Below are positions 1-41,149 of a stretch of 41,149 nucleotides of DNA, piece by piece. Positions within the stretch are counted from its first letter, which is position 1. Every line of letters starts with the position of its first letter. Both the position numbers and the translations under genes were made by a program. The stretch spans positions 1-41,149 of the forward strand of contig JAKBRL010000007.1 in assembly GCA_021845465.1 (NCBI GenBank). The letters are read 5' to 3'. This stretch comes from Microcaldota archaeon (GTDB lineage Archaea; Micrarchaeota; Micrarchaeia; Micrarchaeales; CABMGC01). The notes below the pieces were generated by a model. That model saw nothing but the letters and a program-made list of their open reading frames with translations. It did not search any database and was not told the DNA's origin.

Positions 1-3000
1 GGCATTTCCAGAGTATTCGAATGGGAATGTCTCATTCTGGGGCGTGTTGCATGAGTAGTGGAGATCTGCATTTATGGAGAGGTTTGAATTTTGTGGGTAT
101 GTAATATTGATGGCGTAGAGGATCGTGTAATTGGATGGCGGAAGGGGAGATATCTGTGTGGAGTTCGTTATGGATAGTAATGTTGATGAAGGAATTCCTT
201 TTGTTGAGTTGATTGTGAATATTGAAGATGTCTTTTCGTAGTTTATTATGCTCTGATGGCCTTTTGTAGAATTGATTGTGATTGAGAGATTGCTGTCTGT
301 TGTATTGTACAGCGTCGTGGATCTGCCTCTGTTTTCTATGTTTGGAAGTGTTGTCACGTTTAATATCTTCTTGCCTGGCAGAGGCACCACACATACATTC
401 GATGCGATTGTATGCACGGCAGGTATGTAAGAGATATTTAGCAGTCTTATTATGTAGTCATATGAGGCGGTGCCGCCTATTATCTCGGTGGAGTTAGGCG
501 AGAGCGTATACTGCAGGCCGTCTATTGTTATTCCCGTGTCGGTAGGAGATATGTAGTTGGCACGTATGTTAAAGGATTTTCCGGTAAAGTTCACTACGGC
601 AAAATCGGGATTGGTAAGATTTGTTACCAGATAACATGTTGAATTCAGGTTTATCACGGAAGGTTTGAATGTTCCTCCTCCGCCGCCTGGGGCACCTGAA
701 CCTGAAGGGCTTCCGCTGCTGCCTGAACTTCCGCTTCCTCCGCCGCCGCCTGATGGCGAAGGTGTTGATACTCCATTTACTGTTATTTCAGTTGTCTGTG
801 AATATGCGTTATTATTTGCTGAGTCTGTGACTTCTGCACAGTAGTATGATGTAGAGGATGGCGTTGCAGTATAACTATTTGTATTGGTGCCAGATATTGG
901 TGAGTCTGATGCGCATGAAGAAGATGGCCCGGAAAGCCATGTGTAGGCGTAGGGAGGCGTTCCGCCTGATACTGTTGCCGTGAGAGTGACACTCTGCCCT
1001 GTTGTTATGGATTGTTGTGTAGATGGTGATATTGAGACTGAGATAGGCGTATCACTTGCAAATACACCTACAACAGGATCTGCAGTCACATTGAATTGAA
1101 GTGTACATGAAGTAGTGTTTTGTATGAATGATGGAACAATTACCCATACACCTGATTCTAACAGATAAGGTGATGGAGATATGTCATTGCATGTGTAAGG
1201 AGTGGTTATATTGTAATTAAACTGGTAGTTTTGCGAATTCGTGCCGCTTACATTTATTATAAGTATCTTTATTTTTTTATTTGACGGGAAAGGTATTGCA
1301 AGATATGAACTATTTAGGCTTAGATTTACTATAGTTATCTTTTCAGAGACGGAACCAGAGAACTTAGGTATCAGTTTTATGAGAGAATGTGCTTTCGTGT
1401 AATTGAATGCTAATATAGTGTTGGAATTTGCCTCTATGGTATAGGTGTAATTTTCATTTGAGTCGGTTATAGGATGAACATATGCAGTATGTATTGTAGA
1501 GTTGAATTGATAATTATTATTTCCGGTATCTACAGCATCGACTTTGAAGGAGTATGTTCCGATCTGATTTGGGAGATAGTAGAGAAGCGCAGAACCTCCT
1601 GGAGATGAAATAGTATTTGTTGAGACTACTTCACCATTGTAAATTAAGTTTACAGTAAATGGACCTACGCCTGCTGATGAGATTTGTGAAGTTAGAATTA
1701 TTGGATTCCCTATCTGGGTTCCTGTTGCGTTTGAAGTGAGAGTGACATATGGTGCAGTTGTTACGGTTACTGTTACAACTGAAGAACATTTTCTGTTAGG
1801 CAGAGTTGCGGAATCGGTAACTTGATAAGTATATGAATTTGTAGTAGTTGGGCTCACAGTATAACTTTGCGATGAAACTCCTGGGATAAGATATGTTGAG
1901 TTGCATGAAGGGTTGGCTCCTTCTTCTGAGTACCAGGAATAAGAATATGGAGTGGTTCCGCCTGAAGGATTTGCGGTTAGGGTTACACTCTCTCCTGGGT
2001 TTATGCTTGATGCTGTTGAAGATATGCTTCCAGGAGATAATGCTGGATCTATAGTTATGCTGTCAACTGCGGAACATTTCGACGTTCCTGAAGAATCTGT
2101 GACTTTGTATGAATATGAGGATGTAGATGTTGGAGATATAGTGTATGTGCTTCCAGTTGCTCCTGTAATCGGAGTTGAGCATGATGCACCGGAATACCAT
2201 TGGTATGTGTATGGAAACACGCCTCCTGAAACTGTAGACACCAAGGTTATATTCTGACCTGAGTCGATTATAGGATTTGAAGGAGAGATTGGTCCTGCCG
2301 AGAGGGATAGTGACTGATTAAATCCAGTTATGGCAAAATCCTGCGGTTCGTCCGCAAAGGAACTTCGGTTATATGCCGAGGATATCAAGGAATAGTTGGA
2401 CATAAGCCAGTTATATGCCTGCAAGGCAGTGGCATTTCCGTCTACAGTATATATAGCTGCAGACATGCCTGCGGCAAGTTGTTCATATCCGACTTCGTTT
2501 TCATTAGTCTGATAGCCGTTGTATGTAGATGTCCCTATGCTTCCGTTAGATATGTCAGCATTCCATACTGCGGCCCATGTAGGTAAAGCATCAGTCATGT
2601 TTACCTGATTTATCAGAGGCAGTTCATAAGTGATGCCTGCCCTTGGATTGAAGCCTTCGGAACCTGCAGTAAATCTTCCGGATATGAAGTTTGTCATCCA
2701 TTTCATGTATGTAAGAGCTCCTGGAATTCCCATCTCTGCTGCTGCTATTACAGTGCTTGCAAAGTAGTCCTGCTGCCATGGGGCCTGTATGCATACTGGA
2801 CCAGCGCAGTTGAATGCACCATATGTTCCTATTATGTATCCGTGAGGCTGTTTTTCATTGATGTAGTTAGGATAGGTTCCATCTTGGTTGCTATTGCTTA
2901 TATAGCTTGAATTTATGTATTGATCATATAAATATTGGAACTCAGCTGCAGCGTTATGAACAAAGAATGATTTTAGTGGATCGTTGTTGGGATCCGAGTA

Positions 3001-5685
3001 TGCCGCTTCTATTACTTGTCGGAGTCCCCATGCGTACCCTCTTACCTGGTTTTGGGCGAAATCAAGAATCATTTTGTTGTTGTTCCAAGTATAGTATCCA
3101 GGATTGTCTACCAGGTATGGATATACTGCCTGTGCGTCTTGCTGATTGAGGTAGTACCATCCTCCAGTAAGGATATATGGAAGATAAGGAAGATCAGGCC
3201 AGTGTGCAGGATCTACACTTACAGGATCGCTTGAGTCAGATCCTTGAGTGAGGCAGTTGTTAGGTCCCGGATCGTTCTGGCAGAGGCCCCCGTTAAGCAT
3301 AAGCTCTGGAAACTGTGCAGGATTTATGTAACTGTTGTTTTGTGGATAGTAATAATCCCATGCCATTGCGCCTGCCTGCCTGTCTACCATCTGTGCATAG
3401 TTTGCTGCAGATTGATTCTGGGACATAAGCCATGCCGCATTCCAGACAGGCTGTGGGCCTATATCTGGTCTGCCTCCTGATGCAGGCATATAGAAAGATA
3501 TCCCAGTGCCTGTCATTATGGTATTTGCATCTATTGCAGTAGGATTACTTCCATAATTGTTCAGGCCTGAAGCATAGCTGGATAGAAGTGAAGTGCTTAT
3601 TCCATCTGAGAGATTGAATGGAAGAAGGGCGCCTACACGTTCAAGTTCTGCAATGTCATGCACAATGTTTGATTGGGGGAAACCGTTGCTCCACATCGGC
3701 CAGTTCCATTCAGTATATTGAGGTTGAAATAAGTCATTCTTCTTTAGGGATACGTTGCCATTGTATAATATAGTTAAGTTGTAGTTTACATCTCCGCCTG
3801 TAGGCTGCATTGCGTAGTCATCTGCAAACATTATGTTTGTATATGTAGAACCATCAGCATATTCCCTGATGTCAAAAATGACATGAAATGAACCAGATAC
3901 ATTGTAATTTACCCTTCCCTCAGTTACAGTATTTCCCTGTAGCCAATACGAGACAGTATTAGATGCTAGGGAATTGGATAAGAGAGATTGCAGGTTTATG
4001 GTATAATTTGGGTTTGTCAAATTTTCCAGAGATATTTTAAATATTTGGGAACAGTACCAGACGCTGCACGAGATATAAAGATATTTTTCTGAAGGACTGA
4101 GAACCAACGGATAGCCGAGACCCGGCTGGGATTGTGGTATGTCGGATATTGTCCTTATTGTTTTGTTTGTTTGGAGGTTTACCACATCGAGAGTTGCGCC
4201 TGCATCGTCTATATATCCGTCTAGTACAAATGCAAGATTCCCTTCCTTGTTTACGACCATGGCGCCAGGACCGTATCCAATTCCGGTTATATTATATAGC
4301 AAAGTAGTAGTATATGGGTTTACAACACCGATTCTGGAACCCTCTGATTCTAGTACATAAAGTTTTGTACCATTTACATTGAAATATGCAGTTGTAGGGC
4401 CTACCTGAAGGTACGGGCCAAGATTTAATGTAGTTGAAACAGTAAAATTTAGAAGATTGACCTTGCTTATGCTTGTTCCTGAAGAAACACCGTCAACAAA
4501 AGGACCTATATTTGTAACGAAGGCGGTGGTTCCGTTTGGAGCAAATGCCATATATGAAGGATAATAGAAACCAGTTATAGTATGGATAATGTTGTCAGTT
4601 GATGTATTAACCACGCTTATAATTGAATTTGAATTTATCACATAAAGATCAGTGCCAGATGGATTTAGTTCTGTAAGGTTTGGATAGTAGAAACCTTTAA
4701 TTATACCTTGGACTTTATCCGTAGTGAGATTTATTATGCTTATTGTTCCGTTACTTCTTTGTGCAACATATGCAAGGCTTCCTATCTTATTTGTAACTAT
4801 GCTTACAGGATTGCCACCTATAACTATTTCATTGGATATATCCATTGTTGAAGAATTAAAGACTATGAATGTGCTGTTCTCATAGGATATCGTATATCCC
4901 GTTGCGCCAGAAGGACTGAATGCGGTTTCGTATTTATGCGTCGGTGATCCCGAGATATAATTAGAGTAATATCCAAAATAGTTGGTTACACTTGGTTCGG
5001 TAAGCATGTGAAGTTTTACAGTTATGTTATAGGAAGGATTTGAAACCAGATTTGATAGTGATATTGGCGTTCCAGCAGTGCCTGATACTGCACGAAGCAT
5101 TCCGTAATATGTGGTATGTGCAGGCATTGCAGGTTCATCAAAAGAGACAACCACCAGCTCCCCGGAACCGTCTGAATAGTTTGTCTTTACATCTGCTTGG
5201 GCATTGTATATAGTTCCGTTTATTACCGCTTCAAGTTGATCTCCTTGAGGGAATTTTCCAGGAGGGAATATCTCCCCCATGGTTATGTAATGTGAAGGTA
5301 TTGAATATGGATTATTGTTTTGTATGTCGAAACCCACTATATCTCCTGGCTGTGATGGCTGTGGCACGCATGGAATGTAAACCATTCCTGAGATTCTTGG
5401 AGTTGTGCTGTTGGTGCAGGAGTATATGTTGTTTGGCGTAGTAAATACGGGGAGGCCTTTTACAACCGTATTTACAGCATTGATTGATTTTTGTAAGTTG
5501 AAGATTGAAGAATTCTGATGGCCTGCAATTAGAAGTAGAATTACAATCGATATTATAGCTATTAGTATATAAATCAGGGCAGTTTTAATTGTTTTGCTTG
5601 ATGATGAGTTTGATATTGCTGTTTTAGCTGTTTCTAGTTTTGCAGGTTTAGTAGCCGGATTTTCTGAAGATGATACTATAGACAT
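1..5685 (-). CDS. Giant membrane-anchored surface protein, C-terminus off window
   Basis: An open frame runs from an ATG at 5685 to the window edge without a stop (about 1895 codons), so the protein is partial. Residues ~24-47 are one hydrophobic anchor after a short Ser/Lys tail, giving an N-in, outward-facing protein. Residues ~225-535 contain repeated units with YVTN-type beta-propeller signatures (Ala-Tyr-Val, Phe-Val-Thr-Asn, runs of NTSTDNII type). Residues ~575-1120 are rich in Trp, Tyr and Asn and look like a helical, possibly toroid, domain; I do not recognise the family. At ~1128-1410 and ~1545-1632 come Ig/PKD-like repeats with the recurrent pattern G-x-x-V-T-L-T-A...S-G-G-x-x-P-Y-x-Y-x-W. 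A Gly/Ser linker follows (~1638-1672), then a further Asn/Ser/Thr-rich region. Many N-x-S/T sequons suggest glycosylation. A TATA-like TTTAAAT lies ~30 nt upstream. Likely an S-layer, adhesin or cell-contact protein; exact role unknown. Confidence 0.8.
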   Translation of the reverse strand, partial: MSIVSSSENPATKPAKLETAKTAISNSSSSKTIKTALIYILIAIISIVILLLIAGHQNSSIFNLQKSINAVNTVVKGLPVFTTPNNIYSCTNSTTPRISGMVYIPCVPQPSQPGDIVGFDIQNNNPYSIPSHYITMGEIFPPGKFPQGDQLEAVINGTIYNAQADVKTNYSDGSGELVVVSFDEPAMPAHTTYYGMLRAVSGTAGTPISLSNLVSNPSYNITVKLHMLTEPSVTNYFGYYSNYISGSPTHKYETAFSPSGATGYTISYENSTFIVFNSSTMDISNEIVIGGNPVSIVTNKIGSLAYVAQRSNGTISIINLTTDKVQGIIKGFYYPNLTELNPSGTDLYVINSNSIISVVNTSTDNIIHTITGFYYPSYMAFAPNGTTAFVTNIGPFVDGVSSGTSISKVNLLNFTVSTTLNLGPYLQVGPTTAYFNVNGTKLYVLESEGSRIGVVNPYTTTLLYNITGIGYGPGAMVVNKEGNLAFVLDGYIDDAGATLDVVNLQTNKTIRTISDIPQSQPGLGYPLVLSPSEKYLYISCSVWYCSQIFKISLENLTNPNYTINLQSLLSNSLASNTVSYWLQGNTVTEGRVNYNVSGSFHVIFDIREYADGSTYTNIMFADDYAMQPTGGDVNYNLTILYNGNVSLKKNDLFQPQYTEWNWPMWSNGFPQSNIVHDIAELERVGALLPFNLSDGISTSLLSSYASGLNNYGSNPTAIDANTIMTGTGISFYMPASGGRPDIGPQPVWNAAWLMSQNQSAANYAQMVDRQAGAMAWDYYYPQNNSYINPAQFPELMLNGGLCQNDPGPNNCLTQGSDSSDPVSVDPAHWPDLPYLPYILTGGWYYLNQQDAQAVYPYLVDNPGYYTWNNNKMILDFAQNQVRGYAWGLRQVIEAAYSDPNNDPLKSFFVHNAAAEFQYLYDQYINSSYISNSNQDGTYPNYINEKQPHGYIIGTYGAFNCAGPVCIQAPWQQDYFASTVIAAAEMGIPGALTYMKWMTNFISGRFTAGSEGFNPRAGITYELPLINQVNMTDALPTWAAVWNADISNGSIGTSTYNGYQTNENEVGYEQLAAGMSAAIYTVDGNATALQAYNWLMSNYSLISSAYNRSSFADEPQDFAITGFNQSLSLSAGPISPSNPIIDSGQNITLVSTVSGGVFPYTYQWYSGASCSTPITGATGSTYTISPTSTSSYSYKVTDSSGTSKCSAVDSITIDPALSPGSISSTASSINPGESVTLTANPSGGTTPYSYSWYSEEGANPSCNSTYLIPGVSSQSYTVSPTTTNSYTYQVTDSATLPNRKCSSVVTVTVTTAPYVTLTSNATGTQIGNPIILTSQISSAGVGPFTVNLIYNGEVVSTNTISSPGGSALLYYLPNQIGTYSFKVDAVDTGNNNYQFNSTIHTAYVHPITDSNENYTYTIEANSNTILAFNYTKAHSLIKLIPKFSGSVSEKITIVNLSLNSSYLAIPFPSNKKIKILIINVSGTNSQNYQFNYNITTPYTCNDISPSPYLLESGVWVIVPSFIQNTTSCTLQFNVTADPVVGVFASDTPISVSISPSTQQSITTGQSVTLTATVSGGTPPYAYTWLSGPSSSCASDSPISGTNTNSYTATPSSTSYYCAEVTDSANNNAYSQTTEITVNGVSTPSPSGGGGGSGSSGSSGSPSGSGAPGGGGGTFKPSVINLNSTCYLVTNLTNPDFAVVNFTGKSFNIRANYISPTDTGITIDGLQYTLSPNSTEIIGGTASYDYIIRLLNISYIPAVHTIASNVCVVPLPGKKILNVTTLPNIENRGRSTTLYNTTDSNLSITINSTKGHQSIINYEKTSSIFTINSTKGIPSSTLLSITNSTQISPLPPSNYTILYAINITYPQNSNLSINADLHYSCNTPQNETFPFEYSGNA

Positions 5686-5904
5686 TTAAACTACACATTA
5701 TACATTGAATAGGGATTTAAAGATAAGATATAAAATACTATATCGGTGGAATCTGACTGTAAAGTAAATATTGTTTGTTTTTTTGTAGTCTGCATAGTTA
5801 CTGTCTATTGGAAATTTGTAAATATTGTTGTAAATATTGCAAGTGTAGATTCTCAGTCTGTGGGACTGTGACTGCTTATAAACAGAATTAAGGTTCTGAT
5901 ATTC

Positions 5905-6049
5905 GTACGACTTGACTTCTCGTAGTTCGGTATGGTTGATGAAACTACAGTCCGAGAATCTTATGGATTTCGAGGTCGCATAGGTTCTTGAGATGCATCT
6001 CTGAAAGCATCATTGAACCATTATATTCCAGAAATGGGAGTCGTGACCT
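5905..6049 (+). ncRNA. Candidate structured RNA, family unknown
   Basis: Nested complementary segments suggest one folded RNA. ACGACT (5907-5912) pairs with AGTCGT (6039-6044) and gains a G-U pair at each end. Inside it, TTCTCG (5917-5922) pairs with CGAGAA (5953-5958), continued by TAGTT (5923-5927) with AACTA (5943-5947). A second arm is GGTTC (5983-5987) with GAACC (6015-6019), capped by GATGC (5992-5996) with GCATC (6007-6011). AGGTC (5973-5977) could instead pair with GACCT (6045-6049). A TATA-like CTTATAAAC (5875-5883) sits ~25 nt upstream of the outer helix and favours the plus strand; the pairing alone does not fix the strand. The rest of the 5686-6077 gap is AT-rich, with two small hairpins (5854-5868 and 5883-5898). 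Confidence 0.35.
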
Positions 6050-6077
6050 TTCTATTATAACTTCTTGTAAAAGACAC

Positions 6078-6281
6078 TTATTTATTGGGATTTAGGATAA
6101 AATGTTCGCACTTCTGGCATTGGGCATTGCCCTCAAAATCAGTTAAGCTGTTATTTTCACATTTGCATTTGCACTTTGTACGCTTCATTACTGGCTTGGG
6201 TTTGTTTACAACTGCAAGGAAGCCTCCTCCTTCAAATTCTATTTCGTAGAGGTAACAAAAAGCACACATTTTATCATTCAT
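6078..6281 (-). CDS. Small Cys-rich putative zinc-ribbon protein
   Basis: A 67-residue protein with a CxxC near the N-terminus, a Lys/Cys cluster (KCKCKC) in the middle and a second CxxC (CQKC) near the C-terminus. Two or more Cys knuckles suggest one or two zinc sites, as in small zinc-ribbon proteins. The function is not recognised; it could bind nucleic acid or be a small regulator. A longer reading from TTG at 6299 is open, but the TATA-like core at 6301-6310 puts the transcript start near 6281, which favours the ATG there. It stands alone between the candidate RNA and the helicase gene. Confidence 0.55.
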   Translation of the reverse strand: MNDKMCAFCYLYEIEFEGGGFLAVVNKPKPVMKRTKCKCKCENNSLTDFEGNAQCQKCEHFILNPNK

Positions 6282-6297
6282 GTTGATATCGAAAGCC

Positions 6298-6313
6298 AAG
6301 TAATATATTACTT
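6298..6313 (-). promoter_or_regulatory. Palindromic TATA region of the Cys-rich gene
   Basis: AAGTAATATATTACTT is a perfect 16-nt palindrome whose centre is a TATA-like element, about 25 nt upstream of the ATG at 6281. A palindrome on the TATA core could be a repressor operator; that is inference. Confidence 0.4.
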
Positions 6314-6396
6314 TTCCGAAAATTGCAGGTTTGGTCTTTCTGGATATATCATATTTCTAAGTTCGGATTTTTTATAAGAAAATTGAAGTTGTTTCG

Positions 6397-9078
6397 CTAG
6401 GAGAGCTCCTGCTTTGTTATCTTATGGAGAATACTTTGGTCTGCCTGTCCGAGAAGCTTCGCTATGAATAATTCGGGGTTTTCCTTGTATGCTGCAAAGT
6501 TGTTGATGTGCTTCAACACGGTTTCGAACTGCTGAGATTTAGGCTGCTGGTCATCAAGCATATAATCAAGTTTTCCCGTGTTTATCTTTCCCCGGAGGGC
6601 TATGAAACAGATAGCCGTGTTAATGTCATCCTCTTTGATTCTGTTTGCGATTGAATATAGTTTCCTGTAAGTTGCAAGTTGCCTGCGGTGATTTGCGGCA
6701 TTTTCAGTGGTTTTGTCGGTCTTCCAGTCAACTATCAGATAGTTTTTGTCTGATTTGTATACTGCGTCGATTTTTGCTTTGAACTCCATTTCTTTAGGAA
6801 CTCTTCCCTTTCCTATTATTTCCTCCAGAGGAAGAGTTATGGTAAGTTCGGCGTCTGTCTGCTTTGCATTGAACTTCTTCTGTATCTCTTGGTCGAGCTT
6901 TTCTATGTTCTTTAGGAATGGCCTTTCATTTACAGTTAATGCGTTCTTGTCAAGCGTGCCTTTATACCTGTTTTCAGCCATTGCATGCGCAATGTTGCCC
7001 ATGTTCAGGGATATGTTTTCTTCCCTTAAACCCAGTATGTTGTGCTGCAGGAATTCGAAAGGGTTGTTTATGCTCTCTATCATAGTATAGGAGAGCCTGT
7101 TTGTTTTGGCAAAATATTCGTGTATGTGATTTTTAAGCCATGGGTCTTTTGCGTTTAATGCTTTTTTCGCTTCTTCGTATCTTTTATTCACAAATAAACC
7201 ATATGCTTCATCAAATTTCCTTGAGATAGGTTCAGGCTCGTCTTCTATTGCCTCATATTTGTCTACATTGTAGTTTTCGAATGTATAATCTCCACTGTTG
7301 CTGTTGTTTGCTATTATAATAAGTCTGTCTCTTGCTCTTGTAAACGCCACAAAATCTACGCGCAGTGCTTCCTCTTCTAATTCATTCGCAATGTCTATGC
7401 CTTTGGCACTTTTTATCATTCCATAGACTACCGCGTCTACAAAGCTGAAACTGTTGCGCGTGGATCTTGGCACGTATATCACGTTTTCAAATTCCAAGCC
7501 CTTTGATTTGTGAACGGTCGTAAGCACCAGCTTCTCCTGTTGTCCCATTGGCTCATAGCTTTCCTCTGTCACATCCAGATAGTTGAAGAAGTCGGTTATC
7601 TGGGGTGTGGGTATAGTTTCAAAAAACTCAAGAATATTCTTGCGCATTGCGAATGCGGTTATATAGTAATCTTTCCCTATGGATACGCTTATGGGAAGGA
7701 TAATCTCGTCAAATAGCTTTACCAAGGCTTGCTTTGAAAATGCAGATTCCTTCAGTTTAATGAATGAAGGTACCCTTTTGTTGAACTCTTCCTTATTCAG
7801 TTTCCTGTCATTGTATATTTTAGATATTTCAAATGCCTCCTTGAGCTTTGTCCCGGAAAATGGAGTAAACAGGGCATTTATTATTGAAGGGTAATCATCG
7901 TGCAGAATTCCTTTGAGGAAGTTTACTATTGTACCTTTAGCCTCTGTTGATGTTGCATTGCTTATTGTTGTTGAGTATTTTACGCCTTTTGAATCTAGAA
8001 GCTTAGATATGCTTAATATCTGGCTGTTCGAGCGGGTGATTATTGCGGTTGTTTTGCTGTCTTGCAATTCAAGCGCAGTTTTTATTGCGAGGAGTTCCTG
8101 ATTGCCCCTTCCGGTCTCTATTATCTTTACAACTCCTTCAGACTTCCTCTCCGGAGAGAAGCCTTCGAGCTCTTCGGCATATTCGCTGTAGGCTGTCTTA
8201 TTTCTAAAATGCCCGCTCGCATATTCAATAATCTCTTTTGCACTTCTGTAGTTCTTTACAAGTTTTTTCTTTTCGGGCTTTAGCTTTTCCTCTATTATCT
8301 TGAAATTCCTTACGGATCCGCCTTGAAATCCGAATATGGATTGCTTCCTGTCTCCCACAAGGAAGAGTTCCTCCCCGCTCTGTATGGCTATCTCCGCCTC
8401 AAGCTCATTGACATCCTGGAGTTCGTCTACAAGTACAAACTTGAATTTCTTCTTATCCTTTAACTTCATAAAATAAAGAAGCATGTCATTGTAGTCTATG
8501 TATCCGTTTTTCTTAGATTTTTCATAATCTTGGAATGCGTTGAGAAAATATTCGGCAAACTTTATCTGCTCCTCCAGAGTTATGTTGCTTATTTCTTCTT
8601 TATGGTATATCACTTCTATTTCCGGAATGCATTTTTCAATATGGATATCTTCCGGAGTTATGCCGTAGCTTTTTATGTAGCGTATGGCATTCTCTACTTT
8701 TGGGACTATATCCCCTATTACATACTCCTTTGAATAGTTTAGGGCATTATTCGTTTCAAAGCTCTTGAATATTGAGTATCTTATTGAGTTGTTACCAAGC
8801 ACATTGTAGGCGCCATCTGCTTCTTCAAGATAGGATAACGCATAACTATGAAATGTGTGTATGCTTAACTCGTGTAGTTTCGCATTTAGATTCTCTTTCT
8901 CTGCAATTTCGCGGATCTTTTGACTCATTTCGTTTGCGGCCTTTTCAGTAAAAGTTATGCAGAGTATCTCTTTGGGCTGCGCACCTTCTTTCAAAAGGTC
9001 TACTACCCTTGTGGCAAGGGCCGTGGTCTTGCCGGTGCCCGGATTAGCAAGGATTAATCTGTTCAAGATACCAAACAA
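6397..9078 (-). CDS. UvrD/AddA-like superfamily 1 helicase fused to RecB-type nuclease
   Basis: An 893-residue protein that probably unwinds and trims DNA ends in recombination or repair. Visible SF1A motifs: Walker A (NPGTGKT, residues 12-18), Ia region (ITFTEKAANEM, ~41), Walker B/II (DELQD, ~218), III (VGDRKQSIFGF, ~241), IV (NYRS, ~276), V (VHKSKGLEF, ~522) and VI (VAFTRARDRL, ~577). The C-terminal ~200 residues hold a PD-(D/E)xK nuclease: a G-x-x-A-H motif (~694), the D...DWKTDK core (~771-789) and QLATYRKLY (~800), as in RecB/AddA. The start is TTG; an in-frame stop lies three codons upstream, and a TATA-like AATTAATA (9099-9106) is ~25 nt away, fitting a leaderless message. The Q motif normally found before Walker A is therefore absent. 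It is shorter than bacterial AddA (~1200). No AddB-like partner is in the window. Confidence 0.9.
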   Translation of the reverse strand: MFGILNRLILANPGTGKTTALATRVVDLLKEGAQPKEILCITFTEKAANEMSQKIREIAEKENLNAKLHELSIHTFHSYALSYLEEADGAYNVLGNNSIRYSIFKSFETNNALNYSKEYVIGDIVPKVENAIRYIKSYGITPEDIHIEKCIPEIEVIYHKEEISNITLEEQIKFAEYFLNAFQDYEKSKKNGYIDYNDMLLYFMKLKDKKKFKFVLVDELQDVNELEAEIAIQSGEELFLVGDRKQSIFGFQGGSVRNFKIIEEKLKPEKKKLVKNYRSAKEIIEYASGHFRNKTAYSEYAEELEGFSPERKSEGVVKIIETGRGNQELLAIKTALELQDSKTTAIITRSNSQILSISKLLDSKGVKYSTTISNATSTEAKGTIVNFLKGILHDDYPSIINALFTPFSGTKLKEAFEISKIYNDRKLNKEEFNKRVPSFIKLKESAFSKQALVKLFDEIILPISVSIGKDYYITAFAMRKNILEFFETIPTPQITDFFNYLDVTEESYEPMGQQEKLVLTTVHKSKGLEFENVIYVPRSTRNSFSFVDAVVYGMIKSAKGIDIANELEEEALRVDFVAFTRARDRLIIIANNSNSGDYTFENYNVDKYEAIEDEPEPISRKFDEAYGLFVNKRYEEAKKALNAKDPWLKNHIHEYFAKTNRLSYTMIESINNPFEFLQHNILGLREENISLNMGNIAHAMAENRYKGTLDKNALTVNERPFLKNIEKLDQEIQKKFNAKQTDAELTITLPLEEIIGKGRVPKEMEFKAKIDAVYKSDKNYLIVDWKTDKTTENAANHRRQLATYRKLYSIANRIKEDDINTAICFIALRGKINTGKLDYMLDDQQPKSQQFETVLKHINNFAAYKENPELFIAKLLGQADQSILHKITKQELS

Positions 9079-9158
9079 GAGATATTATAGGATTAGGTAT
9101 TAATTATATTTGCTTGCTTGGGATAATTCATGATTCCTAAAAAAATTTTCGATAGTTA

Positions 9159-9819
9159 CTACTTATTTATTTCCTTATCAAGTTTTTTTATCACTTTATC
9201 TATATCTTTTTCATAGAATAATTCTAAATTAGATATCAAAAATTGTTTAGGTAGATTCCACCATTTGAGCTTTTTGAGTTTTTTTATGGTCGTTCTGTCA
9301 AATCGGTATTTTATTAGCTTTGCTGGTGTACCTGCATAAATCCCATAATCTTCTAGTTTCTGTTTTGAAGTTATTAATGATCGTGCCCCTATTACTACGC
9401 CGTCGCCTATTTTTATGTCTACGTCTTTTCCTCCCACAATAATGACATCGGAACCTATCCATACATCATTTCCTATATTTATGTTACCGAAAGTAAATGT
9501 TTTCATATTTTTTTCGAATATATGTCTAAATGGATAAGTAGTAAGTAATTCGTAGTTATGGCCACCAGACATGATTAAGTTGAGTGAGTCCCCTATGCTA
9601 GTATATTTACCTATTGTTAAGATTTGATCTTTTTCAGAGGATATCTTTATCGGATAAAATTTATTAGAATAACTTCCTGTACCTACATATACTTTGCATT
9701 TTGGTCTTGTTACGAAATAGACATAAGGATATTCCCCATACTTATGTTGAATTAACGGAGTTCGTAATATATCTACTATTGTATCATATATTTTGTTTTT
9801 TTTTTATGTTAAAATTCAT
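9159..9819 (-). pseudogene. CatB-like hexapeptide O-acetyltransferase interrupted by a frameshift in a homopolymer
   Basis: The intact 3' part (from ATG 9572, 137 residues) has left-handed beta-helix repeats (INIGNDVWIGSDVIIV, IKIGDGVVIGARSLI) and the YAGTPAKLIKYRF segment typical of the CatB/xenobiotic acetyltransferase family, which moves acetyl from acetyl-CoA to a sugar or small-molecule hydroxyl. The same frame stays open upstream to about 9797 and adds the missing N-terminal hexapeptides (KVYVGTGSYSN, LTIGKYTSIGDSLNL), but it contains no ATG, GTG or TTG. An ATG at 9819 opens the correct N-terminus (MNFNIKK) in another frame. The two frames join if the A10 run (minus strand) were A9, giving a normal ~218-residue enzyme. 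So this is a frameshifted gene, a phase-variable gene, a slippage site or a sequencing error. A TATA-like ATTTAAAT lies ~30 nt before 9819. Target sugar unknown. Confidence 0.75.
9796..9805. repeat. T10/A10 homopolymer at the acetyltransferase frameshift
   Basis: Ten consecutive T on the plus strand (A on the coding strand) near codon 6 of the acetyltransferase. A change of one base (to nine) or addition of two restores the full reading frame. Confidence 0.85.
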
Positions 9820-10320
9820 TTTATTAACCAGGAAAATTACAGTTTAAGATTTAAATAATTATAATTTTAATACTGTGATAGGATTCTGAAAATTTAATAA
9901 GCCTTCTAAAAGAGAACTTGTTTAATTTTTAATGCTCTTTGGGAGTAGTACAGAAGAATATTTGAAGGCCATTAAATTATGAGATGGAAGTTTATAAAGT
10001 TAGTGTAGCCGCCTTCCATTGCATGCAGAAGATAAATTTCCGCTAGTTGAAAGAATAAAAATATCAAACATTAAGAATAAGAGGGTTACTTTTCCAGCTT
10101 GTGTGATATGGGCTGCTAAGACCCCTCGTCTACATAATAAGGTAGGTGATGTGAGGGTTTTTGATCTTGACGGCGTGTTAGGATGTAAATGTCAAGTTCC
10201 TACAAAAATATAAGTATATTAAGTAGTATATTATAAATAAAAGCTAACAAATGCCCTACCTATCTGCAAAACAAGCATAAGTCTTGCTATCCTGTGATAG
10301 GCGGAAAAATAGAAGATAAA
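9820..10320. other. Gene-poor AT-rich gap
   Basis: About 500 nt with no convincing long gene. It contains the divergent acetyltransferase promoter, a 7-bp inverted repeat (ATGGAAG 9984-9990 with CTTCCAT 10013-10019) around a TATA-like TTTATAAAG (9991-9999), a possible 64-codon frame (10019-10213), a hairpin region at ~10120-10160 (CCCTC/GAGGG plus ACAT/ATGT), and a short hairpin CTATC-CTGT-GATAG (10287-10300) just before the next gene. The 10-mer CTGTGATAGG occurs twice (~9875 and ~10292). Confidence 0.5.
10019..10213 (+). CDS. Doubtful small ORF
   Basis: A 64-residue frame starting with TTG, ~25 nt after a TATA-like TTTATAAAG (9991-9999), a spacing that fits leaderless expression. The product has no recognised motif, no membrane segment and only two nearby Cys (GCKCQV). 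The same DNA contains an inverted repeat and a hairpin, so the promoter could equally serve a non-coding RNA. Confidence 0.2.
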   Translation: MHAEDKFPLVERIKISNIKNKRVTFPACVIWAAKTPRLHNKVGDVRVFDLDGVLGCKCQVPTKI

Positions 10321-10776
10321 ATGGATAACAGAAAAATTGCCTTCATATTAATCTTTCTTGCAGGAATCATATTATTAGGGCAATCGGTATTCAATTTTTG
10401 GATCGCTACTTTTTCATCTAAATTTGTAGGGAATAATATATTTCTTTTGAGAATAGGTACATCACAGGCTATGATAAATTATGTTCCTCCTGGAGTAGGC
10501 TGGTGGAATTATGTCCAAGGAGTATGGTATTCATTAATATGCTCGCTTTTTTCAGGAGCAATAATACTGTTGCTGGATTTCTTGTTTATCCGAAGGACTA
10601 GAGCAAAAGGAAGCTCTGGAAGATCTAGGCGATGGTTTTGGGTTATTATAATATTGAGTATAATCAACATGTTATTTTTTGCTTGGTATTGGATGTTTTA
10701 TTATGTTATCTTGATAGGCATAGGAAGCGTATTTGGCATTGCAGGCAGCATAATTGGATTAGTAGAAAGGACCTAG
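10321..10776 (+). CDS. Small polytopic membrane protein of unknown function
   Basis: About 151 residues with four predicted membrane segments (roughly residues 6-25, 63-83, 99-119 and 124-146) and a basic loop (RRTRAKGSSGRSRR) between the second and third, which would be cytoplasmic. Aromatic-rich loops (VGWWNYVQGVWYS, WYWMFYYV) are typical of small archaeal membrane proteins. A GTG at 10294 would add nine residues; I prefer ATG 10321 because it starts a canonical short charged N-terminus, but the choice is not decided. A TATA-like TATTATAAATA lies ~80 nt upstream. No family is recognised and no operon partner is apparent. Confidence 0.6.
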   Translation: MDNRKIAFILIFLAGIILLGQSVFNFWIATFSSKFVGNNIFLLRIGTSQAMINYVPPGVGWWNYVQGVWYSLICSLFSGAIILLLDFLFIRRTRAKGSSGRSRRWFWVIIILSIINMLFFAWYWMFYYVILIGIGSVFGIAGSIIGLVERT

Positions 10777-10975
10777 TCTTGTAGGATACTGTTTCGTTCT
10801 GTATTAATTATTTAACCACCCCTTCTTTTAGGATACCGGCAACTTAAACACTAAAGGGAATCAAAATCGTGATTATTGCACCATAACAGAGAAATCGAAG
10901 GGTGTGCGACACATCAGATTATAAATGATTTTTTCCTGGAAACATTATTAGAGTTTGTAGTCTATCTGTTATCAT

Positions 10976-12298
10976 ATGGGAAAAGACTCCAAAATCAGTG
11001 TTCCAGTTGCAATGGCAGTTGGGCTTGGAGCCATAATAGGAGCTGGCATATTCGTATTGAGCGGTACAGCAATTGCTCTTGCAGGCTCTGATGCCATAAT
11101 AGCTTTCATACTGGTAGGAATAGTTGCCCTTCTTGTGGCTGTTGAACTCGGGGAGCTAGGCTCAATAATGCCGAAGGTCAAAGGGGCTTCATATTCCTAC
11201 ATATACAATGCATTTGGAAGCGAATTGGGCTTCATCTCTGGGATTCTTCTCTATTTCAGCTATGCTACATCCATTTCAGCAATAGCGCTGGGATTCGGAT
11301 CTTATGCAGCAAGCCTTCTTGGGCTTAATGTTGTTGAATTCTCAAGATACTTCTCAATAGCAATAATTGGAGTGCTTTCGGTTGTAAACCTCATAGGAAT
11401 CAAGAAGGCAACGAAAGTGGACTCGTATCTTGTTGCAATCAAGATTACTATACTGTTGCTTTTCATTGCGTTTGCTATCATTACTGTTTTCTTATTGGGA
11501 AAAGGGCTTTATGGGAAGATGAATCTTATAGCGCCGATAGGGGGCTTTGAAGGAATATTTGCGGCAAGCGTGGCGATCTTCTTTGCATACTCGGGCTTTC
11601 AGGCAATAAGTACATTTACTTCTAGGATTAAAGGAGGCGCGAGGGGAGCTGCAAAGGCCATAATGTACTCTGTAATAATCAGCATAGTAATCTATGTGCT
11701 TGTGGCCATAGCCCTTCTCATAATGATGCCTTCCAAGAACTACACTATAAATGCGGATCCCCTATCATTTGCACTTAAGGCAGTCAACGCGCCTCTGTCC
11801 CTTCTTGTGGTTGTTGACATAGGAGCCCTGATAGCCACGGCTTCGGCTACCCTTGCAATGATTCTCTCATCTTCTAGGATACTCTATCAGATAAGCAGCG
11901 ATCGACTGCTTCCCGCAGTGCTTAGGAAGTATAATAGCAAAACAGATGTAGCAATAAACGGGGTGATACTCTCTGCGGTTATAGGGGTGGCTATGCTCTT
12001 CTCCGGAAATATATTTATAATAGCAGCAATATCGAATTTTGGGCTTCTATTTTCATATCTCCTGAGTTCCTTTGCAGTGATACATTTCAGAAGGATAAAA
12101 CAGAGGGCTTCTTTCAAGGTGCCCTTCTATCCCTACCTTCCTCTATTCACCATATTCGGAATAATGCTGCTACTCATAGGAATGCCTAAAGAGTCGCTAG
12201 TGATAGGAGTAATGATAATACTCTCACTGATAATAGTCTATTATTTCCTCAGAGAGGCGAAAAGAAAGAAGGTAGTTAAGATACGCCTATTCAGATAA
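10976..12298 (+). CDS. APC-superfamily amino acid permease
   Basis: A 440-residue inner-membrane transporter with about 12 hydrophobic segments. The N-terminal GLGAIIGAGIFVLSG motif (~16-30) is the helix-1 unwinding signature of APC-type (LeuT-fold) permeases. The segment FFAYSGFQAISTFTSRIKGGARGAAKAI (~206-233) matches the conserved helix-6/loop region (aYsGf...e.k...r..pkAi), although the usual Glu is replaced. It probably takes up amino acids or exchanges them with H+; the substrate cannot be read. The ATG follows the preceding stop by ~200 nt and the gene looks monocistronic. The basic C-terminus (REAKRKKVVKIRLFR) is cytoplasmic. Confidence 0.88.
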   Translation: MGKDSKISVPVAMAVGLGAIIGAGIFVLSGTAIALAGSDAIIAFILVGIVALLVAVELGELGSIMPKVKGASYSYIYNAFGSELGFISGILLYFSYATSISAIALGFGSYAASLLGLNVVEFSRYFSIAIIGVLSVVNLIGIKKATKVDSYLVAIKITILLLFIAFAIITVFLLGKGLYGKMNLIAPIGGFEGIFAASVAIFFAYSGFQAISTFTSRIKGGARGAAKAIMYSVIISIVIYVLVAIALLIMMPSKNYTINADPLSFALKAVNAPLSLLVVVDIGALIATASATLAMILSSSRILYQISSDRLLPAVLRKYNSKTDVAINGVILSAVIGVAMLFSGNIFIIAAISNFGLLFSYLLSSFAVIHFRRIKQRASFKVPFYPYLPLFTIFGIMLLLIGMPKESLVIGVMIILSLIIVYYFLREAKRKKVVKIRLFR

Positions 12299-12320
12299 CA
12301 AGGGATTCAAGTATAAGGTA

Positions 12321-12339
12321 AAACCTGAATAAAACCTAA
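12321..12339 (+). repeat. Direct repeat copy 1 upstream of a TATA box
   Basis: AAACCTGAATAAAACCTAA. Copy 2 at 12479-12497 matches at 17 of 19 positions. Each copy precedes a TATA-like box (12351-12360, and ATATTTAAAAGG after copy 2), so this may be a shared operator or an extended BRE. Confidence 0.5.
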
Positions 12340-12350
12340 ATGCCTGAAAC

Positions 12351-12360
12351 ATTATTTAAG
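12351..12360 (+). promoter_or_regulatory. TATA-like box of the candidate small RNA
   Basis: ATTATTTAAG, ~25 nt upstream of the first hairpin of the candidate RNA at 12381, preceded by direct repeat copy 1. Confidence 0.4.
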
Positions 12361-12380
12361 AATTTTGTGAGAAATTAGTA

Positions 12381-12466
12381 TATGGAAGTCTTTTAGACTG
12401 CCATACCCACACATACCCCGGATAAGAAAGCTGCTATTTCCATCTAATCGTCTTCTCCGGGGTTTT
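12381..12466 (+). ncRNA. Candidate two-hairpin small RNA
   Basis: Hairpin 1: TATGG-A-AGTC (12381-12390), loop TTTTA, GACT-G-CCATA (12396-12405); only the A-G pair is mismatched. Hairpin 2: ACCCCGGA (12415-12422) pairs with TCCGGGGT (12456-12463), extended inward by AAGA with TCTT after one mismatch, and is followed by TTTTG, which could terminate. Its own TATA-like box lies ~25 nt upstream, and the mRNA promoter for the operon lies downstream (~12495-12510). So it looks like a separate small RNA rather than a leader, but read-through would make it a 5' leader. Confidence 0.4.
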
Positions 12467-12478
12467 GTATTTGGGTTC

Positions 12479-12497
12479 AAACCGAAATAAAACCTAA
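12479..12497 (+). repeat. Direct repeat copy 2, in the promoter of the HTH gene
   Basis: AAACCGAAATAAAACCTAA, directly followed by a TATA-like ATATTTAAAAGG, ~50 nt upstream of the HTH/DUF4382 gene. It is a natural candidate site for autoregulation by that gene's product. Confidence 0.5.
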
Positions 12498-12554
12498 TAT
12501 TTAAAAGGATGTTTTTATTAAATAGGATGAGCTAATTCGTAAAAATGTGATGCT

Positions 12555-14087
12555 ATGGGAAGAACAGCTGAGACAAAAAAGAGAATATTGGCAATGCTTA
12601 AAAAGAATAACAGAAGGCTGATGGATATATATCCGGAGCTTGGATTGTCAGCCGCTACTGTAAGCCAGCATCTCAAGGAACTTAAGGAAATGGGGCTGAT
12701 TGAGGAACTTGACAATTCTCATTTCAAGAATGAGAAATATTATAGTTTGAGGAAGGTTGAGGCCCCTGAAGCACTCAATATAGACAAACAATGGAAGAGG
12801 GAACTTACCAAGATAGGAGCAGTAGGGATGATGGCGGTGGTAGGATTCATTGGAGTATTCATTCTGGCGGCTGCGATGCGCGGAGTTTCTGGAAGATACG
12901 CAACAGTTAACGTTCTTCTTACGGATCCGCCACATGTGCCTTTGGGAACCGAAAGCCTTTACATAAATTATACATCGATAAGATTGCATGTGGCTAACAC
13001 TACAGAATGGATATCGGTTAATGCTTCCGGCAGAGTCAATCTTATGTCTTTGGTAAACGTCAGCAGGATAATAGGGCTTGCTAAGATACCTGAAGGGACA
13101 AATATAGACAAAGTATCATTCACAATACAGAACGGTTACATAAACATAGACAATAAGACATACGGACTCTACATAGTAAGCAACCAGATAACAGGAGATA
13201 TAACAGGTCTTAGAAAGATAAACAGCACTGAGGACATACTCGTTGATTTCTCTCCCGCAGTGCTTGCACTCTACAGCAACAATTCAGTTTCATTTGAAAT
13301 GATACCTTCACTCTCTGCAGAAGTAATAAATGACAGGCAGCTTATACCACACCAATATGTAGGCGGCGAAATGTTTGCCTTTGGAAATAATGCAGGATAC
13401 AACTTATCCGCCGCAGGGAACGGATTGAACATAACAGCCGCAAATATAGAGTCTGAAGGAAACATTACAAGGATAGTGGTAACGGTGAAGGACGTATCTA
13501 ACACTAGCATAAATTTAAGCCACATGGAGATCTTCGGGCAGGAGTCAGTATACCTCAATCCCAAAGTCCTGCATAGCATGTCAGGAAGAATTATGATTGC
13601 AAAGTTAGGACAAAGGGATAGTTTTATCAATTCTTATAACTGGACTTCCGGGGATATAAATTCTTCCTGGTTTGTTTATCTTGGAAGAAAAGGATATGGA
13701 AATGATAATGGAATTGATTGGGTAACGGTAGGAGGATTTTTCAACATGCCTAGAATCATAAACTCGGACTCGGGAGAGTATGCTAATGAGGCAGGCCTCA
13801 TAAATCAGGCTTACAATGTAAGCCATATGAAGGAAAGGCTCGGTGTTGTTGATTTCCTGATAGGAAAAAATGAGACACTCACTGAGCCTTTCTTCCCGGT
13901 ATTTCGAAGAAGCGAATTCGGATACGTTATAAATCCCGGGCAGAGCGCTACATTTGAATTCAATGGGACTGTTACAATGGGAAAAGCGGGATTGATGATG
14001 GTCAATTTTACTCCTGGTAACATGTATGAAGTAGTCGCAGTAGGCAGCGACTGCGGATATGCTGTAAGTAATGTTATTGCCGGATAA
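12555..14087 (+). CDS. Membrane-bound HTH protein with outward DUF4382-like domain
   Basis: A 510-residue protein in three parts. Residues ~5-66 form an ArsR/MarR-like winged helix (LSAATVSQHLKELKEMGLIEE is the recognition helix and wing). Residues ~87-108 are one membrane span. The rest faces outward: ~118-260 resembles DUF4382 (LLTDPPHVPLG...SLYINYTSIRLHV...WISV...VNLMSL...IPEGTNIDKVSFTI), then a beta-rich, sequon-rich region. This is the layout of a one-component membrane sensor that could pass an extracellular signal to a DNA-binding domain. It leads an operon with an ABC ATPase (42 nt downstream), a secreted protein and a permease, so it probably senses or controls that transporter. A TATA-like ATATTTAAAAGG lies ~50 nt upstream next to a repeat that occurs twice. 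The ligand is unknown; the DUF4382 match is moderate. Confidence 0.75.
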   Translation: MGRTAETKKRILAMLKKNNRRLMDIYPELGLSAATVSQHLKELKEMGLIEELDNSHFKNEKYYSLRKVEAPEALNIDKQWKRELTKIGAVGMMAVVGFIGVFILAAAMRGVSGRYATVNVLLTDPPHVPLGTESLYINYTSIRLHVANTTEWISVNASGRVNLMSLVNVSRIIGLAKIPEGTNIDKVSFTIQNGYINIDNKTYGLYIVSNQITGDITGLRKINSTEDILVDFSPAVLALYSNNSVSFEMIPSLSAEVINDRQLIPHQYVGGEMFAFGNNAGYNLSAAGNGLNITAANIESEGNITRIVVTVKDVSNTSINLSHMEIFGQESVYLNPKVLHSMSGRIMIAKLGQRDSFINSYNWTSGDINSSWFVYLGRKGYGNDNGIDWVTVGGFFNMPRIINSDSGEYANEAGLINQAYNVSHMKERLGVVDFLIGKNETLTEPFFPVFRRSEFGYVINPGQSATFEFNGTVTMGKAGLMMVNFTPGNMYEVVAVGSDCGYAVSNVIAG

Positions 14088-14129
14088 TTTGCATGAATTG
14101 GAGAATTTTATAATGGAGAATGGGTAGTT

Positions 14130-14843
14130 ATGGTAGCAAAAGAAAGCGCCGATGTAATAAGGGCTGAGGAAATAGAGAAGATATATTCCACTAAGAAAAT
14201 AGAGTATGTTGCACTAAAAAATGTCTCAGTCGCTATAAGAAGAGGAGAGTTTGTCACAATACTCGGGCCTTCGGGAAGCGGGAAGACTACACTCATGAAC
14301 CTTCTTGGAACTTTAGACAGGCCGACTAAAGGCAAGATATACATAGATGGAGTAGACACATCGGGGCTTGATGATAATCAGTTGTCGGTCCTTAGAAACA
14401 GGAAGGTTGGTTTTATATTTCAGGCATATAACCTTGTGCCTTACCTTTCGACTCTGGAGAATGTCATTCTTCCGTTGATGGTGGAAGGAAAGGATACACC
14501 TGAAAACATAGAGAAGGCAAAGGATATACTGAAGGAGATAGGAATAGGCAATGAACTTGGGAAGAAACCGAATGAGATGAGCGGAGGACAGCAGCAGAGG
14601 GTTGCCATTGCCAGGGCGTTGGTTAATAAGCCGCCTATAATAATAGGTGACGAACCGACAGGCAATCTCGACTCTAAAACCTCTGATGCCGTAATGAATC
14701 TTCTGATGCGCATGGCAAAGGAGAATAATACTACAATGATAATTGCAACGCATGATCCTGATATTTCAGAGCTTTCGGAGAGAAGCATATACATGAAGGA
14801 TGGAGTGATAGAAAAGCATGTGAAAAACAGACAGAAACACTAA
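14130..14843 (+). CDS. ABC transporter ATP-binding protein, MacB/LolD type
   Basis: A 237-residue nucleotide-binding subunit with the full motif set: Walker A GPSGSGKT (46-53), Q-loop Gln98 (IFQAYNLVPYLS), signature MSGGQQQRVAIARAL (150-164), Walker B IIIGDEPTGNLDS (170-182) and switch His208 (IIATHDPD). The EPTGNLD sequence and the YNLVPYLSTLENVILP stretch are characteristic of the LolD/MacB/FtsE-like branch, which powers FtsX-type permeases by mechanotransmission rather than classic substrate import. The FtsX/MacB permease is two genes downstream in the same operon. An upstream ATG at 14113 is closed after four codons, so 14130 is the start. Confidence 0.93.
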   Translation: MVAKESADVIRAEEIEKIYSTKKIEYVALKNVSVAIRRGEFVTILGPSGSGKTTLMNLLGTLDRPTKGKIYIDGVDTSGLDDNQLSVLRNRKVGFIFQAYNLVPYLSTLENVILPLMVEGKDTPENIEKAKDILKEIGIGNELGKKPNEMSGGQQQRVAIARALVNKPPIIIGDEPTGNLDSKTSDAVMNLLMRMAKENNTTMIIATHDPDISELSERSIYMKDGVIEKHVKNRQKH

Positions 14844-14880
14844 AAACATAAAAATAAAAAAAATAAAAAAAGGATATGTT

Positions 14881-16569
14881 ATGGAAACAAAAATGAGGAT
14901 GTGGATTCTCGCCGGCTTGATTCTATTCATGGGATTCGGAGTGGTTAATGCCGCTTCTTGCCAGACTATTAGCAGCCCGAATATACAGGTGATAGGAGTT
15001 ACATGGGGAAACAGCACCCATTATATCTCAGCTTATCCTGGGGACAAGGATGTTCCCCTGACTGTGACATTGGAGACATATGGCACTGATTGCCAATTTG
15101 AGAATCTCGTAGGAACTTTGCAGCTTTACGGCGGAGTGACTAATTACAATGGAGGAGCAGTTTCAACATATTATCTCCAGTCGACACAGCCTCCCTCAAT
15201 TTTAAATATGGTTTTTTACTTAAACATAGCAAGCAATGTGACTATGGGGCCTAATGTTTCAGTATCCTATCCGCTTATATTGGAATGGGAATCCGCAAAC
15301 GGAACAATAAACAACAAACAGCAGATAAACCTGGAGATACCCATGGATGGAGCCGCAAATCTGACGTTTTCAGCCATTAAGCCACAGGTAACCACAGGAA
15401 AGATAACCGACGTCAACATAACAGTATCAAATGCAGGAAGCGGAGTAGCATCGGACATAGCCACTACAGTATCATCACAGCAGGGAGTAAGTTTCATAAG
15501 CCAGCCGAATGAGATAACTAACCTGGGTCCTGGAGAATCGAAGAACATGACATTCAAAATATACATAGCGCCGAGCCAGGCTGGCAATTCGCAGGCTGGA
15601 GCTTCGGTAATATTGAATCTGGATAGCCATTATATAAGCCCTTATGGGCGTAATACCACACTGGCAAGCCAGGTAGGGCTCTTCACAGCTCCGCCTTCTT
15701 CTGCCACTGCGGTAGTCTCTGTGCCGAACCAGACGCTCATAGCGGGAAGGATAAGCAAGATGAACCTCACAGTCTACAATTCGGGAAGCGATCCTATCAC
15801 TAATCTTTCAGTGGTTCTGACTCCAGAATCGCCGCTTAGCATTATAGGCTCTGACAACCTGAATACAGTACCGGTGATTAATGGAGGGGAGAAGATAAAC
15901 CTGCCGATAACATTATTTATGCAATCTTCTTCAAGCGCAGTATCTACGCTTGATATAAGCCTGACATATGTCCTTGACAACCAGCAGGTAACTGCGTCCA
16001 GAAGCATAAGCTTCCTGAATCCTGGAAATGTTAACATGAGTATCGTAAGTACAGTAGTATCGCCTGCTGTGCCTGCGCCTGGGGAGATATTCTCAATAAC
16101 ATCTACAGTACAAAACACAGGCTCGCAGGAGGCAGTGGCAACATCTGTAACTCCGGAGCCGCCTTCTGGTATAGCAGTATTGGGAGAAAACAATACCTTT
16201 TTAGGCAACATACCGGTAGACACGCCTACTGCGTTGACTGTAAGCTTTACGGTATTGCAGAATGCTAAATCCGGAGAGTATACAATACCGGTCTTGGTAT
16301 CGTATCTCAACAATCTCAACCAGAAAGAGAACGAGACATTTTATTATAGCGTAAAGGTAGGATCATCGGGCCAGAGTTCTAGCAGTGTAGGATCCGGAGC
16401 ATACAAGGCAGGCAATTTTTCGACTAGCGCTGCAGCCTATCGTAAGAGGGCTTCTTCCGGAGACGAAGGTTATATTGTAGCTATAGTCGTGATAGTAGCA
16501 GTTGCCGCCGGATCTTATTATGTATATAAGAAAAGGAAATCCATAGGAAGGGAGAAGAGCAGGAAGTAG
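14881..16569 (+). CDS. Secreted, C-terminally anchored CARDB/NEW3-like (COG1361-type) protein
   Basis: A 562-residue protein with a signal peptide (residues ~6-25, ending VNAAS) and a C-terminal anchor ([19 protein letters not shown], ~531-550) followed by a basic tail, so nearly all of it is outside the cell. The body has about three consecutive immunoglobulin-like domains with the repeating pattern ...P-x-x-x-G-x-x-x-x-x-x-x-V-x-N-x-G ([31 protein letters not shown]), as in CARDB/NEW3 domains of COG1361-type S-layer-associated proteins. It sits between the ATPase and the permease, with 37 and 8 nt spacing, and likely acts as the extracytoplasmic partner of the transporter, a role MacA plays for bacterial MacB. 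That role is inference from context. Confidence 0.82.
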
Positions 16570-16577
16570 TTGACTAT

Positions 16578-17891
16578 ATGAGGCTCAAGGATACTCTATG
16601 GTTGGGAGTTAAAGGCATATCCGAAAGAAAGGTCAGGACCCTTCTTACTGTGATAACGGTAGCCATAGGCGTAGCTGCCATAGTCGCATTGATATCGTTG
16701 GTTGCCGGCAGTTCCGCAAGCATAACCAAATCGCTTGAGAGCATAGGCCCTTCCTCGATATATATGATACCTTCAAAAGGACACATATTCACAGCTGCTG
16801 ACGTCGCGGTCCTTGAGTCTCTTCCCAATGTAAGCACAGTGATACCGATGGTAGAATCCAGTGCTACGCTTTCGCTTGACGGCCAGTCGGTTACCGCTAC
16901 CATAATAGGAGTGAATAATTACAGCATGATAAATGCAATAGGATCGCTTAACATGTATGAGGGAGTTCCGTTCAACAACTCTGCACTTCCACAGGCTCTT
17001 GTGGGCCATGGAATCGCATTCCCCACGACAACCCAGAGTACTTCTTCGGTTACACTGGGAGAACCCATATACCTGACGCAAACGGGGAGATCGGGCACTA
17101 GGACAATAACATTGCTTCCTACAGGCATACTGAATTCATATGGATCTTCAATATATGTTCAGCCTGACACGTCGATATTTCTCTCGCTGCCTGAAGCTGA
17201 GAGCCTTCTCGATACATATTCTTACAATATAATAATAGTAAAGGCAAAGAACGCAAGCGATTCCTCGTCTTTGGATTCCCTGCTTACTACAATATATGGA
17301 AATAGTGCCAACATACTCTCGGTAGAGGCGATAGCGGCTACAATTTCTTCAGTCATAGGCTCGATAACGCTGCTGCTTGGCTCTGTTGCAGGAATCTCGC
17401 TTGTAGTGGCAGGCATAAGCATACTTAGCATAATGATGGTCTCTGTCACGGAAAGGACCAGGGAGATAGGCATATTGAAGGCACTTGGATTTAAGCGAAG
17501 GGAGGTTCTTGCATTATTCCTCTCTGAGGCATTGATAATAGGCTTAATAGGAGGCATAGCCGGAGTCGCCATTGGTGCTGCAGGAGGATATGCATTGCCT
17601 GCACTCTTATCTTCCCATTCATCGACGGCAGGAAGCAGTGCGACAAGCAGCAGCCTCAAGCCGGAAAGATCCGGATTTGCGGGAAGAGGAGGTGGTGGAG
17701 CGGGATTTGCAGCCGGAGGTCCTGGCGGAGCAGCAGGAGGATCGTCTGGTCTTTCAATAACCCCGATAGTAAGCCCTGCTCTGGCAATAGAGGCAGTTGT
17801 ACTTGCAATAGTAGTGGCAGTACTCTCCAGTCTCTACCCGGCATGGAAGGCTGCTGGAATAGATCCGATAAAGGCATTGAGATCGGAGTGA
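16578..17891 (+). CDS. FtsX/MacB-type ABC permease
   Basis: A 437-residue permease with the MacB layout. TM1 is at ~20-45 ([21 protein letters not shown]) after the amphipathic start [20 protein letters not shown] large extracytoplasmic MacB_PCD-like domain spans ~46-260. Three C-terminal spans follow, with the conserved cytoplasmic ...[33 protein letters not shown] (~290-323) and the terminal [18 protein letters not shown]. Unusual: the outward loop between the last spans (~345-392) carries a Ser- then Gly/Ala-rich low-complexity insertion ([15 protein letters not shown] type). With the ATPase and the secreted CARDB-like protein it forms a tripartite mechanotransmission-type system; the substrate is unknown (peptide, lipid or cell-wall component are options). 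Confidence 0.9.
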
Positions 17892-17967
17892 AAGCAGACG
17901 AAATGGATTGGTTTGCCAGGATTCGCATGGGAGAGCCAGGAAACAACTTATAGATATCTGTTGTAGA

Positions 17968-18687
17968 ATGTATGACATGCAGCATAAAAAAGGCCATTAT
18001 AGCTCTACAATAATTCTGCCGACATTGAATGAGGCTGGAAATATAAAGCATATTATCTCGGAACTACTGGAGAGGTTCCCTGGCTCCTATGTGATAGTGG
18101 CAGACGATGGCTCGGTTGATGGAACAGGAAAGATAGTAGGTAAGATATCCAAAACTGAGAAGAGAGTAATCTTTCTCGATAGAAAGGATGAGAGGGAGCA
18201 TGGCCTTACAGCAAGTGTTATTGATGCCGTTTTGATTGCAAAGGGGGATAAGATAGTTGTGATGGATGCGGATCTTCAACATCCTGTAAGTAAGGTAAAT
18301 GATCTTTTTAGTGGGTTGGAAGACTCCGATATTGTGATAGGCGTAAGACGTTCTGTAAAGAATTGGAGCTTTGGAAGGATGGTTATTTCGAGATGTATGG
18401 AATCTGCAGCCCGTTGCTATTTCAGGATTCGTGGAAGAAGAACCTGCGGCGATATGATGTCAGGATTCTTTGCGGTGAGAAGCGGTGTTTTTAAGATGAT
18501 TGTCCTTGAAAACAGAGAAAAGTTCGTAGGCAGAGGATACAAAATACTTCTTGATATATTGAGGCTTTCTCCTTCCGGCATTAAGATTTCAGAAGTAAGA
18601 TACTCGGCATTCCATATGAGAAAAAGGGGAAGGTCAAAATTGGGATTCAGGCATGTGATTTATACTTTGGCGTCTCTTTTCAGTTAG
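17968..18687 (+). CDS. Family 2 glycosyltransferase, DPM1/polyprenol-phosphate mannosyltransferase-like
   Basis: A 239-residue GT-A enzyme expected to load a sugar from a nucleotide donor onto a polyprenyl/dolichyl phosphate at the cytoplasmic face. Visible motifs: TIILPTLNEAGNIKHII (start of the Rossmann-like fold), ADDGSVDGTG (nucleotide site), the metal-binding DADLQHP (DxD) and a CGDMMSGFFAVR segment typical of DPM1-like proteins. It lacks the C-terminal membrane domain seen in some relatives. A longer frame from TTG 17908 exists, but a TATA-like ACTTATAGATAT (~17947) sits ~22-25 nt before ATG 17968, supporting this start. The next gene, a polytopic GT-C-like protein, begins 9 nt downstream, suggesting donor maker and user in surface-protein glycosylation. 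Confidence 0.85.
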   Translation: MYDMQHKKGHYSSTIILPTLNEAGNIKHIISELLERFPGSYVIVADDGSVDGTGKIVGKISKTEKRVIFLDRKDEREHGLTASVIDAVLIAKGDKIVVMDADLQHPVSKVNDLFSGLEDSDIVIGVRRSVKNWSFGRMVISRCMESAARCYFRIRGRRTCGDMMSGFFAVRSGVFKMIVLENREKFVGRGYKILLDILRLSPSGIKISEVRYSAFHMRKRGRSKLGFRHVIYTLASLFS

Positions 18688-18696
18688 TAGATAGAG

Positions 18697-20577
18697 ATGC
18701 CGGAATCTAAGAGAATTAGACCGTTTAATCTTGGCAGAAGAATACGAGATGATCCCTACGGAGCAGGCTTCTTTGCCATCTCGTTGATATTTCTGGCTTT
18801 CGCAGCTTATGTAAATTACTGGAGCGGATTGATACCGATAGTAGAATTTCTTTCAGTATTGGTGACTTCGGCTTTCTTTGTATATTCATCTTTCTTTATA
18901 GCAATGAAAGGAAGATTTGGAGCCATATCTAAGATAGGAATGTTGTCTTCTCTGCTTCTGGCACTCCTTGCAGTCTTTTTGCTTTTCTCCGTTTCAGGGA
19001 AAGGCATAGACATTTACATCTTGATTTCTGCAATTTACCAGGCTGGCCCGCTGGTGGAGTACTCAGTTGTATTCGTATTCTTTTTTGCCCTCGTATCACT
19101 TGGCATATTCTTCCTTAAAAAGAAGCAGAAGATGGGATATTTTTTTATAACTGCTTCTCTGCTTCTTTTTTTGATGCCCTATTACACGATTCTAGCTTCA
19201 AGGTCTGTGGTTATCTCCGATGAAGCATTCATAGGATTCGCAGATTCGAGAATTTTTATTAGTGGGCTGAATCCATATACTGAGAGTGTGGCAGGAAGCC
19301 TCATTTCCAATTATACTTCAGGCAGGGTGAACAGCGTTACCTATCTGATGTCAAACAAGGTAATCGGCATTTTGAATTATCCTGCAGGATTTCTCTTTGC
19401 GAATCTTCCATTTTACCTTCTTTCCAGCGCTCTCCATGGAAGTTTTATACTGGCTACCAAATTGGAAGTAGGTGCCTTTCTGCTCATTCTGCTTCTTGTC
19501 ATCTCAAGGTATTCTTCTGATAATTCATATAAGAAACCGCTTCTTGCACTTCCCATCATTTTGGCAATGCTTCTGGGAAGCATCTCTACACCGTTTGAAT
19601 TGTTAATGCTTGCTGCCTTGATATTGGCATACGCAAAAATCGAGTCGAAATATGCCTGGCTGATTCTAGGAGTCTGTGCTTCACTCCAGGAGCTTCTATG
19701 GATTCCGGTAATACTGCTTATAGCATACAAAACATCAAGAGAAGGATTGCACGAAGGGGTTCGCAGCTTTGGCGGAAGCGTCTTGGTATTTCTTGCACTT
19801 AATTCGTATCTAATAGCAATAGGGCCCCTTGCATTTGTCCACGGGGTGTTCAGCCCGATAGGTAACATAATGCCCGATTCCGGAGGGGTCTTCGGTTATT
19901 TGATCTCGGTAGTCTACGGCACGGCAGTTTCCATTACAGGGATATTATTCATAATGGCAGCGCTCTGCGCTGTCGCTGCATTTTTATATGTGGGCGAGAA
20001 GAAAATGATACCCATTCTGAGCCTTCTGCCGCTTCTGTTTTTGTCGCATAACCTGCTTTACTATCCTGTGTTTTTCATAGCCTTTTCTCTTGCCGCTTTT
20101 TCAGTTAAGGAGCATAGTTTTGAAGGAAAGAGGTTTCTTCTTCCGTCCAAGTTAAGAAAAGCATTGATTGGCGCGATGGCTGTGTTGGTGCTCTCAGGAG
20201 CAGCTGCCATCTTGTACAGCCATGCCGGATATCTTAGATATTTTGATATACATACAGAATCCGTTTCGTTGAATTCGAGCATTGCAGGCTCGATTGAGAG
20301 ATATTCCATTGTCCTTAAGGGAGATTGCGTGGGCGGATGCGGAAGCATCTCTTATCTGATGTTTGGCTTTAGTGGTAGCGGGCCTAGTTTTTTTAATGTG
20401 GATAACAGGCAGGGAATAGGGTATGGAATTTCAGAATATAACGCTTCGGTTTCCGGATACTTCCTGAACGCATCCCTGAACCTGAAAGAGACAGGCAGCG
20501 TCTATTATATGCAGATGCTGGCATACAATGATAAATATGCATATTTTACAAGGGCATTCGCAAAAAAAACAGGCTAG
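18697..20577 (+). CDS. Polytopic membrane protein, GT-C glycosyltransferase-like
   Basis: A 626-residue protein with about 12-13 hydrophobic helices and a C-terminal outward domain of ~120 residues rich in Ser, Gly and Asn. After the early spans, the loop DEAFIGFADSRIFISGLNPYTESVAG (~178-203) has the acidic residue and LNPY signature seen in GT-C/GT87 or PMT-like lipid-linked sugar transferases, where an early extracytoplasmic acidic loop is catalytic. Placed 9 nt after a DPM1-like enzyme, it would use the dolichyl-phosphate sugar outside the membrane to glycosylate lipid or protein. The family call rests on topology, the loop and context; no strict signature is visible, so an unrelated polytopic protein remains possible. 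Confidence 0.6.
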   Translation: MPESKRIRPFNLGRRIRDDPYGAGFFAISLIFLAFAAYVNYWSGLIPIVEFLSVLVTSAFFVYSSFFIAMKGRFGAISKIGMLSSLLLALLAVFLLFSVSGKGIDIYILISAIYQAGPLVEYSVVFVFFFALVSLGIFFLKKKQKMGYFFITASLLLFLMPYYTILASRSVVISDEAFIGFADSRIFISGLNPYTESVAGSLISNYTSGRVNSVTYLMSNKVIGILNYPAGFLFANLPFYLLSSALHGSFILATKLEVGAFLLILLLVISRYSSDNSYKKPLLALPIILAMLLGSISTPFELLMLAALILAYAKIESKYAWLILGVCASLQELLWIPVILLIAYKTSREGLHEGVRSFGGSVLVFLALNSYLIAIGPLAFVHGVFSPIGNIMPDSGGVFGYLISVVYGTAVSITGILFIMAALCAVAAFLYVGEKKMIPILSLLPLLFLSHNLLYYPVFFIAFSLAAFSVKEHSFEGKRFLLPSKLRKALIGAMAVLVLSGAAAILYSHAGYLRYFDIHTESVSLNSSIAGSIERYSIVLKGDCVGGCGSISYLMFGFSGSGPSFFNVDNRQGIGYGISEYNASVSGYFLNASLNLKETGSVYYMQMLAYNDKYAYFTRAFAKKTG

Positions 20578-20645
20578 AACAGATTAAAAACTTAACTGTA
20601 TGCAAAGTCTTTTAATTAGAAAGGATTTAGTGATTATTGAGAATA

Positions 20646-22010
20646 ATGAAGATATCGAGAGAGATTTCAGAATATGTGAACTCAGTAGAATACGACGACA
20701 TTCCTGATAACGACGTAAAAAGGATGAAGAGGCTTATGCTCGATACGCTTGGTTGCGGAATAGGAGCAAAAAATGTACCTACAATATTAAAGGCAAAAAA
20801 TGCTGTCGCTGGGACCGGCAGCGGAAGATCTACTATTCTTGGTACTTCTGATAAGAAAGAGCCTGAGATTGCAGCATTCATAAACGGAGCAATGACAAGG
20901 TATTTCGATTTTAACGATACGTATGATTCTAAGGAGTTTTCTCATCCTAGCGACAATATAATGCCTATGCTTGCCGTTGCAGAGTCTGAGAAAAAAAGCG
21001 GAAGGGATGCGATACTCGCATGCATTCTTGCTTATGAGATACAGGCGAGGCTTGCAGATTCTGCGAATCTATGGAAGAAGGGGTGGGACCATGTCATATA
21101 CGGGCTTGTATCGGTGAGCGCATCGGCATCGCGTCTAATGAGGCTTGGCAATGACAAGACAGAGGAGGCAATAAATATAGCCCTGAATTCACATCTTGTA
21201 ATGAGGCAGGTAAGAGCAGGAACTCTTTCCGAATGGAAAGCTTTCGCTTTTTCTGAGGTTGGCAGGAATGCCATATTCTCAGCCAGGCTTGCCAGAGAAG
21301 GGATAACAGGCCCGGATCCCGTATTTGAGGGAGAGATGGGCTTCTTCAGGCAGGTAAGTGGAGAATTTAGGTTAAATACTAAGAGGTTTGGAGGAAATAG
21401 GGGTATCTTTAGGATAGGAAAGAATCTGATGAAATACTATCCTGCTGAAACAAGGGCACAGGCGGCCATATTTGCAGCCTTGGAACTTCGCCGCAAGATA
21501 AGATCAATAGATGAGATAGATGAAGTTGAGATAGGAGCAGGAGAAGCCACAGTAAGGGTAATAGGAAGCGGAGCTGAGAAGTGGAACCCTGAGACAAAGG
21601 AGACAGCAGATCATAGCATACCATACATAGTCGCCGCTGCGCTTATTGACGGAAGCATAGGAATAGAGACCTTCAATAGAGAGAGATTCAGAGACAAGAA
21701 GATAATTGAATTCATGAAAAAGATAAGGGTAAGGGAAGTGAAGAAGTACACATCTCTTTTCAATAAAGGAGGCACCGTGAATGCCGCCAGCCTCAAGATA
21801 AAGATGAAGAATCGGAAGACACTTTATAGTGAGGTATTGTATCCGAGAGGACATTGGAGGAACCCTATGAGCGATAGGGAAGTTGAAGATAAGTTTAAGA
21901 TGATTGCAGGGAAGGCCCTCAGCAAGCCCAAGATAGATAATGTCATATCGACAGTTTGGAATCTTGAGGAGCTTGGGGATATAGGCATTCTTTTTAAAAG
22001 ATTCTATTAG
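20646..22010 (+). CDS. MmgE/PrpD family dehydratase
   Basis: About 454 residues of the MmgE/PrpD (2-methylcitrate dehydratase) family; some members also dehydrate citrate or hydrate cis-aconitate. Family features: MLDTLGCGIGAK near the N-terminus, FDFNDTYDSKEFSHPSDNIMPMLAVAE (~83-109; the D-D/H-P-S segment forms the active site), YPAETRAQAA (~263) and GHWRNPMSDREVEDKF near the C-terminus. It is the first gene of a four-gene operon with a phosphosulfolactate-synthase-like protein (8 nt gap), isocitrate dehydrogenase and an MQO-like enzyme, converging on citrate synthase. That context points to citrate-to-isocitrate chemistry rather than propionate use, since no PrpB lyase is nearby. TTG at 20637 would add three residues. 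Confidence 0.88.
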   Translation: MKISREISEYVNSVEYDDIPDNDVKRMKRLMLDTLGCGIGAKNVPTILKAKNAVAGTGSGRSTILGTSDKKEPEIAAFINGAMTRYFDFNDTYDSKEFSHPSDNIMPMLAVAESEKKSGRDAILACILAYEIQARLADSANLWKKGWDHVIYGLVSVSASASRLMRLGNDKTEEAINIALNSHLVMRQVRAGTLSEWKAFAFSEVGRNAIFSARLAREGITGPDPVFEGEMGFFRQVSGEFRLNTKRFGGNRGIFRIGKNLMKYYPAETRAQAAIFAALELRRKIRSIDEIDEVEIGAGEATVRVIGSGAEKWNPETKETADHSIPYIVAAALIDGSIGIETFNRERFRDKKIIEFMKKIRVREVKKYTSLFNKGGTVNAASLKIKMKNRKTLYSEVLYPRGHWRNPMSDREVEDKFKMIAGKALSKPKIDNVISTVWNLEELGDIGILFKRFY

Positions 22011-22018
22011 GTAATTTT

Positions 22019-22857
22019 ATGGCAGATGACGCAAATAGAAAAGCTTTGGATTTTGTTGAGGTAGGAGAGTTGAGCAGTAAACCCAGAAAGAAGGGAATTA
22101 CAGAAGTCAGGGTTCCGTATTATGCGGCAACGCCTACATTGACATACATAAAGGATATCCTTGAAGAGTGGGGAGAGTATTTTGACGGAATGAAGTTTGC
22201 GTGCGGTACAATGAGATTGATGAAAAAGGAGCACGTCAGGAAGATAATAGATATGTGCCATAAGAACAATGTCTATGTCTCGACCGGAGGCTTTGTTGAA
22301 AGAGTATTGATACAGGGAGAAAAGGCAGTAGACAGATATTTCAAGGAATGCCGGGAACTGGGGTTCGATGTCATAGAGATATCAAGCGGCTTTGCAGATA
22401 TAAAGCTGGAGGATAAGCTTGCCATGGTTGAAAAGGTGCATGATATGGGAATGAAGCCCAAGCCCGAGATATCTTTGATGATAGGGGCTGGGGCCGGAAC
22501 CCACATAGCGGGATATAAGCCAAAGCTCAGGCCACTGAATCAGTTCTTCGAAGAGGCAAAGCAGCAGATAAAATCGGGAGCCGAAGTGATAATGATAGAA
22601 TCGGAGGGGCTTACTGAAGATATGCCTCCTGAGAAATGGAGGAAAGACGTAATATTGGAATTGATAAAGAAATTTGGATTTGGAAGATGGATGTTTGAGG
22701 CTGCTGATCCTGAAGTCTTCAAATGGTATCTGCTTAATGTCTCTAAAGATGTCAATCTTTTCATAGACCATACGCAGGTTACAGAATTTAATGTCTGGAG
22801 GCTTGGGCTCTGGGGCAATCCGAAGATATGGGAGGGTAAGAAAATTGCATACAAAGG

Positions 22858-22861
<4 letters not shown>
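22019..22861 (+). CDS. Phosphosulfolactate synthase (ComA) family protein
   Basis: A 280-residue TIM-barrel protein of the ComA/PSL synthase family, which in methanogens adds sulfite to phosphoenolpyruvate in coenzyme M synthesis. Recognisable family segments: GITEVRVPYY, FDGMKFACGTMRLM, VYVSTGGFVERV, GFDVIEISSGFADI, MKPKPEISLMIGAG, GAEVIMIESEGL, WMFEAADPEVFKWYLL, and a terminal VNLFIDHTQVTEFNVWRLGLWG. Relatives occur in many organisms without coenzyme M, where the role is unclear. Here it sits between the PrpD and isocitrate dehydrogenase genes (8 nt before, 4-nt overlap after), so its job may belong with this TCA-like set, perhaps PEP or enolate chemistry. That last part is inference. Confidence 0.85.
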
Positions 22862-23897
<1,036 letters not shown>

Positions 23898-23901
<4 letters not shown>

Positions 23902-25238
23902 GAAAGGAGATATACGACGTAATAATAGTTGGCGGAGGGATAACAGGGGCTTCCCTTTTATATACGCTTACAAGATATACAAAAATAAAAAAGATTCTTC
24001 TCCTTGAGAAGTATGACGATCTTGCAACCCTTAATTCCAATAGCAGGAATAACGCACAGACTCTGCATTTTGGAGACATAGAAACCAATTACTCGTTTGA
24101 GGAAGCGGCGAGGATAAAGAATGAGGCCGAGCGCGTTCTCAGGTATTTCAAGTTGCAGGATCCGAGGAGCAGGAATGAGATCATAAAAAAATGCCAGAAG
24201 ATGGTGCTCGGGATTGGCGGCGAAGAGATAGAATTTCTCGATGAATTATACAAAACAAGGCTCAAGAGGCTATTTCCCTCCAGCATGAAGCTGGAGAGGA
24301 AGGATATAGCCAGGCTTGAACCTTATGTTGTGAAGAATAGAAGTAAGGATGAGGAGATTGGAGCCCTTCTTTCAAAGACAGGATATATGATTGATTTCGG
24401 CAAGATGACACATATGTTTGCCTCGCAGGCCGAGTCGGAAGGAGGCGGGAGAGCAAGAATCCTCTTTAATGCAAGAGTAATGGGAATGGAAAAGAAAGGA
24501 AGCAGATACAGAGTATACACTTCAAAGAACGAGTATTTTTCAAGATTTGTAGTGTTTGCAACCGGAAGCTATAGCCTGTATTTTGCAAAATCAATAGGCA
24601 TTGATAAGAATCTCTCTATACTCTCGGTGGGAGGTGGCTTTTATACTTCCAAGAGGGTGCTGAACGGAAAGGTTTACAGGGTGCAGAAGGGAGGAATACC
24701 GTTTGCCGCAGTCCATGGAGATCCGGACATAGCAGATGAGAATATTACTAGATTTGGGCCTACAGTCAATATACCTCCAATGCTTGAAAAAAAACACCTG
24801 AATACGGTGATAGATTACATTAAGACCTTTGACTTTGATATGCCTACAATGGTAAGCCTGGAGAAAATACTTTTCAACAAAGACATAAAGAAGATAATTG
24901 CAAACAACATAGGCTATGGTATTCCGGTTATAGGAAAATACAGCTTCCTTAAGAAAGAGGCGGCGAGAATAGTTCCTTCGCTTAAGTATGGAAACCTCAA
25001 GCTTCATGGAGACATAGGAGGCATAAGGCCGCAGATGATTGATGAGAACAAGCAGTCTCTGGTGCTTGGTGCGGGAAAGATAAAGCATGATGGAGTGATA
25101 TTCAACATTACGCCTTCGCCTGGAGCATCATCATGCCTGGCCAACTCGCTTAAGGACATGCAGTACATTAGCGATTACCTTGGAGAAGAATTCAATAAAA
25201 GCAGATATGAAGCTGAGCTGGGGAAGATAGATAACTGA
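23898..25238 (+). CDS. mqo: FAD-dependent oxidoreductase, malate:quinone oxidoreductase-like
   Basis: A 446-residue flavoprotein. The FAD-binding Rossmann motif is VIIVGGGITGASLLYTL (residues 8-24). The stretch LNSNSRNNAQTLHFGDIETNYS matches in position and pattern the SSNPWNNAGTGH...ELNYT region of Mqo, and the C-terminal SPGASSCLANSLKDM matches the Mqo/GlpD-type flavin-contact end. Mqo oxidises malate to oxaloacetate and passes electrons to quinone at the membrane; 2-hydroxyglutarate oxidase (LhgO) is a related alternative. The upstream frame is open to 23850, but ATG 23898 overlaps the isocitrate dehydrogenase stop by four bases and starts right before the Rossmann strand. It would regenerate oxaloacetate for the convergent citrate synthase. 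Confidence 0.78.
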
Positions 25239-25270
25239 TCCGCATGTGCTGATCGCATTGCAGGCGTATC

Positions 25271-26431
25271 TTATCTTTCCGAGATGGGCTTGTATTCTAG
25301 GTCTATTTCTCCGCTGTAATAATCTAGAGGGCGTATCAGCCTGTTGTTCTTCCAGTACTCTATCACATGCGCACACCATCCAGCGCTTCTGCTTGCCGCA
25401 AATAGGGGAGTGAATATCTCCTTTGGTATTCCCAATGAAAGATAGACAGGGCCGGAGAAGAAATCGACATTAGGCCAGATTCCCTTCTGCTTGCCGAGCC
25501 TCTCTATCATTATTTTCTCTGCTTCCATCTCTATCTTTGCTAGCTTTCTTATCTTCTCATCGGCATCGCCTTCGAGCTCCTCTAGGTATTTTTTTATTAT
25601 TCTGGCTCTAGGATCGTAGTTTTTGTAGATTCTATGCCCGAATCCCATTATTCTTTTCTTGCCGGATAATGCATCATCTATATATGTTGAGGTATTTTCA
25701 GGCTCGCCTATGGCATAAAGCATACTCAGCGAAGCCTCATCTGCACCTCCGTGCAGCGGCCCCTTTAACGCACATATGCCGGCTACTATTGCAGAATAGA
25801 GGTCGCTTAAGGTAGACGCTGCGGCTATGGCGGTGAAGGTAGATGCGTTAGATCCGTGCTCAGCATGAAGGATCATCATTATGTCAAGTATTCTGGCATG
25901 TTTTGAATCCGGCGCTGTGCCTTTTAGCATGTATAGGAAGTTTGCAGCATGCCCAAGGGAGTGGTCCGGCTTTATGTAGTCGAGCCCTTTCCTGATGCGC
26001 TCTATTGCTGCTATTATGCTTGTTGATTTTGATATGATGTTTATGCTCTCTGCGAAATTCTCTTCGTCTGGATTTCCGGATTGTTTTTTCTGGTATGCCG
26101 GCAGTGCGGACATTGCAGTTCTAAGAATGTCCATTGGCATTGCAGTCTTAGCCATATCTTTTATTAGGTCTAATATGTTTTGAGGAATATCCCTTGATTC
26201 TTTCATCATTGCAGAGAATTTTTCCAGCTCTTCTCCTTTTGGCAATCTTCCATGCAGTATAAGATAGCATGTTTCTTCATATGTGGAGTTATCAGCAAGC
26301 GATTCTATAGAATATCCACAGTAGTAGAGCCTTCCGTTGATCCCGTCAATCATTGCTATTCTGCTCTCTCCGAAGTATATTCCCTCAAGCCCAAGATTTA
26401 TTGTTGGTTTTTCCTGCATTCTCTTACCCAT
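25271..26431 (-). CDS. gltA: Citrate synthase
   Basis: A 386-residue type I (short, archaeal/Gram-positive-like) citrate synthase that condenses oxaloacetate with acetyl-CoA; 2-methylcitrate synthases have the same fold and cannot be excluded. The catalytic triad is visible: His192 in HAEHGSNAST, His227 in GPLHGGADEA and Asp323 in WPNVDFFSG. Substrate residues His266/Arg267 are in MGFGHRIYKNYDPRA. The C-terminal AASRSAGWCAHVIEY with following Arg residues is typical. It is transcribed toward the PrpD-icd-mqo operon, with only 32 nt between the two stop codons. A TATA-like AATAAAATATT lies ~25 nt before the ATG. Together with the operon it makes a near-complete oxidative TCA branch. Confidence 0.93.
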   Translation of the reverse strand: MGKRMQEKPTINLGLEGIYFGESRIAMIDGINGRLYYCGYSIESLADNSTYEETCYLILHGRLPKGEELEKFSAMMKESRDIPQNILDLIKDMAKTAMPMDILRTAMSALPAYQKKQSGNPDEENFAESINIISKSTSIIAAIERIRKGLDYIKPDHSLGHAANFLYMLKGTAPDSKHARILDIMMILHAEHGSNASTFTAIAAASTLSDLYSAIVAGICALKGPLHGGADEASLSMLYAIGEPENTSTYIDDALSGKKRIMGFGHRIYKNYDPRARIIKKYLEELEGDADEKIRKLAKIEMEAEKIMIERLGKQKGIWPNVDFFSGPVYLSLGIPKEIFTPLFAASRSAGWCAHVIEYWKNNRLIRPLDYYSGEIDLEYKPISER

Positions 26432-26563
26432 AAGAAGATAAGAAGTAATATTTTATTAGTTTATCGCAGGCTTTTCGTAAAGATGAACAGATGCTTGGTT
26501 CGCTTGATTTAAGTTATGCGCTTATTGAGCAAATGTCCAATCTTGGGATAGAGCATAATCCGA

Positions 26564-26809
26564 CTAACGAGACCATCTATCAGGCTCAATCTCGTCGAAA
26601 GTTAGAGTATAATCGGGTTCTTCCAGCTTCGCAGTATATCCCTTCTTTTTCAAAAAATCAACAAAATCTTCTGCACTCGGTGGCACATTTCCGGGTTTTT
26701 TGACATATTCTTGGCATAGTTTTAGCAACTCTTCTTTTTTTAAGTTGGTTTCTATGTATTCGTAGTAATCCCTTATCCAGACAATCTCCACCCTATATTT
26801 TCTTTTCAT
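26564..26809 (-). CDS. Small hypothetical protein, acidic C-terminus
   Basis: An 81-residue protein, basic at the start (MKRKYRVEIVWIRDYYEYIE) and acidic at the end (EEPDYTLTFDEIEPDRWSR), with predicted alpha/beta character and no Cys, signal or membrane segment. A TATA-like TTTATTTATGG lies ~20-25 nt before the ATG, which supports expression. No family is recognised. It lies between citrate synthase (same strand, ~130 nt away) and a divergent unknown gene. Confidence 0.5.
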   Translation of the reverse strand: MKRKYRVEIVWIRDYYEYIETNLKKEELLKLCQEYVKKPGNVPPSAEDFVDFLKKKGYTAKLEEPDYTLTFDEIEPDRWSR

Positions 26810-26977
26810 TTTGATACCATAAATAAAACTGCATAAAGATTAATAAAACCGTAAACTTCAGATCAAGCCACAAGGTCTTATTTTACATGCGTTTTTAGGA
26901 AAGTTATAGAATAAATTTATAAAACATTATGGACAATTTACAATCATATCAATAGAAAATAATATGTGTGCAGGGAT

Positions 26978-27589
26978 ATGAATAAAGATAGGAGTATGAA
27001 AGAGATAATCGAAAATGTGAAAGATAAAGTCCAGAGCCTTTTTCTTGATATTATACGCAATTCGGAATTCGAAAGGCTAAACATCTGTACGCCTATATAC
27101 ATAAGAAATTTTGATAGAAGAATTACTCTTAGAGAACATGAGACCATAATAAACAGAAATATGCTAAGGGAACTCACATTTCCCGAATTTTTTAGAGATA
27201 TAAGAAATCCGGAATTTCTCGGCAAGCTCTCCGGAAGAAGCTTATATTTGAGAGGAAGTGGGATAGGCGGAAGAGGGGGATACGGGATATTTAGCGGGAA
27301 TGGGTGGCTTCATGAAGAAGGGTTGTCAGAGAAATCCGGAGATGGTTTTGGAGATCATATTAAAGTATATGTAGATCCTGGAGATGGGAAACAGTTCGTT
27401 TCAGTAAAAATGGACTGGAATAATAGGCATGTATTTATCTTAAGCGGAAGAAAGGAAAATAGTAATGCCGAATTGGTGGATTCTGTAGTTGGCAGGAGAA
27501 AGTTTCCCGGTTTTGAAGGAATTGAATCTCAACGGGGATGGATGCCGGATCGCGAGGGCAGGTTTTCCAGAATTTTGAGAAGGATATAG
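26978..27589 (+). CDS. Hypothetical protein with Gly-rich centre
   Basis: About 203 residues from ATG 26978 (a GTG at 26966 would add four). The N-terminal ~70 residues are helical and charged (MKEIIENVKDKVQSLFLDIIRN...). The middle has a Gly-rich loop (RGSGIGGRGGYGIFSGNG) and the rest looks beta-rich (DHIKVYVDPGDGKQFVSVKMDWNNRHVFILSG), ending in a basic tail. There is no signal peptide or membrane segment, so it is probably cytoplasmic. A TATA-like TTTATAAAA (26917-26925) is ~50 nt upstream and a weak AGGG precedes the ATG. Not recognised. Confidence 0.55.
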   Translation: MNKDRSMKEIIENVKDKVQSLFLDIIRNSEFERLNICTPIYIRNFDRRITLREHETIINRNMLRELTFPEFFRDIRNPEFLGKLSGRSLYLRGSGIGGRGGYGIFSGNGWLHEEGLSEKSGDGFGDHIKVYVDPGDGKQFVSVKMDWNNRHVFILSGRKENSNAELVDSVVGRRKFPGFEGIESQRGWMPDREGRFSRILRRI

Positions 27590-27674
27590 GTTAAGACTAC
27601 AGATGATCTCTCTAATCCGGATATTATTCTAAGGTTGTACGATTTTAGTGGAAAAGGCGGGAAAAAGGTAAGAA

Positions 27675-27706
27675 GGCTATATCTTCTTTTCTTCTATAGT
27701 ATAGCC
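27675..27706. terminator. Hairpin between convergent genes
   Basis: GGCTATA (27675-27681) and TATAGCC (27700-27706) form a perfect 7-bp stem with a pyrimidine-rich loop, in the ~215-nt gap between the convergent genes ending at 27589 and 27805. Placement suggests a transcription end structure; archaeal termination often needs only a T-run, so this is tentative. Confidence 0.35.
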
Positions 27707-27804
27707 CATTAAAAGACAACTGCGCTAGGACTCTTACTCAGATATGGAGTTGATTCCATCCCATTAATTCTTGGGAAGAGACCCGTGCTTATAAAATTGT
27801 AGAA

Positions 27805-29556
27805 TTACCCGAGAGAGTTGTAGGCAGGTGTTGAATTTGTACTCGTTATTGTTGGACCTGATGAGAATGGATTTGTTATAATCACGCTCTTTGAAACAGG
27901 ACCACTATTTGGATTGCTTCCTACTGCACCAGTTATAGTAGGCAGAACTGAGAATGTACCTATTGAGAAGCTTGTATTTACAGTCATGTTTGGTTTGAAG
28001 ATTGATTTTGTAACTGCTACGGCATATATTGTACCATTGTATTGGGTGCCTAAGCTTGTGTTTGAGCATCTTGTTGTTATGGAGAGGGATTGGTTGGACA
28101 TGGAAGAGATGTTTACAGGAGTAAATAAGGTTGCGTTTGGCTCTGGCGCAAATGCTAGCGCAGAGGACGAATTTGTTTCTTCGCAGTAAAGACCCAGTAG
28201 TCTTATTTCATTGGTTTGGTTTGAAGGTGGTACGCCGAATAGATTAAGATTCTTGGAAGGCTTCAGTTTCATCACCGCATATCCTGAAGAGTTCATGTTT
28301 ATATTTTGGCACCTGAAGTATTGGGAGGTTCCGTTTACTGTGTCTATTGTCATTCCTGACGGACATGTTCCGTTTATTATTGGATATGGAGGCACGGATA
28401 ATTCCTGTGCTGGTTCTGCTTTTCCGTAGTAGGTTAGGTTTGAAGATATCGAGAAACTCACATTAAGGGAAGATATGGAGAACGAAGAGGTAGTAGGTGT
28501 AGTTGTAGAAGGTGGGGAGGTTAGGTTTAACGCCATCGTTGTGGTGAAGTTGTAAGGAATACCGGTTGAGGTCGATATACAGGTAGAGTATGGTCCGCTG
28601 AATTTAACAAAATATGCTTGGTTGCTGCTTGTATTGGAACCTGTAGATACTGGGTTTACTTTTATCTTGTTTGAGATAAGATATCCTTTTAAGTATATGC
28701 AACTGTTTCCGCGATATGAAACATATGATACATTGCTTGCGTTTAGCGAAACGTTGTTTGCAATGTTATTTGCGATGGCAGCATATGAAGCTATAATAGT
28801 CTGATTAGTCTGCTTTTTAGGCATCTCTGTTGCTACACATTTGTAGTCCGGTGCAGGAGGCTGGGTATTTCCGCTTGCTGAAGAATCAAAAATGGAGAGC
28901 AGCAGAGATTGATTTTGATTGCTGCAGGTGAAATATGAAGATGGAGTATTTACGATTATATCAGATAGGTTTGAGGACAGAATCTTTCCTTTTGCATTTA
29001 TTACAGAGTAATTGCCATTGGTATCACTGCTTATTAGGTAACTGAACGGGAAGCTGATGATTATTCCTGATACTGATGCTGAAACTTTTCCTGAGCCTGA
29101 ATAGCTTACGTTTGTGTCATTTCCAAATATCTCGTTGTGATTGGATGAGCCGCTTATTAATTTGGTTATGCCTTGGGTTATATTAAAGCCTGCTACGCTT
29201 GAAAGTTGGCTTAAAGTTACAGTTTTGCCTGCTGAAAGAGAAGTTGCAATTTTTGCAAATCCTGTTGCTGTTGAAGTTGACTGTGGTGATGTTACTGAGT
29301 TTGGCTGGCTTACTGATAACCTTGAATATGCATAATATGCTATTACTGCGATTATGACTAATGCAACAACTCCAAAGATGATTGAACGATGGCTTCCTGA
29401 TTTTGGAGATGTAGAAGATGGTACATCAGGAGCAGGGTTTGCGGCGGATCCTGAAGAAGCGCTTCCGCTTGGCATGTTCTGTGGTGATGCATTCTGGGGA
29501 GATTGGACTGTATTTTCCTGGTTTATATTCTGAGCTACAAAATTAAAGCCGTGCAT
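27805..29556 (-). CDS. Membrane-anchored, Ser/Asn/Thr-rich surface protein
   Basis: A 583-residue protein. The N-terminal ~55 residues are Pro/Ser/Asn/Gln-rich and cytoplasmic, residues ~57-77 form one anchor (IIFGVVALVIIAVIAYYAYS), and the remainder faces outward. The outer part has dozens of N-x-S/T sequons, a few spaced Cys (possible disulfides) and a Thr/Pro/Ser-rich spacer (~348-362). No catalytic motif is seen. It shares the single-anchor, low-complexity plan of the giant protein at 1-5685, although the sequences are not obviously repeats of each other. A TATA-like TAAATACC is ~20 nt before the ATG. Likely a glycosylated cell-surface component; exact role unknown. Confidence 0.7.
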   Translation of the reverse strand: MHGFNFVAQNINQENTVQSPQNASPQNMPSGSASSGSAANPAPDVPSSTSPKSGSHRSIIFGVVALVIIAVIAYYAYSRLSVSQPNSVTSPQSTSTATGFAKIATSLSAGKTVTLSQLSSVAGFNITQGITKLISGSSNHNEIFGNDTNVSYSGSGKVSASVSGIIISFPFSYLISSDTNGNYSVINAKGKILSSNLSDIIVNTPSSYFTCSNQNQSLLLSIFDSSASGNTQPPAPDYKCVATEMPKKQTNQTIIASYAAIANNIANNVSLNASNVSYVSYRGNSCIYLKGYLISNKIKVNPVSTGSNTSSNQAYFVKFSGPYSTCISTSTGIPYNFTTTMALNLTSPPSTTTPTTSSFSISSLNVSFSISSNLTYYGKAEPAQELSVPPYPIINGTCPSGMTIDTVNGTSQYFRCQNINMNSSGYAVMKLKPSKNLNLFGVPPSNQTNEIRLLGLYCEETNSSSALAFAPEPNATLFTPVNISSMSNQSLSITTRCSNTSLGTQYNGTIYAVAVTKSIFKPNMTVNTSFSIGTFSVLPTITGAVGSNPNSGPVSKSVIITNPFSSGPTITSTNSTPAYNSLG

Positions 29557-29672
29557 GATGAGTATTTTAGTAGGAAGGTATTTAGCCTTTCCTTTGAATC
29601 GTGTTTTATGTCTGGCTGATGAGGATTTTGGATTTGTGGTAGGAATTATCCCTTAGTTGCTTGGAACTGGTT

Positions 29673-29794
29673 TGGCGGAGGCGAGATTTGAACTCGCGAT
29701 CTCTAGATTTCTTAGCAGTCATCGTAAAAATACTCGTCACTCATAAAGCGTTGCATATGAGTCTAGCGCTCTAACCAGGCTGAGCTACTCCGCC
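29673..29794 (-). tRNA. tRNA-Met(CAU), probably elongator, with intron
   Basis: After removing 29709-29755 the minus strand folds as a 74-nt cloverleaf plus discriminator A: acceptor GGCGGAG/CTCCGCC, D stem GCTC/GAGC with loop AGCCTGGTTA, anticodon stem CTAGA/TCTAG with loop CTCATAA (anticodon CAT), a 5-nt variable region, and T stem GCGAG/CTCGC with loop TTCAAAT. CCA is not encoded. The CTCATAA loop and a G1-C72 start suit elongator tRNA-Met; tRNA-Ile2, which also has CAT before modification, cannot be fully excluded. Confidence 0.95.
29709..29755 (-). other. tRNA intron, 47 nt, after position 37
   Basis: A 47-nt insertion lies between A37 and A38, the canonical archaeal site. The anticodon side CTCATA can pair with TATGAG inside the intron, as expected for the central helix of a bulge-helix-bulge motif cut by the archaeal splicing endonuclease. 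Confidence 0.88.
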
Positions 29795-29934
29795 GCGGAT
29801 TTAATATGCATTGATAATATCTAAATAATTGACGTCCGCTCCTATCTAAAGGATAGGTAATGCAGGAAGAGACTTGGGAGGTTCTGATTCCATACAATGC
29901 CTGGATTTCTATAAATGCAAAGGCATGTATTTAT

Positions 29935-30660
29935 TCAATGCTTCAGTATGGCAAAACGCTTCATGTAGGCCTCGGCCTGGAAGATTACAAAGTAAGGAAG
30001 TATGATTAATGAACTTACTATCAATACTATATACTCGGATATTATGCCTAATGGCATGAACACCAATGATACTATCGAGATTGATATGGTTATAAGGACA
30101 AACCATAGGATGAAGTACTGTGGCGAGCCTGCTACGAGAATTATGCTGTTTTTCATAGACCTCAATATTTTCTGTTCGTCTACAACCACTGCGCTTGGTG
30201 CGTAGAAGAAAGGTATGAATCCGAAGAATCCAACTACTCCGGTAAGGAAGGTTTCTATATTCAGATAGTAGCCTATGATGTTTGCTATCGTTATTATTAT
30301 TGCATATATTATGAAGAGTATGAATACCCTTCCGGTATACTTTTCTATGTTGTGAAGTGCACGCTGTCCTATTTTGAGCCTGGTCTTTCTTGACTTCACT
30401 ATCAGGCTTATCGCAACAAAGGCAAAACTTATGAATAGAAGCGAGAAGAAGAATGCCAAGAGTATTACGGCTATGGAGTAGAAGTCCAGATTTGTGAATA
30501 TGCTTGTACTTCTTAGAAATATGCCGCCCATGCTTATATAGGTGGGCAGAGGCGCTAGAAGCGGTATTATGAATGCTATTATGAACGGGATTGAAAATAT
30601 GAGGACAAGGCGTATGTTCTCATGGAAAGTCTCGTATGCATCAGTAAGTATGTTGCCCAT
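29935..30660 (-). CDS. Polytopic membrane protein of unknown function
   Basis: A 241-residue protein from ATG 30660, with about six hydrophobic segments. A longer frame starts at 30717, but its extra residues (YPKIHFYWLTCYSKR...) look unlike a start region. The segment MGNILTDAYETFHENIRLVLIFSIPFIIAFIIPLL resembles the first span of DUF-type archaeal membrane proteins related to the glycerophosphoryl-diester membrane domain; this is only a resemblance. A conserved-looking loop (FFYAPSAVVVDEQKILRSMKNSI) carries the charged positions typical of that group. It follows two VirB2-like pilin genes on the same strand (~120 nt gap), so a link to that system is possible. Confidence 0.6.
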   Translation of the reverse strand: MGNILTDAYETFHENIRLVLIFSIPFIIAFIIPLLAPLPTYISMGGIFLRSTSIFTNLDFYSIAVILLAFFFSLLFISFAFVAISLIVKSRKTRLKIGQRALHNIEKYTGRVFILFIIYAIIITIANIIGYYLNIETFLTGVVGFFGFIPFFYAPSAVVVDEQKILRSMKNSIILVAGSPQYFILWFVLITISISIVSLVFMPLGIISEYIVLIVSSLIILPYFVIFQAEAYMKRFAILKH

Positions 30661-30781
30661 GGCCACACGTTTAGAATAGCAAGTTAACCAATAAAAATGT
30701 ATCTTTGGGTAAGGCAAAAATAAAAAAGCCTTAATTAATCGTGTATGTATGCAGTAATCTTCTGCTTACAGCGTTTTCAGA

Positions 30782-31249
30782 TTATATAAATCCTCCACCA
30801 GTAGGCCCATATGCCGCGCAGTTTACTCCTGAGGCGGTTGGTACATATACGTTAGCAGATCCGGAGATGCTGAACTGTAGGAGGTTGCTTATTATGAATG
30901 GTGCAAGCGCATAGAGTATTATCATTATTATGCCGCCCATGAGTACGCCCATGCCCCAGCCCTGCATAGAACCTTTCAGGTTTCCTGAAGCAGGCATGAA
31001 GTGTGCAAATCCGTAGAGCGTTCCTCCCAATATGAACATGAATATTGCAAGAAGCCCTATTACTTGGCTTATTCCGGCTATTATACCGCAGAGCGTATCG
31101 GAAACAGTAGCCGCTTGTGGTGAAGTTGGATATGATTGCGGTAGAATCGCTGTAGTAGAGTACGCAATGCCTATCGCGATGCTTCCCAATGCCAACATTA
31201 AAAATATCATTCTCAGGTTGTTTGTAAGCCAGAAGAGATGTTTATTCAT
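30782..31249 (-). CDS. TrbC/VirB2-like pilin-type membrane protein, copy 2
   Basis: A 155-residue protein with an N-terminal signal-like span (~13-32), then two spans (~60-80 and ~96-120) separated by a polar loop (GFAHFMPASGNLKGSMQGWG), a short Cys-containing tail and Gly-rich end. This fits the TrbC/VirB2 class of conjugative pilins, which have a cleaved leader and a hydrophobic hairpin. The motif GNxKGxxQGWGMxVLMGGIIMIxLYxLAPFI is shared almost exactly with the gene upstream (31375-31893), so the two are tandem paralogues. Functions to consider are pilus subunit, secretion-channel component or archaellum-unrelated surface filament. No ATPase of a type IV secretion system is in the window. 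Confidence 0.65.
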   Translation of the reverse strand: MNKHLFWLTNNLRMIFLMLALGSIAIGIAYSTTAILPQSYPTSPQAATVSDTLCGIIAGISQVIGLLAIFMFILGGTLYGFAHFMPASGNLKGSMQGWGMGVLMGGIIMIILYALAPFIISNLLQFSISGSANVYVPTASGVNCAAYGPTGGGFI

Positions 31250-31374
31250 ATGTATTACCTTTTTTGTATTGAAATGTTATGATTTATAAATATATTGGTA
31301 TTTTCTTGTTTGCTTGCCTTCTGAAAAATTATGAGTAAACATATTGATTGCTAATATAGTAAGCATCTTTTTGC

Positions 31375-31893
31375 CTATGCCGCACATAAATTACCAGATA
31401 CTGTGCATGTGCCAGGGGTAGTTCCCGGAATAATGCTTGAGCTGGATGGTATGCCTCCTGAGATGCTGCCTGAAGATGAAGCAAAAGGGCAGCTTACAGC
31501 GCCTATCGATCCGATTCCAAGGCCTGAAGAACTGCCTACGCTAAACTGCATTACGGTATTTACTATGAATGGTGCAAGCGTGTATAACAATATCATTATT
31601 ATGCCGCCCATGAGTACGCTCATGCCCCAGCCCTGTGCGGCTCCTTTTATGTTTCCTGCTGCCGGCAGGAGATGTGCAAACGCATAAGTGGTTCCGCCCA
31701 GTATAAACATAAATAATGCAAGAATGCCTATTATCTGGCTTATTGTCTGTATGATTCCGCATAGGGTATTTGTAAGAAGGTACTGTGAGGTCTGGCCGTA
31801 TACGCTTGCTGCCAGGATGAATGATGAGATTAAGAACAGAGTTATGAATCTTGGAAGATGCTTCTTTAGCCGATTGGTTTGAATTATTGTCAT
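31375..31893 (-). CDS. TrbC/VirB2-like pilin-type membrane protein, copy 1
   Basis: A 172-residue protein with a leader span (~16-34, ending VYGQTS), two closely spaced hydrophobic helices (~47-68 and ~85-112) and a Ser/Gly/Thr-rich tail with three Cys. The LCGII..ISQIIGILALFMFILGGTTYAFAHLLPAAGNIKG core is nearly the same as in its neighbour at 30782-31249; leader and tail differ. A 125-nt gap separates them. Pilin-like architecture is visible; the family call is by pattern, not by alignment. Two 20-nt direct repeats lie upstream (31951-31990) and may control it. Confidence 0.65.
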   Translation of the reverse strand: MTIIQTNRLKKHLPRFITLFLISSFILAASVYGQTSQYLLTNTLCGIIQTISQIIGILALFMFILGGTTYAFAHLLPAAGNIKGAAQGWGMSVLMGGIIMILLYTLAPFIVNTVMQFSVGSSSGLGIGSIGAVSCPFASSSGSISGGIPSSSSIIPGTTPGTCTVSGNLCAA

Positions 31894-31950
31894 TTTATAT
31901 TAACCTTTTACCAGCGAGCTTTATTTCGCAAAACATCAGAATCTTTTGCC

Positions 31951-31990
31951 CCTTAATTATGGTTTTTATGCCTTAATTATGGTATTTTAT
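31951..31990. repeat. Tandem 20-nt repeat upstream of the pilin-like genes
   Basis: Two abutting units, each CCTTAATTATGGT followed by a T/A-rich end, 18 of 20 positions alike. They lie ~58-97 nt before the start of the 31893 gene. A shorter relative (GCCTTAATTAATC, ~30730) sits at the other end of the pilin pair. Possible operator sites. Confidence 0.5.
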
Positions 31991-32061
31991 ATCTTCATCT
32001 ATATTTATATTGGTTGCTGTGCTTGCTTTTCTTCCTGGGGCTTTGCTGGCTTTCTTGCCTG

Positions 32062-32697
32062 CTACCATATCTCCGGTATTATCTTGTAATGCACCTTTTC
32101 CATGTACCTTTTGTATTCGGAACCTAAATAAGATATAAGCACAGCTTCCTCTTTGTTAATCCTTATGCTATACGCAATAATGGGAAGCATGATGCATAAT
32201 GCAAGGCTTATGGGATTTGCCATGGCTATCCCGAATCCAAATATTATGAGCAAGCCTCCCAGATATGAGGGATGCCTGACTATCCCATATGGTCCTTTTG
32301 CAACGATCTTATGTCCTTTTTGTATAGTGATAAGATGTGTGAACAGTCTGCCTAAAGTGTTCATAGCCCAGCGCCGCATGATTATTCCAGAGAAGATTAC
32401 AATTGTGCCTGCTATCAGATATATATAAAGAGGTCCGGGAAATGAGATGCGGCCTGACGCTACTGTAAAAATAATCCAGCTAATTACCATGGATGCCCAG
32501 AGAAGGGAGATGGTGAGAATTGAGTTCCCCTTGTCGATTTTTGCCGCGCTGCTCAATTCCTTTAGCAAAAGGCGGATGCTGCCTGAGCTCACTGTCTTGC
32601 GCACATAGTTTGAGAAGGTGTATATCTCGGAAAGATTGAATACCAGAATAGCCGAAGCAAATATTGCAGACGAGTAGAGGATTGCATTTGAGTACAT
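32062..32697 (-). CDS. ICMT/PEMT-like membrane methyltransferase
   Basis: A ~211-residue membrane protein with about five spans. The C-terminal half has the isoprenylcysteine carboxyl methyltransferase/phospholipid methyltransferase signature: GHKIVAKGPYGIVRHPSYLGGLL (~132-154; RHPxYxG binds S-adenosylmethionine) and the later NKEEAVLISYLGSEYKRYMEKV (~183-204; E-E...L...Y..Y). It would methylate a membrane lipid or prenyl-type acceptor; the acceptor is unknown. It starts 17 nt after the MoxR stop. I prefer ATG 32697, with GGTG nine nt upstream as a ribosome site, over GTG 32709. Confidence 0.8.
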   Translation of the reverse strand: MYSNAILYSSAIFASAILVFNLSEIYTFSNYVRKTVSSGSIRLLLKELSSAAKIDKGNSILTISLLWASMVISWIIFTVASGRISFPGPLYIYLIAGTIVIFSGIIMRRWAMNTLGRLFTHLITIQKGHKIVAKGPYGIVRHPSYLGGLLIIFGFGIAMANPISLALCIMLPIIAYSIRINKEEAVLISYLGSEYKRYMEKVHYKIIPEIW

Positions 32698-32714
32698 GAC
32701 ATAGAGCACCTTGT

Positions 32715-33656
32715 TTAGGAGTAGGTTGCAACTATGCCGTCTATTATTCCGTTTACGCCTATGCCTCCTGTCGACCTTACTGCAAGCCTGTGACTAAGTA
32801 CAGGCCTTGCCAGGAATTTTATGTCGTCTATTTTTACCTCCTTCCTTCCCTCTATGAGCGCTTTGGCCTTTCCGCATTTCATGAATGAGATATCTGCCCT
32901 TGGGCTCGCCCCCATTACTATATGGATAGATTTTCGTGTCTCTGACACTATACCTGTTATGTAGTCTTTTACATCGTCGGGAAGCACTATTGATTTTGCC
33001 TGTTCCTGGAGTTCGAGTATTTCGTATGTGCCTATCACCTTGTTTACTACTATCTTCTCCTCCGATTCCTTTATGCGTATCATCATGCCTTCCTCTTCCC
33101 TTGAAGGATAGTCCACAGGTATACGCATGAGAAATCTGTCTGCAAGGACTTTTGGAAGAGGCTCCGTGCCCTCGATGCGCAGGGGGTTCTGTGTTGCAAA
33201 CGCATTGAAGGGCTTAGGCAGATCCATTGTCGTACCTCCTAGAGTGACCTGGCGCTCTTCGAGCGTTTCGAGGAGGGAGCTCATTACTCTTGGCTGGGTC
33301 CTGTTAAGCTCGTCAAAAAGCAGTATGTTTGTGAATACAGGGCCTTTACTTACTTCAACCTGGTTGGATTGGTTCATGAATGTGTAGCCGACTATGTCTG
33401 AAGGAGATACGTCTGGTGTTCCCTGCACCCTCTTGAAATCTGCCGTGATCGTATCTGCAAGTGCCTTTGTCATTGTGGTCTTTGCAACTCCCGGAACTCC
33501 TTCGAGGAGGGTGTGGCCGTCAGCCACAAGGGTTATGAACATTAGTTCGAGAACCTGTTCGTCTCCAGAGATATGCTTTTTGAGCTCTGTCAGTATTTTT
33601 TTGTATATCTCGCTTGCGTCCAATCCTACACCGTCGATTAATGGTTGCAATAGCAA
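32715..33656 (-). CDS. MoxR-family AAA+ ATPase
   Basis: A 313-residue AAA+ chaperone-like ATPase. Walker A GVPGVAKTT (53-61), Walker B ILLFDELNR (111-119), then PRVMSSLLETLEERQVTLGG, sensor 1 FNAFATQNP (~139-147) and the arginine-finger region LPKVLADRFLMRI are all characteristic. The lid ends with PRADISFMKCGKAKALIEGR. MoxR proteins remodel partner complexes, often with VWA-domain proteins; none is seen next to it here, which is unusual. The frame opens with TTG at 33656; a TATA-like GGTATAAATT ends only a few bases upstream, so a TTG at 33623 (residue 12) is an alternative start. An ICMT-like gene follows in the same operon. Confidence 0.92.
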   Translation of the reverse strand: MLLQPLIDGVGLDASEIYKKILTELKKHISGDEQVLELMFITLVADGHTLLEGVPGVAKTTMTKALADTITADFKRVQGTPDVSPSDIVGYTFMNQSNQVEVSKGPVFTNILLFDELNRTQPRVMSSLLETLEERQVTLGGTTMDLPKPFNAFATQNPLRIEGTEPLPKVLADRFLMRIPVDYPSREEEGMMIRIKESEEKIVVNKVIGTYEILELQEQAKSIVLPDDVKDYITGIVSETRKSIHIVMGASPRADISFMKCGKAKALIEGRKEVKIDDIKFLARPVLSHRLAVRSTGGIGVNGIIDGIVATYS

Positions 33657-33784
33657 TAATTTATACCTTTGTCTGCAAATGGCTTTGCTCCTTTAGTTCA
33701 TCTTTCTTCTCCTTAGGGTCGCCCAAGTCTATCATTCGGTTTAACTTAAAATTTTTGTTATCTTAACAACAGATAACTGTCGGT

Positions 33785-33936
33785 AAAGTAAATTAGTATG
33801 TGCTTGTCGCAAGCTTGGCGTAGTTCTGTGGAACTACCTGAAAAGAGATGAAGATTAATAGTCTCAACCTTCCTTTTTCATATAATTAGTTTAAGCCCAG
33901 GTTTACCTGCCGAAGCCAGTAACCCTGGGGATCCTA
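33785..33936 (-). ncRNA. Candidate three-hairpin structured RNA
   Basis: In the MoxR-Rpb4 gap the minus strand shows three strong stems. Stem A: CCCAGG (33924-33929) with CCTGGG (33896-33901), then TTAC with GTAA, then GC(TTCG)GC; the UUCG tetraloop appears only on this strand. Stem B: GTAGTTC/GAACTAC with a 4-nt loop (33820-33837). Stem C: GCTTG/CAAGC with a 3-nt loop (33802-33814). A TATA-like TTATATATC (33957-33965) lies ~25 nt upstream of stem A. No family recognised; not SRP or RNase P by their known conserved motifs. Confidence 0.4.
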
Positions 33937-33956
33937 TGATAATAAAGCGACTTGAA

Positions 33957-33965
33957 GATATATAA
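33957..33965 (-). promoter_or_regulatory. TATA-like box of the minus-strand candidate RNA
   Basis: TTATATATC on the minus strand, placing a transcript start near 33936, just before the UUCG hairpin. Confidence 0.4.
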
Positions 33966-34015
33966 GACTTTTTGCTGTATTAGGCTTTGTGTATTGGGCT
34001 TTGTAGTTTAATTAC

Positions 34016-34024
34016 CTATAAATA
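34016..34024 (+). promoter_or_regulatory. TATA-like box of the plus-strand candidate RNA
   Basis: CTATAAATA, ~25 nt before the candidate RNA at 34045; distinct from the Rpb4 promoter at 34126. Confidence 0.4.
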
Positions 34025-34044
34025 CAGATTAGGGGATCATTTTT

Positions 34045-34110
34045 TCGCTGCGGAGTCCATATTCAAACGTGCTGGTAATGACCGCAGATTGAATATGCTT
34101 CCGGTTTTTA
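34045..34110 (+). ncRNA. Candidate small RNA with pseudoknot potential
   Basis: A 9-bp perfect stem, CATATTCAA (34058-34066) with TTGAATATG (34089-34097), encloses a 22-nt loop. The loop contains CCGCAG (34082-34087), complementary to CTGCGG (34048-34053) upstream: an H-type pseudoknot. Alternatively CGGA (34051-34054) pairs with TCCG (34100-34103) to lengthen the hairpin; the two folds exclude each other. TTTTTA follows directly and could terminate. Its own TATA box lies ~25 nt upstream, and the Rpb4 promoter is downstream of it. Confidence 0.42.
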
Positions 34111-34125
34111 TCGGAATAAGCAAAA

Positions 34126-34136
34126 GGTTTATATTC
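34126..34136 (+). promoter_or_regulatory. TATA box of rpoF
   Basis: GGTTTATATTC, centre ~26 nt before ATG 34157, which implies a leaderless message starting at that ATG. Confidence 0.55.
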
Positions 34137-34156
34137 TACACATTAGATATTATAGA

Positions 34157-34510
34157 ATGATTTTCATGGCATCAAATGAGGAAAAGATAGGCAGGATAGT
34201 CTCTCTTGCTGAAGCTCGTGATATACTAGAGAAGAGAGAGAAGGAAGGAGACTTCGGCTATGAACAGACGCTTGCGCTTGACTACGCTAAGAGATTCTCT
34301 ACAATAGATACCAAACAGTCAGAAAGCCTGAAAAAGAAGCTTGAGGAACTTGGCATAAGCGAGAAGGTTGCCGTTTCCATAGCAAATATAATGCCTCTTG
34401 ACATAATGCAGATGAAGCAGATACTTGCAAATGAAAAGAAAGATGTGGAGCCTGACATAGCTGAAAAAGCTTTCTCTTTGGTAGAAGCTGGCAGAAGCAA
34501 AGGTAAATAA
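34157..34510 (+). CDS. rpoF: RNA polymerase subunit Rpb4/F
   Basis: A 117-residue subunit F (Rpb4), which with Rpb7/E forms the stalk of archaeal RNA polymerase and helps initiation and elongation. Family features: the N-terminal LAEARDILEKREKEGDFGYEQTLALDYAKRF and the C-terminal HRDC-like half (SLKKKLEELGISEKVAVSIANIMPLDIMQMKQILAN). ATG 34157 is 26 nt from the TATA centre; ATG 34166 is a second choice. The DUF655 gene follows after 20 nt. In many archaea eL21 directly precedes rpoF; here eL21 lies ~1.1 kb downstream instead. Confidence 0.9.
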   Translation: MIFMASNEEKIGRIVSLAEARDILEKREKEGDFGYEQTLALDYAKRFSTIDTKQSESLKKKLEELGISEKVAVSIANIMPLDIMQMKQILANEKKDVEPDIAEKAFSLVEAGRSKGK

Positions 34511-34530
34511 GTGGAATTTTGGGATTTGGA

Positions 34531-35112
34531 ATGGAGGAAATTGAACAGAGAACAGGGGAACTTGAGGAGTATGCTTACGTGCTCGACTACCTCCCTACCG
34601 GAAAGTCTTTCTCGGTAAGATCTGAGCCTATAGTCCAGCTTATAGGAGAGAACAAATTTACGCTTCTTGAGGCAGTTCCTAAAACTGCAGATCTTAAGGT
34701 TGATGAACGCATATACATAGGCAGGGGAGTCAGAGACAAGGTCTCATTGATAAAATCAAGGCTTGCGTTTGAGAATCTGACTGAGGTCGCAAGATCGCAG
34801 CTTCCTCTTGTTGTATCAAACATAATAAAATCCAATGAAAAGAGATATGTTGATTTCTTCAATAACGCATCTTCATTGAATATACGAATGCACATGCTGG
34901 AAATGCTTCCGGGAATAGGCAAGAAACACCTGAAGGCGATTCTTGATGCCAGGGAAGAAAAACCTTTTGAGAGTTTTACTGACATAAGCAACAGAGTAGC
35001 ACTGCTTCAGGATCCTGTGAAACTGCTTACAGACAGGGTCATAATGGAGCTCAAGGGAGAGAGCAGGTTTTATATCCTGACAAGGCCTGCACACCAACAG
35101 CTACCCAGATGA
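34531..35112 (+). CDS. DUF655 family protein (putative RNA-binding, HhH)
   Basis: About 193 residues. The N-terminal half (EEYAYVLDYLPTGKSFSVRSEPIVQLIGENKFTLLEAVPK) has the OB-like fold and the DYLP start typical of archaeal DUF655. The C-terminal half contains a helix-hairpin-helix (MLEMLPGIGKKHLKAILDAREEKPFESFTDI, ~124-154) for nucleic-acid contact. DUF655 is conserved next to rpoF and eL21 in archaea and is thought to act in RNA or ribosome-related work; the exact function is not established. TTG at 34519 would add four residues; ATG 34531 is preferred. Same operon as rpoF. Confidence 0.88.
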   Translation: MEEIEQRTGELEEYAYVLDYLPTGKSFSVRSEPIVQLIGENKFTLLEAVPKTADLKVDERIYIGRGVRDKVSLIKSRLAFENLTEVARSQLPLVVSNIIKSNEKRYVDFFNNASSLNIRMHMLEMLPGIGKKHLKAILDAREEKPFESFTDISNRVALLQDPVKLLTDRVIMELKGESRFYILTRPAHQQLPR

Positions 35113-35223
35113 GGATTTTGGATGCAGTTTCTGGAAACTGGAAGAATCGGAGCCCATATTATAAAATAAAGATAATGTACTCCGGACTTAAGGAAGAACC
35201 TATAAAAATCAGAAATTGACTTT

Positions 35224-35586
35224 CTATTTCTTTTCGTCTTCGTCGGTTTGCGGAACCAGTATGTATTTTTGCACAGTCTTTATCATTATGTCTATTGCCC
35301 TGTGTATGTCCGCTTCTGTCTTCGAGCCTGTGCAGATTACCTTGCCGTTCTTGAAGAGCAGGAGTGCAGTCTTTGGGTTGTGTATCTTGTATATTGCGCC
35401 TGGGAACTGCTCGGGCTCATAGTCTACATCCGGAGATGCCTTTGCTATCGCATATAGATCGAGCTCTACGCCCAAATCAGCACTTGCGACTATGTTCTCT
35501 ATCTTAAAATCCGGTTTCAGGGATATCTTTGGCGCCTTCTGTGCCTTCTTATGGCCAGGTTCTTTTTTTGAATTAGTATTTGGCAT
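35224..35586 (-). CDS. Single-repeat TATA-binding-protein domain protein
   Basis: A 120-residue protein with only one TBP repeat (~residues 28-108), where archaeal and eukaryotic TBP have two in ~180 residues. The repeat is well preserved: KIENIVASADLGVELDL, YEPEQFPGAIYKI, PKTALLLFKNGKVICTG and a final amphipathic helix. The ENIVASADLG start resembles the second repeat of ordinary TBP. The DNA-kinking Phe positions (QFPG and LLFKNGK) are kept. The N-terminal ~27 residues are a Lys-rich tail and the C-terminus is acidic (QTDEDEKK). There is no room for a lost second repeat: eL21 starts 75 nt away on one side and DUF655 ends 111 nt away on the other. It could bind promoter DNA as a homodimer. 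GTG 35595 is an alternative start at the spacing of the TATA box. Confidence 0.85.
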   Translation of the reverse strand: MPNTNSKKEPGHKKAQKAPKISLKPDFKIENIVASADLGVELDLYAIAKASPDVDYEPEQFPGAIYKIHNPKTALLLFKNGKVICTGSKTEADIHRAIDIMIKTVQKYILVPQTDEDEKK

Positions 35587-35615
35587 CAGTACCACGTGTA
35601 GATATGCAGTGAAGG

Positions 35616-35623
35616 TATTTATA
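35616..35623 (-). promoter_or_regulatory. TATA box of the single-repeat TBP gene
   Basis: TATAAATA on the minus strand, centre ~25 nt from GTG 35595 and ~33 from ATG 35586. The divergent eL21 start is ~40 nt on the other side, so the two promoters are very close. Confidence 0.5.
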
Positions 35624-35661
35624 TGTTTTTCTACTAATTAAAATGAATTTGATTTGATAAC

Positions 35662-35949
35662 ATGAGTTCTTCAAAGGGGCTTTTTTCAAGAAATACTAGA
35701 AAGCTTTCAAGGCATATAAGACCTTCAGAGATGGGAATAACCAAGAAGATAAAGAATTTTGAGAACGGCAGCAAGGTTGTTGTTATGCCTAGGAGCACAA
35801 GCAACAGAAGCGTTCCGCATCCCAGATACAAGGGAAGAATAGGCGTGGTTATTGAGAAGAGAGGAGACGCGTATGTTGTCGAAATAGCGGTAAGCAAATC
35901 CACAAAGAGGACATTGATAGTTCCGCAGATGCATCTTCAGAAAGCCTGA
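35662..35949 (+). CDS. rpl21e: Ribosomal protein eL21
   Basis: A 95-residue basic large-subunit protein of the archaeal/eukaryotic eL21 family. It starts with MSSSKGLFSRNTRKLSRHIR and has the KNFENGSKVVVMPRSTSNRSVPHPRYKGRIGVVIEKRGDAYVVEIAV core (SH3-like barrel, ~32-78) with the conserved PHPRYKGRIGVV. Length is normal. It is divergent from the TBP-like gene with ~75 nt between starts, and stands apart from rpoF/DUF655, which usually adjoin it. The ~160 nt after it (35950-36109) hold no supported gene. Confidence 0.93.
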   Translation: MSSSKGLFSRNTRKLSRHIRPSEMGITKKIKNFENGSKVVVMPRSTSNRSVPHPRYKGRIGVVIEKRGDAYVVEIAVSKSTKRTLIVPQMHLQKA

Positions 35950-36109
35950 ATACATTAGTCCTTGGTAGGCATCCTGCTCCCGTTTTATATTGCAATGATT
36001 TTGCTTATTTATTCATTGGGTATTTTTTAGCTGGACTGTTCCTTCTTTTGCAGCATGCCTTTCCGCATTTCGCTTTATTTTTCCTCTGAAGGCTTCGCTT
36101 GCTTTCTAT

Positions 36110-36736
36110 TTAATCCATTTTGTTCTTTACGAAGATCCTGAATAGAGCATAGATGACTGTTGCGAATACAGCCACTGCAACCATAGCCACGTATGCATTA
36201 TGCGCATTTAGTGCGTAATAGCCGAATGCCAGAAGCGCTATGTCCCAGATAGTTATTCCCAGCAGGGAGTATGAGTAAAACTTTTTCAGAGGCATCTTTG
36301 CAAAACCTGCAGGAAGGCTTACAAGTCCCCTTATTTCGGGAAGCATCCTCCCTATGAATACTGTAAATGGACCATTTCTATTGAACCACCTGTCGAAGCC
36401 TTCAAGCTGCTTTCTGCTTATGCGGAAGATCTTCAGGTGTTTGTAGATTATCTCTTTCTCTATGAAATAAGCAAGGTAATAATCTATGGTTATGCCTATC
36501 AGGCTTGCGATGGTTATCACTATGAATATCAGATAAATATTGAATAGGCCTGTGGCTGCAAGGAGTCCTGCAGCTGGAAGCACGACCTCGCTCGGTATGG
36601 GCAGCGATGCCGCTTCGAGAACCATGAGCAGGAATATTGCAAGGTAGCCGTATCTTTTCAATATTAACGTAAAGAAGGAGACTGCACCGTTGAATAAGCC
36701 GCTTAGGTTTAATGCAAACAATATATGAATGAACAT
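36110..36736 (-). CDS. DedA/VTT-family membrane protein
   Basis: A 208-residue polytopic protein with about five hydrophobic segments. Family motifs: LEAASLPIPSEVVLPAAGLLA (~41-61; E-x-x-x-P-x-P-S/G-E) and the re-entrant FTVFIGRMLPEIRGLVSLPAGFAKM (~122-146; the R-x-x-P-x-x-R region) followed by a Gly-rich span. DedA proteins are now known to include lipid scramblases/flippases, for example of undecaprenyl phosphate or phosphatidylethanolamine; which lipid is moved here cannot be read. A TATA-like GGTATTTATAATACC, an inverted repeat, is ~25-35 nt upstream. It is divergent from the Pelota gene. Confidence 0.9.
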   Translation of the reverse strand: MFIHILFALNLSGLFNGAVSFFTLILKRYGYLAIFLLMVLEAASLPIPSEVVLPAAGLLAATGLFNIYLIFIVITIASLIGITIDYYLAYFIEKEIIYKHLKIFRISRKQLEGFDRWFNRNGPFTVFIGRMLPEIRGLVSLPAGFAKMPLKKFYSYSLLGITIWDIALLAFGYYALNAHNAYVAMVAVAVFATVIYALFRIFVKNKMD

Positions 36737-36834
36737 GATAGTATTCTGCTATCAGGTATTATAAATACCATATGTTGAGAAAGTTATGATATTTTACAAT
36801 TTGATGCTGTGTAGATTGATTATGAGGAAGATGG

Positions 36835-37869
36835 ATGCGAGACGTTAAGTTTTATGAGGCAACAGGCATAGTCAAGCTTATACCTGAAAGTTTTGAGGAC
36901 TTATACCTGCTGGCAATAATCATATCTGCAGGAGACAGGGTATCTGCCCACAGCAAGAGGAGATTCCGGGCAGGAGACGGCGACATTGGAGAGCAGAAGG
37001 ATGTTTTCGTAAAGATAGCGGTAGAGAAGACTGAGCTTGACAAGGCCGGAGGAACCTTGAGGGCCACAGGAAAGATCCTTGAGGGCCATCCTGAAGAATA
37101 TGTGAAGATAAACAGCCACCACACCGTAGGCATAAGCTCAGGCAGCCAGATAGAGATAGAGAAGGCAGGATGGAATGCGTTCATAATAAAGAGGCTGCGG
37201 CAGGCTGTGCTTGACTCGAAGAGGCCGAAGCTTGGCATAATAGCCATGGATGATGAGAAGGCTACACTTGCATATGTCAGGGGTTATGGCATTGATATAA
37301 CTGGAGAGCTCTACAGCAGGCTGAGCAAAAAGATGAAAGAGAAGGATTTCGAAGCGGAGAAGGAGAATTACTTCAGGGAGATAATAAAGGCAGCTGGCAG
37401 GATGGATGTGGAGATAGTCATTATGGCAGGACCGGGATTCATGAAAGACGATCTCAAGAAATACATAGAAACGAACAGGATAGAGGTAGGCAGGAGGTTA
37501 GTATATGTTGCTTCCACCGACGCGGAGAGATCGGGAGTCAGGGAGGTAATGAAGAGCGAGGCGGTATCAAAGCTTCTTGAGAGCGAGCATGTGAGATCCG
37601 AATTCCATTATTTGGATATATTCTTCAGGGGGCTGCGGGCAGGAAGCGCGTTCTCAGGAATTGAGAGGATAAAAGCAGCGCTTGATGAATACAGGATAGG
37701 AGCAATAATAGTCAATGACTCTGTGCTTAATGTGAAGGAGATAAAGGAGATTCTGGAGAAGGCAGACATGTCGGGAGTCAGGATAGAGATATTCAATTCC
37801 GATGACGAAGCCGGAATGCAGCTTGCATCTTTCAAGAACATAGGAGGGATAGAGAAGTCTATTCTTTGA
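36835..37869 (+). CDS. pelA: aPelota (Dom34), ribosome rescue factor
   Basis: A 344-residue Pelota with the three expected domains. N-terminal Sm-like domain ~1-125 (GIVKLIPESFEDLYLLAIIISAGDRVSAHSKRRF...). Central eRF1-domain-2-like part ~130-255 (LGIIAMDDEKATLAYVRGYGI...VEIVIMAGPGFMKDDLKKYI), naturally without the GGQ of release factors. C-terminal domain ~258-335 (FHYLDIFFRGLRAGSAFSGIERIKAALDEYRIGAIIVND). With aEF1A/Hbs1 and ABCE1 it splits stalled ribosomes. ATG 36835 has a GAGG site seven nt upstream. It converges with pheT, stops six nt apart. Confidence 0.95.
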   Translation: MRDVKFYEATGIVKLIPESFEDLYLLAIIISAGDRVSAHSKRRFRAGDGDIGEQKDVFVKIAVEKTELDKAGGTLRATGKILEGHPEEYVKINSHHTVGISSGSQIEIEKAGWNAFIIKRLRQAVLDSKRPKLGIIAMDDEKATLAYVRGYGIDITGELYSRLSKKMKEKDFEAEKENYFREIIKAAGRMDVEIVIMAGPGFMKDDLKKYIETNRIEVGRRLVYVASTDAERSGVREVMKSEAVSKLLESEHVRSEFHYLDIFFRGLRAGSAFSGIERIKAALDEYRIGAIIVNDSVLNVKEIKEILEKADMSGVRIEIFNSDDEAGMQLASFKNIGGIEKSIL

Positions 37870-37875
37870 TTCCGT

Positions 37876-39585
37876 TCATTCTTCGGCTTTACTGCTTTTC
37901 TTGGCGCTTGGAGATGAATGCTTGCCAAGTATGGCATTCAGATTTATCTCGAATGCTGATGTCGGCTCCTCTATTCCAAAGCTTTGGAGCACTTCAGGAT
38001 GAAGCTCTCCGAATATTCCTGCGATAGTGCCTTCATGAAGAAGCACTGCGGATCTCCCTTTTATGAAAGATCCGTGGTCTGATTCCCCGACATCAAGGTT
38101 TATCCCGAAGAGATATGAGATCTCGCTTATGACTGCCTTTATCCCGTTCAGGTTTGACCTTGGTCCGGCGTCCACAGCTGCAAGGTGGTATTCCTCCAGA
38201 GGCTTTCCCTTCAGCATGGCAAATGCCATATCAAGCTCAAATAGCTTCTGTGGCATGCTGTCGTGCAGCGATGAGCCAAGGTTTCTCAGCAGTGAAGGAA
38301 GAAGCCATGTGCGCATCATGGTGAGTGATGCCGCCTTTGAATTCTTGAGCTTTACATATTCCATCTTTTCTTTTGGAGAGAAGCCCTGCGTCTCTTTTAT
38401 CCGCATTGCTGTGAAATTTGAGGATTCGTTTGAAAGATAGGTGTTAACCTCTTCGGTGAAGCCCATTCCGGTTAATGCGCCGGATATCGTATCAAAATAC
38501 TCTTCTTCAGGAAGGAGTGCTCCGGTCTGGGATGCGAGTATAGGAGTAGGATTTATGTAGTCGTAGCCGTATGCGATCGCTATATCCTCGACTATGTCCT
38601 GTTCGTTTATTATGTCAAGCCTGTATTCGGGTATTCTGAATCGCACTTTGTCTCCTACAAGAGCCGCTTCGTATCCGGCTTTGTTCGCCAGTGAGATTAT
38701 ATTGCTTGAGCCTATCGGCACGCCTATCTCGGATTCTGCAAGCGTCAAAGCCATGGAGATATATCTCTTCTCAAGAGAAGGAGTAATCCTTTCATTTCCC
38801 GGATAATTTATCCTTACAGGCTTTATAATTGCGCCGATATCCATGAATATCGACGCTATGAGATCTGCCGTCTTTTCTACAGGCTCTCTGTATATTCCGG
38901 TTATGTCTACAAGCATATTCCTGGTTTTTGTTGTTACCTTTGTCCTCTCCGAATTCAATATAGGTATTAGGGATATGGCGCCTTCGCTGTCCTTCAGTGC
39001 GGGATACCGCACGCTGGCCGAGATTATGCTTCCGTACTTCTGGCCCTTCTCCGTTTCCTTCAATACCTCGCTGAAGAGTTTTTCGCCTCTGTAGTTTAGC
39101 GGCATGTATCTTTCGTCTTCATATGCGTTGTAGTGGAGCTGGCCGTGAATCAGGTCGAGGTCATGCATGCCTATGGCTATCTTCTTCCTGTACCTGCCAT
39201 ATGTCTCGGAGAATTTCTCTGAGAAGTTTATAAGGTCAGCAAGTATCTCTTCGTCAAGATGTATGCCATGTACTGCGATAGAGGCTATGAAAGGCCTTAC
39301 ATTGGCCGCTTCCCTCCCGACTGAGATTTCGAGCTCGGGCTCTTCGTTTCCTAGCTCATACTTCAGTTTTTTGTTCTTGTGATTGAAATTTTTGAATGCC
39401 CTTGCAAAGCCTACAGCGCTGTATAGGTCAGGCCTGTTCGGCGTTATCTCCAGGCTTACCTCTTTCTCGCCTGCCTGCTCGGGCTCGAATCCCATCTTGT
39501 ATGTCTGCCCGTTCAGCTTTTCTTCGGTAGTGCCTTTAGGCAGAAGGCTGAAAAGATATTTTTTGTTGAATGTGATTACAGGCAT
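37876..39585 (-). CDS. pheT: Phenylalanyl-tRNA synthetase beta subunit
   Basis: A 569-residue beta subunit of the archaeal/eukaryotic type. It starts with MPVITFNKKYLFSLLP and has the EVSLEITPNRPDLYSAVGFARAF segment (B1/B2 start), the B3/B4 editing-domain region (~95-260), the B5 DNA-binding-like part (NIISLANKAGYEA...VRFRIPEYRLDIINEQDIVEDIAIAYGYDYI, ~295-345) and the catalytic-like core with structural, inactive class II fold (TYLSNESSNF... GIFGELHPEVLQSFGI). The C-terminus is basic and acidic mixed (KHSSPSAKKSSKAEE). It begins 1 nt after the pheS stop, so the two subunits are translated together. Confidence 0.95.
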   Translation of the reverse strand: MPVITFNKKYLFSLLPKGTTEEKLNGQTYKMGFEPEQAGEKEVSLEITPNRPDLYSAVGFARAFKNFNHKNKKLKYELGNEEPELEISVGREAANVRPFIASIAVHGIHLDEEILADLINFSEKFSETYGRYRKKIAIGMHDLDLIHGQLHYNAYEDERYMPLNYRGEKLFSEVLKETEKGQKYGSIISASVRYPALKDSEGAISLIPILNSERTKVTTKTRNMLVDITGIYREPVEKTADLIASIFMDIGAIIKPVRINYPGNERITPSLEKRYISMALTLAESEIGVPIGSSNIISLANKAGYEAALVGDKVRFRIPEYRLDIINEQDIVEDIAIAYGYDYINPTPILASQTGALLPEEEYFDTISGALTGMGFTEEVNTYLSNESSNFTAMRIKETQGFSPKEKMEYVKLKNSKAASLTMMRTWLLPSLLRNLGSSLHDSMPQKLFELDMAFAMLKGKPLEEYHLAAVDAGPRSNLNGIKAVISEISYLFGINLDVGESDHGSFIKGRSAVLLHEGTIAGIFGELHPEVLQSFGIEEPTSAFEINLNAILGKHSSPSAKKSSKAEE

Positions 39586-39586
39586 T

Positions 39587-41071
39587 TTACCATCTTATTC
39601 TCCTGCTTCTGAGCCATCCTACCCCGGAATTATAGAGTTCGGTGACTCCCTTTATGCTGGGATCCCTAAGAAGCAGGATGCGCTCAAGCCCCGAGCCCCA
39701 TGCCAACACTGTGATATTTTTTCTCGGTACTCCTGTTATCTCTCTGCGTATGATTCCTGCACCTCCCATCTCTATAAGCTCGTCTGTCTTCTCCGAGTAT
39801 GCGTAGAATTCTACGCCGGGCTCTACAAAAGGGAAGTACGCCGGCTTGAACTTGAGCTCCAGGCCCAGCGGCTTGTATACCGATATCATTATATGGAAGA
39901 GGTTTGAGAGCGTCAGGTTCTTTCCTATGACTATGCCCTCATGCTGGTAGAAATCGGTAAGATGCCTGTAGTCTATATTCTCGTTTCTGAAGACCCTTCC
40001 TATAGAGAAGAATTTCATTGGAAGATTTCCTTCTCCTTCGGCTATGCCCTCTTCGATTACCTTCCGGATATTCCTTACGGATATGTTAGTGGTATGTGTC
40101 CTGAGAAGGGCCTGTTCCGCCTCTTCCTTTTTCCATTCCCCTCCCCATGATTCAAGATGTGCTTTTTTTATCATCTCCAGTGATTTCTCTCCTGAAATAT
40201 CTATCTTCTCCGGATTTGAGAGATAGAATGTGTCTTGCAGGTCTCTGGCAGGATGGTCCTGCGGTATAAACAGCGAATCGAATACCCAGAAAGCGGGCTC
40301 TATGACAGGGCCTGAGGCCTGGATGAAGCCCATGGAGAGATATGCCTCTTTGAGCTTCTTGGATAGAATGCGTATAGGATGCCTTATCGCTGCTTTCTCC
40401 CTTTCGACATTGAGCGCCATGTCGTAGGGCTTGAATGCCTTGCCCTTCCATGAAGCCGATGATATCATGGCCTTATCAAGGGCATCTATCTGGTCTATGC
40501 CCTTCTCTTTCTCGAATTCCTTGATAGCCTCCGGAGTTGCCTTTACCCAGATTATCTCCCGCTTCTTCTTTATTGTTATAAGTTTCCTGTCTAGGAGATT
40601 CAGGACTGCCTGCTTGTCAGCGCTCATAAGCTTGAAGTAATTTTCAGGATTTTTGGCTATCGAGCGCAGCGCATTTCCTTCCTCTGTGCCATTCTTTATT
40701 GCATCTCTTCCCTTCTCAGTTACATCTATTATGCCCTTGCTTATCTCAGCCAAGCCTTTCTTCTTTGCCCACTGGAACCCTATCTGTTCTTCTTTGCCCT
40801 TTAGATAGGATATGCTTAGCCTTCCGATTGATGCCTTTTTGAGAAGGCTCTCCTCAGGCATAAGATCCCTTGAGTATTCAGCACCTTCGGATGTCAGCTC
40901 TACGGATTCTGACTCGCTGCGCTCTGCTTCTATGCCTTTTCTTTGAAGCAGGTTCTCGATGGCCCAGAAGAGCTCCTCTTTTTTAAGCCCTGTCTTCTCC
41001 AGAAGCTCTGCTATGCTGGACTGCCTGCCGTTCTTGAGTGCCGAGATTAAAGCAGATTCGTATCTATGCAT
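39587..41071 (-). CDS. pheS: Phenylalanyl-tRNA synthetase alpha subunit
   Basis: A 494-residue catalytic subunit, in the archaeal/eukaryotic size class with a long N-terminal winged-helix region (~1-190, tRNA recognition). Class II motifs: motif 1 area RHPIRILSKKLKEAYLSMGF (~230-249), DHPARDLQDTFYL (~272-284), motif 2 FFSIGRVFRNENIDYRHLTDFYQHEG (~354-379), the Phe-binding FVEPGVEF region (~415) and motif 3 WGSGLERILLLRDPS (~458-472). It attaches Phe to tRNA-Phe with PheT. ATG 41071 is ~25 nt from the TATA box, implying a leaderless message. A mobile-element end lies just upstream of that promoter. Confidence 0.95.
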   Translation of the reverse strand: MHRYESALISALKNGRQSSIAELLEKTGLKKEELFWAIENLLQRKGIEAERSESESVELTSEGAEYSRDLMPEESLLKKASIGRLSISYLKGKEEQIGFQWAKKKGLAEISKGIIDVTEKGRDAIKNGTEEGNALRSIAKNPENYFKLMSADKQAVLNLLDRKLITIKKKREIIWVKATPEAIKEFEKEKGIDQIDALDKAMISSASWKGKAFKPYDMALNVEREKAAIRHPIRILSKKLKEAYLSMGFIQASGPVIEPAFWVFDSLFIPQDHPARDLQDTFYLSNPEKIDISGEKSLEMIKKAHLESWGGEWKKEEAEQALLRTHTTNISVRNIRKVIEEGIAEGEGNLPMKFFSIGRVFRNENIDYRHLTDFYQHEGIVIGKNLTLSNLFHIMISVYKPLGLELKFKPAYFPFVEPGVEFYAYSEKTDELIEMGGAGIIRREITGVPRKNITVLAWGSGLERILLLRDPSIKGVTELYNSGVGWLRSRRIRW

Positions 41072-41090
41072 AAGAACATTGGTGAGAATA

Positions 41091-41099
41091 GAATATACC
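41091..41099 (-). promoter_or_regulatory. TATA box of pheS-pheT
   Basis: GGTATATTC on the minus strand, centre ~25 nt before ATG 41071. The upstream BRE position (41100-41106) coincides with the end of the putative TnpB element, so the insertion borders the core promoter. Confidence 0.5.
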
Positions 41100-41102
41100 T
41101 AT

Positions 41103-41149
41103 GTGACGTCCTCCCACCCGTAAACGGCGTGGGCTTCTCCTGCGTTCAT
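41103..41149 (-). mobile_element. Right end of a putative IS605/TnpB-type element, cut by window edge
   Basis: Read on the minus strand: GAAGCCCACGCC, loop TTTA, CGGGTGGGAGGACGTCAC. CCCAC (41129-41133 complement) pairs with GTGGG (41113-41117), and CCG with CGG inside, giving an 8-bp hairpin with a one-base bulge, followed by GGGAGGACGTCAC. This agrees with the recurring GAAGCCC(CAC)-hairpin-GTGGGAGGATGTCAC right ends of archaeal and bacterial IS200/IS605-family elements, which form the 3' scaffold of the omega-RNA used by TnpB. The tnpB gene itself would lie to the right, outside the window. The call is from remembered consensus. Confidence 0.6.

Follow-up and report, generated by a model that had tools for sequence, protein, structure and literature searches.

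Archaeal promoters are recognised by the TATA-binding protein (TBP), which is near universal in archaea and eukaryotes and whose internal repeat is the textbook result of an ancient duplication and fusion. The locus described here, on a contig of a Microcaldota archaeon (JAKBRL010000007.1), raises the question whether a protein with a single repeat can be the general TBP of a cell, and whether such a half is ancestral or reduced. The window, i.e., the whole stretch of DNA that was analysed (41,149 nucleotides), has the following features at this locus:

34157..34510, plus strand: Rpo4 (Rpb4) RNA polymerase subunit (Pfam PF03874), a recurrent TBP-gene neighbour
34519..35112, plus strand: DUF655 protein (Pfam PF04919), a recurrent TBP-gene neighbour
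35224..35595, minus strand: one-lobe TBP gene (half-1); the product has 123 aa if translation starts at GTG 35595 and 120 aa if it starts at ATG 35586
35263..35511, minus strand: single TBP lobe, residues 29-111, with the YEPEQFPG stirrup and the second Phe in LLLF
35616..35623, minus strand: TATAAATA, which begins 37 nt upstream of ATG 35586 and is a candidate TATA box for the TBP gene
35662..35949, plus strand: ribosomal protein eL21 (Pfam PF01157), divergent neighbour and recurrent TBP-gene neighbour

The Pfam TBP model PF00352 matches the window protein only once, over residues 29-111 and the complete profile (1-85 of 85), and the score of 103.6 bits against a cut-off of 22.9 identifies a genuine TBP lobe. 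The best NCBIfam TBP model reaches 95 bits against a cut-off of 255, and the protein does not have two lobes per chain. Both kinking phenylalanines are kept (PEQFPG and LLF), the N-terminal tail is rich in lysine and the C-terminal tail is short and acidic (TDEDEKK), all as described in the first-pass annotation. Comparison with the close database relatives P0006 and P0009 favours ATG 35586 as the likelier start. In an HMM scan with filters off over the 834 open frames of at least 25 aa in the window, the lobe had an E value of 2.5e-40 and the runner-up E 1.6; no second lobe and no remnant of one was detected. The same annotation had called the protein a half-size TBP with no room for another repeat between the flanking genes, and this is confirmed by the single Pfam match and by the positions of the neighbours, because DUF655 ends at 35112, 111 bases from the TBP stop codon, and eL21 starts at 35662. 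Elsewhere in the window, an Rfam tRNA match (29673-29794, minus strand, 61.7 bits), where ARAGORN reported none, probably contains an intron, as it spans 122 bases compared with the 71 positions of the model, and 20637-26431 holds a cluster of genes assigned by Pfam to MmgE/PrpD, a ComA-like protein, isocitrate/isopropylmalate dehydrogenase, an FAD oxidoreductase (DAO/Mqo-like) and citrate synthase.

The canonical archaeal TBPs of Pyrococcus woesei (1PCZ/1AIS), M. jannaschii (2Z8U) and S. acidocaldarius (1MP9) have two lobes per chain, which are 41-52% identical to each other (34, 43 and 38 of 82), whereas the window protein has one, and the 35 distinct PDB sequences matched all have at least 179 residues. 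Bacterial RNase HIII also contains a TBP-like lobe, as described in excerpts of PMC7221094 and PMC8131849, but there it is part of a nuclease; section 7 of PMC7221094 gives Tyr or His in place of the Phe for most bacterial lobes.

The genome nearest to the window, G001 (82% complete), has 70% of sampled 31-letter words in common with it and encodes the identical protein (L001), as does Candidatus Micrarchaeota archaeon MAS1.bin37 (L054). A second one-lobe gene of G001 lies elsewhere (L002, 102 aa) and shares 52% identity over the lobe. The third hit of this genome, L003, is weak (E 0.024) and looks like chance, with E 0.059 and 5 bits on rescoring. TBP matches were found in 59 of 60 near relatives, each in a separate open frame with the exception of G022, and none of the 59 has a complete two-lobe TBP ORF. 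Within family f1 (37 genomes), two one-lobe genes occur in 22 genomes, one in 14, and G022 has a two-lobe gene cut by a contig end. Within family f2 (23 genomes), 20 genomes have two one-lobe genes, G055 has three, G053 only one of the usual two, and G058, 92% complete, showed no TBP. The paralogous second half (half-2) is common among the near relatives, and the idea that the window protein pairs with a normal TBP as a regulator was not borne out, as no normal TBP was found in the 59 genomes.

Phylum-wide, TBP matches were obtained in 272 of 295 genomes, leaving 23 that showed no TBP. The lobe state of the other families was defined by 56 genomes of f2-f26, chosen for completeness and spread, and TBP sequences were compared from one or a few genomes per family: f2, f8-f11, f13-f15, f17, f19, f21, f22, f24 and f25 are one-lobe families, and f3-f7, f12, f16, f18, f20, f23 and f26 are two-lobe families. 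In the otherwise two-lobe f6, G143 and G243 have a single match in a 144-aa frame, and in G243 this match starts 99 bases from a contig end. A two-lobe TBP in G094 is a likely contaminant, being of ordinary euryarchaeal type on an 8,383-base contig, and was kept out of the trees. In Candidatus Diapherotrites, the phylum of locus L117, 16 of 19 genomes scored above the cut-off; most of these matches sit in frames of 88-230 aa that hold a single lobe, and G309 and G310 carry two-lobe genes. Two odd frames were seen in the same phylum: L311 (1964-4141, plus strand, G309) is a 726-aa frame in which a likely membrane segment comes after four divergent TBP lobes, and L312 (1288-1941, plus strand, G316) has two degenerate lobes after a lipoprotein-signal-like N-terminus; extracellular TBP lobes would be very unusual. 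A search of plasmids gave 77 matching records, and the 20 matches listed are all haloarchaeal.

Two genomes bear directly on whether halves are all that a cell has. G034, joined into a single contig of 771,545 bases and 93% complete, has one TBP lobe (E 1.7e-40), and a search of the whole contig with filters off gave nothing better than E 4.2 for a further lobe. The complete chromosome of Ca. Fermentimicrarchaeum limneticum (Sv326) encodes three one-lobe TBPs in separate frames of 106, 114 and 118 aa. As some relatives lack the second one-lobe paralog, one half can suffice. Of 36 chosen genomes, 35 have a TFB that carries two or more TFIIB repeats, and G029 (94% complete) gave no match. In G034 and Sv326 a one-lobe protein is the sole or main TBP of a cell with TFB. 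In an excerpt of PMC8407392, TFB and TBP are among the factors conserved in about 88.8% of DPANN genomes, and the size of TBP is not mentioned. The lack of a two-lobe TBP in the window organism is deduced from its relatives, most of them incomplete MAGs; the annotation had counted a complete TBP in the genome as evidence against its reading, and none was found in the relatives' genomes.

The neighbourhood of the gene points in the same direction. The TBP gene adjoins eL21, Rpo4 and/or DUF655 in 24 of the 26 families with loci (f1-f26), these neighbours not being seen for f24 and f25, and the order and strand of Rpo4 and DUF655 differ among the loci. As this neighbourhood is common to one-lobe and two-lobe TBP genes, and is also found at Diapherotrites loci, the two forms look like one orthologous gene of the phylum. 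The two-lobe TBPs of f3-f7, f12, f16, f18, f20, f23 and f26 sit at the same locus as the window gene and mostly have LLLFKNGK in common with it, but carry two lobes per chain, often far more alike than in other archaea, where the window protein has one. At none of the 13 half-2 loci in families f1 and f2 was eL21, Rpo4 or DUF655 seen as neighbour; therefore, we regard half-1 as orthologous to the two-lobe TBP, with half-2 being a paralog. The three neighbours were not seen at two half-1-type loci of f2 (L177 and L186) either. A core role had initially been read from the setting among Rpb4, DUF655 and eL21 alone, and it is now backed by the window gene being the positional ortholog of the relatives' two-lobe TBP and by halves being the only TBPs found in the single-contig and the complete genome. 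The window half is a core TBP and not an accessory relative.

The residues by which TBP contacts its partners are almost invariant. The loci studied gave 126 distinct single-lobe sequences, related rows being counted separately. In 125 of them the stirrup Phe and the second Phe are both present, so that the loss of DNA-facing residues, also named beforehand as contrary evidence, was not found; each of the TFB-contact Glu positions is kept in 124 of the 126. In the window protein, we take these positions (C.L3.2 and C.L3.4) to lie in YEPEQFPG, a mapping of our own based on section 11 of the article cited next and on human numbering. Section 11 of Ravarani et al. (2020; PMC7221094) gives C.L3.2 and C.L3.4 as the TFB-contacting Glu pair. 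A degenerate second single lobe without the PEQFPG stirrup was observed in G159 (L209, 2450-2764, plus strand). Folded alone with AlphaFold2, the window half has a mean pLDDT of 78, with block means of 90-94 over residues 41-110 and poor tails; the first strand is broken and less certain (pLDDT 72-79), whereas in the two-lobe protein P0003 it is continuous in each lobe, which agrees with, but is no proof of, pairing across the first strand.

The half is a real, conserved one-lobe general TBP, and we consider it most likely that it acts as a dimer, a homodimer being the simplest way for a sole half to work. The window protein would then serve its organism as a general TBP with one lobe per chain; two copies would pair back to back via the first strand (S1-S1' seam) and so rebuild the saddle that a single two-lobe chain forms elsewhere. 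The TATA box would be bent by one Phe pair per copy, and the Glu-Pro-Glu stirrup of either copy could be presented to an ordinary TFB, which with its BRE would set the direction of transcription. In the window genus the half-2 paralog may in addition heterodimerise with half-1. Alternatively, a half may act as a monomer together with TFB. One lobe is probably ancestral for Micrarchaeota and Diapherotrites, and the two-lobe TBPs found there would be later head-to-tail duplications. This dimeric explanation as a whole, from the paired saddle to the later duplication, we hold to be likely with good though not full confidence.

Promoter sequences were compared between a one-lobe and a two-lobe genome, with start codons assigned by a crude rule. 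In G034, 396 upstream regions gave a TATA-like motif with a likelihood gain of 208 at width 8, where three shuffles reached 33-48. The top start positions of the motif fall mostly 28-44 nt ahead of a start codon, and upstream AA is gained at widths 12 and 16. Therefore, a genome with only a half-TBP has TATA-like promoters, and the position of TATAAATA in the window agrees with the placement of this motif. In the two-lobe genome G134, 200 upstream regions gave a TATA-like motif with a gain of 104 versus 26-28 in shuffles. A symmetric TATA box as a sign of a homodimer found no clear support across widths 6-16: the motif is more symmetric in G034 than in G134 at width 6 (0.064 vs 0.171) and width 8 (0.107 vs 0.400), with differing registers, and about alike at widths 10 (0.459/0.494), 12 (0.475/0.497) and 16 (0.153/0.175).

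The first-pass annotation had called for a tree placing the repeat among the N and C lobes of TBP. In our tree of 178 lobes and 82 columns (L209, L027 and L033 were dropped), whose bootstrap had not settled, all 138 lobes of the window clade, single or paired, form one clan (100/96) apart from both the reference N and C lobes, and 4 of the 20 reference N lobes (M. jannaschii and Thermococcales) fall on the C side. Among DPANN phyla the tree covers Micrarchaeota and Diapherotrites, and its three clans cannot be rooted. AU tests were run after the first lobe tree had been seen. Forcing all N lobes into one group lowered the log-likelihood by 170 in a set of 86 lobes from two-lobe proteins, and the constrained tree was rejected (p-AU 9.5e-5). 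Taken by themselves, the 28 reference lobes separate weakly into N and C (67/33); the 58 clade lobes do not (log-likelihood 141 lower, p-AU 6.9e-5). Since the clade N lobes do not group in these tests, the two-lobe TBPs of the clade appear not to be simple descendants of the standard two-lobe TBP, unless gene conversion has wiped out the signal; lobes evolving in concert could give a false impression of repeated duplication. P0002-P0005 have lobes that are 87-93% identical and nested within half-1 of family f1 (100/90), and the N-tail of the half is repeated in their second unit, which suggests a change from half to double. G022 is like them, with identical lobe tails, and some relatives thus seem, from their sequences, to carry a fresh head-to-tail duplication of the half. 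Seven three-lobe TBPs (P0242-P0248, 269-289 aa) were also noted, P0243 being of the haloarchaeal type; adjacent lobes of P0242-P0244 are almost copies of each other over long stretches, and these proteins may be fresh duplications or assembly artefacts.

The direction of change was addressed with a marker tree of eL21, Rpo4 and DUF655. From 152 loci with at least two markers, 36 near-duplicates were removed to leave 116 and a further 23 were taken out, giving 93 loci (60 one-lobe, 33 two-lobe). Rooted on nine Diapherotrites loci picked by synteny, all one-lobe and not including the two-lobe L227 and L228, the tree puts the one-lobe state at its base, with the two-lobe genes nested within, and needs two changes (1-2 across bootstraps). 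One lobe therewith looks ancestral for Micrarchaeota and Diapherotrites, and since the outgroup was chosen by synteny and is all one-lobe, the tree is support rather than proof. The most serious rival is a secondary reduction, in which a two-lobe ancestor had its lobes homogenised and one lobe was then lost several times, and we give it somewhat less than an even chance. Every reference TBP used from outside the clade has at least two lobes, the recently identical stretches between lobes (P0048, G022) would fit gene conversion as well, and the Diapherotrites root is an assumption in a phylum that itself has two-lobe genes (G309, G310); against this, the tree rooted in this way needs only two changes with one lobe at the base, and the N-tail repeated in the second unit of P0002-P0005 points from half to double. 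The proposal that the protein is close to the pre-duplication ancestor gains only in so far as one lobe looks ancestral for the clade; the lobe tree gives no root relative to the standard N and C lobes, and the marker tree does not bear on whether the one-lobe state predates the N/C duplication. It is tempting, and in our opinion rather doubtful, that Micrarchaeota and Diapherotrites keep a pre-duplication homodimeric TBP and have re-invented the two-lobe form several times (in two-lobe Micrarchaeota families, inside family f1 and in Diapherotrites), independently of the standard N/C duplication.

We regard as improbable a standard TBP that has been split into two genes, half-1 being its N lobe and half-2 its C lobe in an obligate heterodimer. 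Two one-lobe genes are indeed present in G001, in 22 of 37 f1 genomes and, exactly two, in 20 of 23 f2 genomes, and half-2 often starts with IQNIV like many C lobes and half-1 with IENIV like many N lobes. But the f1 and f2 halves join each other (98/89, 41 lobes) and not the reference N or C lobes, half-2 has an even mean identity to both (33.3% to reference N, 34.0% to reference C lobes), 14 of 37 f1 genomes have a single match and G034 has exactly one lobe, so that the lobe tree and the genomes with only one half lead us to reject the assignment of half-1 as N lobe and half-2 as C lobe. Least of all do we believe in an accessory or regulatory protein of TBP fold with the true TBP in an unassembled part of the genome, for although the relatives are mostly incomplete MAGs and no TBP showed up in 23 of the 295 genomes of the phylum, a single-contig genome and a complete chromosome carry halves only, the half occupies the TBP locus of two-lobe relatives, and its contact residues are near invariant.

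An abstract of Brindefalk and co-workers from 2013 reportedly describes archaeal proteins with a single TBP domain. Ravarani et al. (2020; PMC7221094), citing an earlier study, state that single-lobe TBPs occur in archaea, and therefore the single-lobe TBP as such is already known. These proteins have one lobe like the window protein, and the excerpts of that article do not mention a role as sole TBP, a position at the TBP locus or a re-duplication of single-lobe proteins. Our literature search, thin on subscription journals, yielded no paper on a one-lobe TBP as sole TBP, and positional orthology and re-duplication were likewise not found in the literature searched.

In a large group of tiny archaea, the combination of cells running on one lobe with relatives that have a doubled lobe at one and the same locus makes the duplication step directly testable, and an event assumed to be out of reach in the deep past may be accessible in living cells. 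It also poses the question how directional transcription arises from a possibly symmetric TBP, presumably via TFB and the BRE. For work on how the TBP repeat arose, the one-lobe TBP is a strong test case.
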